NCBI GenBank assembly: GCA_017618195.1
Contig: JAFZUW010000010.1
Location: forward strand, 1 to 64,000
DNA length: 64,000 bases
Source of the DNA: Lachnospiraceae bacterium
GTDB lineage: Bacteria > Bacillota > Clostridia > Lachnospirales > Lachnospiraceae
Direction of reading: 5' to 3'
The notes under the pieces are model-generated. The model ran no database searches and was not told the DNA's origin. It saw only the letters and a list, made by a program, of their open reading frames with translations. Positions 1 through 64,000 of this stretch are shown in pieces. How positions within the stretch are numbered: position 1 is the stretch's first letter; every line of letters begins with the position of its first letter. A program made the position numbers and the translations under genes.

Positions 1-51
1 AGCAGAGGACTGAAAATCCTCGTGTCACTGGTTCGATTCCGGTTCTGGGCA
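1..51 (+). tRNA. tRNA-Phe (GAA), 5' part missing
   Basis: The anticodon stem GAGGA/TCCTC closes a loop with anticodon GAA at 12-14. The T arm follows at 27-43 with loop TTCGATT, then the 3' acceptor strand TCTGGGC and discriminator A at 51. The acceptor 5' strand and D arm lie before the window. CCA is not fully encoded. Confidence 0.93.
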
Positions 52-78
52 TTTTTTCATTATTATAATGAAAAATGC
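49..78 (+). other. Inverted repeat between the two tRNA genes
   Basis: GCATTTTTTCATTAT is followed by a near-perfect reverse complement ending in AAAAATGC. It begins at the 3' end of tRNA-Phe and could act as a processing or termination hairpin between the tRNAs. This is visible pairing only; the role is inferred. Confidence 0.4.
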
Positions 79-131
79 GCGGCATGTGCCGAGCAAGAGT
101 CATTCCTCTGCTACGCAGACACATGACAGAT

Positions 132-204
132 GGAGCACTAGCTCAGTCGGTAGAGCACTTGACTTTTAATCAAGGTGTCGCGGGTTCGAATCCCGCGTGC
201 TTCA
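132..204 (+). tRNA. tRNA-Lys (TTT)
   Basis: A full cloverleaf is visible. The acceptor GGAGCAC pairs with GTGCTTC (one G-T pair), the anticodon stem CTTGA/TCAAG carries a loop with TTT, and the T arm is GCGGG-TTCGAAT-CCCGC. The discriminator is A at 204 and CCA is not encoded. Confidence 0.97.
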
Positions 205-216
205 TAAAGAAACATG

Positions 217-262
217 AAATCCCTGCAAAAGCCTTATTCATAAAGCGTTTTGCAGGGATTTT
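217..262 (+). terminator. Intrinsic terminator after tRNA-Lys
   Basis: AAATCCCTGCAAAA (217-230) pairs perfectly with TTTTGCAGGGATTT (248-261) around a 17-base loop, ending in a short T run. Confidence 0.75.
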
Positions 263-274
263 GTGTATTCGGGA

Positions 275-303
275 TTGTATTCCGATTTGTGCTATATTAC
301 AAT
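275..303 (+). promoter_or_regulatory. Sigma-A-type promoter for the PAP2 gene
   Basis: TTGTAT at 275-280 and TACAAT at 298-303 are separated by exactly 17 bases, about 30 bases before the start codon at 337. Confidence 0.6.
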
Positions 304-336
304 AGAGAACGAATAAGCAATAAAGGGGAGTCGGTT

Positions 337-987
337 ATGAAAAAGCATTTGGGAATCGGTTTGGGGATTCTTGTTTTGTTTCTCGTATTTACGGTTTTGG
401 TGAAAACTGTGGACGTACAGCCGATCGGCCGTCAGGGGACGGACGTCGGATTTGCCTCGATCAACGAAGGCTTCAACAAGTTCTTCGGGGAAAATGAGAC
501 CGTTTATAAAATTACCGAAGCAGTCGGATATATCGGATTGTGTGCCGCCGGAATTTTCGCGGTAATCGGGCTTTTGCAGCTTATAAAACGCAAGTCTTTA
601 AAGAAGGTTGACGCGGACATTCTTCTGCTCGGAGGACTTTACGCGGTACTTCTGTTGTGCTATATTTTATTTGAAAAGATAGTGATCAATTACCGGCCCG
701 TATACGGCACAGAGGATGCGCTTGAGGCGTCTTTTCCTTCCACGCATACGCTGATGCTTCTCGGAATTATGGCATCGACGGTGATGCAGGTTTTGTACCG
801 GGTGAAGAAGAAAGGGATGCGCGCATTCTGTTCCTCACTGTGCAGCGCTATCGCATTGGTCGTGATCATCGGCCGTGCGGTCTGCGGCGTTCATTGGTTC
901 ACCGATATTATCGGCGGCCTGCTGCTGGCAGTATCACTGTCCTGGATATATTACGCGGTCGCATTTGCTGCGAAGAAAGAGGAGTAG
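337..987 (+). CDS. PAP2-family membrane phosphatase
   Basis: A 216-residue membrane protein of the type 2 phosphatidic acid phosphatase (PAP2) superfamily, which removes phosphate from lipid phosphates such as undecaprenyl diphosphate or phosphatidate. The three family motifs are visible: EKIVINYRP, then SFPSTHT with the conserved Ser and His, then GRAVCGVHWFTDIIGG with the catalytic His and Asp. Five or six hydrophobic segments are present, the first at the extreme N terminus. I chose ATG 337 because AAGGGGAG lies just upstream at 323-330; the same frame stays open back to 250 without a ribosome binding site. It has its own promoter and sits directly after the tRNA terminator. The substrate (BacA-like recycling or lipid turnover) cannot be decided from sequence. 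Confidence 0.88.
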   Translation: MKKHLGIGLGILVLFLVFTVLVKTVDVQPIGRQGTDVGFASINEGFNKFFGENETVYKITEAVGYIGLCAAGIFAVIGLLQLIKRKSLKKVDADILLLGGLYAVLLLCYILFEKIVINYRPVYGTEDALEASFPSTHTLMLLGIMASTVMQVLYRVKKKGMRAFCSSLCSAIALVVIIGRAVCGVHWFTDIIGGLLLAVSLSWIYYAVAFAAKKEE

Positions 988-1062
988 TCCGGATAGTCGG
1001 ACGAATCGCCGGCGAGGCAGGCGCGCCGGTGACGGAGTAAGGCCTGCATCAAGGTGGAACAT

Positions 1063-1953
1063 ATGATATTAGACGAACAGGATCTGAGAAACGGTACGAG
1101 ATTTATCGTGGGAACATGGCAGCCTGATTATGTGGTTAATATGTTCTCTTCGGATTTGGCGCATATCCCTGCGGCTGAGTTCAAATCCACGGATGGCGTG
1201 GTATTTACCGCCATCAGTTTTACGTTTTCGGAAGATCATACATTGATCATGAAGAATTCCGTTACCGGCAGAGAAGTTAACGGAACATGGGAACAGAAGA
1301 GTTACGGCGAGTTTAAGTATACGCTGAACGGATTTTTAAATCTGCCCGCGGGAACCAATGAGTCCGTGGCGGAAACGCTTCGCGTACAGGACGGCGAGAG
1401 CCTGGTATTCAGTCTCGGCGTGATTGCGATTGCCCTCAAGAAGGTTGCGGAAGGAACCGTCTCGGAGGAGAAAAAGCAGGATATCGGCGAGCTGCCCGGA
1501 GACGAGACGCTTACGGGTATCGTTGGGACCTACGGCGTATATAAACTCCGCACTTATACGGATGCCGGCTTTGTTTGGGAGACGGCCGAGGAGCTGCGCG
1601 GCAAAGAGGCTGCCGGAACGCCGGAAGCCGGAGAATACGCGCTTCAGATGCTTGACTGGAAGGTGGAGTTCACTGCGGATCATCAGGTATTCGTTTGGAT
1701 GAAGGTTCCGGAAGGCGCTTCGCAGGCGGATCTTGAGGAAGCTATCCGTCAGGGAGAAGTTGCCGGCGTGAAAGACGGCTTGTTTGCCGAAAAGGCGCTT
1801 GAATGGAAGGCTGTTGAGGGCCGCTACTATTATAATACCGGCGAACGCCGGGAAGTATTCGGCGAAGTGCAGTCGCCCTGGGATGAACTGAAGAGCGATG
1901 AGGAAGGCAATATCTTCTTCATGAACAATATGCTTCTTTTAAAGAAGCAGTAA
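1063..1953 (+). CDS. Unknown protein, possibly two lipocalin-like halves
   Basis: A 296-residue protein I do not recognise. It has no signal peptide or membrane segment, so it is probably cytoplasmic. The two halves look alike: a GTW/GTY motif followed by beta-strand-rich text and a phrase of the FSEDH / FTADH kind, near residues 15-80 and again near 150-220. That pattern recalls calycin or lipocalin-like barrels in tandem, but this is a weak inference. The start is ATG 1063, preceded by AAGGTGG at 1051-1057; an in-frame GTG at 1054 overlaps that site and is less likely. It lies 75 bases after the PAP2 gene and could be co-transcribed with it. The bidirectional hairpin at 2123-2178 probably ends the transcript. 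Confidence 0.7.
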   Translation: MILDEQDLRNGTRFIVGTWQPDYVVNMFSSDLAHIPAAEFKSTDGVVFTAISFTFSEDHTLIMKNSVTGREVNGTWEQKSYGEFKYTLNGFLNLPAGTNESVAETLRVQDGESLVFSLGVIAIALKKVAEGTVSEEKKQDIGELPGDETLTGIVGTYGVYKLRTYTDAGFVWETAEELRGKEAAGTPEAGEYALQMLDWKVEFTADHQVFVWMKVPEGASQADLEEAIRQGEVAGVKDGLFAEKALEWKAVEGRYYYNTGERREVFGEVQSPWDELKSDEEGNIFFMNNMLLLKKQ

Positions 1954-2000
1954 CCGATGTGTGCGATTTTCGGGCCGAACATACAATAAGACCGTTGGAA

Positions 2001-2086
2001 TGCCCGGGACTTAAGCATAACCGAATTGTCGGAAGGTCCGGAGCTTAAGCATAACCGGATCGTCGGAAAGTCCGGAACTTAAGGCG
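2001..2086. repeat. Three imperfect 34-bp tandem repeats
   Basis: Two full copies and part of a third share the core CTTAAGCATAACCG followed by TCGGAA. The CTTAAG palindrome recurs at 2010, 2044 and 2078, a period of 34. There are no spacers, so this is not a CRISPR. It lies between the convergent ends of the gene at 1063 and the minus-strand cluster. Confidence 0.75.
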
Positions 2087-2122
2087 AATGAAACCGGCAC
2101 GCCCCGCAAAGAAACGCAAAAT

Positions 2123-2178
2123 AAAACCGCTGCAAAACCGTTATGACAAAGTCCGTCAACGGGGATGCAGCGGTTTTT
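2123..2178. terminator. Bidirectional terminator
   Basis: AAAACCGCTGCA (2123-2134) pairs with TGCAGCGGTTTT (2166-2177). An inner CCGTT/AACGG and GAC/GTC stem lies inside. T runs follow on both strands, so it can end the plus-strand gene at 1063 and the minus-strand cluster. It overlaps the stop codon of the peptidase gene. Confidence 0.8.
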
Positions 2179-2620
2179 ATGCTTTTTTCAGCAGTTTCTT
2201 TATGCGGCGCTTCAGGAATCCGACCGCGCGTTTTCGGAATATGCGAAGCGGCGCGAAGAATACGCGAAGCCTTGAATATATCTTATAGGGCAGTTCATCG
2301 GTCGTGTGCGCCTTCCTGTCCCGGTAGAAGCCGGTCATGATCCCGATGATGTCGTCATCGGTCGTTCCGTATTCACGAGCAACGCAGTTGTCGCCGAGGA
2401 TTACGTAATGTCCGTTTGGAAGAACTTTAATGATGCGGTGCAGAACATAATCGGAGCCGCGGTGATAAAGCACGACGTCGTATTTTCTGCAGCGCTCATC
2501 GGGTTTTTTATGACGCACCGTGAACAGGTCGCGCCCCTGGCGCAGAAGCGGCAGCATGCTGACCCCTTTGAAACGGTAGGTCATTTCCTCATTTGTCTCA
2601 AGAAAATCATCGTAAGTCAT
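2177..2620 (-). CDS. S24/S26-family (signal peptidase-like) peptidase
   Basis: A 147-residue protein with the signal peptidase I / LexA-type catalytic fold. FKGVSMLPLL near residues 18-27 carries the candidate nucleophilic Ser. The phrase around KYDVVLYHRG and YVLHRIIKV matches the strand bearing the general-base region, and YVILGDNC matches the S26 box D type. There is no clear N-terminal anchor, and the C terminus is strongly basic (KRRIKKLLKK), which may bind membrane or a partner. It is the last gene of the minus-strand cluster, 12 bases after the TraX-like gene. In this setting I infer that it cleaves the leader from the modified precursor peptide. A general signal peptidase role is the alternative but is less likely for so short a protein. 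Confidence 0.8.
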   Translation of the reverse strand: MTYDDFLETNEEMTYRFKGVSMLPLLRQGRDLFTVRHKKPDERCRKYDVVLYHRGSDYVLHRIIKVLPNGHYVILGDNCVAREYGTTDDDIIGIMTGFYRDRKAHTTDELPYKIYSRLRVFFAPLRIFRKRAVGFLKRRIKKLLKKA

Positions 2621-2632
2621 AAACCCTCGCAG

Positions 2633-3361
2633 TTACTTAAGCGCAAGCTGAATCAGGTAAATAATCGTCAGGTGGACGGGATAGAACAGATAAAACGCAT
2701 ATTTGAGCACGGGACCCTTTACGAAGCCCCGTTTTTTGTTATATAAGCCCATCAGGATGTAGGCCGGGAAGCTCGCAATCTGCAGGATGATGCAGCCGGC
2801 AAATGCGACGACGATCAGTTCCGTCCGAGCAACGTAAATCAAAAGGATGAACGTCACGCCGCCGATGCGGTAATCGGCATGGAAGAAATAGGTAAATACG
2901 AACAATGCGACCAGCAGCAGACCGCGCAGAACAATCCTGTCGCGGAAGTGCTCAAAGATGCAAAGCCCGAAAAAACCGAACAGCAGCGTAAAGAAAACGT
3001 TCTGTTTGCCGAAAGGAAACTGCCCGTGAACCAAATCAAACGGAATTTCCGAAATCAGTGCCGCAAGAAAGAGGCTCAGGCCGTAACGCAGGCGGTTCGA
3101 GGTATGCATAAACCCTTCGACAAGCAGGAAGCAAAACAGCGGAAAAGCCGTGCGTCCGATTGCGCGCATGATGAAATACGGAGTTACCGCGCGGGACGAG
3201 ACATGCGGAATGGAAAGAATGAAAAGTTTGGTTCCAAGCGCCGGTACATACTCCAACAGATGAGCGGCGGTATGGTCGATAGCCATCGTGATCACCGCAA
3301 TCAGCTTTAAGACGCTTCCGCTTAAAATTCGATTGTCAGACCTGCTTTCTTCTTCACTCAT
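2633..3361 (-). CDS. TraX-family polytopic membrane protein
   Basis: A 242-residue membrane protein with seven or more hydrophobic helices. The N-terminal phrase SGSVLKLIAVITMAIDHTAA is the characteristic opening of the TraX family, related to membrane acyltransferases; F-plasmid TraX acetylates the pilin N terminus. No conjugation genes are nearby, so the pilin role does not apply. The ATG overlaps the TGA of the upstream kinase gene (ATGA at 3358-3361), which implies translational coupling. It lies between a kinase and a peptidase in a cluster that starts with a small peptide gene. A role in acylating or exporting that peptide is possible but is only inferred. Confidence 0.75.
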   Translation of the reverse strand: MSEEESRSDNRILSGSVLKLIAVITMAIDHTAAHLLEYVPALGTKLFILSIPHVSSRAVTPYFIMRAIGRTAFPLFCFLLVEGFMHTSNRLRYGLSLFLAALISEIPFDLVHGQFPFGKQNVFFTLLFGFFGLCIFEHFRDRIVLRGLLLVALFVFTYFFHADYRIGGVTFILLIYVARTELIVVAFAGCIILQIASFPAYILMGLYNKKRGFVKGPVLKYAFYLFYPVHLTIIYLIQLALK

Positions 3362-4059
3362 TTCATGCCCTCATAGGAAACCGAAGCGGCTTCCGGATTC
3401 ATATTGCAGCCGAGCCGGTACAGAGAAACCTTCCCGGTCATGCGGATGATCAAGTCCATGGTTTTAGCAAGTTTTACCGGATCTTTGGGACGGTATGACT
3501 GCTGGAACAATACGGAAAATGCATCCTCCGCACTGATTTTTTCGATATGATTGAACGTATCCCTTGTCAGAAGGCAGATTGCCTTAACGGGAACGGACGT
3601 ATTGGTGCTCAGATGATGCTTTCCGTTCCAAGGAGAACCGTACACGCGTACTTCATCTTCCCTGATACGGATGAACGGCTTATCGTCGTTGATCATCGTC
3701 ACGCGGTCCCCGTACATATCCCGCCATAGACGGGCATGTGTGGATTTGCCGGTGCCGCTCAAAGCCGCAAACAGAAAGCCGACGCCGTCCATCGAAAGAG
3801 CGGAAGCATGGAACAGGATCGTATCGTAATCAATCAAAGCTTCGGAAAGCCTGCGCTGTACGGAAAGCGATTCGAGATAGGCAGGGGCGGAGTTGAATTC
3901 CGATAAGGCGAGTTCCGCGGAAATGTCGTCCGGCGTGGTTTCAATCCGGATCACTGCAGGCTCATCCGTCTCATATTCCTTTAAGGAAGCTAACGGAAGA
4001 GAATACTGGGTTGTTATCTCTACGGGCAATCCGCCCAGAAGATATCGCTTTGTAAACAT
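3358..4059 (-). CDS. HprK-like P-loop kinase
   Basis: A 233-residue protein of the HPr kinase / PEP-carboxykinase-like P-loop type. The Walker A motif is LSGTGKSTHARLW, the acidic metal-binding phrase is MINDDKPFI, and GSPWNGKHH follows as in this fold. It lacks the N-terminal domain of true HprK and no HPr gene is near. Relatives in lasso-peptide clusters phosphorylate the precursor on Ser, and others accompany radical SAM maturases. Here it sits 20 bases after the radical SAM gene and is coupled to the TraX-like gene by ATGA overlap. I infer that it modifies the 35-residue peptide, whose C-terminal RTESA offers Thr and Ser, or that it helps present the peptide to the maturase. Confidence 0.75.
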   Translation of the reverse strand: MFTKRYLLGGLPVEITTQYSLPLASLKEYETDEPAVIRIETTPDDISAELALSEFNSAPAYLESLSVQRRLSEALIDYDTILFHASALSMDGVGFLFAALSGTGKSTHARLWRDMYGDRVTMINDDKPFIRIREDEVRVYGSPWNGKHHLSTNTSVPVKAICLLTRDTFNHIEKISAEDAFSVLFQQSYRPKDPVKLAKTMDLIIRMTGKVSLYRLGCNMNPEAASVSYEGMK

Positions 4060-4079
4060 GTCTGATACTCCGGTGATAA

Positions 4080-5417
4080 TCAGTCCGCCGTACCGGTTCC
4101 CCGGCTGCGGAGTTTTTTATATTCCTGAAGAACGATCAGTTTCAGTTCGGCATTGGTCAGTGCCATCTGTTCTTCGTTGCAGGTAAAACGCTCGGGACAT
4201 TTCCGTAACCGTCTGCACATCGGATAATACGTGCAGGAAGAACAGAAATCATAATACGGTGCGGGAGCCTTCCAGGCAGCAACGGCCTGCTCATCCCACA
4301 CGCCGTCCGCTATAGTGCCGATGAATTCGCTTTCCGAGTAGTGTTCGCATTTGCCGACATTCCCGTCGGGAGTGATCACCAAAGCGGAATCGGAATCCGC
4401 GATGCACGAGGACGTAAGGTCGCTTTTTTGAAGGGGAATGCCGTCCAGTCTGCCGTGCCCGGCGATCAGCGTCATCAGTTCGATGAGACCGGAGGTCAGC
4501 TTCCGGCGAGCCTCCTTTGATCGGACGGATATTTTGTTGCCTGCATACTCAAACAGCATGCGTGGGTAGATCAGGCAGTTTCTTTCTTCGGGTAGTTCCT
4601 TTAACAGAAACTTCGTCAGTTCAAACTGGTCTGCAAGATTCTCTTCGGATACGTTCAGCCGCACGGAAATCCGGATATTCTTCGAAAGAGCGGCTTTTAC
4701 GTTGTTCAGTACGGTCTGAAACGGATTCGGATCTGCGTGAATGTAATTCTTGATCCGGTTATAGACGGGTGCGGTTCCGTCAAATGTGATCTGCGCCTGT
4801 TTCAGATGCCACAGATCCGCAGCAGCCGAAAGGATCTCACCGCGCAGCAGGTAGCCGTTTGAGATGAGAACGGATTCATAAGGAATTCCGCGTTCGGAAA
4901 GGACGGAGCAGATCACGGAGATTACGGAGGAATTATATAAGGGCTCTCCCCCGAACCACCGAAGGACGATCTTGTTCCCGCCGGCATGGTCCGCAATGTA
5001 TGCGGCAATCTGACGGGCTGTATCTTCGGTCATCCGGACTCTTGCGCGCCCGAGTTCATAACAGTAATAACAGCGGGCGTTACAATCAAGCGTCGTCATG
5101 ATCGTATAGCATTGGGACCCGGAGGGTCTTTGAAATACCGGAAGCAGTTCCCGGAGCTGGGAAACGAGGCGGGACTCCTCTAAGGAATCCGGAACGAGAA
5201 AACGGTGTTGATACAGATAACCGCGAAAAGAATCCGTCTGCAGCAGCGAATCCGCTTCCCAAATCATTTCCTGCGTCAGGGAATTGTAAAACAGTTTCCC
5301 GCCGTCAACGGATTGTGAAACGGTATAGGCAGACAAATGAGAGCAATCGTCAGGATTGCCTTTTTGCGTGCCGAGAATTTTCAGAATCAGAGGATTACCG
5401 GGATAATAGGTATTCAT
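4080..5417 (-). CDS. Radical SAM/SPASM peptide maturase
   Basis: A 445-residue radical SAM enzyme. The cluster-binding motif CNARCYYC (CxxxCxxC) lies near residue 110, followed by RWFGGEPL, typical of peptide-modifying SPASM enzymes. The C-terminal third holds the SPASM cysteines: CIADSDSALVITPDGNVGKC, then FCSSCTYYPMC and further Cys. The first 100 residues probably form the precursor-recognition (RRE-like) region. I place the start at 5415-5417 (MNTYYPGN) because CCTC complementary to the ribosome lies at 5423-5426, and because the longer open frame runs through a terminator-like hairpin. It follows the 35-residue precursor gene on the same strand. Such enzymes make thioether, C-C or related crosslinks in RiPPs; which one here is unknown. 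Confidence 0.88.
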   Translation of the reverse strand: MNTYYPGNPLILKILGTQKGNPDDCSHLSAYTVSQSVDGGKLFYNSLTQEMIWEADSLLQTDSFRGYLYQHRFLVPDSLEESRLVSQLRELLPVFQRPSGSQCYTIMTTLDCNARCYYCYELGRARVRMTEDTARQIAAYIADHAGGNKIVLRWFGGEPLYNSSVISVICSVLSERGIPYESVLISNGYLLRGEILSAAADLWHLKQAQITFDGTAPVYNRIKNYIHADPNPFQTVLNNVKAALSKNIRISVRLNVSEENLADQFELTKFLLKELPEERNCLIYPRMLFEYAGNKISVRSKEARRKLTSGLIELMTLIAGHGRLDGIPLQKSDLTSSCIADSDSALVITPDGNVGKCEHYSESEFIGTIADGVWDEQAVAAWKAPAPYYDFCSSCTYYPMCRRLRKCPERFTCNEEQMALTNAELKLIVLQEYKKLRSRGTGTAD

Positions 5418-5430
5418 AAAAGCCTCATGG

Positions 5431-5459
5431 AAAAAGGGCACGGAAAACCCGTGCCCTTT
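5431..5459 (-). terminator. Hairpin attenuator between precursor and maturase genes
   Basis: On the minus strand AAAGGGCACGG and CCGTGCCCTTT form a perfect 11-bp stem with a 5-base loop, followed by a T run. It lies 25 bases after the precursor stop codon and ends 14 bases before the maturase start. Partial termination here would give more precursor than enzyme, as is common in RiPP operons. Confidence 0.8.
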
Positions 5460-5483
5460 ATAATTCATATAATAATTGAAAGA

Positions 5484-5591
5484 TTAAGCACTTTCTGTAC
5501 GTCCGCAGTTATAATTTCCGCCACTTTCCGTGATGACGTCAGCGTCTGCGACAAGCACAACCTCAACCTCAACCGCTTCAAAAGCTTCCAT
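5484..5591 (-). CDS. Putative RiPP precursor peptide, 35 residues
   Basis: A short gene read from ATG 5589-5591 to TAA 5484-5486. Its ribosome binding site AGGAGGG (5597-5603) is perfect and 5 bases away. The peptide opens MEAFEAVEVEVVLVADADV, an acidic, valine-rich stretch, then ITESGGNYNCGRTESA. The xDVITxSG phrase is, from memory, common at the leader/core border of small peptides encoded beside radical SAM or HprK-like genes. The core candidate after GG contains one Cys, two Asn, one Tyr and an Arg; there is no Lys in the whole peptide. A good promoter lies directly upstream and the attenuator directly downstream. The function of the product (signal, bacteriocin or redox peptide) is unknown. 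Confidence 0.8.
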   Translation of the reverse strand: MEAFEAVEVEVVLVADADVITESGGNYNCGRTESA

Positions 5592-5638
5592 ATAATCCCT
5601 CCTGTAAAAGTGAGTCCATACTACAACTGTCTAACAAT

Positions 5639-5667
5639 AATAAATCACATTTCGCCGACCGTGTCAA
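5639..5667 (-). promoter_or_regulatory. Promoter of the peptide cluster
   Basis: Minus strand: TTGACA (5662-5667), 17 bases, TTTATT (5639-5644). The -35 box begins only 10 bases beyond the stop codon of the gene at 5677, with no terminator between, so some read-through from that gene is possible. Confidence 0.65.
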
Positions 5668-5676
5668 GAGGTTATT

Positions 5677-6993
5677 TTATTTGGTACCGAGAAAGTTGCT
5701 GCGAGCGGATCTGCTGAAGTGTATCAAACGGGCAATCAACGCTTTATACGCCTCGTCCGGAGAATTGGTAAGACGGTTGTTAACATACGCTTCCACGCTT
5801 GTTACATAAGTGCCGCCGACCGGAGTGGATCCCTGATAAAGCTGAAGTGTAATATTGCTCGCCGTATCCAAAAGCGTAAATCCGGTGCAGGTAGCAGTGT
5901 AATCGTTATATTCGGCATCATACACAAGTCTGCTCTTGGGTATGGTGATCTTTTTTGCTTTGCCCGAAGCATCGGTATATCTGACAACGAGCTTTACCTG
6001 GTTCACATCGGTAATTGCGGAATCCGTCAGCTTAAGGTAAACGTTCAGCGTAATGGCGCTGTCAAAAGTCAGGTTATGGCTTTCGAAAATAGACGGCGCA
6101 TTGTTGGTGATCGAAGCGCTGATCGACGGAGTGCCCTTAGAAGCAAGATTCTTCTGATCGGAAGTAAGACGATCTATCGCAAGATTAGCGGTGTTGTAAT
6201 TGAAATACTCCTGCGCGGCCGATCCGTAATAGATCAGATCAACCAGGGTCTTTTTATACTTTGAATTGCCGGAGCCGGAAGAAGCAAGACGGGAGACTGC
6301 ATAATCCACGATACTCATAGCCTTTACCTGGCTTACCGTGGTAATGCCGTTCTTCTCTGCATAAAGGGTCGCGTAAACTTTATCACCGATCTCACATGCG
6401 GAAATATTACTGTAAGTAAAGCTGTAGTAATAACCTGCATCATCCTGCTCGAGAACGCCGTTTAAAACGGAAGTGACATACTTGACGGCGGTAGAATTCT
6501 TTTCGTGCTTCTCTCTCTGAATATAAAGTTTGAAAGAATCGTAAGCGCTTACATCGGTCTGATCCACAAAGTAGTTCATGCACAGGTTGGTACCGAAACC
6601 GCAGTTAGCAGAGAATGAAGAAACGGTACAGTTGTCAGCGAATGCATCGATCGTAGTGGAATTCGGGTCGGTAATGTAATCCGCCTGAGGCGTTGTCGTT
6701 GTTCCCATGGAAACAGCGTTGCCTCCGTTGTAGCGGTAGTAAACCGTGTACGTGGTATTCGGATACAGACCGGTGAAAAGCGTATTGGTAGTCCAAGCGC
6801 CGTCCGTTCCGAGACGGTACTCTACATTAGCCACCGCACTGACCGAAATGGTCGTAGGCGTCGTTCTCGAAATCAAGGGAACGGTAATGATGTCAGTCTC
6901 GTTGTCATCGAGAGCGAATGCGGTTGCCGGCAGGATGCAGAAGACAAGCATCAACGTCAGCAATACGGATAAAATTTTTTTTGATTTTTTCAA
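5677..6993 (-). CDS. Secreted protein with a C-terminal domain shared with the CAP protein
   Basis: A 438-residue exported protein. MKKSKKILSVLLTLMLVFCI is followed by LPATAFA, a classical signal peptide. Residues about 40-95 look like a fibronectin-like module (VEYRLGTDGAWTTN, LYPNTTYTVYYR). Residues about 130-430 form one region with short helices, including YGSAAQEYFNYNTANLA and a Ser/Arg-rich end. The same architecture, with YSAYAREYFNYETDSLA, ends the CAP protein at 17357. I do not know this domain by name. The start is TTG at 6991-6993, with GGAGGAGG 7 bases before it; no ATG fits. There is no sortase motif or membrane anchor, so it is probably released or wall-associated. A strong promoter lies at 7058-7087. 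Confidence 0.78.
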   Translation of the reverse strand: MKKSKKILSVLLTLMLVFCILPATAFALDDNETDIITVPLISRTTPTTISVSAVANVEYRLGTDGAWTTNTLFTGLYPNTTYTVYYRYNGGNAVSMGTTTTPQADYITDPNSTTIDAFADNCTVSSFSANCGFGTNLCMNYFVDQTDVSAYDSFKLYIQREKHEKNSTAVKYVTSVLNGVLEQDDAGYYYSFTYSNISACEIGDKVYATLYAEKNGITTVSQVKAMSIVDYAVSRLASSGSGNSKYKKTLVDLIYYGSAAQEYFNYNTANLAIDRLTSDQKNLASKGTPSISASITNNAPSIFESHNLTFDSAITLNVYLKLTDSAITDVNQVKLVVRYTDASGKAKKITIPKSRLVYDAEYNDYTATCTGFTLLDTASNITLQLYQGSTPVGGTYVTSVEAYVNNRLTNSPDEAYKALIARLIHFSRSARSNFLGTK

Positions 6994-7057
6994 TGTAAAT
7001 CCTCCTCCGGGTAATAATTTTCAGTCTCTGAAGAGACCCCATAAACGTCCGCCTACT

Positions 7058-7087
7058 ATTATAATGCGCAAAGGGGTGCATCGTCAA
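7058..7087 (-). promoter_or_regulatory. Promoter of the secreted-protein gene
   Basis: Minus strand: TTGACG (7082-7087), 18 bases, consensus TATAAT (7058-7063), about 65 bases before the TTG start. Confidence 0.65.
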
Positions 7088-7162
7088 TCGGTTTTTGTGT
7101 TTCGGGGGCTCGGAAAATGCTTATTTTATGCCGTTTTGAAACAAAAACACACGCAAATGTGC

Positions 7163-7191
7163 TTGTCATTTTCCGCTTTTGATAGTATTCT
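7163..7191 (+). promoter_or_regulatory. Promoter of the AAA+ ATPase gene
   Basis: TTGTCA (7163-7168), 17 bases, TATTCT (7186-7191). A CATTTTCC box lies across the -35 and spacer (7167-7174), and its inverse GGAAAATG lies upstream at 7112-7119. Confidence 0.55.
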
Positions 7192-7223
7192 GTAGGGAGG
7201 AACCGGAAAAGGAGACGCGGGGA

Positions 7224-9224
7224 ATGGATTTTTGTGTACATATCGGATTCGGAGCAGACTGGGTTTTACAGAAGCAGCAGGAACATGATCTGCCGGTCGT
7301 AAAGATCAAGGAGGCGCTTCTGAAGCAGTTCGGCGAGCAGGCGGAAGTGACGAAACAGAGCCTGATTGAAATTGCCGTTGTATTGAAGGGCGTTGCCGAC
7401 GAGAAGGACGAGGCGGTCCGGATCGGATTTGACGCCGTAGCAAAGGAATATCCCGAGCTAGCGGAAGACGCCCATGGCGCGGAGGATGACGGACTTGTGA
7501 TCTGTTCGGGCGACGTATGTGCCGTCTGGGCGGTGGATTGTGACGAAGAAGGAAAGGAATCCCCTTCCGTGACGACGCAGAACCTGATTCAGGCGCTTCA
7601 CGGCTGGGATGAGTATAAGCAGATCTGCTGGGAGATGGTGGACATTGCACCGCAGGTCAGAAAACACGGTACTTACGAGAGCTTTCTGTTTCAGAATTAT
7701 CTGTTCTCGGTAAACGACGGATGGGGGCTTTCCACGGCGCTCGGATATATGGCGAGGCTGATGGAGGAACTCGGACTGATCACATTTGCCGGCAATAAAA
7801 AGCCGGTGGAGATACGTCTTTCGGTCAAATCCGAACCCGGCCGCTACACGTTTGCGGAGGCTTTTGACATCCTGCGCGGCGACGACGAAAAGCAGCGCAT
7901 GATCTGTTTTGATATCAGTGAATTCATGGATACCTCGAAGGAGGACGAGCTCAAGCAGTTTCTGAAGGATCTCGTGTCTTTGGAATCCAACTACATTTTT
8001 GCGTTCCGGATCCCGTATATCGAGCCGGAATCGTTAAAGCATATGAAGGATACGCTTTCCGACATCCTTTACGTCCGCACGATCAGCGTGCCTCCGGCTG
8101 GAGATACGGAGCTGTGGGAGTGCGCACGCGAGAGCCTTGAAAAGTACGGATTTGAGCTTTCGGAAGCGACAAAGAACACGTTTTTCGCCCGCTTAAGCAA
8201 AGAAAAGAGCGACGGACGCTTCTACGGCATGCAGACGGTCCGGAAACTGGTGTGCGAGATCATATGGCTCAAACATAAGGCGGACGCGTGTCTTTATGAC
8301 GACAGCGAAGGCCGTGCCGAGCCGTCGCAGGTTATTTCCGCCGAAGACATCGAAGGTCTTTGCGACGGGCTTGACGATTGCAGGAAGAAGGGTCTTGACG
8401 AGCTTTCCGAAATGATCGGAATGGAAGGGATCCGCGAACGGATCGTGGAGATCGTGTCGCAGGTGAAGCTCGCGATGGCCAACGACAATATGGATAAGCC
8501 CTGTCTTCATATGCGGTTCGTCGGTGCGCCCGGAACCGGTAAAACGACGGTTGCGAGACTGGTCGGCAAGATCTTCGCGGAAGAGGGAATCCTCCGGAAC
8601 GGTTATTTCTTTGAACATACGGCCAGGGACCTGTGCGGCGAATACATCGGCCAGACGGCTCCCAAGACGGCCGCGATATGCCGCGACGCATACGGATCGG
8701 TACTCTTTATTGATGAAGCATATGCGTTGTATGCAGGCGACGACCGCGCCAACGATTACGGCCGGGAAGCCCTTACGACGCTCGTTTCGGAGATGGAGAA
8801 CCACCGGACCGACATGGTTGTCATTATGGCAGGCTATAAGGATGACATGAACAAGCTGATGGAAGGAAATGCGGGACTCCGCAGCCGGATGCCGTTCATG
8901 CTTGAGTTCAAGAGCTACACGAAGGAGCAGCTACTTGAGATCTTCCTTCTCATGGCAAGAAAGCATTTCCGCTGCGACGATTCGCTTGTCAAAGCGGCGC
9001 AGGAGTTCTTTGAGAAGCTGGATCCGGCGTACATGAATTCGATGGATTTCGCGAACGCGAGATTTGTCCGGAACCTGTATGAGCGGACCTGGTCCAAAGC
9101 TGCCGTCCGGATGCAGATTTCGGGGGCAAAGGAGATCGTTCTGACCGGCGAAGACCTGACGGTTGCAGCCGCGGACCGCGAGTTCTCGGAACGCCTCATG
9201 ATGAAAAAGAGTATCGGATTTTAA
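7224..9224 (+). CDS. CbbX/SpoVK-like AAA+ ATPase
   Basis: A 666-residue protein. The last 270 residues are an AAA+ module of the CbbX/SpoVK type: GLDELSEMIGMEGIRERI opens it, Walker A is GAPGTGKTTVARL near residue 433, Walker B is VLFIDEAYAL near 495, the YGREALTTLVSEME helix carries sensor residues, and GLRSRMPF holds the probable arginine finger. These proteins act as hexameric remodelling ATPases in the cytoplasm. The first 400 residues resemble nothing I know and are acidic, with no membrane segment; they may recognise the target. I chose ATG 7224, with GGAG at 7211-7214; the frame extends upstream to a TTG at 7179, inside the promoter. It stands alone between its own promoter and terminator. 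The target is unknown. Confidence 0.8.
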   Translation: MDFCVHIGFGADWVLQKQQEHDLPVVKIKEALLKQFGEQAEVTKQSLIEIAVVLKGVADEKDEAVRIGFDAVAKEYPELAEDAHGAEDDGLVICSGDVCAVWAVDCDEEGKESPSVTTQNLIQALHGWDEYKQICWEMVDIAPQVRKHGTYESFLFQNYLFSVNDGWGLSTALGYMARLMEELGLITFAGNKKPVEIRLSVKSEPGRYTFAEAFDILRGDDEKQRMICFDISEFMDTSKEDELKQFLKDLVSLESNYIFAFRIPYIEPESLKHMKDTLSDILYVRTISVPPAGDTELWECARESLEKYGFELSEATKNTFFARLSKEKSDGRFYGMQTVRKLVCEIIWLKHKADACLYDDSEGRAEPSQVISAEDIEGLCDGLDDCRKKGLDELSEMIGMEGIRERIVEIVSQVKLAMANDNMDKPCLHMRFVGAPGTGKTTVARLVGKIFAEEGILRNGYFFEHTARDLCGEYIGQTAPKTAAICRDAYGSVLFIDEAYALYAGDDRANDYGREALTTLVSEMENHRTDMVVIMAGYKDDMNKLMEGNAGLRSRMPFMLEFKSYTKEQLLEIFLLMARKHFRCDDSLVKAAQEFFEKLDPAYMNSMDFANARFVRNLYERTWSKAAVRMQISGAKEIVLTGEDLTVAAADREFSERLMMKKSIGF

Positions 9225-9238
9225 GGAAAATGATCCTT

Positions 9239-9296
9239 TGCGGGGTTCGGTTTTCGGAATCGCCGGGTGCGGTTCCGGCCGTTATCCCGCATTTTT
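9239..9296 (+). terminator. Terminator of the AAA+ gene
   Basis: TGCGGG (9239-9244) pairs with CCCGCA (9286-9291), with an inner CGGAA/TTCCG stem, followed by a T5 run. Confidence 0.6.
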
Positions 9297-9396
9297 ATAT
9301 CGAAAAGATGTATTATCTTTACTTTTTGATGGTAAAAATTTCCTTTGTTGAAATTTTACAACAATGTAAAAATCGTGCTTGAAGAAGAACGCAATC

Positions 9397-9451
9397 CCCG
9401 CCCTCTGCACCCCCTGAGAGACGGTCAAAACGGTGCAAAAGGCGGGTTTTT
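9397..9451 (+). terminator. Orphan terminator-like hairpin
   Basis: CCCGCC (9397-9402) and GCACC (9407-9411) pair in order with GGTGC (9432-9436) and GGCGGG (9441-9446), and T5 follows. The AAA+ gene already has a terminator 100 bases earlier, so this may end a separate small RNA. Confidence 0.5.
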
Positions 9452-9638
9452 GTCATATTTAAGGCGAGTTTTTGCTCAAAAACGGGTGTCTGACAGTGAT
9501 TCACATGCCTCCGGGGGTCCCTCCGGAAAGCCCTCAGAAAATATACGAATTGGGCAATTTTACCATTAATACCAATTGACTACTAACTATTTTGCCCGAT
9601 TTTTTGTCGAAATGTTCCAAAAAGAATGATTTTTTATA

Positions 9639-9667
9639 TTGACAAAAGGGTCGCATTTGTCTAAAAT
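9639..9667 (+). promoter_or_regulatory. Promoter of the sugar importer operon
   Basis: TTGACA (9639-9644), 17 bases, TAAAAT (9662-9667), giving a leader of about 75 bases before GTG 9747. Confidence 0.75.
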
Positions 9668-9746
9668 GTAGCTTGTTTGGGAAAAAGTATGTAATATTTT
9701 TACCTTTATGTTGACACTCGGAACAAGATTGCGGAGGTAAAGTGCT

Positions 9747-9860
9747 GTGAAAGGATTCTTCCGAAACATAGTAAAGCACAGAGCGCATGTCGTTATGGCG
9801 CTGGTGAAAGGATTCTTCCGAAACATCTGGAAACACAGAGCGCATGTGGTTATGGCATTG
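9747..9860 (+). repeat. 57-bp tandem duplication at the permease start
   Basis: Units 9747-9803 and 9804-9860 match at 49 of 57 bases. Three of the changes fall in one codon (GTA to TGG); most others are silent. The reading frame is kept, so the protein carries the motif twice. Confidence 0.9.
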
Positions 9861-10721
9861 CCGGTGTTCCTGCTGCTGTTTTTCATCATGTATGTGCCGA
9901 TGAGCGGTTTGCTTCTGGCATTTAAAGACAGTAAGGACCTTATGGAGCGCGGGCTGTACGGCGCAAGGTACAACAATTTCGAGAACTTCCGGTTCATTAT
10001 CCAGTCCAAGACAATCTTCATCCGAATGCTTCGAAACACGTTTAAGTACTATGTGATCTTCACGGCGATCGGTACGCTTTTGAACGTTACGATTGCAATC
10101 GCAATCGATCAGTTCATCTTTAAGAGAGTCGGTAAGACGATGCAGACGCTGATGATCATCCCCGTATTCATTTCGTATGCGGCGGTACAGTTCATCGTGG
10201 AAGCCTTCATCAGCAAGGACCTCGGCATCATCAACCGTCTTCTCGGAACGTCAACCGGGTTCTACAGTGAGAGCAAATATTGGCCGACCATCCTGACGCT
10301 CACAAAGATTTGGAAGGATACCGGATACGGATCGGTACTTTACATGTCCGTCCTTGCCGGAATCGACTCCGAGCTTTATGAGGCCGCCGAGATCGACGGC
10401 GCCGGCCGTTTCCGCAGAATCTGGCATATCACGCTTCCGAGCCTGATTCCGATGATCACCGTAATGCTTCTGCTTTCGGTCGGAAACATTATGAAATCCG
10501 ATACCGGTCTTTTCTATCAGGTTACCCGTAACGGCGGAGCGATCAAAGAAACCACGGAGGTTATCGATTCCTACATCCTCGGTCAGATCAAGAGCGCCGG
10601 AATCAACTCTTTCGGATATACGGCAGCCTCGTCCCTGTTCCAGTCCGTCGTCGGGCTGCTGATGATGTTATTCGCCAACTTCACGGTTCGAAAGATTGAA
10701 CCGGAAAATGCGTTGTTCTAG
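9747..10721 (+). CDS. Sugar ABC permease, LplB/YtcP type, with duplicated N terminus
   Basis: A 324-residue inner-membrane permease of the CUT1 sugar family, LplB-like. Six or so membrane helices are visible, together with the EAAEIDGAGRFRRIWHITLPSL loop region that contacts the ATPase. The first 38 residues are a tandem repeat: KGFFRNI-x-x-KHRAHVVMAL occurs twice, encoded by 57-base units at 9747 and 9804. The first GTG (9747) has GGAGG at 9733-9737 and correct spacing; the second GTG has none, so translation should start at the first copy. Normal relatives carry one such stretch before the first helix. The second permease follows 15 bases later and the binding lipoprotein after that. No ATPase gene is nearby, as usual for systems served by a shared MsmX-like ATPase. 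Confidence 0.87.
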   Translation: MKGFFRNIVKHRAHVVMALVKGFFRNIWKHRAHVVMALPVFLLLFFIMYVPMSGLLLAFKDSKDLMERGLYGARYNNFENFRFIIQSKTIFIRMLRNTFKYYVIFTAIGTLLNVTIAIAIDQFIFKRVGKTMQTLMIIPVFISYAAVQFIVEAFISKDLGIINRLLGTSTGFYSESKYWPTILTLTKIWKDTGYGSVLYMSVLAGIDSELYEAAEIDGAGRFRRIWHITLPSLIPMITVMLLLSVGNIMKSDTGLFYQVTRNGGAIKETTEVIDSYILGQIKSAGINSFGYTAASSLFQSVVGLLMMLFANFTVRKIEPENALF

Positions 10722-10736
10722 GAAGGGGGCGGTATC

Positions 10737-11690
10737 ATGACAAAAGAAGAAAGACTCAAAAGAAAAGAAGAGAAGAAGAAACAGAAGCTCGATATGATGA
10801 GTTCCCGAAAGGAAAAGGTCACATTCGGGCAGATCATTCTCGGACTGATCCTTCTGCTTTACACGCTGTACTGCTTCCTGCCGGTTGTGCTTGTATTTGT
10901 CTCTGCATTTACCGACGAAATGACGATCACGAACAACGGTTACTCGCTGTTCCCGAAGAAATGGTCGTTAGAGGGTATGAAGAACGTGCTTTATGCCCCC
11001 GACAAAATCCTTTCCGCATATAAGGTTACCCTGATTGTAACGGTTTTCGGTACGCTGCTCGGACTTCTCGTAATGAGCATGTTCGCATATTCGATCAGCC
11101 GTAAGGATTTCGTTTTGAGGAAATTCCTTTCGATCTTTCTGATCATCCCGATGCTTTTCAACGGCGGACAGCTTTCCGGCTACCTGATTTTCTCCAATTA
11201 CTATCATTGGCAGAACACTTACTGGGTACTGATCCTTCCGATGTGCGTTTCGACGATGAACGTCATTATTCTTCGAACATACATCGTGAACAGCATTCCT
11301 CAGGAGCTGATCGAAGCGGCGAGAATCGACGGAGCCGGCGAATACCGGACCTTCTTCGGAATCGTATTCCCGCTTATGAAACCGGCGCTTGCGGCTGTCG
11401 GCTTCATGATGGCTACCGCGTACTGGAACGACTGGTCCAACGCATACATCTTCATTACCGAAGACAAATACACACCGCTCCAGCTTCTGCTGATCCAGAT
11501 TCAGAGCCGGATTGATTTCCTGGCGAACAGTCCGAACATCCCGACTTCGGCGAAACTGGCAATGAAAGCGACTTCGCATTCCACGACGATGTCGACGGTT
11601 ATCATCGTTATCGCGCCGATCATGGTTGTGTATCCGTTCTTCCAGAAGTATTTTATCAAGGGTCTGACAGTCGGATCCGTTAAAGGATGA
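10737..11690 (+). CDS. Sugar ABC permease, LplC/YtcP type
   Basis: A 317-residue CUT1-family permease, the partner of the LplB-like protein before it. A Lys/Glu-rich cytoplasmic start (residues 1-30) leads into a first helix near 35-60. The ATPase-contact loop is ELIEAARIDGAGEYRTFFGIVFPL. The end VYPFFQKYFIKGLTVGSVKG is the typical tail of LplC/YtcP proteins. ATG 10737 has a GGAAGGGGG-type ribosome binding site. Together with the permease at 9747 it would form the membrane channel; the binding lipoprotein at 11762 supplies substrate. Oligosaccharides such as aldouronates are usual for this group, but the sugar cannot be told from sequence. Confidence 0.88.
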   Translation: MTKEERLKRKEEKKKQKLDMMSSRKEKVTFGQIILGLILLLYTLYCFLPVVLVFVSAFTDEMTITNNGYSLFPKKWSLEGMKNVLYAPDKILSAYKVTLIVTVFGTLLGLLVMSMFAYSISRKDFVLRKFLSIFLIIPMLFNGGQLSGYLIFSNYYHWQNTYWVLILPMCVSTMNVIILRTYIVNSIPQELIEAARIDGAGEYRTFFGIVFPLMKPALAAVGFMMATAYWNDWSNAYIFITEDKYTPLQLLLIQIQSRIDFLANSPNIPTSAKLAMKATSHSTTMSTVIIVIAPIMVVYPFFQKYFIKGLTVGSVKG

Positions 11691-11761
11691 TATTCCCGGG
11701 CTTGCAATTCCGCAGTCCTTGAATATAAAAACATTTTTATGAATGGGAGGTTTCATTTGAA

Positions 11762-13216
11762 ATGAACAGTCTCAAAAAAGTATTGGCTGTTGCGCTCTGC
11801 GCAATGATGGTTCTCGCTCTTACGGCCTGCGGAAACAAGGACAACGGCGAAGTTACCATCAAACTCACCCGCGCTTCGTTCAATGTTGTTCCGGATTCCT
11901 CACAGGTAAAGAAAGTTGAAGATAAGATCAACAGTTATCTGAAGGAAAAAGGTAAGTCCTACAAGGTAGAGATCACCGAGATCGCTGCCGATGAGTATGT
12001 TGATAAGGCTAAGCTTAAACTTACCAATAAGGAAATCAACCTTCTCTGGACCGCATCCTGGGAGTCCGGTATCGGCACGAACGACCTTGTTCCCGCTAAT
12101 TCCGTAAAGGATATTACCAAGCTCCTTGAGGGCACCGCTCTTTACAACTCCATGGACAAGGGTCAGTGGGAAGCTACGAAGTATAACGGAAAGAACTACT
12201 TCATCCCTGTTTACAAGGATAACGTAGAAGGTTACGACCTTATGTTCCGTGATGCTGCTCTTGGTTCTTTCAATCCTGCAAATGTTAAGACGCTTGCAGA
12301 CCTTGAGCCCCTTCTTAAGGCAGCTAAGGATGCCGGTATCAGCCATCCTTTCCTTACCCAGAAGACTCCTATGTTCTATCGTTTCTACATTGACAAGTAT
12401 GATTTCTTCACTGCAGACTCCGCTTCCAACTGGGTTTCCATTAAGAGAGACACCAACGAAGTTATCTGCACGATCGACGAGCCTGAGTACGCTGAGTTCT
12501 GTAAGCTGATGGGCAAGTGGGCGGAAGCCGGCTACATCAACGAGAGCGAAGCTACCAAGACGACCGACGAGAACATGACGCAGTCCCAGAACTGGGCAGT
12601 TTCATGGTGGACCGACGTTCCGGTTAATGCCGAGGCATCCAGCCGTTACGGCCAGCCTGTAACTCTTCAGGCTTATACGGACAGATGGGCTCATTCCACT
12701 TCCGCTCTTGGTTCCTGCTACTGCATTACCGCTAACACGAACGATGAGACCGCTAAGGCCTGCATTGATTTCATGGGTCTTCTTTACACCGACAGCAAGC
12801 TTGCTGACATCTACACCTTCGGTATTGAAGGCGAGGACTTCACTTATGAAGGAAATAAGGTTAAAAAGACCGATACCGCTAAGTACAACCACGGCATGTG
12901 GGAGTCCGCTTCCGCTACCGTTGTTACCCCCGACATCAGCGAGCCCGACAACAAGGCTGACCTTTACAAGACCTTCAACGGTTCTGCTCAGACTTCCTGC
13001 GCAGCAGGTTTCCGTTTCGACATGACCAAGGTTCAGGCTCAGTACACCGCATGTAAGGCTGTATTCGATGAGTACGGTTTCGTTCTTGAGAACGGCGGCG
13101 TTAAGGAATCTGAAGTTGACGCTAAGATCGCAGCTTACAAGAAGGCTTTGAAGGAAGCAGGTCTTGATGAAGTTATCGCAGAGTTCAAAGCTCAGTATGA
13201 CGCTTTCAAGAAATAA
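11762..13216 (+). CDS. Extracellular sugar-binding lipoprotein (LplA-like)
   Basis: A 484-residue solute-binding lipoprotein. MNSLKKVLAVALCAMMVLAL leads into LTACGN, a lipobox whose Cys would be lipid-modified and anchored outside the membrane. The remainder is a large two-lobed binding protein of the extracellular solute-binding family 1 type, long as in LplA relatives, with a Lys-rich C terminus. Codon choice shifts toward a narrow set (CTT, GCT, GGT, AAG), which suggests higher expression than neighbouring genes; binding proteins are commonly made in excess over permeases. It lies 71 bases after the second permease, with GGGAGG before ATG 11762, and is followed by a strong terminator. The ligand is not identifiable. 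Confidence 0.88.
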   Translation: MNSLKKVLAVALCAMMVLALTACGNKDNGEVTIKLTRASFNVVPDSSQVKKVEDKINSYLKEKGKSYKVEITEIAADEYVDKAKLKLTNKEINLLWTASWESGIGTNDLVPANSVKDITKLLEGTALYNSMDKGQWEATKYNGKNYFIPVYKDNVEGYDLMFRDAALGSFNPANVKTLADLEPLLKAAKDAGISHPFLTQKTPMFYRFYIDKYDFFTADSASNWVSIKRDTNEVICTIDEPEYAEFCKLMGKWAEAGYINESEATKTTDENMTQSQNWAVSWWTDVPVNAEASSRYGQPVTLQAYTDRWAHSTSALGSCYCITANTNDETAKACIDFMGLLYTDSKLADIYTFGIEGEDFTYEGNKVKKTDTAKYNHGMWESASATVVTPDISEPDNKADLYKTFNGSAQTSCAAGFRFDMTKVQAQYTACKAVFDEYGFVLENGGVKESEVDAKIAAYKKALKEAGLDEVIAEFKAQYDAFKK

Positions 13217-13255
13217 ATTGTGATCGTAATTGATTCGATAAAGAGGATAATAAAG

Positions 13256-13282
13256 CCGGAAGGGTTCGCCCTTCCGGTTTTT
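13256..13282 (+). terminator. Terminator of the sugar importer operon
   Basis: CCGGAAGGG, loop TTCG, CCCTTCCGG, then T5: a perfect 9-bp stem with a stable tetraloop. Confidence 0.92.
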
Positions 13283-13289
13283 ATATTAT

Positions 13290-13318
13290 TTGCCTTTTCC
13301 ACGGAAAAGCGGTATAAT
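13290..13318 (+). promoter_or_regulatory. Promoter of the LCP gene
   Basis: TTGCCT (13290-13295), 17 bases, consensus TATAAT (13313-13318), about 100 bases before the start codon. Confidence 0.65.
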
Positions 13319-13423
13319 AACCCAAAGAATTGCGGAACAGAATCGCGTAATGCAATGTTCCGTCCGCTTAATGCGGGAAGCGGCGCGCCGATAATCGGAG
13401 GGCGCGCTGAGAGAGGGATGGAG

Positions 13424-15547
13424 ATGGATATAAAAAAGAAGAGAGCCGGATTTGCCGGCGGGCTGATCTATATGCATGCCGCGCAGATGGTTCTTCTGTT
13501 AGGGATCATGCTGACAAAGGATATCAGCCTGAAGAAGGGATTCCTTCCCGAGGCTGCCGGCCAGCTTGTTGCCCTTGTCGTATTGATGTTTCTTACCATC
13601 GGATATTATCTGTTCGCGGGTAAGAAGGAACGTAAGAATGAAGCCACGCTGTTCTGGCTGCTCGGCGGTGCCGAAGCGGTTTACCAGATCGCGGACTTTA
13701 TCCTGTTTTCCAAGAAAGTAAAGCCCGGGCAGGAGGAAATCTGGTTCTGGGCTGCGGGCATCGCGGTGCTGGTCGTATTTACCGCACTGCAGGTTTTGTC
13801 AGACAAAGGGACATGGAAGTTCCTCATGACGATCATCGTACCGTTCCGTGCGGTTATCTCCGCACTCGGACTGATCCGGTATAAGAACGAATTCCTTCAT
13901 CCGAAGGCGATGATCCCGATGTTTGTTCTGATGGCGGTAATGCTTGTCGTATTTGTCTGGACCGGCGAGAAGTTCAGCCTGGTCACCGGGCTCGTTCTCG
14001 GCGCGGCGCAGATCGTCGCATCGATCTTTACGGTCACGAAGCTTTCCAAATCGTCAAGCATCATGCAGGCGCTGACCGGATTTATAAAAGGGAAGTCCGA
14101 AAAGCAGCTTCTGTTCGTGTTCTGGATCATCGCGGCATCCGCTTTGGCGGTAACCGCCGCACTTCAGTTTATCAAGCACTATGAGATCGTCGGGAAAATG
14201 CTCAGCATCACGGCAATCTGCCTGATGATTCTTCTCTATTACGCGATCGGCGGAATCGAAGCGGAAGTCCGCGAGTCGTTCGGCGTTGATGTTGCCGACG
14301 CGGCGAAGAATGCGGTATACGGGCTTTTCGTCCGGACGGACGATCCGGCGCAGAAGCTGTCGGATGCGGTTTCTTACCGGATTGCGGTTCACGGCGAGCA
14401 TGACGAATCCGAAGTATCGGAGGCGGTCGGCAAATTAAACGAAATGGCCGGCATTTCCTTAAAAATCGTTACGCTTGATAACCTTTCCGCCGTAGGCTCT
14501 GCATTTTACAACCGCGAGGTGGATGCCGTTTTCATCGAACGTTCGACGGCCACCTATATTGATTCGGACTTTGAGACCAGGGAGATCGCATGGGTATTCT
14601 CGGAAGAAACCCGAGTGATCGCCGATGTCAGCGTTGCGTTGAAGGAGAATCAGCAGGGCAACCCGGGCACGGATCCGGATCCGATTGCAAATCCGACCGA
14701 AGAGCCGGTCAAGACTCCTGCGAAGGAAGACCTGACGAAAACACCGTTCGTCGTTTACGTAAGCGGAATCGACGTTTACGGAGACATTAAGACGAAGAGC
14801 CGGAGCGACGTGAACGTTTTGGTTGCGGTCAATCCTAATACAAAGGAGATTGCGCTTGTTACGACGCCTCGTGACGCTTATGTGGATATTCCCGGAAAGA
14901 CTTCGGAATACCGTGATAAGCTGACGCACGCCGGAAACTACGGCGTCCAGTATTCGATCTCCACATTGGAGAACCTGTACGGAATTAAAGTGGATTATTA
15001 TGTCCGTATCAACTTCTCGGGCGTTGAGAAGATCGTTAACCTGCTCGGCGGGGTGGATGTCGTTTCGCTTTACAATTTCACGGCCCGTCACGGCCCGTAC
15101 GAAATCAAAAAGGGCGTCAATCATATGAACGGCGCGCAGGCGGTATCGTTCGCGAGAGAACGTATTACGGTTCCGGGCGGCGACGTTACGAGAGGAAAGC
15201 ACCACATTGAGCTGATCAAGGGAATCTTCGCAAAGATCACGACGACCGCGGTACTGACCAATTACCAGAGTCTTTTGGATGCGGCTTCGGATAACTTCCA
15301 GACGGATGTTTCGACCAACCAGCTTGCTTCGCTTGCGGCAATGCAGCTTTCGGACGGGGCGGAGTGGTATTTTACGTCATACGCTTCTTACGGAGACGGC
15401 GCCACGAAGATGTGCAACTCCTACCGCGGCGGCGAGTTGTGGGTATGTCTTTTGAAGAAGGATTCCGTGAAACGTGCGGCAGGACTGATCAACCGCGTTC
15501 TGAACGGCGAGCACATTCCGGATGACGAGTACAAATACGAACAGTAA
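13424..15547 (+). CDS. LytR-CpsA-Psr (LCP) family protein with long membrane region
   Basis: A 707-residue membrane protein. About the first 280 residues hold eight or more hydrophobic helices. A middle region follows, then a Pro/Thr-rich linker (PTEEPVKTPAKEDLTKTP), and an LCP catalytic domain from about residue 435 to 610. The LCP signs are VTTPRDAYVDIPG, the KLTHAGNYG stretch, the INFSGVEKIVNLLGGVDV segment and FARERITVPGGDVTRGKHH, with the Arg residues that bind polyprenyl phosphate. Such enzymes attach teichoic acids or capsule polymers to peptidoglycan on the outer face of the membrane. The multi-helix N-terminal half is much longer than the single helix of classic LytR. ATG 13424 is favoured by GAGAGGG six bases upstream; ATG 13418 is possible. 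Confidence 0.85.
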   Translation: MDIKKKRAGFAGGLIYMHAAQMVLLLGIMLTKDISLKKGFLPEAAGQLVALVVLMFLTIGYYLFAGKKERKNEATLFWLLGGAEAVYQIADFILFSKKVKPGQEEIWFWAAGIAVLVVFTALQVLSDKGTWKFLMTIIVPFRAVISALGLIRYKNEFLHPKAMIPMFVLMAVMLVVFVWTGEKFSLVTGLVLGAAQIVASIFTVTKLSKSSSIMQALTGFIKGKSEKQLLFVFWIIAASALAVTAALQFIKHYEIVGKMLSITAICLMILLYYAIGGIEAEVRESFGVDVADAAKNAVYGLFVRTDDPAQKLSDAVSYRIAVHGEHDESEVSEAVGKLNEMAGISLKIVTLDNLSAVGSAFYNREVDAVFIERSTATYIDSDFETREIAWVFSEETRVIADVSVALKENQQGNPGTDPDPIANPTEEPVKTPAKEDLTKTPFVVYVSGIDVYGDIKTKSRSDVNVLVAVNPNTKEIALVTTPRDAYVDIPGKTSEYRDKLTHAGNYGVQYSISTLENLYGIKVDYYVRINFSGVEKIVNLLGGVDVVSLYNFTARHGPYEIKKGVNHMNGAQAVSFARERITVPGGDVTRGKHHIELIKGIFAKITTTAVLTNYQSLLDAASDNFQTDVSTNQLASLAAMQLSDGAEWYFTSYASYGDGATKMCNSYRGGELWVCLLKKDSVKRAAGLINRVLNGEHIPDDEYKYEQ

Positions 15548-15589
15548 CTATTCTGCGGGGCGCACCCGCATCATAACGGAGGAGAAGGC

Positions 15590-17203
15590 ATGAGAATCGA
15601 GTTTCTCGGGGCAGCACATGAAGTAACCGGATCGGCAACCCTGCTGATGACGGACCAATACAAGATTCTGGTTGATTACGGTCTGGAGCAGGGCAATAAC
15701 ATTTATGACAATGTGGATTTTCCGGTGGCGCCGGGCGACATTGACTGCGTGCTGCTGACGCATGCGCACATCGATCATTCGGGACGCCTCCCGGTGCTTG
15801 TCGCGAGAGGCTTTTCAGGACCGATCTATGCGACGGTTGCAACCAAGAGACTGTGCCGGATCATGCTTCTCGATTCCGCGCACATCCAGGAGCAGGAGGC
15901 GGAGTGGAAGAACCGCAAGAGCCGCAGAGCCGGTTCGGAGGAAGTTGTTCCGCTTTATACGACCAACGACGCAAACGCGGCGATTGCTCTTTTGGAGGAA
16001 AATGAATACGACGTCGAGCGGGAGATTCTGCCCGGCGTGAAGATCTGCTTCCGTGATGCCGGGCACCTGCTCGGATCCTCGAGCATCGAAGTGACGGTTA
16101 CGGAAGGCAAAGAGACGAGAAAGATCACATTTTCCGGCGACCTCGGAAACGTGGACCGTCCGCTTCTTCGAAATTACGAGCTGCCGACGCCCACGGATTA
16201 CCTGGTCATCGAGTCGACCTACGGCGGGCGCAGACATCCCGAGAGGAAAGACTATTTCGCGCAGCTTGCGCAGATCATACAGGAAACGTTTGACCGCGGA
16301 GGAAACGTCGTGATCCCGGCATTTGCCGTAGGAAGAACGCAGGAACTGCTGTATCTGATTCGCGGAATCAAGGACAGGGGTCTGGTGACGGGACACGATG
16401 ACTTCGAGGTTTGGGTCGACAGTCCGCTTGCGGTTGAGGCGACCAACATTTACAGTACGGATATTCTTTCCTATTGTGATGAAGAGACCGCCAACCTGAT
16501 CCGCGAGGGCGTGAACCCGATCCGTTTCCCGGGACTCCGGACGTCCATTACGAGCGATGACTCCAAATGGATCAACGCCGATCCGACGCCGAAGGTAATC
16601 CTTTCCGCGAGCGGCATGTGCGAAGCGGGCCGGATCCGGCACCATCTGAAGCATAACCTGTGGCGCCCGGAAAGCACGATTCTTTTCGTCGGATACCAGG
16701 CGGAGGGAACGCTCGGAAACGCGCTTTTAAACGGCGTGGATTCGGTGCGGCTGTTCGGCGAGGACATTACCGTAAAAGCAAAGATCACGCAGATGGACGG
16801 AATCAGCGGACATTCCGACGAGCCGCTTCTTTTAAGCTGGCTGTCGGCTTTGAAGGATACTCCGCCGATCAAGGTTTTTGTTAACCACGGTGCGGATGAG
16901 GTGACCGACCTGTTCGCGCAGACGATCCGGGAAGTGTTCGGCTGGGACGCAGAAGCGCCTTACTCCGGCGGATTATACGAACTCGGGAGCCACGTGCGCT
17001 GCATCGACACCGGCAATATGGAGAAGATTCCCGAACGGACGCCCAAGCAGGCTGCCGCGAAGGCCAATTCCGTATTTGAGCGGCTTCTCATGGCGGGCCG
17101 CAGGCTGATGAGCGTCATCGAGCATAACCGCGGCGGCGCCAACAAGGATCTCGGCAAATTTGCCGACCAGATTGACGCATTGTCGAATAAATGGGACAGA
17201 TAA
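15590..17203 (+). CDS. MBL-fold / beta-CASP metallo-hydrolase (RNA-processing type)
   Basis: A 537-residue cytoplasmic protein of the metallo-beta-lactamase fold with a beta-CASP insert and RMMBL tail. LTHAHIDHSG near residues 56-65 is the HxHxDH zinc site. DAGHLLGSS supplies a further His, FSGDLG the bridging Asp, and the C-terminal SGHSD and FVNHG motifs complete the set. ESTYGGRRH and ILSASGMCEAGRI belong to the beta-CASP part. This family includes RNA endonucleases and exonucleases related to CPSF73; bacterial members like this one are distinct from RNase J. The gene has a GGAGGAG ribosome binding site, lies 42 bases after the LCP gene and is probably co-transcribed with it. A terminator follows at once. 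The RNA target is unknown. Confidence 0.88.
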   Translation: MRIEFLGAAHEVTGSATLLMTDQYKILVDYGLEQGNNIYDNVDFPVAPGDIDCVLLTHAHIDHSGRLPVLVARGFSGPIYATVATKRLCRIMLLDSAHIQEQEAEWKNRKSRRAGSEEVVPLYTTNDANAAIALLEENEYDVEREILPGVKICFRDAGHLLGSSSIEVTVTEGKETRKITFSGDLGNVDRPLLRNYELPTPTDYLVIESTYGGRRHPERKDYFAQLAQIIQETFDRGGNVVIPAFAVGRTQELLYLIRGIKDRGLVTGHDDFEVWVDSPLAVEATNIYSTDILSYCDEETANLIREGVNPIRFPGLRTSITSDDSKWINADPTPKVILSASGMCEAGRIRHHLKHNLWRPESTILFVGYQAEGTLGNALLNGVDSVRLFGEDITVKAKITQMDGISGHSDEPLLLSWLSALKDTPPIKVFVNHGADEVTDLFAQTIREVFGWDAEAPYSGGLYELGSHVRCIDTGNMEKIPERTPKQAAAKANSVFERLLMAGRRLMSVIEHNRGGANKDLGKFADQIDALSNKWDR

Positions 17204-17209
17204 TTGCAG

Positions 17210-17243
17210 AAAAATGCCATGGGATAGAAACCGTGGCATTTTT
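17210..17243 (+). terminator. Terminator after the beta-CASP gene
   Basis: AAAAATGCCATGG pairs with CCGTGGCATTTTT (one T-G pair) around an 8-base loop and ends in the T run. Confidence 0.88.
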
Positions 17244-17356
17244 CTGTTATACTAAAGGGAAAGGGACGGGAGGAGAGTTGCTGCAGGCACATAAAGAAAA
17301 TGCAGTCATGATCCGGACGTTCGGGGAAAGTATTCCGTTAAGATAAGGAGGTCGCC

Positions 17357-20044
17357 ATGGGAAAGTTTTCTGCTTTATGGAAGAAGGCAACGGGTTGTGT
17401 AGGAGCGGTTGTCCTTCTGTGCCTTTTGATGCTTGGACGGGCCGGAGCTGAGGAGATCACAATTCTCCCCGGGCAGACGGACGAACCGTCCGACGGATGT
17501 GAATGGGTTGCCATGTACGGGGATTTCGGGAGCAATGCCGCCGAGGCGCTTGCGAGAATCAATGAGATCCGTTGGGAAGCATGCCATGAAGGTGTGCCGG
17601 ATCCGAGAGACAGCAGCAGAAACCTGAAGGAGGCTGATTATGTTCCGATCAAATGGTCGACCGAGCTTGAGAAGATGGCCAGACTCCGGGCGGTTGAAGC
17701 AGGCTTTATCCGCGATCATGCCAGACATAACGGAAAGAGTATCTGGACGGCGGCCTACGGAGTTACATCCTACGGCGAAGTCATCGCCTGGAACGGATCC
17801 ATTAATATGGTTCCCGGCGTGAACCAGTGGTACAGCGAGAAGCAGGACTGGCTGGATGCCTGCGCCGGTCTGGAGCATGATGAAACCGGACATTATACAC
17901 AGATGATCAATCCGAACAATATATATGTCGGGTTGGGTCTGTTTAAAGCGCAGGGCATATGGTACGGCAGCGCCCTGGTCGGTGAGTTTACAAGTTACGG
18001 AAGCGGTCTTTCGGAAACGTTTCTCCAGACTTATACCGGCGTTTACCAAAAGTTCGACGTTAAGAAAGAGTACCTTGGGGCGTATACGCTTTCCGTTCCC
18101 GGGGACATCTGCGTCGGGCAGCAGCGCACGGCAATGACCAACGTGGCATTTACCCGCGCCGGCCGTACATTTACCGTAAGATATATGGGAGCCGTGCAGT
18201 ACACTTCGGACAATACCACGGTATTAACCGTGGACCAGTCCGGAAAGATGACCGGCAAGAAGGCGGGAACCGCCAACATCACCGCTTCGGTCGGAGGCAC
18301 GCAGATTGGAACAACGCAGGTTACGGTTGTCGGCGGATATAATATTGCAGATGTGACGGTAACACTTTCCGAAAACCGGTTCCAGTATGACGGAACCGCT
18401 AAAATTCCGACCGTAACAATCACGCATAACGGTGGGCTCCTTGTTGCGGGGACGGATTATACGATCGGTTTTTCTAATAATGTCAATGTCGGTACGGCAA
18501 AGGCGACGATCACCGGAAAGGGTTTTTATTCCGGAACAAAAGAAGTAACCTATACGATTTTCTGCGACCATCAGGGCAACTTTACGAGAGTTGCAGGAGA
18601 AGATAAGATGGAGGGCGATTGCACCATCTGTCATGCGCATGTCGAACTGCCGCTGCCCACATACATGACATTCTGGTGGAAGAATGAGCTGGAAACCGGC
18701 AATTACTCGTCGGGAACCCCGTGGGATAACCCGGTCGGGACGGATATTCTGTGCTGGTTTGCAGAAATTGACGGTGATGCAAGGTATTCCGAGATCGTGA
18801 TTGAGTGCTCCGATCCGTCTAAACTGTCCGTTCCTGCAGGAGCACCGGGTCCGGACTATGAAGATCTTCATTTTAAAGTTCTCGGAAGCGGAGAGGTAAC
18901 CGTAACGATCTATCCGAAGTGGAATCCGGAGCGGAAACGCACATATCACTTGCTGCTCGGGACACCGGACGTCGCCGAGGCCGACATTACCCTTACTTCG
19001 ACCGCGACCTATACCGGGGAGCCGCTGACGCCGTCGGTTACGGTCAGAGTCGCAGGAAAGCTCATGACGAAGGATAAAGACTATACGGTTTCCTATCGGG
19101 ATAACATCAATGCGGGTACGGCGACGGTAACCATTACCGGTATCGGCGGACTGACAGGGACGACGACGAGAACCTTCCGGGTAATTCCGAAGCAGTTAGA
19201 CACAACCGTATATACCTGCGAGGGCGTTTCCGCGGTCCTGAACGGAGAGATCGAAATGTCGTTTTACATCGTGCCGAATGCTTCGGCATATGAGGATGTG
19301 GCGAACCGGGATCCTTATATTCTGTTCTATACGGACAAGAGAGAAATCGCGAAGTTGTATCTGAAGGATATGCAGACGGATGTATCGAACGGAAAGACGA
19401 GGTATCGGGCAATCTGCCCGGTTGTGGCCAAGGAGCTGTCGGATCCTATAAAGATTGCGTTTTTTGTGAACGACAACGTACAGGCGAAAGCAATAAAACA
19501 GTATACTCCGAAGTATTATTTCCAGACACTTGCAAACGGTTCCTATTCCGCGGAGATCAAGGCGCTTGCAAAGGCGATCATTACCTACAGCGCCTATGCA
19601 AGAGAGTACTTTAACTATGAGACGGATTCGCTTGCGGATACGGATTATAAGACGGATATTCCGGCAAAGCAGACCGTTATAGCCGCCATAAGCGGAGATA
19701 TCACGATCGGGAATCCGTCGGGGAGGGTAAGCTTTGACGGTATCAGCCTTTTGATTCTCTCTGATACGGGAATGCGGTTTTATTTTACGCCGGACGCATC
19801 CGTGCTTGCCGGTGACTCCCGGTTCGGGAAAGCATCGAACGGGCAATACTACATACCTGTTTCGGGGGCAACGCTCGGAAATCTTGCAACGGTCCGTGCG
19901 ATAACCGTGGACGGAATGACCGTTACCGCGAGCCCTCTCCATTACATCAAGAGCGTGCTCCGGTACTCGGACAATCCGAAACTGATCAATCTCTGCCTCG
20001 CCATGTATGAATGTTATATTGCGGCGCAGGCGTATATCGGATAA
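17357..20044 (+). CDS. Secreted CAP-domain protein with Ig-like repeats
   Basis: An 895-residue exported protein. A signal peptide (GAVVLLCLLMLGRAGA) is followed by a CAP/SCP-like domain, residues about 50-215, with DHARHNG, SYGEVIAWNG and HYTQMINP matching the family. Next come a BIG2-type Ig module (about 235-325, ending KKAGTANITASVGG), an MBG-like module (about 330-400), a region with Cys and His (CDHQG, CTICHAH), a second MBG-like module (about 545-615), and a C-terminal domain. That last domain, with YSAYAREYFNYETDSLA, is shared with the secreted protein at 5677. It would act at the cell surface; bacterial CAP proteins are poorly understood. The start ATG 17357 has AAGGAGG 4 bases before it. 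No wall-anchor motif is visible. Confidence 0.85.
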   Translation: MGKFSALWKKATGCVGAVVLLCLLMLGRAGAEEITILPGQTDEPSDGCEWVAMYGDFGSNAAEALARINEIRWEACHEGVPDPRDSSRNLKEADYVPIKWSTELEKMARLRAVEAGFIRDHARHNGKSIWTAAYGVTSYGEVIAWNGSINMVPGVNQWYSEKQDWLDACAGLEHDETGHYTQMINPNNIYVGLGLFKAQGIWYGSALVGEFTSYGSGLSETFLQTYTGVYQKFDVKKEYLGAYTLSVPGDICVGQQRTAMTNVAFTRAGRTFTVRYMGAVQYTSDNTTVLTVDQSGKMTGKKAGTANITASVGGTQIGTTQVTVVGGYNIADVTVTLSENRFQYDGTAKIPTVTITHNGGLLVAGTDYTIGFSNNVNVGTAKATITGKGFYSGTKEVTYTIFCDHQGNFTRVAGEDKMEGDCTICHAHVELPLPTYMTFWWKNELETGNYSSGTPWDNPVGTDILCWFAEIDGDARYSEIVIECSDPSKLSVPAGAPGPDYEDLHFKVLGSGEVTVTIYPKWNPERKRTYHLLLGTPDVAEADITLTSTATYTGEPLTPSVTVRVAGKLMTKDKDYTVSYRDNINAGTATVTITGIGGLTGTTTRTFRVIPKQLDTTVYTCEGVSAVLNGEIEMSFYIVPNASAYEDVANRDPYILFYTDKREIAKLYLKDMQTDVSNGKTRYRAICPVVAKELSDPIKIAFFVNDNVQAKAIKQYTPKYYFQTLANGSYSAEIKALAKAIITYSAYAREYFNYETDSLADTDYKTDIPAKQTVIAAISGDITIGNPSGRVSFDGISLLILSDTGMRFYFTPDASVLAGDSRFGKASNGQYYIPVSGATLGNLATVRAITVDGMTVTASPLHYIKSVLRYSDNPKLINLCLAMYECYIAAQAYIG

Positions 20045-20059
20045 AAATTTTCAAAACCC

Positions 20060-20095
20060 CGACTTTTTGTGTACCTGAATCGTTATCCATACAGA
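20060..20095 (+). promoter_or_regulatory. Putative ECF-sigma promoter, copy 1
   Basis: CGACTTTTT, 6 bases, CTGAATCGTTATC, one base, ATACAGA. The same arrangement with identical spacing occurs at 21470-21505. It lies 13 bases before the sigma gene, so the leader would be very short. I infer autoregulation by the sigma factor it precedes. Confidence 0.7.
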
Positions 20096-20108
20096 TGGAG
20101 GTAAAACC

Positions 20109-20612
20109 ATGTCGGAACAAGCATTGCGTACGGATGCGGATTTCGAGCTTTTCTATGAGCGGAACTGGAAATATGTATACCGCCTTTGTTTCTCCTATAT
20201 GAAGCAGGAGACGGATGCGGAAGACTGCACGGAGGATGTATTCGTCAAGGTGCTTACATCGGACATCCGCTTTACGGATGAGACGCATGAGCGAAAATGG
20301 CTGACCGTTACGGCCATGAATCTGTGCAAGGACAGACTGAAGCGGATGAGCAGGAAGGATATCAGCCTGGATGAGGAAGGTGCGCCGGAACCTGCGGTTC
20401 CGGAACCCGACGATTACAGCGATGTGCGGGAAGCAGTGCTGGCGCTCCCGGAACGGCTGAAAGATGTTGTATGGCTGTTCTATTACGAAGGATACCGGGC
20501 AGACGAAATAGCCGAAATGCTGGGAAGTCCGCCGTCCACGATCCGAAACCGCCTGAGAGATGCGCGAAACCTGTTAAAAGAAATGCTGGGGGGTGAATAT
20601 TTTGCCGAATAG
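20109..20612 (+). CDS. ECF-type RNA polymerase sigma factor
   Basis: A 167-residue sigma-70-family protein of the extracytoplasmic-function class. Region 2 spans about residues 10-75, with DFELFYERNWKYVYRLCFSY and DAEDCTEDVFVKVL. Region 4 spans about 105-160, with LPERLKDVVWLFYYEGYRADEIAEMLG (quoted in part as LPERLKDVVWLF) and the recognition helix STIRNRLRDARNLL. Regions 1.1 and 3 are absent, as expected. It overlaps the next gene, a membrane protein likely to be its anti-sigma factor. The motif at 20060 in front of it is repeated before the lipoprotein gene at 21541, so these genes probably form its regulon. ATG 20109 has GGAGG 8 bases upstream. The signal is unknown. Confidence 0.9.
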   Translation: MSEQALRTDADFELFYERNWKYVYRLCFSYMKQETDAEDCTEDVFVKVLTSDIRFTDETHERKWLTVTAMNLCKDRLKRMSRKDISLDEEGAPEPAVPEPDDYSDVREAVLALPERLKDVVWLFYYEGYRADEIAEMLGSPPSTIRNRLRDARNLLKEMLGGEYFAE

Positions 20613-21261
20613 AGAAGAGGAACTGCTTCAGAAGGCTGTCGACGGAATCGAGCCGTCCGAAGGTGCGAAAGAACGGATGCTGGCAAATATCAGGCGGAAG
20701 GCAGCGATGACCGCTGAAGAGGCTTCCGTGCAGACAGAGCAGGAGGCTGTTTCAAAACCGGAGGAGAAACCGGAAAGAAAGAAGACCGTTGAGAGGATCA
20801 TGAAGTATTGGATCCCTGCCGCGGCAGCGGTGATAGTTATTCTGCTCGGCTGGGGAATCTACCGTAACAGCATTAAACCGCCGAAGGAGGATGACGGGAC
20901 CGTTTCGGCCGGCGGGGAACAGAAGGACCGCAAAGCTATTACGTCTCTGACGGAGCAAGTTTTGACGGAAGACGCGGTGAGAAGTATTTTCGGGGATTTT
21001 CCGAAGGCGCCTACAGGTGCGTCGGATGTGAAGTATTTCCGCTATGCCGAAGAAGCATGCGGAATGCAGTTTACGCTTAACGGCCATCGGTTCCGCCTGA
21101 CGGTTATGAGCCCGGACACTGCCGGAAAATACTATGTCCCCGGCGAAGAAAACGAACTCCGAGAGAACTGGGAACGGAACGAAAACGAATATACCCTTGT
21201 CAACTGCGACAATGTCGATATGACGCTTTGGGACATCGTGATTGACGGGATGAAGAAGTGA
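20602..21261 (+). CDS. Probable membrane anti-sigma factor
   Basis: A 219-residue protein with a 75-residue charged cytoplasmic part (MPNREEELLQKAVDG opens it), one membrane helix (YWIPAAAAVIVILLGWGIY, near residue 75-93) and an outside domain of about 120 residues. This layout and the overlap with the sigma gene suggest an anti-sigma factor. No ZAS zinc motif is present and I do not recognise the outer domain. The start is probably TTG 20602, because GGGGGGTGA sits six bases before it; GTG 20593 lies inside that site. The overlap with the sigma gene is 11 bases, so the two should be translated together. No site-1 protease motif can be read with confidence. Confidence 0.72.
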   Translation: MPNREEELLQKAVDGIEPSEGAKERMLANIRRKAAMTAEEASVQTEQEAVSKPEEKPERKKTVERIMKYWIPAAAAVIVILLGWGIYRNSIKPPKEDDGTVSAGGEQKDRKAITSLTEQVLTEDAVRSIFGDFPKAPTGASDVKYFRYAEEACGMQFTLNGHRFRLTVMSPDTAGKYYVPGEENELRENWERNENEYTLVNCDNVDMTLWDIVIDGMKK

Positions 21262-21268
21262 TCGGTAA

Positions 21269-21447
21269 AGATGCAGCTGGAAACAGACAGGAACATTTGG
21301 AGAAAGGGTCAATCCGGAAATCAGTCAAACAAAAGTGAGGGACAGAGTTGCGGCCGGAAGTAATTGGGATTTCTCTGCATGTTCGGTCAATGTACCGAAA
21401 GGCGTTGCGGTGCCGTTATTTAATGAAATCCGTAAAAATGCAGATTC
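21269..21447 (+). pseudogene. Possible gene remnant without a start
   Basis: One frame stays open here and reads like protein: TFGERVNPEISQ, then VAAGSNWDFSACSVNVPKG and VAVPLFNEIRKNAD. There is no ATG and no ribosome binding site, and the frame runs into the terminator. It may be the tail of a lost gene. I cannot name a family. Confidence 0.25.
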
Positions 21448-21478
21448 AAAAAGTCGGAAGTTTTTCTTCCGACTTTTT
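21448..21478 (+). terminator. Terminator before the lipoprotein gene
   Basis: AAAAAGTCGGAAG pairs perfectly with CTTCCGACTTTTT around T5. Its right arm overlaps the CGACTTTTT element of the second ECF promoter copy. Confidence 0.9.
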
Positions 21479-21505
21479 TGCGTTCTGAATCGTTATCTAT
21501 ACAGA
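21470..21505 (+). promoter_or_regulatory. Putative ECF-sigma promoter, copy 2
   Basis: CGACTTTTT, 6 bases, CTGAATCGTTATC, one base, ATACAGA: the same elements as at 20060-20095. It lies 35 bases before the lipoprotein start. Confidence 0.7.
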
Positions 21506-21540
21506 AAGTAAAAAGGCCCGATTCGGGCGGAGGGAGAGTT

Positions 21541-22788
21541 ATGAAGAACAGAGTTTTAACAGTTATCTTATTGGCGGCAGCATTCGTGCTGTGCGCCTGC
21601 GGCGAGAGGGAGCAGCGGGCAGTAAGGGAGGAACCTGCGGTGAAGGCTGCGGAAAAGGGAAAAATGAAGGTGTTTCAGCTTCCGGACGCCGCATCGGTTT
21701 CGCTTACCGACTCGGGCGTTCTGTACTGCAGGATTACGGATCCGGAGACGGATGAAAACGGTAATCTGAAGAGTGATACCATGTGCGGCCCGATATCCGC
21801 CGAGAAAGGAATCACCGAATATTTTATCTATAATCCGGAAAACGGAAAGAACCAAAGCATCGGCGTCGTGGAAGACCTGAGCTACGAGGCAATGTATGCA
21901 AGAACCGAAATCGGCGGAAAGATTTACACGCTTTTCATGCGGGGAGACACACTTCAGGACGGCAATCCGTTAAAGCTTCTGGAGATCGATCCGCACGGAG
22001 GGCTTAAGGAGTACACTGTGTGCGAGAACGGATTTCCGTTCGCATCCATGACGGAGATGGAAGGAAAGCTTGTAATCGCTTATCACGAACCGGGGGAGAA
22101 AGGGAGTGACATCGTTGCGGAATTCGATCCCGCGAACGGCCGGATCCTTGAACTTGCGCGGTACGGCTATATGGAGGACGGCACCCATGAGCGGATTCGT
22201 GCCGTATGCAATGACGACCGGCAGGGATATCTGCTGTCGATCCGCTATACCGATCAGGGGAACCGAATGATCCTCACTTCGTTTGCACCCGGATTTGAAA
22301 ATCTGAGGACGAAGGACATCACGGACATCTTCGCGGAAGCGGTCCGGACGCAGAGCCTTACGGAAGAGGATGCGGCCAATGAGCTGATCCAGCACGTAGC
22401 GCACTTCCGGATCAACCGCGACGGAATTCTGTTTTATCAAAACTCCAGCTGTGTGACATTTGCCGCGAATCTGCAGACGGATACCGTTCTTCTTTCGGGA
22501 ACGGACCTGCTCAATGTTTCCGAGGGTAACGGAACAGCATTTCTTTATGAAATACTGAAAGGCGGAGAACCGGAATCGGATAAGGCGAACCGTATGTTTG
22601 TGCCGGAGAGGGAGAATCTTCGTGAGCGTGAATTCGAAACGGAGGACAGCCGTTATTACATTTCCGTGGCTTCCTCCGCGCCTCACGGGGAATGGCTTGT
22701 CGTACTCGAGCCCTGCGAGGAAAGAAAAGGGAGCGCAGAATTACCCACGCTCCTCTGTTACTGGCAAGAAGAAAAATATTATGATTAA
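21541..22788 (+). CDS. Lipoprotein, probable target of the ECF sigma factor
   Basis: A 415-residue lipoprotein: MKNRVLTVILLAAAFVLCAC ends in a lipobox Cys. The remainder has short beta-rich repeats with phrases such as GILFYQNSS, GVLYCRITD and GKLVIAYHE, which suggests a beta-propeller-like outer domain, though no family is certain. The start is ATG 21541, with GGAGGGAGAG upstream; an open frame back to 21478 crosses the promoter and is not real. Its promoter motif matches that of the sigma gene at 20109. It may therefore be an output or a sensor accessory of that system. Its 3' end overlaps the end of prfC on the other strand by 4 bases. Confidence 0.72.
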   Translation: MKNRVLTVILLAAAFVLCACGEREQRAVREEPAVKAAEKGKMKVFQLPDAASVSLTDSGVLYCRITDPETDENGNLKSDTMCGPISAEKGITEYFIYNPENGKNQSIGVVEDLSYEAMYARTEIGGKIYTLFMRGDTLQDGNPLKLLEIDPHGGLKEYTVCENGFPFASMTEMEGKLVIAYHEPGEKGSDIVAEFDPANGRILELARYGYMEDGTHERIRAVCNDDRQGYLLSIRYTDQGNRMILTSFAPGFENLRTKDITDIFAEAVRTQSLTEEDAANELIQHVAHFRINRDGILFYQNSSCVTFAANLQTDTVLLSGTDLLNVSEGNGTAFLYEILKGGEPESDKANRMFVPERENLREREFETEDSRYYISVASSAPHGEWLVVLEPCEERKGSAELPTLLCYWQEEKYYD

Positions 22789-24377
22789 TCCACTCGGAAT
22801 TCCGCGAGTTTGAGGGACTTGTTCCGATCCTGCACCATCCCGACGCTCCATGCGTTGATGAACAGGAGCAGCGGATTGTCCTTCAGGTCCTTGATCCGCT
22901 TCATGTCGCTCGTACCGACGATCTTGTCGACAGGGCACTCCTCGGGGTTCACAACCCAGCGGATGTGCTCGTACGGGAGCGGCTCGAGCTTGATCTCAAC
23001 GTTATATTCGCTCTGCAGACGGAACTGCAGTACGTCGAACTGCAGGGTTCCGACAACGCCGACAATGATTTCCTCCATACCGGTGTTAAATTCCTGGAAG
23101 ATCTGAATGGCGCCTTCCTGGGCAATCTGCGTAACACCTTTCATGAACTGTTTCCGCTTCATGGTATCCATCTGCCGCACTCTCGCGAAATGCTCGGGGG
23201 CAAATGTGGGGATGCCTTCGAAGCGGAACTTTTCGTTCGAAGTGCAGAGCGTATCTCCGATCGAGAAGATGCCGGGGTCAAATACGCCGATGATGTCGCC
23301 GGCATAGGCTTCCTCGACAATGTGCCGCTCGTCGGCCATCATCTGTGTGGACTGCGAAAGCTTAACCTTGCGGCCGCCCTGTACGTGATTGACTTCCATG
23401 CCTGCCTCGTACTGGCCGGAGCAGATGCGCATGAAGGCGATACGGTCACGGTGAGCCTTATTCATATTTGCCTGAATCTTAAAGACAAATGCGGAGAAAT
23501 CCGGGCGGAACGGATCGATGATCCCGGCGTCCGATTTTCTCGGAAGCGGAGAGCTCGTCATCTTTAAGAAGTGCTTCAGAAACGTCTCGACACCGAAGTT
23601 CGTGAGGGCGGATCCGAAGAATACCGGAGAGAGTTCGCCGGCGTTAACGAGTTCCTGGTCGAACTCGGCGCTTGCGCCGTCCAGAAGCTCGATGTCCTCC
23701 TGAAGCTTATCGTAGAAGTCAAATCCGATGCGGGCCTTCAGTTCGGGAGAATCGGCCGCCATATATTCCGTCGCGACTTCCTTCTGGCCGTTCATGGCAG
23801 CGGTGAAAAGCGCGACCTCTTTCGTGTTTCGGTCATAAACGCCCTTGAAGCCCTTGCCGGAACCGATCGGCCAGTTGATCGGGCAGGTGGCGATTCCGAG
23901 CACGTTCTCAATGTCGCTCATCAGCTCGTACGGATCGTTTGCTTCGCGGTCCATCTTGTTGATAAACGTAAAGATCGGGATGTGGCGCATGACGCAGACC
24001 TTGAACAGTTTGATCGTCTGGCGCTCAACACCTTTGCTCGCATCGATGACCATTACGGCCGAGTCCGCCGCCATCAGGGTACGGTACGTATCCTCGGAGA
24101 AGTCTTCGTGGCCGGGGGTATCGAGAATATTTATGCAGTAATTGTCGTAGTTAAACTGGAGAACGGACGAGGTAACGGAAATACCACGCTCCTTTTCAAT
24201 CTCCATCCAGTCGGAAACCGCATGACGGGCGGTCTTCCGTCCCTTTACGGAACCTGCCAGATTGATCGCGCCGCCGTACAGCAGGAACTTCTCGGTCAAC
24301 GTCGTCTTACCTGCGTCGGGGTGGGAAATGATGGCAAATGTCCGTCTCTTTTTGATATTTTCCTCAAGTGCTGACAT
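22785..24377 (-). CDS. prfC: Peptide chain release factor 3
   Basis: A 530-residue translational GTPase, RF3, which recycles RF1 and RF2 from the ribosome after peptide release. The G domain shows SHPDAGKTTLTEKFLLYGG (P-loop), GRKTARHAVSDWMEIEKERG (switch region), DTPGHEDFSEDTYR (G3) and NKMDREANDPYEL (G4). Length and the following two domains fit RF3 and not EF-G. ATG at 24375-24377 has AAGGAAGG upstream. It is encoded alone on the minus strand and converges with the lipoprotein gene. Nothing unusual is visible. Confidence 0.95.
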   Translation of the reverse strand: MSALEENIKKRRTFAIISHPDAGKTTLTEKFLLYGGAINLAGSVKGRKTARHAVSDWMEIEKERGISVTSSVLQFNYDNYCINILDTPGHEDFSEDTYRTLMAADSAVMVIDASKGVERQTIKLFKVCVMRHIPIFTFINKMDREANDPYELMSDIENVLGIATCPINWPIGSGKGFKGVYDRNTKEVALFTAAMNGQKEVATEYMAADSPELKARIGFDFYDKLQEDIELLDGASAEFDQELVNAGELSPVFFGSALTNFGVETFLKHFLKMTSSPLPRKSDAGIIDPFRPDFSAFVFKIQANMNKAHRDRIAFMRICSGQYEAGMEVNHVQGGRKVKLSQSTQMMADERHIVEEAYAGDIIGVFDPGIFSIGDTLCTSNEKFRFEGIPTFAPEHFARVRQMDTMKRKQFMKGVTQIAQEGAIQIFQEFNTGMEEIIVGVVGTLQFDVLQFRLQSEYNVEIKLEPLPYEHIRWVVNPEECPVDKIVGTSDMKRIKDLKDNPLLLFINAWSVGMVQDRNKSLKLAEFRVD

Positions 24378-24497
24378 TACGGAATCCTTCCTTTTTTATT
24401 GGCGTTTCGGGGCGCCCGGCAATCAGCCGAACACAAGAGTACCACATGGAACGCGGGATTTCAAGGACTTTCGGGGATTCCCGCAGAAACAAAGAGG

Positions 24498-24526
24498 TTT
24501 ATTTTAGCAAAAACTTGTGCTATAAT
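24498..24526 (+). promoter_or_regulatory. Promoter of the flavoprotein/rsmI operon
   Basis: TATAAT (24521-24526) preceded by TGC; a weak -35 TTTATT lies 17 bases upstream. Confidence 0.5.
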
Positions 24527-24578
24527 GTTCGCGCACGGAATAATCTATGTGAGGATACCATAGACAGGAGGTTTTGCA

Positions 24579-25307
24579 ATGAAGGTTTTGTTGATCAACG
24601 GTTCCCCGAGGAGCGACGGAAACACGGCGAGAGCGCTTGCGGAAATGTGCCGCGTCTTTGAGAAGAACGGCATCGAGACGAAACTGTTCTGGGTCGGAAC
24701 GAAAGACGTTCGCGGCTGTGTCGGCTGCGGAAACTGCGCCAGCCTCGGCAAATGTGTTTTCGATGACATTGTTAACGAAATCTCTGCGGAGCTTCGGGAT
24801 GCCGACGGACTCGTTGTCGGAAGCCCGGTTTACTATGCTTCGCCGAACGGAACCGTTCTGTCGCTCATGGACAGACTGTTCTTCAGCGCGCATTATTCGA
24901 TGGCGATGAAGGTCGGCGCGGCGGTTGTCGTTGCAAGAAGAGCGGGAACCACGGCCACATTTGACGTTTTGAATAAGTATTTCACGATCAGCGGTATGCC
25001 GGTGGCATCGAGCACCTACTGGAATGACGCGTTCGGAGGTTCGCCCGGAGAGGCGGAGCAGGATGTTGAGGGCATGCAGACGATGGTGAACCTTGCCGAG
25101 AACATGACGTTTTTGATGAAGAGTATTGCGCTCGGAAAGAAGGAATACGGAATTCCGAAGAACGAGAAGCGGTTCATGAACTTTATCCGTCCAGAGGGAA
25201 ACGTGAAAGCAATCAAAGCCGTAAAGGCTGTAAAATCGGCTCCGGCGCAGGCACTCAACAAAGTGCTTCACAGAGGTAAGAAAGCCGGCAAAGAGGAGCA
25301 GTCATGA
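24579..25307 (+). CDS. NADPH-dependent FMN reductase-like iron-sulfur flavoprotein
   Basis: A 242-residue flavodoxin-fold protein. MKVLLINGSPRSDGNTARAL is the phosphate-binding loop for FMN. GCVGCGNCASLGKC gives the compact Cys cluster (CxxCxxC plus Cys) found in iron-sulfur flavoproteins and related reductases. GSPVYYASPNGTVLSLMDR is the flavin-contact helix. The tail beyond residue 205 is Lys/Ala-rich (KAIKAVKAVKSAPAQALNK) and may be disordered. It would act in the cytoplasm as an electron-transfer or quinone/nitro reductase type enzyme; the substrate is unknown. It is coupled to rsmI by an ATGA overlap. AGGAGG precedes ATG 24579. Confidence 0.85.
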   Translation: MKVLLINGSPRSDGNTARALAEMCRVFEKNGIETKLFWVGTKDVRGCVGCGNCASLGKCVFDDIVNEISAELRDADGLVVGSPVYYASPNGTVLSLMDRLFFSAHYSMAMKVGAAVVVARRAGTTATFDVLNKYFTISGMPVASSTYWNDAFGGSPGEAEQDVEGMQTMVNLAENMTFLMKSIALGKKEYGIPKNEKRFMNFIRPEGNVKAIKAVKAVKSAPAQALNKVLHRGKKAGKEEQS

Positions 25308-26146
25308 CCGGAACGCTCTACTTATGCGCAACACCGATCGGTAACCTGGAAGATATGACCTTCCGGGTTATTCGCGTGCTGAAGGAAGTTGACCTGATTG
25401 CCGCCGAGGATACGCGGAACAGCATCAAGCTGCTGAATCATTTCGACATCCACACGCCGATGACGAGCTATCACGAGTTCAATAAGATCGAAAAGGGAAA
25501 GGTCCTGATCGGGAAGCTGCTCGAAGGCACGAACATCGCGCTGATCACCGATGCGGGGATGCCGGGAATCAGCGATCCCGGAGAAGAGCTTGTCCGAATG
25601 GCGTATGAAGCGGGAATTCCCGTTACCGTACTGCCGGGCGCATGCGCGTGCGTTACGGCATTGACGCTGTCGGGGCTTCCGACGAGAAGATTTTCCTTTG
25701 AGGCGTTCCTTCCGACGGACAGGAAAGAACGAAAGGAAGCGCTTGAGGCGATCCGGACGGAGCAGCGGACCATCGTGATGTATGAGGCGCCGCACAGGCT
25801 GTTAAGGACGTTAGGGGATCTTCGCGAGACGCTCGGCGAGAGCCGTGAGATTACGGTACTTCGGGAACTGACGAAGAAACACGAATCGCGTTTTCACGGG
25901 ACGATTCGGGAGGCTGCAGAGCATTACACGAACGAGGAACCGAAAGGGGAATGCGTTCTTGTGATCGCGGGAAGGCCGGAAGAGGAAATCCGTGCGGAGC
26001 AGGCAGAAGCATGGCAGGAGCTTTCTTTAGAAGAACATGTCGCGAAATACGAAGCATCGGGCATGGACCGGAAGGAAGCCATGAAAGCCGTGGCAAAGGA
26101 ACGGGGCATTTCCAAACGGGACGTATATCAGGAATTGTTGAAATAG
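25304..26146 (+). CDS. rsmI: 16S rRNA (cytidine-1402 2'-O) methyltransferase
   Basis: A 280-residue SAM-dependent methylase of the tetrapyrrole-methylase fold. GTLYLCATPIGNLEDMTFR and VDLIAAEDTRNS open the protein as in RsmI, LITDAGMPGISDPGEELVR forms part of the SAM site, and MYEAPHRLLRTL is a conserved RsmI phrase. The C-terminal 45 residues are the helical tail ending GISKRDVYQELLK. It methylates the ribose of C1402 in 16S rRNA. Its ATG overlaps the stop of the flavoprotein gene, so expression is coupled. Confidence 0.95.
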   Translation: MTGTLYLCATPIGNLEDMTFRVIRVLKEVDLIAAEDTRNSIKLLNHFDIHTPMTSYHEFNKIEKGKVLIGKLLEGTNIALITDAGMPGISDPGEELVRMAYEAGIPVTVLPGACACVTALTLSGLPTRRFSFEAFLPTDRKERKEALEAIRTEQRTIVMYEAPHRLLRTLGDLRETLGESREITVLRELTKKHESRFHGTIREAAEHYTNEEPKGECVLVIAGRPEEEIRAEQAEAWQELSLEEHVAKYEASGMDRKEAMKAVAKERGISKRDVYQELLK

Positions 26147-26220
26147 GGGAGAAAAGACTGACGGGAATGACTTGTTAAGCGGGTTTGCAGGGGGATATGC
26201 AAAAGGAAAGGCAGACAGTA

Positions 26221-27813
26221 ATGCAAGAGGATGAAAAGAAGGATGACCTGACGGGGATGAAGCAGGACGTCCCGGAAGAAACGAAACAAGAAGAAATTAT
26301 TGAAGACGCAGACAGGAAGAACGAAAAGAAAACCGAGACAAGAGGAAAGAAGATTGCGAGGATCGTACTCCTTGCGCTCGGGAATGCAGTAATTATCGCA
26401 GGCGTATGGCAGGCAATCCTGTTCAACGGGGTGTCTGTTGCGGCGATGCTGTTTCAGCTGACGGTTCCGATGGAAGGAGCGGACGGCGGAAACTTCTTTT
26501 CCCTGAATATCGCGATGGCAATCGGGATTCCGTTAATGACGACGGCCGAAGTTCTGTTCGGAAACTGGTGGCGCAAGAAGACAACGAGACTGGGCTTCTT
26601 CCGGAAACGGAAGGTGCTTTGCGCGGGAATCTGGTTTGCGCTGGCAGCAGTCGTGATCTTAGCCAGAATGAAGGTGTTCTCATATCTCTGGCTCGTGGTG
26701 CATCCGTCCACGATTTATGAAGAAAACTGCGTCGCGGTTGACATGGATAAGATTAAGGCTCCCGAGAAGAAACGGAACCTCGTCTACATCTATATGGAAT
26801 CGATGGAGGTTACTTACGCGGACCGTGACAGCGGCGGAATCGCGGATGAGAACCGGATTCCGTACCTGACGGAGCTTTCGCAGACGTTCGGAGAGAGCTT
26901 CTCTGCAGACGGCAAGCTGAACGGTCTTGAGCCGGTGGAAGGCGCCGTCTGGACGTGCGGATCGCTCGTGACGCAGTCAAGCGGTATTCCGCTGATCATT
27001 CCGGTCGGGCACAATGCCATGGAGAAGAACTATAAAGAGTTTCTTCCCGGAGCCGTAACAATCGGCGAGGTGCTTGAGCATTTCGGATACCAGCAGGTAT
27101 ATCTGCAGGGGTCGAAGATTGAATTTGCCGGAACGGACAAATTCCTGAAGAGCCACGGAAACTATGCAATCCGCGATTACAACTACTATAACCGGAACCA
27201 CAAGCTTCCTGCGGATGATTACTTCGTCTGGTGGGGCTTTGAGGATTTCCGTCTGTACGAGTTCGCGAAAGAGGAAATCACAAGGCTTTCCATGAACAAT
27301 GTTCCGTTTGCCGTAACACTGATGACAATCGATACGCATTTTACGGGCGGATATACGTGCCCGCTCTGCGAAAGCCGTTTTAAGAACAGTTACGACAACG
27401 CAATTTACTGTGCGGACCGGCAGCTCAGAGATTTCTTCGGCTGGCTTGCAGCGCAGGATTTCTATGATAATACGACGGTTGTTATCGTCGGAGACCATCC
27501 GACAATGGACAGCATGTATTACCGCGAGCTGGCAAACGGGAAGACCGATTATCAGCGTAAGGCATATGCCGTTATCATAAACGGCGCGGTACAGTATAAG
27601 CTCGGAAAGACGCGTGATTACTCCGCGCTTGACATGTTCCCGACAACGCTTGCCGCGATGGGTTTTGAGATTGAAGGCAACCGCCTCGGTCTCGGCGTCA
27701 ACCTTTATTCTGCGGAACCGACGCTTGTGGAGCGGTACGGACTTGAAAACCTGAATAAAGAGCTTCTGAAGCACTCGAAATATTACAATAAGCACATCAT
27801 TGAAGGCCGATAA
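26221..27813 (+). CDS. OpgB/LtaS-type phosphoglycerol transferase (sulfatase fold)
   Basis: A 530-residue membrane enzyme. A charged Glu/Lys-rich cytoplasmic start of about 40 residues is followed by about four membrane helices and an outer alkaline-phosphatase-superfamily domain from about residue 180. YIYMESMEVTYAD carries the metal-binding Glu. VWTCGSLVTQSSGIPLIIPV matches the nucleophile segment of MdoB/OpgB, with the Thr after Trp as candidate nucleophile. TIDTHFTGGY and VVIVGDHPTMDS supply the later metal ligands. It would transfer phosphoglycerol to a glycolipid or glucan outside the membrane. In a Gram-positive cell the product is more likely a teichoic-acid-like polymer or a decorated glycan. 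The start is uncertain: ATG 26221 follows AAGGAAAGG, ATG 26197 is also in frame. Confidence 0.82.
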   Translation: MQEDEKKDDLTGMKQDVPEETKQEEIIEDADRKNEKKTETRGKKIARIVLLALGNAVIIAGVWQAILFNGVSVAAMLFQLTVPMEGADGGNFFSLNIAMAIGIPLMTTAEVLFGNWWRKKTTRLGFFRKRKVLCAGIWFALAAVVILARMKVFSYLWLVVHPSTIYEENCVAVDMDKIKAPEKKRNLVYIYMESMEVTYADRDSGGIADENRIPYLTELSQTFGESFSADGKLNGLEPVEGAVWTCGSLVTQSSGIPLIIPVGHNAMEKNYKEFLPGAVTIGEVLEHFGYQQVYLQGSKIEFAGTDKFLKSHGNYAIRDYNYYNRNHKLPADDYFVWWGFEDFRLYEFAKEEITRLSMNNVPFAVTLMTIDTHFTGGYTCPLCESRFKNSYDNAIYCADRQLRDFFGWLAAQDFYDNTTVVIVGDHPTMDSMYYRELANGKTDYQRKAYAVIINGAVQYKLGKTRDYSALDMFPTTLAAMGFEIEGNRLGLGVNLYSAEPTLVERYGLENLNKELLKHSKYYNKHIIEGR

Positions 27814-27815
27814 AC

Positions 27816-27850
27816 AAAAGCACGGACCCTGCGGGGGACCGTGCTTTTTT
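27816..27850 (+). terminator. Terminator after the phosphoglycerol transferase gene
   Basis: AAAAGCACGG (27816-27825) pairs with CCGTGCTTTT (27839-27848), followed by more T. Confidence 0.88.
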
Positions 27851-27851
27851 C

Positions 27852-27880
27852 TTGCATTGTTCGGAGCTATATGGTATTAT
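27852..27880 (+). promoter_or_regulatory. Promoter of tkt
   Basis: TTGCAT (27852-27857), 17 bases, TATTAT (27875-27880), about 110 bases before the start codon. Confidence 0.6.
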
Positions 27881-27987
27881 CTCAATAGGTATGCGCCCGT
27901 TTTCGCGGACGCTGCGCTCCTGCGCGGGTCCGTCCGGGAGACGGCCGTGCAGAAATCATTATCCAATTATCCTCGGAGGAATCAAAA

Positions 27988-29973
27988 ATGAGCAAATCTA
28001 TCGACACGATGTCTGTTAACGCCATTCGTGTTCTGGCTGCAGACGCAATCCAGAAAGCAAAGTCCGGACATCCCGGTCTTCCCCTCGGCTCCGCTGCTAC
28101 GGCATATGAGCTTTGGGCAAAACACATGAAGCACAACCCCAAGAACCCCGACTGGGCGAACCGTGACCGGTTCATCCTTTCCGGCGGACATGGTTCAACT
28201 CTTTTATATTCCCTCCTTCACCTGTTCGGCTACGGCCTTACCAAGGAGGACATGATGCAGTTCCGTCAGGACGGATCCCTGACTCCCGGACATCCCGAGT
28301 ACCGTCATACCAAGGGCGTTGAAGCTACGACCGGCCCTCTCGGCGCAGGTATGGGTATGGCAGTCGGTATGGCTATGGCAGAGGCTCATCTCGCTGCAAA
28401 GTTCAACAAGGAAGGTTATCCGGTTGTTGATCATTACACCTATGTACTCGGCGGCGACGGATGTATGATGGAAGGCGTTACCTACGAGGCAATGTCCCTT
28501 GCAGGCACGCTCGGCCTTAACAAGCTGATCGTTTTCTATGACAGCAACAAGATCAGTATCGAAGGTAATACCGACATCGCATTTACCGAGAATGTTCAGG
28601 CACGTTTCCAGGCTATGGGCTTCCAGACGCTCGTTGTTGAGGACGGTAACGACCTCGACGCCATCGGCGCCGCAATCGAGGCTGCAAAGGCTGAGAAGAC
28701 GAAGCCTTCCATGATCACCGTTAAGACCCAGATCGGTTACGGCTGCCCCGCTAAGCAGGGTAAGGCAAGCGCACACGGCGAGCCTCTCGGTGAAGAGAAC
28801 GTTGCCGCAATGAAGGAATTCCTCGGCTGGCCTTCTCAGGAAGCTTTCTATGTTCCGGACGAAGTATACGCCAACTACAAGGCAATCGCAGACGATCTTG
28901 CCAAGGAAGAGGATGCTTGGAACAAGCTTTTCGCGGATTACTGCGCGAAGTTCCCGGAGATGAAGAAGGCCTGGGACGACGAGTTCAACATGGATATCGC
29001 AAAGCCTCTCATCGACGATGCAGAGTACTGGGCTTACGAAGAGAAGGCAGACGCTACGAGAAACCTCGGCGGCTGGGCTCTCAACAAGCTTAAGAATAAA
29101 GTTCCGAACCTGATCGGCGGTTCCGCGGACCTTGCTCCTTCGAACAAGACCGCAATGAAGGAAATCGGCGATTTCAGCAAGGACGATTACAGCGGCCGCA
29201 ACCTGCACTTCGGTGTTCGTGAGTTTGCAATGGCTGCTATCAGCAACGGTCTTACCCTTCACGGCCTCCGCGCTTACTGCGCAACGTTCTTCGTATTCAG
29301 CGATTACGTTAAGCCGATGGCAAGACTTTCCGCACTTATGCGTATCCCGACCACATTTGTCCTTACCCATGACAGCATCGGTGTAGGCGAAGACGGTCCT
29401 ACCCACGAGCCGATCGAGCAGCTTGCAATGCTTCGTTCCCTTCCGAACTTCCACGTATTCCGTCCGGCAGATGCTACGGAGACGCTGGCAGCTTGGTACA
29501 GCGCAGTAACGAGCAAGGAAACTCCTACCGCTCTCGTTCTTACGAGACAGAATCTGCCTCAGCTTGCAGGTTCCTCCAAGGAAGCTCTCAAGGGTGCTTA
29601 CATCATTGAGGATTCCAAGAAGGCAGTTCCGGATGCGATTATCATCGCAAGCGGTTCCGAAGTAAGCATTTCCCTTGAGGCAAAGGCTGCTCTTGCCGAG
29701 GAAGGTATCGACGCACGCGTTGTCAGCATGCCTTGTATGGATCTGTTCGAAGAGCAGAGCGACGCTTACAAGGAGAGCGTTCTTCCGAAGGCTGTCCGCG
29801 CACGTGTTGCTGTGGAAGCTCTCAGCGATTTCGGCTGGGGCAAGTATGTCGGTCTTGACGGCGGCTATGTAACGATGCACGGCTTCGGCGCAAGTGCACC
29901 TGCAGGCGTACTGTTCAAGAAGTTCGGCATTACCGCGGAAAATGTGGTAGCTACGGTTAAATCGGTACTGTAA
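27988..29973 (+). CDS. tkt: Transketolase
   Basis: A 661-residue full-length transketolase, exchanging two-carbon units between sugar phosphates in the non-oxidative pentose phosphate pathway. It needs thiamine diphosphate and a divalent metal. Motifs: KSGHPGLPLGSAATAYELW, LSGGHGSTLLYSLLHL, GDGCMMEGVTYEAMSLAG (the GDG...N thiamine-diphosphate site, continued by FYDSNKISIEG), and FVLTHDSIGVGEDGPTHEPI near residue 455. Codon choice is strongly biased, as in a highly expressed gene. GGAGG precedes ATG 27988. It is monocistronic, with its own promoter and a hairpin after it. Confidence 0.97.
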   Translation: MSKSIDTMSVNAIRVLAADAIQKAKSGHPGLPLGSAATAYELWAKHMKHNPKNPDWANRDRFILSGGHGSTLLYSLLHLFGYGLTKEDMMQFRQDGSLTPGHPEYRHTKGVEATTGPLGAGMGMAVGMAMAEAHLAAKFNKEGYPVVDHYTYVLGGDGCMMEGVTYEAMSLAGTLGLNKLIVFYDSNKISIEGNTDIAFTENVQARFQAMGFQTLVVEDGNDLDAIGAAIEAAKAEKTKPSMITVKTQIGYGCPAKQGKASAHGEPLGEENVAAMKEFLGWPSQEAFYVPDEVYANYKAIADDLAKEEDAWNKLFADYCAKFPEMKKAWDDEFNMDIAKPLIDDAEYWAYEEKADATRNLGGWALNKLKNKVPNLIGGSADLAPSNKTAMKEIGDFSKDDYSGRNLHFGVREFAMAAISNGLTLHGLRAYCATFFVFSDYVKPMARLSALMRIPTTFVLTHDSIGVGEDGPTHEPIEQLAMLRSLPNFHVFRPADATETLAAWYSAVTSKETPTALVLTRQNLPQLAGSSKEALKGAYIIEDSKKAVPDAIIIASGSEVSISLEAKAALAEEGIDARVVSMPCMDLFEEQSDAYKESVLPKAVRARVAVEALSDFGWGKYVGLDGGYVTMHGFGASAPAGVLFKKFGITAENVVATVKSVL

Positions 29974-29998
29974 TCAGATTACCCCGAGAATTATGATG

Positions 29999-30020
29999 TC
30001 CGGCACCGAAAGGTGCCGGA
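29999..30020 (+). terminator. Hairpin after tkt
   Basis: TCCGGCACC, loop GAAA, GGTGCCGGA: a perfect 9-bp stem with a GNRA loop. The following T content is poor, so it may work as a 3' stabiliser as much as a terminator. Confidence 0.7.
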
Positions 30021-30024
30021 TATT

Positions 30025-30112
30025 GTCATAAGAAGGGGCCCGCGAAGCGGGAAGTAGTCTTATGACCTGCGCAAACGCCCTCCGCCGGAGGCGGAATATA
30101 AATGGCGTTTGC
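30025..30112 (+). other. Two consecutive nested hairpins, possible structured RNA
   Basis: Hairpin A: GTCATAAGA (30025-30033) with TCTTATGAC (30058-30066), inner CCCGC-GAA-GCGGG. Hairpin B: GCAAACGCC (30071-30079) with GGCGTTTGC (30104-30112), inner TCCGCC-GGA-GGCGGA. Both have a 9-bp outer stem, an internal loop and a short GC stem closed by a triloop. They end 14 bases before the ribosome binding site of the gene at 30142. Confidence 0.7.
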
Positions 30113-30141
30113 TCCTTCGGAAATATGGGGAGGTGAAATGA

Positions 30142-31047
30142 ATGGCAGATAAGAAAAGTTGTCCTTATTGCGGAAGTGCGATTTCGAGTGCCGATATGCG
30201 GTGCCCGAGATGCGGTGCAACTGTTGAAAACAGTTTTTCTCCCGAAAAAGGCGCGTCCGGAAACACGGCGTATGAGACGATTCCGTTAACGGAAGAGGCC
30301 GCTTACGAGCAGCCCTTGCAGGAGGAGATCATCACGCATCCCACGACGATCGCGGAGCTGCAGCAGTACTGCGTGCAGAAGGGAATGCCGCTTCTCCGCA
30401 TGAGATTCTTTATCGGCGAAGATTATAAAGAACCGCGGGCATTCGGAATCTACCGGGATAAAGAGGATTTTGTCGTATACAAGAACAAAGATACCGGCGT
30501 GCGCGCCATCCGTTATCGCGGACCCGACGAGGCTTACGCCGTTAATGAGATCTTTCAGAAGCTCCTTTCCGAGTGTCATCTGCGCGGGATTTATCCGGAT
30601 GGAGACGAACGCGCAGCACAGCCGGTAAGCCGCGGCTACAAGCAGAAGAGCAAGGCTTCGGAAATCGGACTCGCCATCGGCGTCTTCGGCCTGATCGGCA
30701 TTATCGCGATCGCGCTCGCCATCGGAAGCTACCGGGAACATAAGGAAGACGGATATTACCGGATTGCGGAAACGGTGTACTACCGTTACGGCGACGAATG
30801 GTCCATGTACGATCCCGTATCGCAGGATTGGACAACCGACGGGATTTCGTTTCCGTACGACGATTACAGCGATTATTCGATCGGAAAGAGTTATTCCGGC
30901 GACTGGTATTCGGAATACGGCATTTCAAACATAGAGGATTCGGACGTCTGGGATACATGGAAGTCCTATTCCGACAGTTCCGGTTATTATGACAGTTCTT
31001 ATGACTCCTGGGATTCGAGTTCGACAGACTGGAGCAGTGACTGGTAA
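30142..31047 (+). CDS. Zinc-ribbon membrane protein with Ser/Tyr/Asp/Trp-rich tail
   Basis: A 301-residue protein. It opens with a double zinc ribbon, CPYCGS and CPRCGAT (residues 7-25), which would be cytoplasmic. A globular region of about 100 residues follows (AELQQYCVQKGMPLLRMRFF, DKEDFVVYKNKDTGVRAIRY). One membrane helix lies near residue 175-195 (IGLAIGVFGLIGIIAIALAI). The last 95 residues, probably outside, are dominated by Ser, Tyr, Asp and Trp (YDSSYDSWDSSSTDWSSDW ends it). I do not know the family. A good ribosome binding site GGGGAGGTGA precedes it. The PQQ-propeller lipoprotein follows after 31 bases, suggesting joint work at the cell surface. Confidence 0.75.
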   Translation: MADKKSCPYCGSAISSADMRCPRCGATVENSFSPEKGASGNTAYETIPLTEEAAYEQPLQEEIITHPTTIAELQQYCVQKGMPLLRMRFFIGEDYKEPRAFGIYRDKEDFVVYKNKDTGVRAIRYRGPDEAYAVNEIFQKLLSECHLRGIYPDGDERAAQPVSRGYKQKSKASEIGLAIGVFGLIGIIAIALAIGSYREHKEDGYYRIAETVYYRYGDEWSMYDPVSQDWTTDGISFPYDDYSDYSIGKSYSGDWYSEYGISNIEDSDVWDTWKSYSDSSGYYDSSYDSWDSSSTDWSSDW

Positions 31048-31078
31048 AGGAAAATCGAACCGGGGAGAGGTTTTTACA

Positions 31079-32770
31079 ATGAAATTGAAGAAATTGATTA
31101 TGATGGGGGTATTGTCCGCTATGGTAACGGGTTGTCTGTCCGCTTGCGGCAAACCGATTTCCAAGCCGAAGAAAGGCGACGCCGTGGCATCCACATTGAA
31201 TACGGCGGAACTGACGACGGCGCAGAAGCTGTTGGAAACCGGCGTCTGCACTTCGGTGCCGACGACGCATCCGTCCGTTTTGGGCTTTACCACCTATTTG
31301 AATGTTAACGATATCGATGTAGACGGTTTCTACCGCCAGAACGAGATTCACTTTGAAGGAAAGAATTATTCCACGGTTTCCGGTATTGTGACGTTCCGCG
31401 GCGACAACTACCGTTCGAGCGGGTCATTCGGCGTTGCCAATATGACCTCCTATAAAATGTACAAGACGTGGAATATCAACACGGGTTCTTTGAAGAAGAC
31501 CGTCAAGAAGGGCGAATGGACCGGCAGCGGCTGGACCGGACAGCCCCTGATTGTTCAGTGGGACGACGAGACGAAAAAGGCAATGAACCTGTATGATTCG
31601 AAGAAGAACAAGACCGGTCTTGTCGAAGTCATCTATGCTACGATGGACGGAAACATTTATTTCCTCGATCTCGAGGACGGTTCCGCGACACGCGACAAGA
31701 TCAGCCTCGGATTCCCCATCAAGGGAACCGGTTCCATTTATCCCGACGGAACGCCGCTTTACGTGGTCGGAGCCGGGGATGACATGGGCAAGAAGGCCGC
31801 GAGAACCTTTATCGTAAGCCTCGTGACCGGCGACATCATCATGGAGTACGGTAACGACGATCCGTTCTCGCGCCGTACGGACAACGGAAACTTCTGCGCA
31901 TTTGACTCATCGCCGCTGTTCGATGTGAAGACCGATACGCTGATCCAGCCCGGTGAGAACGGCATCCTTTATACGACCAAGCTGAATACAAGCTGGGACG
32001 GACGTACGCTTACGATCAATCCTTCCGAGCGCGTCAAATGGACCTACGAGACGAGCCGCTCCGGCAAGGACAAATACTGGCTCGGAATGGAATCGTCCGC
32101 ATGTATTTACGACCACTATCTGTATGTATGCGATAATGCCGGCGACCTGATGTGCATTGACATCAACACGATGGAGCTGATCTGGAGCCAGGACATTGTG
32201 GATGACAGCAATGCTTCCCCGGTTCTTGAGGTGGATCCTTCCACCGGTACGGCATACATTTACGTTTCCACTTCTCTGCACTGGACGCAGAACAAGAAGA
32301 AAACGGGCGACATCCCGATCTTCAAGATTAACGCGGCGACCGGCGAAATCATGTGGAAGCGGACATACAGCTGTAAGACCGTTGACGGAATCTCGGGCGG
32401 CGTACAGGCTACGGCCTGCCTCGGCGAGAACAATCTGAGCGGAATGGTTTATTTCAACATCGCCAGAACCGGCGGAAAGAAGCACGGGCTGCTTGTCGCG
32501 ATCGACAAGAAGACCGGCGGCGAGGTTTGGAGCGTTGAAATGAAGTACTACAGCTGGTCGAGCCCGGTTGCGGTTTACAACAGCAACGGCGACGGCTACA
32601 TCATCCTCTGCGATTCCGACGGGAACATGCATCTTCTGGACGGTAAGACCGGAAAAGTAAAGGATACGATCAACCTCGGAAAGAACATTGAGGCAACGCC
32701 TGCCGTATTCAACAACATGATCGTTGTCGGGACGCGCGGCAAGAAGATTTACGGCATCACATTAAAATAA
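31079..32770 (+). CDS. PQQ-like beta-propeller lipoprotein
   Basis: A 563-residue lipoprotein. The signal MKLKKLIMMGVLSAMVTG is followed by CLSACGK, with two candidate lipobox cysteines, of which LSAC is the better. The body is a repeat protein of the PQQ-binding-like (YVTN) propeller kind: blades show phrases such as GNIYFLDLEDGS, GDLMCIDINTMELIWSQD, INAATGEIMWKRTYS, VAIDKKTGGEVWSVEM and MHLLDGKTGKVKD. Such propellers act outside the membrane as scaffolds or binding proteins; PQQ itself is unlikely to be bound. ATG 31079 has GGGGAGAGG upstream; the frame extends to 30989 inside the previous gene but without a start site. psd follows 30 bases later. Confidence 0.85.
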   Translation: MKLKKLIMMGVLSAMVTGCLSACGKPISKPKKGDAVASTLNTAELTTAQKLLETGVCTSVPTTHPSVLGFTTYLNVNDIDVDGFYRQNEIHFEGKNYSTVSGIVTFRGDNYRSSGSFGVANMTSYKMYKTWNINTGSLKKTVKKGEWTGSGWTGQPLIVQWDDETKKAMNLYDSKKNKTGLVEVIYATMDGNIYFLDLEDGSATRDKISLGFPIKGTGSIYPDGTPLYVVGAGDDMGKKAARTFIVSLVTGDIIMEYGNDDPFSRRTDNGNFCAFDSSPLFDVKTDTLIQPGENGILYTTKLNTSWDGRTLTINPSERVKWTYETSRSGKDKYWLGMESSACIYDHYLYVCDNAGDLMCIDINTMELIWSQDIVDDSNASPVLEVDPSTGTAYIYVSTSLHWTQNKKKTGDIPIFKINAATGEIMWKRTYSCKTVDGISGGVQATACLGENNLSGMVYFNIARTGGKKHGLLVAIDKKTGGEVWSVEMKYYSWSSPVAVYNSNGDGYIILCDSDGNMHLLDGKTGKVKDTINLGKNIEATPAVFNNMIVVGTRGKKIYGITLK

Positions 32771-32800
32771 TCCGTGCCGGCACGGTAAGCGAGGTAGAAC

Positions 32801-33634
32801 ATGGAGAAAGACGGCAGCAATCTGCCCATGAGGCTTCTATACGGGAATCCCGTAGGACGAGCGGTGCTTAAGGGAATGCTCGTGATCGGGGCGCCGAAGG
32901 TAATGGCGTGGTATCTGCATACGCCCTTTTCGAAGGGGATGATCCGACGCTATATCCGCAAGTACAACATCAGCCTGAAGGGGTATCCGAGAGTGGGATA
33001 CCGCTGCTTTTCGGATTTCTTTGAGAGACGCAGGATAAAGAACCGCTTCGATGCGGATCCGGACCATTTCATCAGCCCGTGCGACGGCATGCTGAGCGTG
33101 TATCCGGTTACGGACCGGGCGGTATTTCCGGTCAAAGGGTCGGAGTACCGAATCTGCGATCTGATTGAAGACGCGGAGCTTGCGGAACGCTTCCGCGGCG
33201 GGCTCGGACTCATATTCCGGCTTGCGCCGAACGATTATCACCACTATGCGGTAGTTGACGACGGATACATGCACGAGCATCACTTCATCGAGGGTTCGCT
33301 TCACAGCGTGCAGCCGATCGCGTGTGAAAACGTTGCGGTATACCGTTTAAATCGGCGCTGCTGGACGCTTCTTGAGACCGACCATTTCGGTTCAGCCGTT
33401 CAGATTGAGGTCGGCGCGCTTGCCGTAGGAGGAATCGTAAACGAGTTGGAAGACACCCGCGTCCGCAAAGGACAGACGATGGGGCATTTTTCGATATGCG
33501 GTTCCACGATCGTGGTGTTCGTTGAAAAAGACCGGATTGAACTCCTGCCTGAGATTAAAGAGCTGATCGGTACGGAGATCGAGTACAAGGTAAAGTTCGG
33601 CGAGTTCATCGGAACGCGGAAAGTGCAGGAATGA
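32801..33634 (+). CDS. psd: Phosphatidylserine decarboxylase
   Basis: A 277-residue proenzyme that makes phosphatidylethanolamine from phosphatidylserine at the membrane. Family signs are FSDFFERRRIKNRF, ISPCDGMLSVYPV, FRLAPNDYHHYAVVDDGY and HSVQPIA. Self-cleavage should occur at FSICGSTIVVF, where the Gly-Ser bond yields the pyruvoyl group; the usual residue before GST is Leu and here it is Cys. ATG 32801 has GAGGTAG upstream. It is probably the last gene of the operon starting at 30142. No pssA is present in the window. Confidence 0.93.
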   Translation: MEKDGSNLPMRLLYGNPVGRAVLKGMLVIGAPKVMAWYLHTPFSKGMIRRYIRKYNISLKGYPRVGYRCFSDFFERRRIKNRFDADPDHFISPCDGMLSVYPVTDRAVFPVKGSEYRICDLIEDAELAERFRGGLGLIFRLAPNDYHHYAVVDDGYMHEHHFIEGSLHSVQPIACENVAVYRLNRRCWTLLETDHFGSAVQIEVGALAVGGIVNELEDTRVRKGQTMGHFSICGSTIVVFVEKDRIELLPEIKELIGTEIEYKVKFGEFIGTRKVQE

Positions 33635-33708
33635 CGGAATATTTGGCAGAACAATCGGAGAAAGTCACATTTTCCGTGATGGGCTGAAAAACGGAGAGAA
33701 CGAAAGCC

Positions 33709-33737
33709 TTTACAGGGGAGGGTTCTTTTCGTATGAT
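33709..33737 (+). promoter_or_regulatory. Promoter of a small transcript
   Basis: TTTACA (33709-33714), 17 bases, TATGAT (33732-33737). The terminator at 33914-33946 would give a transcript of about 200 bases. Confidence 0.65.
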
Positions 33738-33797
33738 ATTGTCAGAAATATGGCTTACTTAAGACGGCGGCTGTGAACACCGAAAGGAGAAGTAATA

Positions 33798-33869
33798 GTG
33801 ACAATACTGCTCATATTGATAGCGAAGTCTTCCCAGATTATCAGAAAACGGATGATGGAGAGGAAATAG
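33798..33869 (+). CDS. Possible 23-residue small membrane peptide
   Basis: GTG 33798 follows AAAGGAGAAG with 8 bases after GGAG. The peptide is a hydrophobic start (MTILLILIA) followed by a basic end (RKRMMERK). It lies between a good promoter and a strong terminator. The shape recalls type I toxins or small membrane regulators, but it is short. A 42-residue acidic frame from GTG 33773 overlaps it and lacks a ribosome binding site. The transcript could equally be a non-coding RNA. No other gene is seen between 33635 and 34023. Confidence 0.4.
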   Translation: MTILLILIAKSSQIIRKRMMERK

Positions 33870-33913
33870 CCGATCCTGCGGACGTTAACAAAGACAATTG
33901 AAACAAATAAAAA

Positions 33914-33946
33914 CGGGGCTGTGCAGATGCACGGCCCCGATATTTT
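33914..33946. terminator. Strong bidirectional terminator
   Basis: CGGGGCTGTGCA pairs with TGCACGGCCCCG (one T-G pair, 2-base loop as written, so 4 or more in practice). T-rich tracts follow on both strands, serving the small plus transcript and the minus-strand gene at 34024. Confidence 0.88.
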
Positions 33947-34023
33947 TGCGGTTTTGTCTGTTCGGAATGATTTCCTGCGAATCTTAAAATGTCCGTACAG
34001 GTTTCCGGACGCGCCGGACGGAA

Positions 34024-35295
34024 TTACTCGCCGAGCGCCTGCTTCAGATCCTCGATGAGATCGTCCACGTTCTCGATGCCGACCGAAAGACGGATCAGAT
34101 CCGGAGCAACACCTGCTTCAAGGAGCTGCTCGTCGGTCAGCTGACGGTGCGTATGGCTTGCCGGATGCAGCAGACAGGTTCTCGCGTCCGCAACGTGCGT
34201 TGCGATCGTAGCGAGCTTCAACTTATCCATGAAGTCAATCGAAGCCTGACGTCCGCCCTTGATGGCAAATGCGATGACGCCGCAGGTTCCCTTCGGGCAG
34301 TACTTCTTGGCAAGATCATAATATTCGTCGCCTTCAAGGTCACCGTAATGAACCCATGCAACCTTGTCGCTCTGCTTTAAGAACTTCGCAACGGCAAGAG
34401 CGTTGGAGCAGTGGCGCTCCATGCGGAGGTGCAGGCTCTCAAGACCGAGGTTTACATAGAAAGCGTTCTGCGGAGACTGGATGGAACCGAAGTCTCTCAT
34501 CAGCTGGCTCGTAGCCTTGGTGATGTAAGCGGCCTTGCCGAATTTCTTCGTGTAGGTGAGGCCGTGGTAGGATTCGTCGGGAGTGGTTAGACCCGGGAAA
34601 CGCTCTGCGTTTGCTTCCCAGTCGAAGTTACCGCTGTCGATGATGGCGCCGCCGACGGAAACGCCGTGGCCGTCAATGTATTTTGTAGTGGAATGAGTAA
34701 CGATGTCGCAGCCCCACTCGATCGGACGGCAGTTTACGGGAGTCGCAAACGTGTTGTCGATGATCAAAGGCATGCCGTGCTTGTGAGCAAGCTTTGCGAA
34801 ACGTTCAATATCATAAACCTGAACGGTCGGGTTCGTGATCGTCTCACCGAAGAAGCACTTGGTGTTGGGCTTGATGAGAGCCTCGATTTCCTCGTCCGTC
34901 ATGGACTGGTTGTAGAAAATGCACTCGATGCCCATCTTCTTCATCGTGGTTCCGAAGAGGTTGTAGGTACCGCCGTAAATGGTCTCACTTGCAAGGAAGC
35001 TGTCGCCGCACTCGCAGATGTTGAATACTGCGAAGAAGTTGGCAGCCTGACCAGAAGAGGTAAGCATTCCGGCAAATCCGCCTTCCATAGCGGTAAGCTT
35101 TGCGGCAGCGTAGTCGTTGGTCGGATTCTGCAGACGGGTATAGAAGTAACCGCTTGCTTCCAGATCAAACAGCTTGCCCATGGCATCGCTGGTATCGTAT
35201 TTGAATGTAGTACTCTGGTAAATCGGAACCTGTCTCGGTTCGCCCTGTCCGGGTTTCCATCCCTCGTGGATGGCCTTGGTTTCAATTCGTGACAT
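34024..35295 (-). CDS. O-acetylhomoserine sulfhydrylase (aminocarboxypropyltransferase)
   Basis: A 423-residue PLP enzyme of the Cys/Met metabolism family, MetY type, which makes homocysteine from O-acetylhomoserine and sulfide. Signs are PIYQSTTFKYDTSD, SGYFYTRLQNPTNDYAAAKL, the cofactor segment IIDNTFATPVNCRPIEWGCD and HSTTKYIDGHG with the PLP Lys, and the C-terminal LIRLSVGIENVDDLIEDL. Its length exceeds that of cystathionine gamma-synthases and fits MetY. The start is ATG 35293-35295, with GGGAGGG upstream; the frame runs on to 35310 without a better start. The leader is too short for a SAM riboswitch. It is transcribed alone. Confidence 0.93.
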   Translation of the reverse strand: MSRIETKAIHEGWKPGQGEPRQVPIYQSTTFKYDTSDAMGKLFDLEASGYFYTRLQNPTNDYAAAKLTAMEGGFAGMLTSSGQAANFFAVFNICECGDSFLASETIYGGTYNLFGTTMKKMGIECIFYNQSMTDEEIEALIKPNTKCFFGETITNPTVQVYDIERFAKLAHKHGMPLIIDNTFATPVNCRPIEWGCDIVTHSTTKYIDGHGVSVGGAIIDSGNFDWEANAERFPGLTTPDESYHGLTYTKKFGKAAYITKATSQLMRDFGSIQSPQNAFYVNLGLESLHLRMERHCSNALAVAKFLKQSDKVAWVHYGDLEGDEYYDLAKKYCPKGTCGVIAFAIKGGRQASIDFMDKLKLATIATHVADARTCLLHPASHTHRQLTDEQLLEAGVAPDLIRLSVGIENVDDLIEDLKQALGE

Positions 35296-35328
35296 AGCAC
35301 ACCCTCCCAATAAAATTCGATTACAACT

Positions 35329-35357
35329 AATCTATCACACACGCACCTGTTTTGCAA
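35329..35357 (-). promoter_or_regulatory. Promoter of the sulfhydrylase gene
   Basis: Minus strand: TTGCAA (35352-35357), 17 bases, TAGATT (35329-35334). Confidence 0.6.
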
Positions 35358-35388
35358 CCGAAAGATTCTTCGCCCGGTTATTGTTGAC

Positions 35389-35463
35389 GGCCGGGCCTGA
35401 TGCCGAAGGACGCCCTCAAACCAAGCTGAATTGGTTTTCGGACGTCCTTCGACCGGCCCGGCC
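35389..35463. other. Three-tier palindrome in an intergenic region
   Basis: GGCCGGGCC (35389-35397) pairs with GGCCCGGCC (35455-35463), CGAAGGACG (35404-35412) with CGTCCTTCG (35443-35451), and AAACCAA (35418-35424) with TTGGTTT (35431-35437). The three stems nest exactly. It lies behind the promoter of the gene at 34024. No coding frame is seen in 35296-35660. Confidence 0.85.
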
Positions 35464-35545
35464 TGTGAACCGACTAATCAGAGCAGATGCTTTCCGGCAA
35501 GCCATGCTGACAAATCACTGAAAAGGAAATGGTTTTAGTTTTCGG

Positions 35546-35634
35546 ACAAAAAAGGGTCCTCCGCGTGGCCGGAGGGGCGGTGCAAACCGATTTCAGCTCG
35601 GTTCTGCACTGCCCCTGCCGGTACAGGAGGACCC
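35546..35634 (-). terminator. Long multi-tier terminator of the flotillin gene
   Basis: GGGTCCTCC (35554-35562) pairs with GGAGGACCC (35626-35634). Nested inside are CCGG, AGGGGC/GCCCCT, GTGCA/TGCAC and ACCGA/TCGGT around a 7-base loop. On the minus strand a T6 run follows, so it should terminate the flotillin transcript. It is far larger than needed for termination. Confidence 0.85.
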
Positions 35635-35660
35635 TGTAGGGTTCCGATTATTCTAACGGA

Positions 35661-37220
35661 TTATTCCGTGATGGTCTCGGTTACGTCCTTAACGGTTTCC
35701 TTGTCGGTTACGATGGTCGCACCCTCAAGACCCGTTACGTTGATGTTGCGGTTAACCTTTGCATCATAGGACTCGGCGTTGATGATGTTGGCAAGATCAA
35801 TGCCGGTAGCCTGCTTCATGCTTTCGAAAACCTTTGCCATAACAACGGGAACGTTTCCGGCAACCTGGTCGACACCGTTTGCGCCGCCTTCTCCGCCGCC
35901 GATGATCGTGATCTTATCAATCTGCTGGAGAGGAGCTGCAACCTGAGCTGCGATTTCGGGAAGAACCTTGATCATCATCTCGGCAACGGCTGCCTTGTTA
36001 TACTTCGCATAAGCCTCGGCCTTCTTCTCCATTGCCTGAGCTTCCGCAAGACCTTTGGCTTCGATCGCCTTAGCCTCTGCCTCACCTACGGCACGGATAC
36101 CTTCAGCCTCCTGCTCTTTAGCGAAACGGTACGCTTCGGCCTGAGCCTTGCGGGCTTCTGCCTCACGCTGTGCTTCGAACTGTTTTGCTTCCGCATCACG
36201 CTGACGCTGATAAAGGATAGCGTCTGCTTTCTGCTGAGCGGCGTATTTGTCTGCTTCCGCCTGCTTCTTAACTTCTGCTTCAAGAGCACGTTCCTTAACC
36301 TGAACGGCCTTCTCCTGCAGCTCGATTTCACGTTCCTGACGTGCGATGTTAGCATTTGCGGTCGTAATCTCAATCGTCTTACGCTGTTCCTCTTTCTGGA
36401 TTTCGTAAGCCGCGTCGGCCATAGCCTTCTTGGTATCGGCATCCAGCTGGAGTTCGGACTTCTTGATGGCCAGTTCGTTCTGCTTCTTCGCGATTTCGGT
36501 CTGAGCAAGAACGGCCGCATCGTTACTTTCCTTATCGGCAGCAGCCTGAGCAACCTTGATGTCTCGCTCGGACTCGGCACGTGCGATTGCAGCGGCTTTC
36601 TTGATCTTTACGATGTTATCAATACCGAGGTTCTCAATTACTTCATTGCCGTCGACGAAGTTCTGTACGTTGAAGGAGATGATGTCAAGACCCATTGCCG
36701 CAAGGTCGGGCTCGGCATTTTCCTTAACGAGGTTCGCGAATTTCTGACGGTCGGAAACCATCTCTTCGAGTTTCATACGGCCTACGATCTCACGGACGTT
36801 ACCTTCCAGAACCTCACGGGAAACCGCAGCGACATAATCGGTGGGTTTGTTCAGGAAGTTCTCGGCAGCGAGACGAAGACGCTCGGGCTCGTTACTGATC
36901 TTTACGTTTACGGTTGCATCAACGTTGATGTTGATGTAGTCGGCGGTAGGAACCGCATTGCTTGTCTTTACATCGATCGGAATAAGGCGAAGATTCAGCT
37001 TATCCAGACGCTCAAAGAAAGGAACGCGGAAAGATGCACGGCCGATTACGACTTTGGATTTCCGTTTCCAACCGGAAATGATGAATGCCATGTCCGGCGG
37101 AGCCTTAACGTAACCTGCGGCAAAGAGCAGGACGATTAAAACGGCTGCAATAATCCCCACGATGATCCAGGGGTTAATGTCATCCAATGCGGATGACTCC
37201 AAATAGGTTAGAAGACGCAT
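35661..37220 (-). CDS. Flotillin-like SPFH-domain protein
   Basis: A 519-residue membrane-associated scaffold. One N-terminal helix (PWIIVGIIAAVLIVLLFAAGY, in part) is followed by an SPFH/band-7 domain (about residues 45-200), with VFIGRASF-like text and RRIPIDVKTSNAVPT in between. A long coiled coil of Ala, Glu, Lys and Gln repeats (about 215-420) follows, then a C-terminal region with IGGGEGGANGVDQVAGNVP as in flotillins. It organises membrane microdomains in Firmicutes. ATG 37218-37220 has GGAGG six bases upstream; the open frame continues to 37286 without a start. A TATAAT lies on the minus strand at 37264-37269. It diverges from the kinase operon. Confidence 0.9.
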   Translation of the reverse strand: MRLLTYLESSALDDINPWIIVGIIAAVLIVLLFAAGYVKAPPDMAFIISGWKRKSKVVIGRASFRVPFFERLDKLNLRLIPIDVKTSNAVPTADYININVDATVNVKISNEPERLRLAAENFLNKPTDYVAAVSREVLEGNVREIVGRMKLEEMVSDRQKFANLVKENAEPDLAAMGLDIISFNVQNFVDGNEVIENLGIDNIVKIKKAAAIARAESERDIKVAQAAADKESNDAAVLAQTEIAKKQNELAIKKSELQLDADTKKAMADAAYEIQKEEQRKTIEITTANANIARQEREIELQEKAVQVKERALEAEVKKQAEADKYAAQQKADAILYQRQRDAEAKQFEAQREAEARKAQAEAYRFAKEQEAEGIRAVGEAEAKAIEAKGLAEAQAMEKKAEAYAKYNKAAVAEMMIKVLPEIAAQVAAPLQQIDKITIIGGGEGGANGVDQVAGNVPVVMAKVFESMKQATGIDLANIINAESYDAKVNRNINVTGLEGATIVTDKETVKDVTETITE

Positions 37221-37520
37221 AAACAACCTCCGTTCTTGTGCGCGGCGGTGTGGCGCCGCTGCGATTATATGTTTTTGATATCCCACACGACCGGGACCTG
37301 CCCGACTGTTGTATATATTATATTTTGACTGGGAGGAAAGAGCAAGTTAAATCTATGTTAAATGTGATTTACATACGGGGAAGAGAAATTTACACCACCG
37401 CAAAAAATATGGGTTCATTTTCCACAAATAGGTTGCGCGCGTGCGCGGAAAATGCTATCATAAATGATATATAGTAAACAATAGGGGGAGTCTATCCTTT
37501 TTTCGGCATAGGAGGGGATT
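37221..37520. other. Divergent promoter region between flotillin and the phosphatase
   Basis: No gene is seen in this 300-base stretch. It holds TATAAT for the minus strand (37264-37269), the plus-strand promoter at 37433-37461, and a pair CATTTTCC (37415-37422) / GGAAAATG (37447-37454) bracketing the -35 box of that promoter. Confidence 0.6.
37433..37461 (+). promoter_or_regulatory. Promoter of the phosphatase-kinase operon
   Basis: TTGCGC (37433-37438), 17 bases, TATCAT (37456-37461). GGAAAATGC ends directly before the -10 box, and CATTTTCC lies just before the -35 box, as an operator would. Confidence 0.6.
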
Positions 37521-38291
37521 ATGAAATACAGATTCGCAAGCCATACGGACGTCGGCCTACGAAAAAGCACCAATCAGGACAGCTTCTGCATCCGGGAAGC
37601 GGAAACCGACAAAGGGACGGTTTTCTTTGCGCTTCTCTGCGACGGCATGGGCGGTCTTGCCAAGGGCGAAGTGGCCAGCGCAACGCTGATCCGCGTATGG
37701 AGCGGGTGGTTTACAAAGGATCTGCCGCATATCCTCGCGGGGGATGACATTCTGGACGCAGTGCAAACCTCCTGGACGCATCTGATGGTCAGCGAGAACT
37801 ACCGGATCGGGCAGTTCGGACTGCAGCACAATATCAATATGGGATCCACATTTACCGGCATCCTCGTATTGGAAGACGGCAGTTATCTGATCGGTCATGT
37901 CGGGGACTCCCGCGCATACCGGATCACGGACGACAGCATCGAGCAGCTGACCAATGACCAGACGCTCGTTGCGAGAGAAGTGGAAGCCGGAAGGCTGACG
38001 CCCGAAGAGGCGGCGGTCGATCCGCGAAGAAGCATTCTTCTGCAGTGCATCGGTGCCTCGGCATCGGTTACCCCGGAGTTCTTCCGCGGGACGGTGAAAG
38101 AGGGAGAGAATTATCTGCTCTGCTGCGACGGGTTCCGGCATCTGATCACCAAAGAGGAATTCATCGAAAGCCTTTGCCCGTCGGCCAACCCGACGGAAGA
38201 GGTCATGAAAGAGCATTTGAAAGAACTCGTGGAACTGAACAAACAGAGAAAAGAGACCGATAACATATCCGCGGTACTGATCGGAGTATGA
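37521..38291 (+). CDS. PP2C-family Ser/Thr protein phosphatase
   Basis: A 256-residue cytoplasmic metal-dependent phosphatase (PPM/PP2C). The motifs run in order: DVGLRKSTNQDSF with the first metal Asp, LLCDGMGGLAKGEVAS, MGSTFTGILV, HVGDSRAYRI, LTNDQTLVAREVEAG, LLCCDGF, and the closing TDNISAVLIGV. It would reverse phosphorylation made by the kinase encoded next, as in the PrpC/PrkC pair, but the partner genes here differ from that locus. It is first in a four-gene operon. AGGAGG precedes ATG 37521. Confidence 0.94.
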   Translation: MKYRFASHTDVGLRKSTNQDSFCIREAETDKGTVFFALLCDGMGGLAKGEVASATLIRVWSGWFTKDLPHILAGDDILDAVQTSWTHLMVSENYRIGQFGLQHNINMGSTFTGILVLEDGSYLIGHVGDSRAYRITDDSIEQLTNDQTLVAREVEAGRLTPEEAAVDPRRSILLQCIGASASVTPEFFRGTVKEGENYLLCCDGFRHLITKEEFIESLCPSANPTEEVMKEHLKELVELNKQRKETDNISAVLIGV

Positions 38292-38302
38292 GGTAAACGA
38301 AC

Positions 38303-40000
38303 GTGGCTGAAGTAGGACAGATTATTAACAACAAATACGAAATCCTGAAGCTCATCGGTAAGGGCGGTATGTCCAGAGTTTACCTTGCCATGGATACGAA
38401 TATCCATAAGCCGTGGGCGGTCAAGGAAATCGATAAGACGGTACGGGACCAGAATAACGAAGTGATCATTCAGAGTGCGATTGCGGAAGCCAACCTGATC
38501 AAAGAGCTGGACCATAACGCGATCGTCCGTATCGTGGACATTATCGATGAGCCTGACAAGATTTTCATCATAGAAGACTATATCGACGGCGAGACGCTCA
38601 ATGCGATCGTGCTCCGGGAAGGCGCACAGCCGCAGGAAAAGGTGATCGAGTGGGCAATCCAGATCTGCTCCGCGCTCGAGTACCTGCATACGAGAAAGCC
38701 GCCGATCATTTACCGCGACATGAAGCCGGCCAACGTTATGCTGAAGCCGGAAGGCAATGTCAAGATCATCGACTTCGGTATCGCCCGTGAGTATAAGGAG
38801 CAGAATACCGAGGATACGAAGTGTCTCGGAACGAAGGGCTATGCGGCGCCCGAGCAGTTCGGCGGCAAAGGACAGACCGATGCCCGTACCGACATATACT
38901 GCCTCGGCGTTACCATGTATTATCTCGTTACCGGCATGAACCCGAGCGAGCCGCCTTATGAGATTTATCCGATCCGTCACTGGAATCCGAAACTCTCGAG
39001 CGGTCTTGAGGCCATCATTTTGAAATGCACGCGGCCCAACCCGAGCGAACGTTTCCAGTCGTGCGCGGAGCTCAGCTATGCGCTTCAGCATTATGAGGAA
39101 TATACCGCGCAGTACCGCACCAAGCAGGTTATGAAGGTCGTTAAGTTCGGCGCGATGGTGATCGCCGGACTGTTCTTCATCGGTGTCGGATGCTTCGGAC
39201 TCGCACAGCGCGTGCGCCGGATGAACTCCGACTTTACGCTCAACATGGACCGTGCGGCTATGACAAGTGATGATGACGAGAAGCTCCGTTACTATGAGCG
39301 TGCAATCGCGATCAAGCCCGGCGATGTGGAGCCTTATCTCGGCATTGTCAATCTCGTTAAGAAAGACATGGATTTCAGTATTGAGGATGAAAGACTGCTG
39401 AAATCTTACGTAACGCCGAACCGCGAAGCGCTCCGCAAGGACGATAACTATGCGAAGCTTGCTTATGAGATCGGCAAGCTGTATTGGTACTATTTCTCCT
39501 ACGGAACCGAGAACGGGGACGACAATACGCTTTCGAGACGGCGTGTGGCCGTACAATGGTTCGCGGACGCGGTATTATACGGCGATCCCGACGATGACGG
39601 ATACCGGATGGCGGAAGTTTACAATACGATCGGCCAGTTCACGACGACGATCGATATGATGATCCGTGAAGGCGACGACGGCGGCGAATATAAAAAATAC
39701 TGGGTTTCCCTCCGCGAAATGCTGGATTCCATCAGCGCGGATGACAGTGAAGTAATAGAACTCGAAATCTATCAGCAGATCATTGATGCCGTAATCGGAC
39801 GAAGCAAGGGCTTCCGGACGGACGGCGTAACCTATACGGAGATGAACAGTGTTCTCGGACGGGTTGAAGAAGGATTGAAAGACTGTTACCCGATTTCCGG
39901 ACAGAATATTGAATTGAAAGAAGAAATTCTTTCCAAGGTCGATGATGCATGGGCAGCCTTTGACCGCGACTTCGCCAAGGAAAGGAGGAGTGCGGAATGA
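38303..40000 (+). CDS. Membrane Ser/Thr protein kinase with outer helical-repeat domain
   Basis: A 565-residue Hanks-type kinase. Residues 1-265 are the catalytic domain: GKGGMSRVYLA, VKEIDK with the ATP Lys, YRDMKPANVM near 136 (Tyr in place of the His of HRD), IIDFGIAREY near 155, and GYAAPEQF. One membrane helix (VVKFGAMVIAGLFFIGVGCF) lies near residue 280-300. The outer region of about 260 residues looks like helical TPR-type repeats (YYERAIAIKPGDVEPYLGIV). There are no PASTA repeats, so it is not the PrkC type. GTG 38303 has GAGG 9 bases upstream, overlapping the phosphatase stop. The next gene overlaps by 4 bases. The outer part may sense the giant surface protein at 40536. Confidence 0.9.
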   Translation: MAEVGQIINNKYEILKLIGKGGMSRVYLAMDTNIHKPWAVKEIDKTVRDQNNEVIIQSAIAEANLIKELDHNAIVRIVDIIDEPDKIFIIEDYIDGETLNAIVLREGAQPQEKVIEWAIQICSALEYLHTRKPPIIYRDMKPANVMLKPEGNVKIIDFGIAREYKEQNTEDTKCLGTKGYAAPEQFGGKGQTDARTDIYCLGVTMYYLVTGMNPSEPPYEIYPIRHWNPKLSSGLEAIILKCTRPNPSERFQSCAELSYALQHYEEYTAQYRTKQVMKVVKFGAMVIAGLFFIGVGCFGLAQRVRRMNSDFTLNMDRAAMTSDDDEKLRYYERAIAIKPGDVEPYLGIVNLVKKDMDFSIEDERLLKSYVTPNREALRKDDNYAKLAYEIGKLYWYYFSYGTENGDDNTLSRRRVAVQWFADAVLYGDPDDDGYRMAEVYNTIGQFTTTIDMMIREGDDGGEYKKYWVSLREMLDSISADDSEVIELEIYQQIIDAVIGRSKGFRTDGVTYTEMNSVLGRVEEGLKDCYPISGQNIELKEEILSKVDDAWAAFDRDFAKERRSAE

Positions 40001-40524
40001 GTACGACAGCATGGCTTGTATTTGCTATCATCGGATTTTCGCTGGCCGCCGCATGCTTCGGCGTTGCCGTAGTCCTCTTTGTCCGGTATAAGATTCCGGA
40101 CGTGCTCGGCGACCTGACCGGCCGCAGGGCGGCGAAGGAAGTGGCGGAACTCCGCGGAGACCGTCAGGACTCAAAGAAGATGACGTCAAGCGGCGTCCAT
40201 ACGTCTGGGTTCCAGGCAATGGCCCTGGCGCATGAATCGAAGAGACTCGACGTTAAGTCGGAAGACCTTGAGGAGGGCAATTCCCCGACCGAAGCGTTCG
40301 GCCCGGACAACCCGAATCTGAGCGGATATTCCGGCAAAGAAGCAACGACCGGCGTATTGCAGGAGCCGGTACAGATCGGAATTACGCAGGTTCTGAATGA
40401 AACCGGAGAAGCAATTGTTCCGGTGCAGCCCGCAACGGTTCCTCAGACGGAAGACCTGAAACGGGTGGCGAAATTTGAAATTGTAAGAAGTGTAACGGAA
40501 GTACACACGGACGAATACGTATAA
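39997..40524 (+). CDS. Single-pass membrane protein of the kinase operon
   Basis: A 175-residue protein of unknown family. One membrane helix occupies residues 5-30 (WLVFAIIGFSLAAACFGVAV). The remainder is a hydrophilic, probably cytoplasmic tail rich in Ser, Thr and Glu (KKMTSSGVHTSGFQAMALAH, SPTEAF, PQTEDLKRVAKFEIVRSVTE), so it may be a substrate of the kinase before it. The ATG overlaps the kinase stop (ATGA), so translation is coupled, and the giant surface protein follows after 11 bases. Confidence 0.75.
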   Translation: MSTTAWLVFAIIGFSLAAACFGVAVVLFVRYKIPDVLGDLTGRRAAKEVAELRGDRQDSKKMTSSGVHTSGFQAMALAHESKRLDVKSEDLEEGNSPTEAFGPDNPNLSGYSGKEATTGVLQEPVQIGITQVLNETGEAIVPVQPATVPQTEDLKRVAKFEIVRSVTEVHTDEYV

Positions 40525-40535
40525 GGAGGTGCGAT

Positions 40536-43500
40536 ATGAAACATCGGATTGAAAAACCAATCACAAAGCTTGTTTCGGCTGTAATGACCGCCCTCCTTGT
40601 GTTTAATTTGATCCCGGTTGGTTCATTTCGTACCAGAGCGGAGGGTGACGAGCCTTTAGTCAGCGCGAATTATACTCTTGTGTATAATGACGATGTGCAG
40701 GGAATCACTCCCATTTATATCGGTGGATCGTTTGAGCTGACCAATACCGCGGACGAGAGTGAAAAGCATTCCGGAGAAGTGGACGGAGGACGCTTTGAGG
40801 TGACCGGTTTTACGGATGGGGCGACCTATTCCCTAAACCTTAAGCTGAACGATGCAACAGACTGGTTCTGCGATATCGCGGGGAACCGTTTCTTCAGAAT
40901 GCCCGTCCTGCCCATGAACGTCGTTTTGAACAATACCCTTTCGGGAACGATTGTCTGCAGCCGGATCGGCGAGGCGCAGTACAGCGGTTCCGTTCGGGAT
41001 ACGGAGGGAAATCCGGTTGAAAACGCAAGCGTAATTGTTTCCTCTGTCGGATCGTATCTGCTCGTTATTCCTTATACGGGACAGACCGATTCGCAGGGCA
41101 ATTACACGATCAATCTTCCGGACCTGCCGGGACAAAGTATCGAAATGGAGATTTCGAAGGACGGTCATTATTCCGCTTCGATTTCGGCAATTCCCGCGGA
41201 AGGCAGGAGTTTCGGGGAGAGCACGCTGAACAATATTAAACCCGACCGGACCAAACCGGTGATTTCGGTACCGCAGTCGGAAGACCGGTTCGACTATTAT
41301 GATGCATCGGGACTCGGACGTGCCGGCGTAACGAAGGCTCGGATACAGTTTAAGGACGAAACTCCCGCTGACCCTTACGAGGAAGTAAGCGGGCTGAAAA
41401 AGATTTATATTATCGACGAAGCGCTCGGAACATTTGAGGACGTACGGCAGAAGGTTACCGATCCGATCACCCTGGACGGAGAAACCTCTTATACGTATGT
41501 TTTCGACGTCACGCCCGGCAAGGTTTACACGATTTATGCCGAAGATGCGCAGGGCAATCACTCCGAAGCGTACACCGTAACCTATCAGAATGACGATCAG
41601 CCGCCCGTTTATTGGAACGCGGGCCTTTATACCGATCCGGAAACCAACGATCAGACGGGGATTACGGTAAAGACGGACGGATATCATTCGCCGCAGACGG
41701 TTTATCTCCGTTTCGAGACCAATGATACCGGAAGCAACGTGAATTCCGGTGTGGATCATGCCGAAGTATTCGTTAAGAGTAAAACTTCCGAAGGATACGA
41801 TCGTTATGCAGTGGCTGAACCGAACGGCGCGAATGTCTGCTGCATAGAACTGACCGGCAGCACATTTAACGACTACCGGAAGCTCGGAGTTGTTATTTAC
41901 GACAAGGCCGGAAACGGAACCGCCTTGATGTCGCTTACCGATATGAATCTGCAGAAGGACTGCCTGGCAATCGGAAGCATGAAGCCGGTCATCACGGAGG
42001 CTGTGGAAGGCACGAGCGTCAGCCCGATTGAGGGTGTACCCGGCAGCGTATTTAAGGATCCGCCGAAGTTCACATTTACCTTTACCGACCCTGAGGAAAT
42101 CGGATTCACGGATATTACCGTTAAGGTTAACGGTACCGTCTGGACTCCGGAAACCGATGAGGAGATTCTGCTCGCGGACATTCCGTATGCATCCGGAACG
42201 CAGATTGAGCTTTGCGATCCGAAGGACGAGGAAGGAAACAGTCTTCTTAAGGAAGGCAGCAACGACATTGTGGTAAGCTGCACGAGTCTGTCGGGTTCGG
42301 CATCGAAGTCCTATCAGTATATTCTTGACACGAAGGCTCCCGTGATCTCGAAGATTACGGTGGACCCGTATTCGGAAGGAACCGCGCTCGGTATAACAAA
42401 CGGCATTGTTTATTCGACCGGAGCGGTTAAGGTTACGGTTGAAGCCGCAGACGGAACGACCTTTGCAGGTCTTTCGAGCGTAACGCTTCTGAATGACGGA
42501 ACCGACTATAAAACGGAAGCGGTAACGGAAGGAAACAAAGCGGTATTCGTGATTCCGCTTGACTATTCGGAATCGGTAGATTATTCCCTCAATATTTCCG
42601 TGAAAGCAAAGGATGCTCTCGGAAATGAAACGTCAGAGACGATTCTGACCGCAGAGAATTCCAATACCGGGACCGGAACCATTTACATTTCTTCCCGCAA
42701 AACCGAGATCACGCTTTCCATTCCGGCTGGGACGGTAATCGGAGAGAAGACGTGGTATTCGGCACCGCCGGTTCTTTCGGTTTCGGCGAAGGACGAATTT
42801 GCCGGAATCTCCAAGATTTACGTGAGTGTTAACGGCCGGGAAGTGGAAGGATCGCCGTTTACATTTACCGACGTTCCCTTACCCACGGAGAAAACGCTGG
42901 AAACTGCGTTTGAAGCGGCCCTGGCGGAGGAATCCGGCTTATGTCACATCATCGTTACCGTGATGAACGGTGCCGGAGCGCTGACCAATACGCAGAAAGA
43001 GATTTATCTGGACTGCAGTGCGCCGGAGGTAGATGCATTCGGTCTTGATGCGTCGGAAGGTTATTCACTGAATCTTACCGAACACGGAAATTATGCGAAC
43101 GGACCGATTGAAGTGACCGTTTCGGCACAGGATGACCGTGTCGGGATTGAAAAGATTGTTCTTCTGGCTGACGGAACGGAAATCGCGGAGCAGGCTCCGG
43201 ACGCAGACGGAACAGCCGTATTTACCGTATCTCCCGAACAGTTCTCATCGGATATCGTACGGCACAATGTCAGTGCATATGCGGTTGACCGTCTCGGAAA
43301 TGCAGGGGATTCGACGGCACTGATACCTTATGAGAATTCCGATGTACATTCCGAGGACATCGTATTTGACGTTACCGCACCTGATGTGACGGGTGCGTTA
43401 GAGGAAGGTACTCCCGAAGGAAGAACGACCGGAGAAGGCGAGGCGCAGAAGGTTTGGTATTCCTCCGATGTTACATGGAATATCAGCATTAGCGATTCGG

Positions 43501-46500
43501 AATCCGGTCTCAAATCATACACCGTGACGCTGAACGGAACCGAGCTGACGGCCGATGCGGACGGAAACGAACTCGTAACGGATTTTTCGGAATCCGAGCT
43601 GCAGTTTGTTTCGAAGTCATTCCGAATCTCGACCTCGCAGGCCGGCGGCAAATCGGATTGTTCTTACGAACTGATCGTTTCCGCAACGGACAATGCGGGC
43701 AACGTCAGCGAAGTATTCCGACAGGTTGTATATATTGACGGTTCGGCCCCGATAATAACGGATTTCAACTTTGCAACGCTTGATTCGGACGGAACCCTTT
43801 ACATTTATCCTTATGATGCATATGCAAACGGACCGATTCTTGTTAAGGTTAAGGCAAGAGATAATGCGTCCGGCCCGAACTCCGGAGTAGAGAAGATTCT
43901 TCTCTACGTAAACGGAGAGCTTTTCGCAGAGCAGGCAGTAAACCCCGAAACCGGAGAGGCAGTATTCACGGTTCCCGCGGAGGAACTTCCGGAAGGGTAT
44001 GCCCAGACGCTCCTTTTGAGCGCCAAGGCCGTGGATGCTTCGGGACTGACCGGGGACGAGAAGAAGCCGAAGGAAGCCGCCACGAACATAGCAACGAATA
44101 CCGTTACCATTGATACCGTTGCTCCGACCATGGACGTAAGCCTTCCCGAACAGGGACAGTTTGTTCTCGATGACCAGATCTGGTACAAGGATGATTTTGA
44201 ATTCGTTATCACCGGGCAGGACGCACAGTCCGGAATCAATATGTTCGAACTGCGCATTAACGGCACCGAGATTACCGCCGACGCGGAAGGAACGCCGATT
44301 CCCGTAGGTTACGGCAGTGAAAGTGCTCCGGACAAGCAGCTTCCGGAATTCCGCTTTAAGTCGGAAGATTATGCAGACAACAACGATACGATCGTGATTG
44401 ACGCAAAGCTTCGCGACAGCGCGGGAAATGTCACAACCGTTAAGAAGACGATACGGATTGACCGCAAGGTTCCCGTAATCACCGGTTTCGCATTGAAGCC
44501 CGTTGCGGAGGCAGACAGTCTGAATTATCTCCGTTTCGGTTCGTTTGCCAACGGCAAAGTGGAAGTTACGGTTTACGTATCCGATGAAGCACCTTCGGCC
44601 GGAGCCGGCACCGTAATGCTTTATCTGCATACCGGTGACGTTGCATATCTGGCAGCGGAAGTGATTGACGGCAAAGCCGTATTCGTAGTTCCCGAGAGTG
44701 AGCTTGTTTCCGGCGCGGACGAAGAATACACATTTTCCGCAATCCCGATAGACGCAGTCATTAATTACGGAACGAGAAAATCACTTGATTCACAGTTTAT
44801 TCCCGAGATGGCGGTTCCTTTGCTTCGGGTTGAGAATATCGCGCCGACCGTATCGGTTGAGAAAGACGGAACTCCCGGAAAAACGGCCAACGGAATGCAG
44901 TGGCATCTGTCGGACGTCGTTTGGAACGTTTCGATTGCGGATGCACAGTCCGGAATCGCATCGGTATCCGTTACGATGAACGGAACGAAGCTTCAGGAGG
45001 ACGTTAACGGACAGACCGTTGGTTCCGCTTACGGAGAAGGCGATGAGGCGGTTCCTGCTTTGCAGTTTGCCTTCAGTTCCGCGCAGGCTGCCGTTACCGC
45101 CGGCAATTCGGTAACGATTGAAATCACGGCAACCGATAATGCGGGCAATGTCAGCACGCTTTATAAAGACACCATTTACAAAGATTCCACGGCACCGGTG
45201 ATCAAGGGCTTTAAGTTCCAGCAGCAGGGCGGAACGGAGAGCGGACTGATCGCGGCAGGTTCCACGCTGAGCGAGATGGGATATTTCTTCGCCCGTGATA
45301 CCGTTGTGCGGATCAGCGCCGAGGATCCGGACCAGGGCTCCGGAATCAAGAGCATTACTTATTATCTGAAGAATGCCGACGGCACGGAGACAGCGGCGCA
45401 GACCGCTGCGGCCGATGCGAACGGCGACGTCTTCATAACGATCAAGGCCCCGTTCAAGGGTCAGATCTTCGCGAAGGCCGCCGACGAACTTTCCAATACG
45501 GGCGATTACGCAAGCGTAAAGGGAATCGTTGTGGAGAATCCGGAAAGCCACGGTGCGGAAACGCATATCACGTTCGGCAAGGGTCAGCCGACCGGCGCAC
45601 AGACGAACGGTACGGAGCTTTATAACACGAACGTGGAACTGAATCTGCGGATCACGGACCGCTACTCCGGAATCAAGGCAGTTGAGTGGTCGGTAACGGC
45701 ACCCGCCGATCAGGCCAGAAACCAGGCGGCAGCCCTTACGATCAATGAAAACGGTGCAATGAACGGAGACGCGGGCTGGACCGTACTTGCAAGCGACGGC
45801 AAGCTTGTTACGGATATGTCAAAGACCATCACCGTATCCAACGACAGCAATGATATTGTTGTACGCGTGCGGATGCGTGACGGAGCCGGAAACGTTTCCG
45901 AGAGACAGCTTACGTTCGGCATTGATAAGACGATCCCGACGGTTGAGATCGGTTTCGATAACAACAATACGGATGCGGATCACGGTTACATTTACAATCA
46001 GCCGAGAACGATGACAATCACGGTAACCGAGAGAAACTTCATTGCCGCCGATTTCATCTGCGGAATCCGTGCTTCGGACGGAACCGCTCCTGCAATTTCC
46101 AAATGGACGGAGGAACGGGATCCTAACGACCCGAACCGTGTCGTACATACCGCCACCGTATATTTCTCGGCGGACAGTACTTATAATGTAAACCTTTCTT
46201 ATGCGGACAGGGCAGGCAACAGAGCCGGAATTCCGGCAGTACCGGTCTTTATCATTGACCGAACGAAGCCCGTTATCCGTGTTTCGTTCGACAATAATAA
46301 GGCAAGTAGCGAAAACTACTATAATCAGGCTCGTACCGCTACCGTAACGGTAACCGAGCGGAACTTCGACGTATCCCGCGTATCCCTTGAAGGAAATGCG
46401 AAGATGGGCAACTGGACGGCTAACGGAGATCAGCACAGCGTTACGCTTACGTTCGAAAAGGACGGCACGTACGACCTGAAGATTTCCGCTTCCGACCGCG

Positions 46501-47627
46501 CGGCAAATGAGGCGGATCCTTATACCGTAGACACCTTTATCATCGATACGGAAGCACCCCGTCTCTCCCTTGACGGCATCCAGACCGCGAACGGAGACGA
46601 AGTTGCTCCGATCATTACGTGTCTCGATGAGAGCTATGACCCGAAGGGACTGAGTATCTCCCTGAGAAGACGCAGAGCCGACAAGACTGTCGACATTCAG
46701 GCACCTACCGTAACGGATATCGAGGAAGACGGCCTGACCGGTCAGAAGTTTACATATAAGAATTTCGACCCGACGCAGGACAACGACGATATTTATACGT
46801 TTGAGATCAAGGCGACCGATAAGGCAGGCAACACCAGCGAGACGATCATCAAGTCATTCTCCGTAAACCGTTTCGGATCCACATATGATCTGACGGCCAA
46901 CAAGGAGCTGAACGGCAAATACTCCGGTCTCGCGGAGGACATCGTGATTGTTGAGACCAATGTCGACGAAATTGATACGGATGCGGTTGAGATAACGATT
47001 CTGCGGAACAATGTTCCCCAGAAGCTCGTACGTGGCAAAGACTACTCTGTTGAAACTGTTGATAAGAGCGGTCAGAACTGGAAGGAATACAAGTACGTTA
47101 TCCGTAAGGATGTATTCGTTCAGGATGGTGAGTACAGCATCCAGATCGTATCCGTGGACAAAGCCGGTAATACGAACCAGAACACGAACAGTAAGGACGG
47201 AATGGTCACATTCTGTATTGATAAGATTGCGCCCGAGATTATCGTGCTTACTCCTACGGCCAATACGAACTACGCGCAGCCTTCCCTTACGGCAAGCGTG
47301 GAAATCCGTGACAACTACAAGCTCGACCGCGTAATGTTCATCGTGGACGGAGCAGTGATCGGAAACGGAGCATACGAGACGGACGGCCACGGGCTGTACA
47401 CGTTTGAGATTCCGCAGTCCGACAGCCGGCAGACGATTGAGATTATTGCAACCGACGCGGCAGGCAACGAGAGAAGGATTGAGATTAAGGACATTCTTGT
47501 ATCTTCGAACCTGCTGATCCGGTTTATTCACAATCCGGGTGCGATTGTTGCGGCAATCCTGATCCTGCTTCTTCTGTTGGCAGTACTGATCCTGTGGCTT
47601 CGCTACAGGCGCGGAAACAAGGCTTGA
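40536..47627 (+). CDS. Giant surface protein with Ig-like repeats, 2363 residues
   Basis: A very large membrane-anchored surface protein. An N-terminal signal (SAVMTALLVFNLIPVGSFRT) is followed by a carboxypeptidase-regulatory-like module near residues 150-220 (GSVRDTEGNPVENASVIVSS). Then about fifteen Ig-like domains follow, many marked by a DTKAPVI/DRKVPVI-like opening and a SGIxxxxVxxNG strand. They come in alternating pairs of about 260 residues, with phrases such as WYSSDVTWNISISDSESGLK, and ATDNAGNVS closing each pair. The C terminus has one membrane helix (IVAAILILLLLLAVLILWL) and a basic tail; no LPXTG motif is seen. It ends the operon of phosphatase, kinase and small membrane protein. 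An adhesin or envelope-tension element is likely; the ligand is unknown. Confidence 0.88.
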   Translation: MKHRIEKPITKLVSAVMTALLVFNLIPVGSFRTRAEGDEPLVSANYTLVYNDDVQGITPIYIGGSFELTNTADESEKHSGEVDGGRFEVTGFTDGATYSLNLKLNDATDWFCDIAGNRFFRMPVLPMNVVLNNTLSGTIVCSRIGEAQYSGSVRDTEGNPVENASVIVSSVGSYLLVIPYTGQTDSQGNYTINLPDLPGQSIEMEISKDGHYSASISAIPAEGRSFGESTLNNIKPDRTKPVISVPQSEDRFDYYDASGLGRAGVTKARIQFKDETPADPYEEVSGLKKIYIIDEALGTFEDVRQKVTDPITLDGETSYTYVFDVTPGKVYTIYAEDAQGNHSEAYTVTYQNDDQPPVYWNAGLYTDPETNDQTGITVKTDGYHSPQTVYLRFETNDTGSNVNSGVDHAEVFVKSKTSEGYDRYAVAEPNGANVCCIELTGSTFNDYRKLGVVIYDKAGNGTALMSLTDMNLQKDCLAIGSMKPVITEAVEGTSVSPIEGVPGSVFKDPPKFTFTFTDPEEIGFTDITVKVNGTVWTPETDEEILLADIPYASGTQIELCDPKDEEGNSLLKEGSNDIVVSCTSLSGSASKSYQYILDTKAPVISKITVDPYSEGTALGITNGIVYSTGAVKVTVEAADGTTFAGLSSVTLLNDGTDYKTEAVTEGNKAVFVIPLDYSESVDYSLNISVKAKDALGNETSETILTAENSNTGTGTIYISSRKTEITLSIPAGTVIGEKTWYSAPPVLSVSAKDEFAGISKIYVSVNGREVEGSPFTFTDVPLPTEKTLETAFEAALAEESGLCHIIVTVMNGAGALTNTQKEIYLDCSAPEVDAFGLDASEGYSLNLTEHGNYANGPIEVTVSAQDDRVGIEKIVLLADGTEIAEQAPDADGTAVFTVSPEQFSSDIVRHNVSAYAVDRLGNAGDSTALIPYENSDVHSEDIVFDVTAPDVTGALEEGTPEGRTTGEGEAQKVWYSSDVTWNISISDSESGLKSYTVTLNGTELTADADGNELVTDFSESELQFVSKSFRISTSQAGGKSDCSYELIVSATDNAGNVSEVFRQVVYIDGSAPIITDFNFATLDSDGTLYIYPYDAYANGPILVKVKARDNASGPNSGVEKILLYVNGELFAEQAVNPETGEAVFTVPAEELPEGYAQTLLLSAKAVDASGLTGDEKKPKEAATNIATNTVTIDTVAPTMDVSLPEQGQFVLDDQIWYKDDFEFVITGQDAQSGINMFELRINGTEITADAEGTPIPVGYGSESAPDKQLPEFRFKSEDYADNNDTIVIDAKLRDSAGNVTTVKKTIRIDRKVPVITGFALKPVAEADSLNYLRFGSFANGKVEVTVYVSDEAPSAGAGTVMLYLHTGDVAYLAAEVIDGKAVFVVPESELVSGADEEYTFSAIPIDAVINYGTRKSLDSQFIPEMAVPLLRVENIAPTVSVEKDGTPGKTANGMQWHLSDVVWNVSIADAQSGIASVSVTMNGTKLQEDVNGQTVGSAYGEGDEAVPALQFAFSSAQAAVTAGNSVTIEITATDNAGNVSTLYKDTIYKDSTAPVIKGFKFQQQGGTESGLIAAGSTLSEMGYFFARDTVVRISAEDPDQGSGIKSITYYLKNADGTETAAQTAAADANGDVFITIKAPFKGQIFAKAADELSNTGDYASVKGIVVENPESHGAETHITFGKGQPTGAQTNGTELYNTNVELNLRITDRYSGIKAVEWSVTAPADQARNQAAALTINENGAMNGDAGWTVLASDGKLVTDMSKTITVSNDSNDIVVRVRMRDGAGNVSERQLTFGIDKTIPTVEIGFDNNNTDADHGYIYNQPRTMTITVTERNFIAADFICGIRASDGTAPAISKWTEERDPNDPNRVVHTATVYFSADSTYNVNLSYADRAGNRAGIPAVPVFIIDRTKPVIRVSFDNNKASSENYYNQARTATVTVTERNFDVSRVSLEGNAKMGNWTANGDQHSVTLTFEKDGTYDLKISASDRAANEADPYTVDTFIIDTEAPRLSLDGIQTANGDEVAPIITCLDESYDPKGLSISLRRRRADKTVDIQAPTVTDIEEDGLTGQKFTYKNFDPTQDNDDIYTFEIKATDKAGNTSETIIKSFSVNRFGSTYDLTANKELNGKYSGLAEDIVIVETNVDEIDTDAVEITILRNNVPQKLVRGKDYSVETVDKSGQNWKEYKYVIRKDVFVQDGEYSIQIVSVDKAGNTNQNTNSKDGMVTFCIDKIAPEIIVLTPTANTNYAQPSLTASVEIRDNYKLDRVMFIVDGAVIGNGAYETDGHGLYTFEIPQSDSRQTIEIIATDAAGNERRIEIKDILVSSNLLIRFIHNPGAIVAAILILLLLLAVLILWLRYRRGNKA

Positions 47628-47652
47628 CAGAAACCGAAAAGGGTAGTATAGT
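47624..47652 (+). promoter_or_regulatory. Promoter of the T-box/metG transcript
   Basis: TTGACA (47624-47629), 17 bases, TATAGT (47647-47652). The -35 box contains the stop codon of the giant surface-protein gene. Confidence 0.8.
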
Positions 47653-47664
47653 GTACCCATTCCA

Positions 47665-47921
47665 TAAGTCAAAGACAGTGAAGAGAAGAGTACTTTCGGG
47701 AATCCGATACAGAGAATCCGTATTGGTGAGAGCGGAACGGCAATTCGCGGAAGGAACATGGTCTCGGAGTCGCAGGGGCGAGCGCATTGCGTTAGGTCCT
47801 GCCGGGAGCACCCGTTAACGTGTGAGGCTGTATCGAAGCAGCCGGTGAGGCACCGGAAGGTGTGAAGTAAAGTGGTACCACGAAGCTATGGCTCTCGTCT
47901 TTATAAGGCGGGAGCCTTTTT
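47665..47921 (+). promoter_or_regulatory. T-box riboswitch, methionine-specific, upstream of metG
   Basis: The conserved T-box AAAGTGGTACCACG lies at about 47868-47882. A terminator follows: GGCTCTCG (47890-47897) with CGGGAGCC (47909-47916) and T5. In stem I the codon ATG at 47758-47760, in GGAACATGGTC, is the likely specifier, matching methionyl-tRNA synthetase downstream. Uncharged tRNA-Met would favour the antiterminator and read-through. The 5' limit is approximate. Confidence 0.92.
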
Positions 47922-47985
47922 GTATACATCCGTTTGCTTAAGCCGCGGATTGTATACCGGCTATGGATAATGAGGAGGAAGTTCA

Positions 47986-50010
47986 ATGGCAGACAAGAAA
48001 CCCTATTACATCACAACGGCGATTGCTTACGCGTCGGGCGTTCCGCACATCGGAAACACCTATGAGATCGTACTCGCCGACAGCATTGCGCGGTTCAAGA
48101 GACAGCAGGGCTACGACGTGTTCTTCCAGACCGGAACCGATGAGCACGGTCAGAAGATCGAGCAGAAGGCTGCGGCCAAAGGAATCGAGCCCAAGGCATA
48201 TGTGGATGATATTGCAGGCAAGATCAAAGACATCTGCGATCATCTGAATGTTACCTATGATAAGTTCATCCGTACAACCGATGACTATCATGTTGCCCAG
48301 ATGCAGAAGATTTTCCGCAAGCTTTATGAGCAGGGCGACATTTACAAGAGCTCTTATCACGGAATGTACTGTACGCCTTGTGAATCCTTCTGGACGGAAT
48401 CGCAGTTAAAGGACGGCAAATGCCCCGACTGCGGCCGTGAGGTGCATCCCGCCAGCGAGGAGGCGTATTTTCTGCGTGCAAGCAAGTATGCTCCGCGTCT
48501 GATCGAGCACATTAACAAGCATCCCGAGTTCATTCAGCCGGTATCCCGCAAGAACGAGATGATGAACAACTTCCTTCTGCCGGGCCTGCAGGACCTCTGC
48601 GTATCGAGAACCTCGGTAAAATGGGGCATTCCGGTTGATTTCGACGACAAGCACACCATCTTCGTATGGATGGATGCTCTTACCAACTACATCACCGGTA
48701 TCGGATACGATGCGGACGGCAGCAGCACGGAGCAGTACGCGAAGTTCTGGCCGGCCGACCTTCACCTGATCGGCAAGGACATTATCCGTTTCCATACGAT
48801 TTACTGGCCGATCTGGCTGATGGCTCTCGGCGAGCCGCTTCCGAAGCAGGTGTTCGGACATCCCTGGCTTCTGCAGGGCGGCGACAAGATGAGCAAATCG
48901 AAGGGCAATGTGATCTATGCGGACGACCTGATTTCTCTGTTCGGCATTGATGCCGTACGGTACTTTGTTCTGCACGAGATGCCGTTCGACAACGACGGCG
49001 TAATCACATGGGAGCTGGTTGTGGAAAGAACCAATTCCGACCTTGCGAACACGCTCGGAAACCTTGTAAACCGTACCATTTCGATGACCAACAAGTATTT
49101 CGGCGGAGTTGTACGCTCTACCGGCGCTTCGGAAGAGGTTGATGAGGACCTCAAGGCAGTCGTTACCGGAACCCGCGACCGCGTAAGCGCAAAGATGGAC
49201 GAGCTTCGCGTGGCCGACGCCATTTCCGAAATCTTCACGCTGTTTAAGCGCTGCAACAAATACATTGACGAGACGATGCCGTGGGCGCTCGCCAAGGACG
49301 AGGCGAAAAAGGACCGTCTTGCGGAAGTGCTTTACAACCTGACCGAATCCATTACGATCGGCGCAGGACTTCTCAGCAGCTTCCTTCCCGAGACCGCCGA
49401 TAAGATCGTTGCCCAGCTGAATACAAAAATCCGTGCATTTGACGACCTCAACCGTTTCGGTCTGTATCCGAACGGCGCATCCGTAACCGATAAGCCTGAA
49501 ATTCTGTTTGCAAGAATCGATTTCGCGGAAGTTGCGCCGAAGATTGCGGAGATTCAGGCAAAGCAGAAGGCGGAATACGAGGCGGAGCAGGCGATGGAAG
49601 CAGGCGGCGATGCGTCGAAGACCGAAGAGGCTCCGGCGGATTCGAAGAATGACGAGAGTCGTTTCATCGACATTGATCCGAAGGAAGAGATTTCCTATGA
49701 GGACTTTGCGAAACTTCAGTTCCGTGTCGGCTTGATCGTGAAGTGCGAAGAAGTTCCGAAGTCCAAGAAGCTGCTCTGCTCCCAGGTTAAGGTCGGAAGC
49801 AAAACGCTCCGGATCGTATCGGGGATCAAGAAGGATTACAGTCCCGAGCAGATGGTCGGAAAGCATGTAATGGTACTGACGAACCTGAAGCCGGCAACGC
49901 TTGCGGGAATTCAGTCCGAAGGCATGCTTCTGTGTGCAGAAGACGAGAATGGCGAACTTGCACTGATGACCCCCGAGAAGTTTATGCCGAGCGGAGCGGA
50001 AATCTGCTGA
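47986..50010 (+). CDS. metG: Methionyl-tRNA synthetase
   Basis: A 674-residue class I aminoacyl-tRNA synthetase. YITTAIAYASGVPHIGNTYE contains the HIGH-type motif (HIGN). The zinc-binding knuckle shows CTPCESFW and CPDCGREV. KMSKSKGNVIYADDL is the KMSKS loop. From about residue 565 an EMAP/tRNA-binding OB domain follows (LQFRVGLIVKCEEVPKSKKL and AGIQSEGMLLCAEDENGEL), used for dimer formation and tRNA capture. A charged Ala/Glu linker (residues about 525-560) separates the two parts. Expression is controlled by the T-box leader. GAGGAGG precedes ATG 47986. Confidence 0.97.
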   Translation: MADKKPYYITTAIAYASGVPHIGNTYEIVLADSIARFKRQQGYDVFFQTGTDEHGQKIEQKAAAKGIEPKAYVDDIAGKIKDICDHLNVTYDKFIRTTDDYHVAQMQKIFRKLYEQGDIYKSSYHGMYCTPCESFWTESQLKDGKCPDCGREVHPASEEAYFLRASKYAPRLIEHINKHPEFIQPVSRKNEMMNNFLLPGLQDLCVSRTSVKWGIPVDFDDKHTIFVWMDALTNYITGIGYDADGSSTEQYAKFWPADLHLIGKDIIRFHTIYWPIWLMALGEPLPKQVFGHPWLLQGGDKMSKSKGNVIYADDLISLFGIDAVRYFVLHEMPFDNDGVITWELVVERTNSDLANTLGNLVNRTISMTNKYFGGVVRSTGASEEVDEDLKAVVTGTRDRVSAKMDELRVADAISEIFTLFKRCNKYIDETMPWALAKDEAKKDRLAEVLYNLTESITIGAGLLSSFLPETADKIVAQLNTKIRAFDDLNRFGLYPNGASVTDKPEILFARIDFAEVAPKIAEIQAKQKAEYEAEQAMEAGGDASKTEEAPADSKNDESRFIDIDPKEEISYEDFAKLQFRVGLIVKCEEVPKSKKLLCSQVKVGSKTLRIVSGIKKDYSPEQMVGKHVMVLTNLKPATLAGIQSEGMLLCAEDENGELALMTPEKFMPSGAEIC

Positions 50011-50072
50011 TAAGCAGTAACCGGACATTTTGCCGCAAAAGACCGGCGGCAATTCATAACAAAACACACGAA

Positions 50073-50118
50073 ACTCCGGAGAAGGACCACGAAAACAGGG
50101 CCGCTCCGGAGTCTTTTT
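50073..50118 (+). terminator. Terminator of metG
   Basis: ACTCCGGAG (50073-50081) pairs with CTCCGGAGT (50104-50112), followed by CTTTTT. The loop is long at 22 bases. Confidence 0.7.
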
Positions 50119-50171
50119 GCGGAAAATGTGATAAAAAAGACCGTTTTTGGCTATCAATTTGTCACTCTCCG

Positions 50172-50200
50172 TTGTATTTTCCGAGGTTTTGGTATATGAT
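50172..50200 (+). promoter_or_regulatory. Promoter of the FtsX-like permease gene
   Basis: TTGTAT (50172-50177), 17 bases, TATGAT (50195-50200). A GGAAAATG box lies about 50 bases upstream. Confidence 0.6.
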
Positions 50201-50271
50201 AACTATGTATGTAATTTGTGAACGAACTTCTGCGGTTCAACCTATCCCGCGGAAGTATCCGGAGGTTTTGT

Positions 50272-52122
50272 ATGGGGAGATTTTTTAAGGAATTGAAGTA
50301 TTCCCTCGGGTTGAAGAGACATCTGTTCTTCATTATCCTGATCGGTATTGCCGCCTGCGGTGCGGCATGGCTTTTCCAGGATACGCTCAGAAAAGAACTG
50401 AAGAAGTCTTTCCCGGGCACGTATGATCTGCAGAACGCGGCTTTGGAGGAATCAAAGTATCTGCTCCGCGGAGAAGTAAAACAGAAGAGCCCTCAGGTTA
50501 CGGACGGCGATCTGAAGGCGGAGATCAAGTTCAATGCCGAGCTGCAGGGAGCATCCTGGGTTAAGAATTACGAAGAAATCTGCACGGAATACATGCAGAT
50601 CGCATCTTATCTCGGACCGGATTCCGCCGTTAAGGGATACGGTACCGACGAGTATTATGATAACAAGGATGTTGACAGCAACGGCGTGAAGTACACGACC
50701 GTTCAGACGATCTGGATGGACGCGAGCCTTGCCGAAAAGTTTAAGCTCGGCAGTGAGGCAAAGCAGATCTACAACATGCCGAACAATTACCTTGAGAGAA
50801 TCTATGTCGTTCTCGGAAGCGAATACAAGGGCGATTACAGCATCGGCACCATTTTGAAGGCGCAGAACAGCGTCGGCTCGATCCAGATGCAGGTAGTCGG
50901 ATTCCTTCCTTCCAATGCCAAGGCTACGATCGGCGACAAGGAGATTGAACTGGACAGTTATATCCTTTGCCCGTTCATTTCCCTCCAGGATGTTTATGAG
51001 ATTAAGGAAGAGGTTCCGGCAGCGTATACCGACGGAATCTATATTCCGGTTTCGGCCGTTAACGGGGAATTCCTTTCGGGAGCATACCGGAACAATCCTC
51101 CGAACAAGAAGAACGACCCGAAGACCGGCGTGCAGTATGTGGAAGTAAGAAGTCTGTGGATTGAGCGTGCTGCCGTTACGGAGGAAGCGCCCGAATGGCT
51201 GAAGGCTCTTGCAGGCAGTACGGAAAAGGACAAAACGCTCGTCATGGTCGGCGCCAATTACGGGGCTGCCGGAACCATAGCCAACAGCGAGGTCAGTATG
51301 TATTCCGCTCAGGGCGTCAGCACGTTAAAGGTGCACGGCGTTCTTGATCCGGGTTCCACCTGGAACATTTACGGAATGGAGATCAATCTCGACGATTATA
51401 TCGTATTCCTTCAGCCGGAAGAGAAGAAGGAAGAGACCAATTCGGCCGAGACCAATCCGGACGGCACTTTGGATCCCGGCACAACCTTGATTGACGAGCC
51501 GGTCGGACCGAAGGAGAGAGAGTTTAAGGTTAAGGAAAGATCCATCCTGTTCCACTATCAGACGATGATGAACCGCGGTTACATTACCACGATGCTGACG
51601 CGCAACGAGGCGCAGATCAGTCTTGCGGAAGTGCTTGACAGCGCCTGGAGAGATTTCCGAAGAGACAACCCGAAGAAGGATCCGCTGACCACGTACCGGA
51701 TTGACGGTTCAAGCAAGGACAACTCCATTCTTTATCGGGAAAATTCGATGAAGCTCACGGAGAAGGTTCTGAAGTTTACGAAGTACGGCTTCCCGATCTG
51801 CGCGCTTCTGTTCGCAGTATATCTGTTTTGGAAGTTCCGCAGCGGCAAGGAGTTTTATACGACGCTTTACCTGACCGGAACCAACCGTACGGAAATGATG
51901 GTTATGTACCTGATTGAAGGTCTTTTGATGGCAGCAGCGGCATCCGCGTTCGCATTTGGCTTCTCCTTTGTGATCTGCAAGCTCTTAAAGCTTAAGATGA
52001 GTGCCGCGAAACCGGTAATACGCCGTATCTTCAAGCTTATCGGTTATCCGACGATTGCCATTATGATCTGGATTCTGATCCGTGACTTCGGACGGATGTT
52101 CCGTCGGACGCAGGAGGTGTGA
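50272..52122 (+). CDS. FtsX/MacB-like ABC permease with large outer domain
   Basis: A 616-residue membrane protein. One N-terminal helix (LFFIILIGIAACGAAWLF, residues about 18-35) is followed by an outer region of about 450 residues and three C-terminal helices (FPICALLFAVYLFWKF, YLIEGLLMAAAASAFAFGFS, IGYPTIAIMIWILI). That one-plus-three layout is typical of FtsX/MacB/LolC permeases, which transmit ATPase motion to the outside without carrying a solute across. The outer domain has beta-rich repeats (VVLGSEYKGDYSIGTILKAQ) and a Pro/Thr-rich insert. ATG 50272 has GGAGG upstream; the frame stays open to 50218. The ATPase gene starts one base after its stop. Confidence 0.78.
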   Translation: MGRFFKELKYSLGLKRHLFFIILIGIAACGAAWLFQDTLRKELKKSFPGTYDLQNAALEESKYLLRGEVKQKSPQVTDGDLKAEIKFNAELQGASWVKNYEEICTEYMQIASYLGPDSAVKGYGTDEYYDNKDVDSNGVKYTTVQTIWMDASLAEKFKLGSEAKQIYNMPNNYLERIYVVLGSEYKGDYSIGTILKAQNSVGSIQMQVVGFLPSNAKATIGDKEIELDSYILCPFISLQDVYEIKEEVPAAYTDGIYIPVSAVNGEFLSGAYRNNPPNKKNDPKTGVQYVEVRSLWIERAAVTEEAPEWLKALAGSTEKDKTLVMVGANYGAAGTIANSEVSMYSAQGVSTLKVHGVLDPGSTWNIYGMEINLDDYIVFLQPEEKKEETNSAETNPDGTLDPGTTLIDEPVGPKEREFKVKERSILFHYQTMMNRGYITTMLTRNEAQISLAEVLDSAWRDFRRDNPKKDPLTTYRIDGSSKDNSILYRENSMKLTEKVLKFTKYGFPICALLFAVYLFWKFRSGKEFYTTLYLTGTNRTEMMVMYLIEGLLMAAAASAFAFGFSFVICKLLKLKMSAAKPVIRRIFKLIGYPTIAIMIWILIRDFGRMFRRTQEV

Positions 52123-52123
52123 T

Positions 52124-53071
52124 ATGGGATTAAAACTTGTTAATATCAGCAAATCCTACGGCCTCGGCATCGGAAAGCCCAGAAAGAAGATTCTGGACAA
52201 TGTAAATATGGAAATTCAGGACGGCGAGATGGTTGCGATCGTCGGCCGCAGAGGAAGCGGTAAGACCGCCCTGATGAATATTATGACGGGTCTCTCGAGA
52301 CCGGATTCCGGACATTACCTGATCGACGGTAAGGTGATCGGACTCGGCAGAACCTTTAAGCTTGCAGCGTTCCGTGCAAAGAACTGCGGAATCATTACGA
52401 GAGATCCGCTGCTTGTACCGGATTTGACGCTGTTTGACAATATCACGATGCCGCTGAATCATCGGTTCATGTCGAAGAAGCGGAAGCTCAAGAGAGCGCG
52501 AGAAGTGCTTCGCGGTCTCGGGCTGAAAGGCAAGGGACGCTTCTATCCGACCGAATTTTCCGTGCTTGACCGCCAGAAGATCTGTGCGGGACGCGCCATG
52601 ATCGGCGAGCCGAAGTACATTTTCGCGGATGAACCTACGGGATGTCTTTCCGCAGCGGACCGCGAGCGGTTTATGGACTTCCTTGAGGTCCTGAACAGTG
52701 CGGGATATACGATCATCGTATTTACCTATTCAAAGCGTGTTGCGGCACATTGCCAGAGAATGATTCCTGTTTCCGGCGAGTCTGTTGAAGAACGCGCCGA
52801 GAAGGAAGCGGACGATTTCGCGGAGCATGCAGCCGCGGAAACCGCAGAGGAATCTCCCGAGGAAGCCGAGATTCCGGCGGACGAGGAGACTTCTCCGGAA
52901 GTACACGAAATCCTCGACGAGGATGTGCGTGAAACCGGCCGCGCGGGCAAATCAGACGACTACGATGACGAAGAGCGTTATGCCCGCGGTGAGGAAATGC
53001 CCGATCCGGAGGAGGATCCGGAAGAGCAGCCGAAGCCGGCACGGCGCCGTTCGACTCGCAGAAAACAGTAA
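52124..53071 (+). CDS. ABC ATPase with atypical signature and acidic tail
   Basis: A 315-residue ATPase of the MacB/LolD type, partner of the permease before it. Walker A is GRRGSGKTALMNIM near residues 39-46, Walker B is YIFADEPTG. The signature region, where LSGGQ is expected, reads FSVLDRQKICAGRAM, so the Ser-Gly-Gly core is missing. The H-loop His after FTYSK is also not clear. From about residue 225 a tail of about 90 residues follows, rich in Glu and Asp (EEAEIPADEETSPEVHE), ending in a basic ARRRSTRRKQ. Such a signature suggests slow or regulatory ATP use. ATG 52124 has AGGAGGTG upstream, overlapping the end of the permease. Confidence 0.8.
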   Translation: MGLKLVNISKSYGLGIGKPRKKILDNVNMEIQDGEMVAIVGRRGSGKTALMNIMTGLSRPDSGHYLIDGKVIGLGRTFKLAAFRAKNCGIITRDPLLVPDLTLFDNITMPLNHRFMSKKRKLKRAREVLRGLGLKGKGRFYPTEFSVLDRQKICAGRAMIGEPKYIFADEPTGCLSAADRERFMDFLEVLNSAGYTIIVFTYSKRVAAHCQRMIPVSGESVEERAEKEADDFAEHAAAETAEESPEEAEIPADEETSPEVHEILDEDVRETGRAGKSDDYDDEERYARGEEMPDPEEDPEEQPKPARRRSTRRKQ

Positions 53072-53095
53072 TACTTGTTACCAAGAGGAAACAGA

Positions 53096-54619
53096 ATGCG
53101 TACAGCGAAGAACAATGAGTGGGGAAGAAGCGCAGGCGTGCTTCTTCCCGTCTTTTCTTTGCCCGGTCCTTACGGAATAGGAACCCTGGGCAAAGCAGCC
53201 TATCAGTTTGTGGATTTTCTTAAGGAAATGGGGCACCGGTACTGGCAGGTGCTTCCGGTCGGACCGACGAGTTACGGGGACAGCCCGTACCAGTCGTATT
53301 CCGCATTTGCCGGAAATCCCTACTTTATCGACCTCGATACCTTAAAGGAAGAGGGACTCCTTACGCAGGAGGAGATTAACTCCGGTTATTACGGTACCGA
53401 GCCGCGCTATGTGGATTACGGGGCACAGTTCGGAAGCCGTTACCGCGTGTTAAGAATGGCATTTGCCCGAAGCACATGTGCCGGAACCGACGAGTTTAAG
53501 AAGTTTGAGAAGGAAGCGTCCTACTGGCTCGAGGACTACTGCCTGTTCATGGCGGTCAAAGAGCGGGAAGGCTACGCAAGCTGGCAGAACTGGGAAGAGG
53601 ACGGACTCCGCCTTCACAAAAAGAAGGCTGTTGACGAAGCAAAAGAGGAGCTGAAGGACGAGATCGCGTTCCAGAAGTTCCTGCAGTTTACGTTTTTCAA
53701 GCAGTGGCACAAGCTTCGCGCATATGCGAACGAGCAGGGAGTGGAGATCATCGGAGATATTCCGCTTTATGTTTCGATGGACAGCGCCGATACATGGGCG
53801 CACAGCGAGCTGTTCGATCTGGACGTGGACCATAACGCGGAGAACATTGCGGGAGTTCCGCCGGATGCGTTCTCCGAGGACGGTCAGCGCTGGGGCAATC
53901 CGTTATACCGCTGGGACGTAATGGAACAGAAGGATTTCAAGTGGTGGCGCGAGCGCATGAAGGCGACCGCGGCGCTTTATGACGTGATCCGGATCGACCA
54001 TTTTATCGGAATCGTGAATTACTGGTCGATTCCCGTGAAATGTAAGACCGCGAAGGGCGGCAAATGGAAGAAAGGTCCCGGTGAGAAGCTGACAAAGGTG
54101 ATCGATGAGTCCGTCAAGGGCGCGAAGATCATTGCGGAAGACCTCGGCGTACTGACGAAACCGGTAAAGGATCTGATCGAAAAATGCGGCTACCCGGGCA
54201 TGAAGGTGCTTGAGTTCGGCGTTGCCGGAGACTCCTCAAACGGATATCTGATGCACAATTATCAGAATCCGAACTGTATCGCTTATGTCGGAACGCATGA
54301 CAACGAGACGCTTGCCGGATTTCTTGCGGGCCGCGAAGAGTGGGAGATCAACTGGATGATGGGCTACTTCGGCATCCTGAAGAAGGAAGAGCTGCATGAT
54401 CAGATGATCCGCAAGCTTTACGAGAGCATCGCGAACGTCGTAATCATTCAGATGCAGGATTTCCTCCATCTCGACAACTCCTGCCGGATCAACCACCCCG
54501 CCACGATCGGGACGAACTGGCAGTGGCGTATGCTTCCCGGCGAAACGGATAAGGTCGACAAGGGCTATTACCGCTGGGTTTGCGAGATGTTCTCAAGGTT
54601 ATCGGAAAAAGAAAAGTAG
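53096..54619 (+). CDS. malQ: 4-alpha-glucanotransferase (amylomaltase, GH77)
   Basis: A 507-residue cytoplasmic enzyme that moves alpha-1,4-glucan segments between malto-oligosaccharides. GH77 signs are RSAGVLLPVFSLPGPYGIG, WQVLPVGPTSYGDSPYQSYS, IIGDIPLYVSMDSADTWAHS, VAGVPPDAFSEDGQRWGNPLY-like text (here IAGVPPDAFSEDGQRWG), VIRIDHFIG with the catalytic Asp, IIAEDLGVLT with the Glu, and YVGTHDNETLAGF. ATG 53096 has AGAGGAAACAG upstream; a TTG at 53075 in frame is less likely. It may be transcribed with the ABC genes before it. Its end overlaps the minus-strand gene by 21 bases. Confidence 0.95.
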   Translation: MRTAKNNEWGRSAGVLLPVFSLPGPYGIGTLGKAAYQFVDFLKEMGHRYWQVLPVGPTSYGDSPYQSYSAFAGNPYFIDLDTLKEEGLLTQEEINSGYYGTEPRYVDYGAQFGSRYRVLRMAFARSTCAGTDEFKKFEKEASYWLEDYCLFMAVKEREGYASWQNWEEDGLRLHKKKAVDEAKEELKDEIAFQKFLQFTFFKQWHKLRAYANEQGVEIIGDIPLYVSMDSADTWAHSELFDLDVDHNAENIAGVPPDAFSEDGQRWGNPLYRWDVMEQKDFKWWRERMKATAALYDVIRIDHFIGIVNYWSIPVKCKTAKGGKWKKGPGEKLTKVIDESVKGAKIIAEDLGVLTKPVKDLIEKCGYPGMKVLEFGVAGDSSNGYLMHNYQNPNCIAYVGTHDNETLAGFLAGREEWEINWMMGYFGILKKEELHDQMIRKLYESIANVVIIQMQDFLHLDNSCRINHPATIGTNWQWRMLPGETDKVDKGYYRWVCEMFSRLSEKEK

Positions 54620-55039
54620 ATAGACCAAAACGCCGAAAGCAATTCCGGCGAAGAAACCGAAGATGATCGTGATGAGCGAGATGGGATCGAACAGACGCCC
54701 GTTTCGCTCATTTAAAAAGACGTGACAGCGCCGCTTCGGGTTATAGAAATAGGAACGGAAGATTCCTTCCTCCGGAAAGATGCAGGGGTATTCCGTTCCG
54801 TCAACGTCATAAAAGGCGACTTCGTACCAGCCCTTTTCATCGGCAAAACCGATCCGCGTAAAATGCGCCTCCCTGCGCCGCATGAAGATGAGCCGGACCA
54901 GGCAGACCGAGAAGAACAGCACAAGAATCGCGGAAAGAAGCAGCAAAAGACCGGCGCCGCCGATCAATACGATGTCGATGCGCCCTAAAATAAGACATGC
55001 CGTAATAACTACGATCAAAAGAAATATAACAGTGCTCAC
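54599..55039 (-). CDS. Small membrane protein, DUF3592-like
   Basis: A 146-residue protein with two N-terminal helices (VIFLLIVVITACLILGRIDI and LLLLLSAILVLFFSVCLV), an outer or cytoplasmic beta-rich middle (KGWYEVAFYDVDGTEYPCIF, YNPKRRCHVFLNERNG) and a C-terminal helix (IIFGFFAGIAFGVLVYLLFF). The middle looks like the DUF3592 family, whose function is unknown. I place the start at GTG 55037-55039, because AAAGGAG lies five bases before it. ATG at 55061-55063 is in frame but has only a weak site. The gene is divergent from the hydrolase at 55157 and convergent with malQ. Confidence 0.65.
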   Translation of the reverse strand: MSTVIFLLIVVITACLILGRIDIVLIGGAGLLLLLSAILVLFFSVCLVRLIFMRRREAHFTRIGFADEKGWYEVAFYDVDGTEYPCIFPEEGIFRSYFYNPKRRCHVFLNERNGRLFDPISLITIIFGFFAGIAFGVLVYLLFFFR

Positions 55040-55156
55040 AGCGGCTCCTTTCCACAGTTCCATGTCTGCTTCCGTATTCAGTATACCATGCGGACGTGCC
55101 GGCTGACAAGGGAACGCCGCGGAGCGCAGCCGTAAAGAAAGAGAGGGATTAAGACC

Positions 55157-55981
55157 GTGATCATAAGAACTCTGATCGAAGACACAAACGGAACTTTGCC
55201 GGTAAAGGCGGAGCACGGGCTTTCGTTTCTTGCGGAAACGAAGACGCACCGGTACCTTCTCGATACCGGAGCGTCCGACAGGACATGGGACAATGCCGAC
55301 ACGCTCGGGGAAAATGTAACGGATGTCGACGCAGTCGTTCTGAGCCATGGACATTATGACCATACCGGCGGCCTTATGGGGCTTGTAAGACGCGGCTACC
55401 GCGGCCCGGTTTACATGCGAGACAATGCGGACCTGCCGTATTACAATCTTCGCGAGTACGAAAAGTACATCGGGATTGATCCGGAAATCCGGAAACTTCC
55501 GGGTCTCGTGCTGACGCCGCGGGAGGGCATTACGAAGACTGATGAAACGCTTTCACTGTTTTCAGGCGTGAGCGGGACCCGATTTGAGCCCGAAGGCAAC
55601 CGGACGCTTTATGAAAAGAAAGACGGTCAGTTTATTAAAGACTCGTTTGAACACGAGCAGTATGCGGCTCTCACCGAAGACTCAAAATCGATACTGATCT
55701 CCGGCTGCGCGCACAAAGGGATCGTCAACATTCTCGAGCGTTACCGGGAATTGTACGGCTCCTATCCCGATGCTGTTGTGAGCGGCTTCCATATGATGAA
55801 CGCGGACGGTTATGATGAAGCAGCGATTAAGCGGATCCGTGAGGTTGCCGAGGTACTCGCGGCGACGGGCGTGACCTTTTTCACGGGACACTGCACCGGA
55901 ATTCCGGCGTATGAAGAGATGAAGCCGGTTCTTCGGGACAGGCTTGTCTATCTGCATGCGGGCGACCGTGTTGAGTTATAA
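55157..55981 (+). CDS. MBL-fold metal-dependent hydrolase (COG1237-like)
   Basis: A 274-residue cytoplasmic metallo-beta-lactamase-fold protein. LSHGHYDHTGG near residue 63 is the HxHxDH site. GCAHKGIVNIL and GFHMM supply further His ligands, and FTGHCTG the last one. This arrangement fits the COG1237 group, which includes an archaeal enzyme of the methanopterin pathway; in bacteria the role is not established. The start is GTG 55157, with GAGAGGG about ten bases upstream. It is monocistronic with a strong terminator behind. Confidence 0.85.
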   Translation: MIIRTLIEDTNGTLPVKAEHGLSFLAETKTHRYLLDTGASDRTWDNADTLGENVTDVDAVVLSHGHYDHTGGLMGLVRRGYRGPVYMRDNADLPYYNLREYEKYIGIDPEIRKLPGLVLTPREGITKTDETLSLFSGVSGTRFEPEGNRTLYEKKDGQFIKDSFEHEQYAALTEDSKSILISGCAHKGIVNILERYRELYGSYPDAVVSGFHMMNADGYDEAAIKRIREVAEVLAATGVTFFTGHCTGIPAYEEMKPVLRDRLVYLHAGDRVEL

Positions 55982-56002
55982 AAAATTACCGCAAAAGAAT
56001 TC

Positions 56003-56032
56003 AGCGGAATCCCCACGGATTCCGCTTTTTTT
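56003..56032 (+). terminator. Terminator after the COG1237-like gene
   Basis: AGCGGAATCC, loop CCAC, GGATTCCGCT, then a T run: a perfect 10-bp stem. Confidence 0.93.
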
Positions 56033-56084
56033 GATATAATGGAACGAAGAATAAAGGGTTTTAAGATAATTTGATATTTTTTCC

Positions 56085-56121
56085 GGAAAATGCGGCGAAA
56101 AAACGGCACATTTTCCGTCTA
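56085..56121 (+). promoter_or_regulatory. Inverted repeat and possible ECF -10 before the second sigma gene
   Basis: GGAAAATG (56085-56092) and CATTTTCC (56109-56116) form an inverted repeat, extendable with mismatches to 13 bases per arm. CGTCTA at 56116-56121 resembles an ECF-type -10 box, but no convincing -35 sits 16-17 bases upstream. A TG-TATAAT extended -10 at 56032-56040 may be the housekeeping promoter. Confidence 0.45.
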
Positions 56122-56151
56122 AAGGACAGAAGAGCAAAGGAGGGAACCTAA

Positions 56152-56688
56152 ATGGACAACGGTGCAAGTAGCTACCGCCGTTTCCTGGACGGTGACGATG
56201 AGGGACTCCGCAGGATCATCGATTTGTATTATGACGGACTGGCGCTTTATCTGAACGCCTATCTGAATAATCTTACGGATGCCGAGGACTGTGCCGAGGA
56301 AGCCATGATTGTTCTGGCGACCAAAAAACCGCGATTCGCGGGAAGGTCGTCTTTTAAGACATGGCTTTATACAATCGGACGTAATCTGGCAATTGACCGG
56401 ATCCGGTGCAAACCGCCGGAAACGGAGCCTTTGTCGGAGGATCTCAGATGTTACGGATACGGTGAGGGGAACGCCGAAGCGATTCTTGTCGAGCGGGAAG
56501 AACGGGAACGGTTAACGAGCGCAATGAATGATCTGCGTCCGGAATACCGGAAGGTTCTGACGCTTAAGTTTTACGAAGGAATGGAACTCAGTGAGATAGC
56601 AGGAGTCATGGGAAAGTCTTCGGCCGGAATCTATCATCTTTTTGAGCGCGCCAAAAAGTCGCTTCGTATGAAGTTAGAGAATAGATAA
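56152..56688 (+). CDS. ECF-type RNA polymerase sigma factor
   Basis: A 178-residue sigma factor with region 2 (about residues 15-80; DAEDCAEEAMIVLATKK and FKTWLYTIGRNLAIDRIR) and region 4 (about 120-170; LRPEYRKVLTLKFYEGMELS and SSAGIYHLFERAKKSL). It differs clearly from the sigma factor at 20109. The next gene, 44 bases on, encodes a membrane protein whose outer part is a sugar-binding domain; I infer that this is its anti-sigma factor. AAAGGAGGG precedes ATG 56152. Confidence 0.9.
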   Translation: MDNGASSYRRFLDGDDEGLRRIIDLYYDGLALYLNAYLNNLTDAEDCAEEAMIVLATKKPRFAGRSSFKTWLYTIGRNLAIDRIRCKPPETEPLSEDLRCYGYGEGNAEAILVEREERERLTSAMNDLRPEYRKVLTLKFYEGMELSEIAGVMGKSSAGIYHLFERAKKSLRMKLENR

Positions 56689-56732
56689 GGGAAGGAGGAA
56701 AGACCGATACCTTATAAAGTCGGAGGAAGAAT

Positions 56733-58241
56733 ATGAGAGATCATGACGAAGTGTTCCGGAGAGTGATGAAAGCAAAGGAACAGTACGAACAACAGGAAAA
56801 GGAGAAAAAAATGTTTAAGCTTTCGAAGAGTGTGCCGGGTGGGGGCGCACGGTATAAGAAAGAAGGACGAAAGTCCTCTAAGCTGTTTGTGTGGGGAATG
56901 CGTGCCGCAGCCGCATTGCTGTGGGTTGTGCTGATCGGCGGAACCGCAGCCGCCGTATATTACGGAGTAAAGAATAAGAACGGAAAAGGCCCCCTTTCCG
57001 GCGGAAACCCGACGGAACAGGTGAGCAATACACCGGCCGGAAACGCCGCAGACACAACGCTTACGCTGTGGTGTACTGCCGCGGAGGGCTCATACGACAA
57101 GGTGGCGTTTGATCGGGCGATTGCCGAGATGCGGGTGAAATATCCGAATATTGAACTTCGGAAGGAAGCCTGTAATGAACCGGAATTAATAATGAAGGTT
57201 AAAAATGCACTTCAGCAGGGAACGGCGCCCGACATCTTCTGGGTGGGGGACGACTATTCTCTTGACAATATGGCTGCGCTCGGACAGGTATACTGTTTAG
57301 ACGGCGCATATGCGGACTTTGCGGATGCTTTGTCCGGAGTGATGTGCGGACCCGTTACGTATAACGGACATCTGTACGGCGTTCCGTATACATTGAACAC
57401 CGGAGTTCTTTATGTAAACAGGGAAGTGCTTCTTGCGGCCGGCATAGACGCGGTTCCTTCCACTTATGATGAACTGATCGCGTGCTGCGATACATTATGC
57501 CAAAACGGTGTGGTTCCGTTCGGGTGTGCAACGGGACATTATTCGGAATGGTGCATGAGCGAGTTTCTCGAGCAGCTGATCATCAAGAATGCCGGAACTT
57601 CGGCGCTTGAAGCAATCTATCGGAATGACGCATCCTGGCAGAACCCGGCTATTGCGGAAGCGATTGATGAATATGAGGAATATGTCAGGAAAGGATATCT
57701 TCCTTCTGCTGATGCCAATCTCGAAAACGAAGATGTAAAGGCAGGTTTTATGAGCGGCAATTATGCATTCTTTGTGGGCGGGAGCTGGTACTGTAAGGAT
57801 TTTGCGGAAAGCGGATGTGATATTGTTGCAGTTGAGTTTCCTGTGATGGACAGTACAAATGCAGGTGCCGGCCAGTTCCTCTGCGGATCGAACGGAATCC
57901 TTGCAGTGAACAACAGTTCTGCGAACAAGGAACTTGCAGCGCAGTACGCGATGGAACTGGCGCAGCTTGTTTCAAAGTATATTTATCTTGACGGTATGGG
58001 ACTTCCGGCATGGAAGGTGAATTACGAAGTGAGCGGTGTAAATGCACTTTCCGTACAGGTTGTGGGAATGCTCCGGCAGGCTGACGGCCTTGTCCTTTTC
58101 AGCGATCACGTGATGGATACCGATACGCAAATAACATATATGAATCTGATCCGCAGGGCTTATAACCGCGAAATTAACGGCGCGGCATTTACCGCGGCCA
58201 TGGATGCGTTTCGAGCGGAGCAGAATGAAAGCGAAGAATAA
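56733..58241 (+). CDS. Membrane protein fusing an anti-sigma-like start to a sugar-binding domain
   Basis: A 502-residue protein. Residues 1-50 are charged and cytoplasmic (MRDHDEVFRRVMKAKEQYEQ). A single helix follows near 52-80 (AAAALLWVVLIGGTAAAVYY), then a Gly/Asn/Thr linker, and from about residue 108 to the end a complete extracellular solute-binding family 1 domain: TLTLWCTAAEGSYDK, GTAPDIFWVGDDYSLDNMAA, NGHLYGVPYTLNTGVLYVNR, GNYAFFVGGSWYCKDF. There is no lipobox, so it is anchored by the helix, N terminus inside. It follows an ECF sigma gene by 44 bases and no permease gene is adjacent. I infer a one-step sensor: sugar binding outside releases or holds the sigma factor inside. A plain membrane-anchored transporter component is the alternative. 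GGAGGAAG precedes ATG 56733. Confidence 0.8.
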   Translation: MRDHDEVFRRVMKAKEQYEQQEKEKKMFKLSKSVPGGGARYKKEGRKSSKLFVWGMRAAAALLWVVLIGGTAAAVYYGVKNKNGKGPLSGGNPTEQVSNTPAGNAADTTLTLWCTAAEGSYDKVAFDRAIAEMRVKYPNIELRKEACNEPELIMKVKNALQQGTAPDIFWVGDDYSLDNMAALGQVYCLDGAYADFADALSGVMCGPVTYNGHLYGVPYTLNTGVLYVNREVLLAAGIDAVPSTYDELIACCDTLCQNGVVPFGCATGHYSEWCMSEFLEQLIIKNAGTSALEAIYRNDASWQNPAIAEAIDEYEEYVRKGYLPSADANLENEDVKAGFMSGNYAFFVGGSWYCKDFAESGCDIVAVEFPVMDSTNAGAGQFLCGSNGILAVNNSSANKELAAQYAMELAQLVSKYIYLDGMGLPAWKVNYEVSGVNALSVQVVGMLRQADGLVLFSDHVMDTDTQITYMNLIRRAYNREINGAAFTAAMDAFRAEQNESEE

Positions 58242-58271
58242 GATTTTCCATCGAAAAAGCGAAATAGGTTA

Positions 58272-58299
58272 TTGACAATCGGCAGATATGTGATAGAAT
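58272..58299 (+). promoter_or_regulatory. Promoter of the MarR/ABC exporter operon
   Basis: TTGACA (58272-58277), 16 bases, TAGAAT (58294-58299). The -10 box touches the first operator palindrome. Confidence 0.75.
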
Positions 58300-58325
58300 T
58301 AACGCGTTAATTGTTAACGCGTTAA
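58299..58325. promoter_or_regulatory. Doubled MarR operator
   Basis: TTAACGCGTTAA occurs twice, at 58299-58310 and 58314-58325, separated by TTG. Each is a perfect 12-base palindrome. The spacing is 15 bases. Its place at the transcription start suggests autorepression by the MarR protein encoded next. Confidence 0.85.
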
Positions 58326-58380
58326 TTTTTTGCCGTGATTTCGGTAACGGCAGGAAAGAAAACCTCGGAAAGGAGCGGCT

Positions 58381-58824
58381 ATGGCAGAAAGACATTCGTC
58401 AACGGATATCGTTCAGACCTTCTGTGCAACCGACCGGGCGCACCGCGCGGCCGTGGAAAGCCAGCTGGCGACTCTCGGCATCCACCGGAGCCAGCATATG
58501 ATGCTGATGTATCTCTATCATTGCGAGAACATCCCGTCACAGGCGGAAATGGCGAAGGCGTTCGGAATCAGTCCGGCTGCGGTTACGGGGACGATTCAGA
58601 AGTTAGAAAAAGCCGGTTTTATTGAGCGGACCATGAAGAACGGCCGCGAAAAGGAAATCGCGGTTTCCGAAACCGGGCGCGCGATCGTAGAGCGTACGAA
58701 GAAGATTTTCGGCGATCTGGACGATGCGATGTGCGCGGGAATATCCGACGAGGAGCTCGAATCCTTTATGGAAGTGCTTCTTCGGATGCAGGGCAACCTG
58801 CGAGCGCTGATCGCGTCGGAATAA
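58381..58824 (+). CDS. MarR-family transcriptional regulator
   Basis: A 147-residue winged-helix repressor. SQAEMAKAFGISPAAVTGTI (recognition helix region, residues about 50-72) and the wing ERTMKNGREKEIAVSETGRA match the MarR family. N- and C-terminal helices would form the dimer. It should bind the doubled palindrome upstream and control itself and the two exporter genes that follow, in response to a small ligand, often a drug or a phenolic compound. AAAGGAG precedes ATG 58381. Confidence 0.93.
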   Translation: MAERHSSTDIVQTFCATDRAHRAAVESQLATLGIHRSQHMMLMYLYHCENIPSQAEMAKAFGISPAAVTGTIQKLEKAGFIERTMKNGREKEIAVSETGRAIVERTKKIFGDLDDAMCAGISDEELESFMEVLLRMQGNLRALIASE

Positions 58825-58872
58825 AAAAGCAGTTTACCGGGATTGCCCCGGAAAGAAAGGAACACATTTTAT

Positions 58873-60648
58873 ATGAAATGGTCGAAGTACATTAAGCCCT
58901 ATGCGGCGTTCTTCATCCTCGGCCCGCTTTGCATGATCGTCGAAGTAATCGGTGAACTTGTAATGCCGAAGCTTCTCGCGGTCGTGATCAACGGCGCCAA
59001 GTATGAGACGCTTACTTACGGAACAAGTCTGGGCATCATGGGATTGATGATCTTAACGGCAATCATCATGATGGCAGGCGGTATCGGCGGAGCTTATTTC
59101 GCATCGAAAGCATCCGTCAGCTTCGCGGCAGATCTGCGCGCGGACGGTTACCGCCGTATCCAGCAGTATTCCTTTGCCAACATCGACAAATTCTCCACCG
59201 GTTCTTTGGTGACGCGTCTTACGAACGACATCACGCAGGTGCAGAACATGATCAACATGGGACTCCGTATGGCGCTCCGCGCGCCCGGCATGATGATCGG
59301 CGCGCTTATCATGGCGATCATTCTGAATCCGCCGCTGTCGGTCGTATTTGCCGTATCGATCCCGGTTATGCTGCTTGTGGTAGGCGGCATCATCTTAACC
59401 GGTTTCCCGAGATTCGGCCGCGTTCAGAAGAAAGTGGACGCGCTGAACTCCAACGTGCAGGAAAATGTAACCAACGTCCGCGTTGTAAAGAGCTTCGTCC
59501 GCGAGGACTTTGAAACGGAGAAATTCCATGAATCGAATGCAAACCTGAAAGCGGCGGGTATTTCCGCGGCAAAGGTTATGATCTTCATGTCTCCGGTAAT
59601 GACGCTTTTCATGAACGGAACCATCATCGCGGTCGTACTGCTCGGCGGACCGATGGTTCTCGATGAAGCCAACGATTTCATGATCGGCGACCTGTCGGCA
59701 TTCCTTACGTATGTTACGCAGATTCTATCCTCTCTTGTAATGGTAACGTTCATGCTGATGTTCAGCTCGCGTGCGCTTGCTTCCGCAAAGCGTATCCGCG
59801 AGGTTATGGAAGAGCCGCTCGATCTGACCGATACCGACGCGAAGTGCAAGGATCTTGAGGTACAGCGCGGCGACATTACCTTTAAGAACGTATCGTTCCG
59901 TTACTATAAGAACAGTGAGGAGAAGGTCCTCAACAATATCAACCTCGAAATTCCCGCCGGTTCCACGGTCGGCATCATCGGTTCCACGGGCTGCGGCAAG
60001 ACGACGCTTGTGTCGATGATCCCGAGACTGTACGACTGCGACGAGGGCGAAGTGCTTGTGGACGGCGTCAACGTCCGCGACTACTCGCTTTACAACCTCC
60101 GCGAAGGCGTTTCCATGGTTCTTCAGAAGAATACGCTCTTCTCCGGAACGGTAGCGGAGAACCTCCGCTGGGGTAATGAGAATGCCACCGACGAGGAGAT
60201 CAAGCGCATGGCGGAGTACGCCCAGGCCGACAAATTTGTCTCCTCCTTCAAGGACGGCTACGACTCCCAGATCGAGCAGGGCGGCACGAACGTATCCGGC
60301 GGCCAGAAGCAGCGTCTGTGTATCGCAAGAGCACTCCTGAAGAAGCCTAAGATCCTGATTCTGGACGATTCGACGAGCGCCGTTGATACGGCGACCGAAG
60401 CACAGATCCGTAAGGCATTTTCCGATAAGGAAACGCCGATCATAGGAGAGGCGGATCCGTATACCGAGAATCTCCGCAAGGCGACCAAGCTGATCATTGC
60501 GCAGCGTATCAGCTCCGTGCAGGATGCCGATACGATCGTCGTTATGGATGACGGTGTGATCACCGGTATGGGAACCCATGACGAGCTGCTTGCAAACAAC
60601 ACCGAGTACCGTGAAATTTACGAGTCTCAGACGGGAAAGGGGGCGTGA
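58873..60648 (+). CDS. ABC exporter half-transporter A
   Basis: A 591-residue fused membrane/ATPase protein of the multidrug exporter (MdlB/YheI) kind. Six membrane helices occupy residues 1-310. The ATPase has GSTGCGKTTLVSMI (Walker A), NVSGGQKQRLCIARALL (signature) and ILILDDSTSAVDTATEAQI with Asp in place of the catalytic Glu. The D-loop and switch are separated by about 13 extra residues (SDKETPIIGEADPYTENLRK), and the switch reads AQRIS, without His. So its site is probably the degenerate one of a heterodimer. It pairs with the next gene. The start ATG 58873 is 12 bases from AAAGG; a TTG at 58843 is less likely. Confidence 0.88.
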   Translation: MKWSKYIKPYAAFFILGPLCMIVEVIGELVMPKLLAVVINGAKYETLTYGTSLGIMGLMILTAIIMMAGGIGGAYFASKASVSFAADLRADGYRRIQQYSFANIDKFSTGSLVTRLTNDITQVQNMINMGLRMALRAPGMMIGALIMAIILNPPLSVVFAVSIPVMLLVVGGIILTGFPRFGRVQKKVDALNSNVQENVTNVRVVKSFVREDFETEKFHESNANLKAAGISAAKVMIFMSPVMTLFMNGTIIAVVLLGGPMVLDEANDFMIGDLSAFLTYVTQILSSLVMVTFMLMFSSRALASAKRIREVMEEPLDLTDTDAKCKDLEVQRGDITFKNVSFRYYKNSEEKVLNNINLEIPAGSTVGIIGSTGCGKTTLVSMIPRLYDCDEGEVLVDGVNVRDYSLYNLREGVSMVLQKNTLFSGTVAENLRWGNENATDEEIKRMAEYAQADKFVSSFKDGYDSQIEQGGTNVSGGQKQRLCIARALLKKPKILILDDSTSAVDTATEAQIRKAFSDKETPIIGEADPYTENLRKATKLIIAQRISSVQDADTIVVMDDGVITGMGTHDELLANNTEYREIYESQTGKGA

Positions 60649-60652
60649 GCAA

Positions 60653-62668
60653 ATGGCAAGATCTTTGGAAGAACTGCAGAAGCAGTATAACAGCATAGCG
60701 AAGAAAAACGCGTTTAAACAGCGCCCGCAGGGCGGTCCGAGAGGCCGCGGAATGATGGGCGGCAAGCCGAAGAGCGCAAAGAAGACGATCGGTCGTCTGC
60801 TTACTTACATGAGAGGCTTCCGGCTCCGTTTCGGACTCGTGCTCGCATGTATGCTTCTTACGACCGTAACAAGCCTCTTCGGAGGATATCTCCTTGCTCC
60901 GATCATCAATAAGATCACGTCCGCGATCCCGCAGGCGAAGATTGAGCGGATGATCACGGTGCATGACGACGAGAACAGTGAGAAGGCTCCCGCGGAGCAG
61001 GAAGAAAAGGCGAAAGAGCCGTCCGTCTTTGAGAAACTGACGGACCGCTGGATCAGCGACCTTACGGAGCAGGTATTCCCGGGTGATGACAGGGTTATGA
61101 CTTATGTTCTGACCGCACTTATCCTGCTCGGATCCATCTACTGTATCGGCGTTATTACGACATATGTACAGGCACGATTGATGCTGTCCATATCACAGGG
61201 AATGATCGAAAGGATACGAAACGAGCTGTTCGAGAAGCTTCAGAGGCTTCCCGTCCGGTATTTCGATTCGCACCAGACCGGTGAGATCATGTCCCGCTTT
61301 ACGAACGATATCGACAACATTGATGTCATGATCAACAACTCGCTGACGCAGCTGATCTCCGGAAGCGTCACGCTGATCGGAACATTTGTCTTTATGATCA
61401 CGACGAGCTGGATCCTGACCATCATCACGGTTTTGTTCATCCCGCTGTTCCTGATCGGCGGATTCACGATCGGCAAGCTGAGCCGCAAATACTACGCGGC
61501 GCAGCAGAGTGCTCTCGGCGCGGTAAACGGCTACATCGAAGAGACGGTTACCGGTCAGAAGATCGTCAAGGTCTTCAACCACGAGGAGTGCTGTGTGGAG
61601 GAGTTCTCCGCGCTGAACGACGATATGCGTGAGAAGCAGTTCAAGGCGCAGTTCTGGGGTGGCGTGACCGGACCGATCATGGGCAATACCTCGCAGATTT
61701 CCTATGCGGTAACGGTCGGAGTCGGCGGCGTACTGATGATCCTCGGAAAGATTTCCGCCGGCGGACTCACCGTATTTGCCGGATACTCCCGCCAGTTCGC
61801 GATGCCGATCAACATGCTTTCCCAGCAGATGGCTACGATGTTCTCGGCACTTGCCGGAGCGGAGAGAGTATTCGAGGTTATGGACGAAGTGCCTGAGGCT
61901 CCGGACGCACCCGGTGCAAACCCGATGCCCGACATGAAGGGCCACGTCATCATGGAGCATGTGACGTTCGGATACAATCCGGACAAGACCGTCCTCAAGG
62001 ATATCAACCTCTACGCAAAGCCCGGACAGAAGATCGCATTTGTCGGCTCCACCGGTGCAGGAAAGACGACGATCACGAACCTTTTGAACCGTTTCTACGA
62101 CATCAACGAAGGTACGATCACGATCGACGGCGTAAACGTAAAAGATATCGAGAGGGACGTGCTTCGTAAGAATATCGCAATGGTACTTCAGGATACGCAC
62201 CTGTTCTCCGGAACGGTTATGGAAAATATCCGCTACGGCCGTCTCGATGCAACCGACGAGGAAGTAATCGCGGCAGCGAAGACCGCAAGCGCGCACAGCT
62301 TTATCATGCGTCTTTCGGACGGCTACCAGACGAAGCTCGAAGGAGACGGAGCGAACCTTTCGCAAGGTCAGAGACAGCTTCTCAATATCGCCAGAGCGGC
62401 GCTTTCGAAGGCTCCGATCCTTGTTCTCGATGAGGCAACGAGTTCGGTCGATACCCGTACCGAGCGTCACATCGAGCACGGTATGGACCGCCTGATGAAG
62501 GACCGCACCACATTTGTTATCGCACACCGCCTGTCGACGGTTCGAAACGCCAACGCAATCATGGTTCTCGAACACGGCGAGATTATCGAGCGAGGCGATC
62601 ACGACGATCTTCTCAAGCAGAAGGGCCGGTATTACGAATTGTATACGGGCGCAACCGAACTGGATTAA
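60653..62668 (+). CDS. ABC exporter half-transporter B
   Basis: A 671-residue exporter half, partner of the one before. It opens with a long basic cytoplasmic stretch (PQGGPRGRGMMGGKPKSAKK), has six membrane helices with an unusually large outer loop between the first two (about 70 residues, DDENSEKAPAEQEEKAKEP), and a canonical ATPase: GSTGAGKTTITNLL, NLSQGQRQLLNIARAAL and ILVLDEATSSVDTRTE with the catalytic Glu, then IAHRLST with the His. The pair is therefore one degenerate and one canonical site. The start lies 4 bases after the stop of the first half. Confidence 0.9.
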   Translation: MARSLEELQKQYNSIAKKNAFKQRPQGGPRGRGMMGGKPKSAKKTIGRLLTYMRGFRLRFGLVLACMLLTTVTSLFGGYLLAPIINKITSAIPQAKIERMITVHDDENSEKAPAEQEEKAKEPSVFEKLTDRWISDLTEQVFPGDDRVMTYVLTALILLGSIYCIGVITTYVQARLMLSISQGMIERIRNELFEKLQRLPVRYFDSHQTGEIMSRFTNDIDNIDVMINNSLTQLISGSVTLIGTFVFMITTSWILTIITVLFIPLFLIGGFTIGKLSRKYYAAQQSALGAVNGYIEETVTGQKIVKVFNHEECCVEEFSALNDDMREKQFKAQFWGGVTGPIMGNTSQISYAVTVGVGGVLMILGKISAGGLTVFAGYSRQFAMPINMLSQQMATMFSALAGAERVFEVMDEVPEAPDAPGANPMPDMKGHVIMEHVTFGYNPDKTVLKDINLYAKPGQKIAFVGSTGAGKTTITNLLNRFYDINEGTITIDGVNVKDIERDVLRKNIAMVLQDTHLFSGTVMENIRYGRLDATDEEVIAAAKTASAHSFIMRLSDGYQTKLEGDGANLSQGQRQLLNIARAALSKAPILVLDEATSSVDTRTERHIEHGMDRLMKDRTTFVIAHRLSTVRNANAIMVLEHGEIIERGDHDDLLKQKGRYYELYTGATELD

Positions 62669-62676
62669 ATTTCCAA

Positions 62677-62706
62677 AGAGCCGATGCTTTTCAAAGTATC
62701 GGCTCT
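62677..62706 (+). terminator. Terminator of the exporter operon
   Basis: AGAGCCGATGCTTT pairs with AAAGTATCGGCTCT (one G-T pair) around TC, so the loop opens to about 4-6 bases. The T run behind is short. Confidence 0.65.
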
Positions 62707-62717
62707 TATGGTACAAT
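62689..62717 (+). promoter_or_regulatory. Promoter of the sugar-sensing lipoprotein gene
   Basis: TACAAT (62712-62717) with TTTCAA 17 bases upstream (62689-62694), overlapping the right arm of the terminator. A GGAAAATG box follows near 62788. Confidence 0.5.
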
Positions 62718-62804
62718 GGGAAAAGGAGGCATTTGAGGCCGGTACACGGAGCAGGTATCGGGAGAACCGTATCGTTCTCGCCGTTACGGAAAATGGGGTA
62801 GTTT

Positions 62805-63776
62805 ATGTTCAGAAAAAGATTGTGCGTAATAAGTCTTGTACTGCTGCTTGTCCTGACGGGGTGCGGCAAGGGCGGAGAGGAAAAGGGCGACACCAGGCTT
62901 GTGCTTGGGTTCAGCCAGATCGGAAGCGAAAGCGCGTGGCGGATCGGAAACACGAGAGACATTGAAGAGCAGGCCGCCGCGTACGGCATCGGACTGATGC
63001 TTGAAAATGCAAATCAGAAGCAGGAGAACCAGATTGCGGCGATACGGCGCTTTATTGCCTATAAGGTGGACGCGATCGTATTTTCCCCGGTTGTAGAGGA
63101 AGGCTGGGACAACGTGCTCTTAGAGGCGAAGGACGCCGGAATTCCGGTAATCCTCGTGGACAGGGACATCAATACCGAGCAGGAGGGGCTTACCACGTGC
63201 CTGATCGGCGCCGACTTCTATAAGGAAGGCGTCATGGCAGCAGAGTACCTGATCCGCAAGGCGGACAGTCTCGGTTTAGAGCATGTCAATATTGTCGAGA
63301 TCACCGGCACGGAGCATTCGACACCCATGCGTCAGCGGCAGGCGGGCTTCATGGATACGATTGCCGGGGACCCGCGCATGAACGTTCTCGAAAGCATCGA
63401 CGGAGACTTCTTAAAGAGCCGCGGCGCGGAATGCATGCGGTATTATCTTCAGAAATACGGCGATACGATCGATATCGTGTTCTCACATAACGACGAGATG
63501 ACGATCGGAGCGCTTCCCGAGATTGAAAAGGCCGGACTCGTGCCCGGAAGGGACATCATCATCATTTCAATTGACGGCGGCCAGGAGGCGATTGACGTTT
63601 TGAAGGAGGGCAAGATCAACTGCGTGGTGGAGTGCACTCCGAAACTCGGCAAGGAACTGATGGAAACCGCGATCAAACTGAAGAACGGGGAGAAGGTCGA
63701 ACCGGTGATCCATCCCGTTGAGCAGGTATTCAGCGATGAGATAAACGTTTCCGCGATCGCCCCGAGAGGGTACTAG
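62805..63776 (+). CDS. YtfQ-like sugar-binding lipoprotein
   Basis: A 323-residue periplasmic-binding-protein-type lipoprotein. MFRKRLCVISLVLLLVLTGC is a signal with lipobox. LVLGFSQIGSESAWRIGNT is the opening typical of YtfQ (galactofuranose-binding) proteins; AIVFSPVVEEGWDNVL and VILVDRDI follow as in this fold, and a hinge Asp-rich stretch ISIDGGQEAIDVL closes it. No permease or ATPase gene follows; the next gene is a sensor kinase, so it probably delivers a sugar signal to that kinase. ATG 62805 has a weak GGGGTAG upstream. The exact ligand is unknown. Confidence 0.88.
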   Translation: MFRKRLCVISLVLLLVLTGCGKGGEEKGDTRLVLGFSQIGSESAWRIGNTRDIEEQAAAYGIGLMLENANQKQENQIAAIRRFIAYKVDAIVFSPVVEEGWDNVLLEAKDAGIPVILVDRDINTEQEGLTTCLIGADFYKEGVMAAEYLIRKADSLGLEHVNIVEITGTEHSTPMRQRQAGFMDTIAGDPRMNVLESIDGDFLKSRGAECMRYYLQKYGDTIDIVFSHNDEMTIGALPEIEKAGLVPGRDIIIISIDGGQEAIDVLKEGKINCVVECTPKLGKELMETAIKLKNGEKVEPVIHPVEQVFSDEINVSAIAPRGY

Positions 63777-63797
63777 TGCGGGAAAGGCAGGCGCGTA

Positions 63798-64000
63798 ATG
63801 GCCAGAAACAAAAAAGAAAGAAGCATACTCGGGCAGATTACCGATCTGAGCCACCGGCTTGTGTTCATGCTCATGATCCCGATTGTCATCAGCTTGGTAA
63901 TGATGCTTTTTTATGCCGGCAAATACCATAACTCGATCGACCGTATGGAAACCGTCGCCAATCTGAAAACCGTCGTAAACGAGGATATCCCCGGAAGCGG
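63798..64000 (+). CDS. Start of a membrane sensor histidine kinase (cut by window end)
   Basis: Only 67 residues are inside the window: MARNKKERSILGQITDLSHR, then a membrane helix (LVFMLMIPIVISLVMMLFYA) and the beginning of an outer domain. The layout and the position after a YtfQ-like lipoprotein fit a YesM-type sensor kinase, but no catalytic motif is in view. GGAAAGG lies upstream of ATG 63798, and the gene follows the lipoprotein by 21 bases. Confidence 0.55.
   Translation, partial: MARNKKERSILGQITDLSHRLVFMLMIPIVISLVMMLFYAGKYHNSIDRMETVANLKTVVNEDIPGS

Follow-up and report, generated by a model that had tools for sequence, protein, structure and literature searches.

The window, that is, the whole 64,000-nucleotide stretch of Lachnospiraceae DNA that was analysed, contains a cluster of five genes on the minus strand encoding a 35-residue peptide, a radical SAM/SPASM enzyme, an HprK-like kinase, a TraX-family membrane protein and an S26/SipW-like peptidase (Table 1). 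A check of ORF coordinates and strand confirmed the five genes of the preliminary description, all in one direction and where they were first listed; the ATGA overlap that it reported joins the kinase and TraX genes, and the ribosome binding site ascribed to the peptide gene is present. The peptide gene had also been credited with its own promoter. A -35 element is found, but the -10 element is weak and a consensus scan listed nothing there; a separate promoter is plausible only. A tRNA-Lys (ttt) gene lies on the plus strand at 131–205, close to the start of the window.

Table 1. Features of the cluster and its surroundings in the window.
Feature	Position	Strand	Remarks
Secreted-protein gene, 438 aa	5677..6993	-	Signal peptide by home-made rule
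Putative -35 element, TTGACA	5662..5667	-	Candidate promoter of peptide gene; from sequence
Weak -10 element, TTTATT	5644-5639	-	Candidate promoter of peptide gene; from sequence
Ribosome binding site, AGGAGG	5598..5603	-	From sequence
Precursor peptide MEAFEAVEVEVVLVADADVITESGGNYNCGRTESA, 35 aa	5484..5591	-	Conserved Ser23, core Cys29
Intrinsic-terminator/attenuator-like hairpin and T-run, directly 3' of precursor	5433..5459	-	11 bp
Radical SAM/SPASM maturase, 445 aa	4080..5417 (ORF as listed 4080-5468)	-	Start revised (most likely position)
HprK-like (LppK-like) kinase	3358..4059	-	SGTGKST P-loop, NDDKP motif
TraX family membrane protein, probable acetyl/acyl transferase	2633..3361	-	PF05857, E = 2.8e-33
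S26/SipW-like (LppS-like) peptidase	2177..2620	-	Ser21, His61 and Asp77 invariant, Asp88 nearly; acid is Asp77 or Asp88
Hairpin, then T-rich stretch, at operon end	2123..2177	-	

The radical SAM gene most likely starts at 5417 and not at 5468, because the first 17 codons of the listed ORF span the hairpin behind the precursor gene and the starts of its homologues align with 5417. The 51 bases ahead of this position contain part of the 11-bp hairpin with its T-run. Three relatives of the same genus (described below) also carry hairpins in the first 80–90 nt after the precursor, and the folding energies of the four post-precursor stretches, window included, range from -20.1 to -21.5 kcal/mol. 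A terminator-like hairpin lies within 100 nt behind 46 of 66 precursors, compared with 106 of 481 other genes.

Related loci and the precursor family

No relative came up when related loci were sought with the radical SAM protein, and an alignment of the kinase was therefore taken as the query. The best 80 of 551 relatives in the genome collection were kept, so the fractions given here describe the loci most like the window. Among these best 80 of 551, an S26 peptidase gene is present in 60, PqqD in 64, radical SAM in 13 and TraX in 6. In 59 of them S26 lies behind the kinase; 45 of these 59 have the set kinase–PqqD–S26. An ABC transporter gene begins no more than 400 bp behind S26 in 31 of the 59, and 32 have an NTP_transf_5-like gene at a distance of up to 4.5 kb. 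Pfam searches of example loci confirmed PqqD (E = 1.3e-14) and likewise the ABC and NTP_transf_5 assignments. The predicted gene order of these wider loci is the LppK-B-S-D-N order given for linear polyphosphorylated peptides (LPPs), described from the lppA-K-B-S-D-N genes of Paenibacillus alginolyticus (PMC13381572).

Radical SAM genes adjoin kinase/PqqD/S26 genes in other lineages too. In a phylum-wide search with the S26 peptidase, 9 of 398 genomes gave matches (threshold E ≤ 1e-8); further kinase/S26 loci came to light, some with a different radical SAM family. Three loci of other Bacillota (L268, L269 and L271, in G329, G415 and G498) combine PqqD, a different radical SAM protein, a Cys-bearing peptide, a kinase and S26, and in L268 and L269 a short peptide bears an LPP-like YxxP...FETxxS stretch.

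HMM searches of 118 loci, the window included, identified 67 precursor ORFs in 56 loci and none in the other 62. A recognised precursor is absent from the fetched DNA of 43 of the 77 kinase loci L097–L173, to which contig ends contribute. The preliminary description had proposed a search with a short-ORF-aware tool; a family HMM trained on 20 peptides from 18 other kinase loci, with the window and its three relatives left out, recovered the window peptide among short ORFs at E = 8.7e-5, a match beyond chance. That the tiny ORF arose by chance beside an unrelated operon is highly improbable: ORFs of 35 aa are common, with 118 of at least 30 aa in the first 12 kb, but this one matches the family HMM, has a ribosome binding site and is followed by a terminator-like hairpin in four species.

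The aligned precursors share a leader with the approximate consensus MExYExxExEVxxFxxEDVITTS, and in an alignment of 33 precursors the Ser column that corresponds to Ser23 of the window peptide reaches a conservation of 90% or more. Between the window and its three relatives the leaders are alike and the cores differ. Scanning 33 members against NCBIfam and Pfam gave stray matches only and no known precursor family. The core of the window peptide has the single Cys first reported, at position 29; the two phosphorylatable core residues singled out with it are less likely sites than the nearly invariant Ser23. By analogy, Ser23 is the best candidate phosphoacceptor, because this Ser is nearly invariant and its place matches core position 3 of LppA, where a phosphoserine has been proven (PMC13381572). 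The sequences DDNETEIQ and DNNETEIF close the cores of two other precursors (L118 8183-8302 and L158 5316-5426), NELP- or NETP-like stretches occur in several more, and DDNETDII stands directly behind the signal peptide of the secreted protein encoded upstream in the window.

The predicted enzymes and the core cysteine

The radical SAM protein matches Radical_SAM (PF04055) above the Pfam cutoff, at E = 1.6e-11, and its SPASM match lies below the corresponding cutoff; seven C-terminal Cys are invariant in the alignment of its homologues. It reaches the NCBIfam cutoff of no named maturase, the best score being 125.8 of 525 bits. The model (pLDDT 81.6) has its best structural match in CteB (5wgg/5why; TM 0.61, r.m.s.d. 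8.1 Å, the superposition comprising 473 alignment columns), followed by SuiB. The near full-length match to CteB, together with the strand–helix pattern, suggests an RRE-like N-terminus in the modelled enzyme.

A core Cys is closely associated with the presence of a radical SAM gene. Scored per locus, all 17 loci that have a radical SAM gene no more than 6 kb away contain it, vs 1 of the 39 other loci (Fisher test, p = 2e-13, uncorrected for kinship; such p-values overstate independence because the near-duplicates L128/L139, L146/L173 and L058/L059 are present). Scored per ORF, precursors with radical SAM comprise 20 with Cys and 3 Cys-less, and those without comprise 1 and 43, respectively. 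In L017, the Cys-bearing exception, a radical SAM gene stands just beyond this limit, at about 6.5 kb, and the Cys-less scores at radical SAM loci belong to two precursors of L119 and one of L173, in which a Cys pair precedes the cut. A second sample, chosen by peptide alone from other genera of the family, held 34 precursors in 31 loci, of which L228 and L233 are on contigs already sampled; radical SAM is nearby for 0 of the 34 and a core Cys is present in 0 of the 34. This sample agrees with the link, the positive side of which is beyond its reach. For experimenters the link is a guide to what to look for.

The kinase has a family match below cutoff (HprK_rel_B, 2.5e-5). Its model (pLDDT 94.1) matches PEPCK and HprK structures, indicating a PEPCK/HprK fold, and its P-loop and NDDKP motif are conserved. 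The peptidase likewise has a sub-cutoff family match (sigpep_I_arch, 1.2e-5), and the residues listed for it in Table 1 were identified in an alignment of 20 peptidases. The TraX protein scores 116.1 bits against its Pfam family, where the gathering score is 25. Among families with the TmAT fold TraX is described as the most divergent, and acetylation of F-pilin requires the TraX of plasmid F (PMC12423673). Because of this fold and this acetylation role, it may be guessed that TraX transfers an acetyl or acyl group to the peptide.

Conservation and secreted-protein neighbours

Twelve of 22 genomes of the genus contain the kinase, and PqqD is present in exactly those 12; 7 of the 22, the own genome included, contain a radical SAM relative with E ≤ 1e-40. 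All five components are found together in three further species (G303, G310 and G317), in the order secreted protein–radical SAM–peptide–kinase–TraX–S26, with the peptide gene after radical SAM and not before it as in the window. A related small peptide thus accompanies homologous radical SAM genes, as the preliminary description had supposed. Its other supposition, joint conservation of kinase, TraX and peptidase genes, withstood attempted refutation: five genomes of the genus (G000, which is the own genome, G303, G310, G317 and G305) have the three genes side by side. In G315 kinase–TraX stands at a contig end, and no radical SAM gene was found beside either this pair or the three genes of G305.

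Identity between the window and the three relatives is 64–65% for the kinase, 50–61% for TraX, 67–92% for S26 and 35–36% for radical SAM. The genus is not resolved as a single group in the radical SAM tree. Across the family, radical SAM matches at E ≤ 1e-20 occur in 11 of 299 genomes, one of them the own genome; in the others identity does not exceed 38%.

The own genome encodes at least four further precursors, all Cys-less. Four of these, at E ≤ 0.01 on contigs C61 and C28, each lie directly behind a gene for a secreted protein of 958–1699 aa (L174, L175 and L176), with no maturase beside them. One of these secreted partners has a pAdhesive_15/choice-of-anchor A domain. The PqqD-type genes of the own genome are unlinked to the cluster (G000:C6:93584-93847 and C26:15721-15900), and PqqD is likewise away from the cluster in all six genomes of the TraX type, in 5 of which it stands next to the same gene of 455/456 aa (one copy truncated at a contig end). 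A further locus, L043 (G000:C26:6000-24000), contains a second HprK-like kinase, a PqqD-like ORF and, on the opposite strand, a candidate precursor-like peptide (gene coordinates 8628-9449, 9473-9904 and 9982-10116), with an ABC transporter gene at 12222-14003.

These observations bear on whether the operon combines two systems, in which precursor and radical SAM enzyme would form a sactipeptide/ranthipeptide-like pair while kinase, TraX and S26 would serve mainly the Cys-less precursors elsewhere in the genome. The kinase–TraX–S26 and kinase–TraX sets of G305 and G315 (the latter at a contig end) with no adjacent radical SAM gene, the four Cys-less precursors that lack a neighbouring maturase and the far greater divergence of radical SAM compared with the kinase all fit such an arrangement. 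It is nevertheless unlikely, as all five genes occur together in four species, the conserved Ser is retained in Cys-bearing precursors, and radical SAM also stands beside kinase/PqqD/S26 in other lineages.

The secreted-protein gene of the window is in the same direction as the cluster and just upstream, ending 86 bp from the precursor gene. Homologues of its product are encoded just upstream of radical SAM in the three relatives; no convincing Pfam or NCBIfam family was found for it. In the wider family 30 of 67 precursors have a gene of at least 700 aa that ends between -20 and 60 bp ahead of them, vs 3 of 567 other genes; in the second sample the figures are 7 of 34 vs 4 of 308. At the same loci, a gene with a signal peptide, as called by a home-made heuristic, precedes 25 of 67 precursors at a distance of at most 60 bp, vs 31 of 567 other genes (second sample, 10 of 31 vs 21 of 295). 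The window gene falls outside the 60-bp limit and encodes only 438 aa. This repeated placement behind secreted-protein genes is a testable clue to the biological role of the peptides.

SipW is the dedicated signal peptidase of TasA. By the same token, the peptide could assist the upstream secreted protein as an export tag, chaperone or regulator, with S26 as the dedicated signal peptidase of that protein. Both enrichments, in both samples, favour this reading, but it appears distinctly unlikely: by eye the window S26 protein has no N-terminal membrane anchor, the secreted-protein gene of the window lies beyond the 60-bp limit, and LppS has been shown to cut a RiPP leader (PMC13381572). A partnership of another kind is also conceivable, albeit doubtful, in which LPP-type peptides of gut Clostridia would be partners of the upstream secreted surface protein; the peptide, phosphorylated, N-acylated and in some lineages radical-SAM-modified, might be loaded onto the protein or tune it, one enzyme set serving many pairs in the genome.

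Proposed pathway and relation to known systems

The preferred reading, to which a probability of about 0.7 is given, is that the operon makes a linear phosphorylated LPP-type RiPP with a radical-SAM modification at its Cys. That it is a RiPP cluster, as originally proposed, is supported by the similar leader, the variable core and the conserved neighbours. Direct support comes from the genes and their order, their conservation, the precursor family, the association of Cys with radical SAM and the predicted folds.

The cluster probably works like the LPP pathway with an additional radical SAM step and TraX step. An RRE would bind the leader (about residues 1–20); this could be the RRE-like N-terminal part of the radical SAM enzyme or else the PqqD protein, whose gene is unlinked. 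The radical SAM/SPASM enzyme would modify the core via Cys29, most likely by a thioether link, which is proposed because the enzyme resembles CteB. The HprK-like kinase would phosphorylate Ser23, the S26/SipW-like peptidase would remove the leader shortly ahead of this residue, and TraX may add an acetyl or acyl cap to the N-terminus set free by cleavage or to the product after export. For RRE use, phosphorylation and cleavage in this pathway the model is the published LPP biochemistry (PMC13381572).

Several known systems share parts of this arrangement. With CteB, the SCIFF thioether maturase, and other SPASM maturases (TIGR04463, PapB) the window enzyme has in common a CxxxCxxC motif, C-terminal SPASM-like Cys, a modelled RRE-like N-terminus and a Cys-bearing substrate; it differs in falling far below the NCBIfam cutoffs, in the single core Cys and in the precursor family. 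A radical SAM and SPASM-like maturase beside a Cys-bearing precursor is also a feature of sactipeptide/ranthipeptide systems. Paeninodin-like lasso peptides share the HprK-like kinase, a PqqD-type RRE (here in relatives) and a related leader motif, but no macrolactam synthetase or B2 peptidase was found among eight proteins scanned around the cluster. The TraX protein belongs to the same Pfam family as TraX of plasmid F, the known substrate of which, in contrast, is F-pilin (PMC12423673).

The likeness to LPPs comprises the HprK-like kinase (P-loop, NDDKP and PEPCK/HprK fold), the SipW-like S26 leader peptidase with its Ser, His and Asp (HMM scores below cutoff), and a short precursor whose leader resembles theirs and whose nearly invariant Ser sits near the position where cleavage is expected. 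There are also differences. The window cluster adds radical SAM and TraX; it has no discrete RRE gene within 2177–5591, PqqD being unlinked, and lacks the MsbA-like exporter and the NTP transferase. In place of the motif YxxPxVLxHQxIxFETxxS the window peptide has FEAV (F4xxV7) for YxxP and no FET cleavage site, and the spacing from Tyr/Phe to Ser is 19, not 18. Because the cluster RRE, exporter, NTP transferase and exact leader motif are missing, the cluster, judged from its sequence, is not a full LPP member by strict features. Matches of the Clostridial RREs to LppB (9x8z, E = 0.13) are weaker than those to lasso RREs (6jx3, 2e-5; 9x90, 0.0015), and the host, a gut-type Clostridia bacterium, belongs to a Lachnospiraceae-type genus, whereas LPPs were described from Bacilli.

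The preliminary description regarded the combination as belonging to no described class. This needs to be revised for the kinase and S26 peptidase, which are core LPP genes (PMC13381572), with A-K-B-S-D-N-like sets occurring in related Clostridia; it holds for TraX and radical SAM, which are unusual. The terms 'radical SAM' and 'TraX' are absent from the main text of that paper, and neither radical SAM with LPP nor TraX with RiPP was found as a combination in the open-access literature searched. The locus would extend LPP-type RiPPs from the Bacilli studied in 2026 to Clostridia and add to these pathways two enzyme types that the main text of the 2026 paper does not name (PMC13381572). Overall, the locus looks like a radical-SAM/TraX variant of an LPP-type RiPP cluster, resembling an unusual branch of the family described in 2026.
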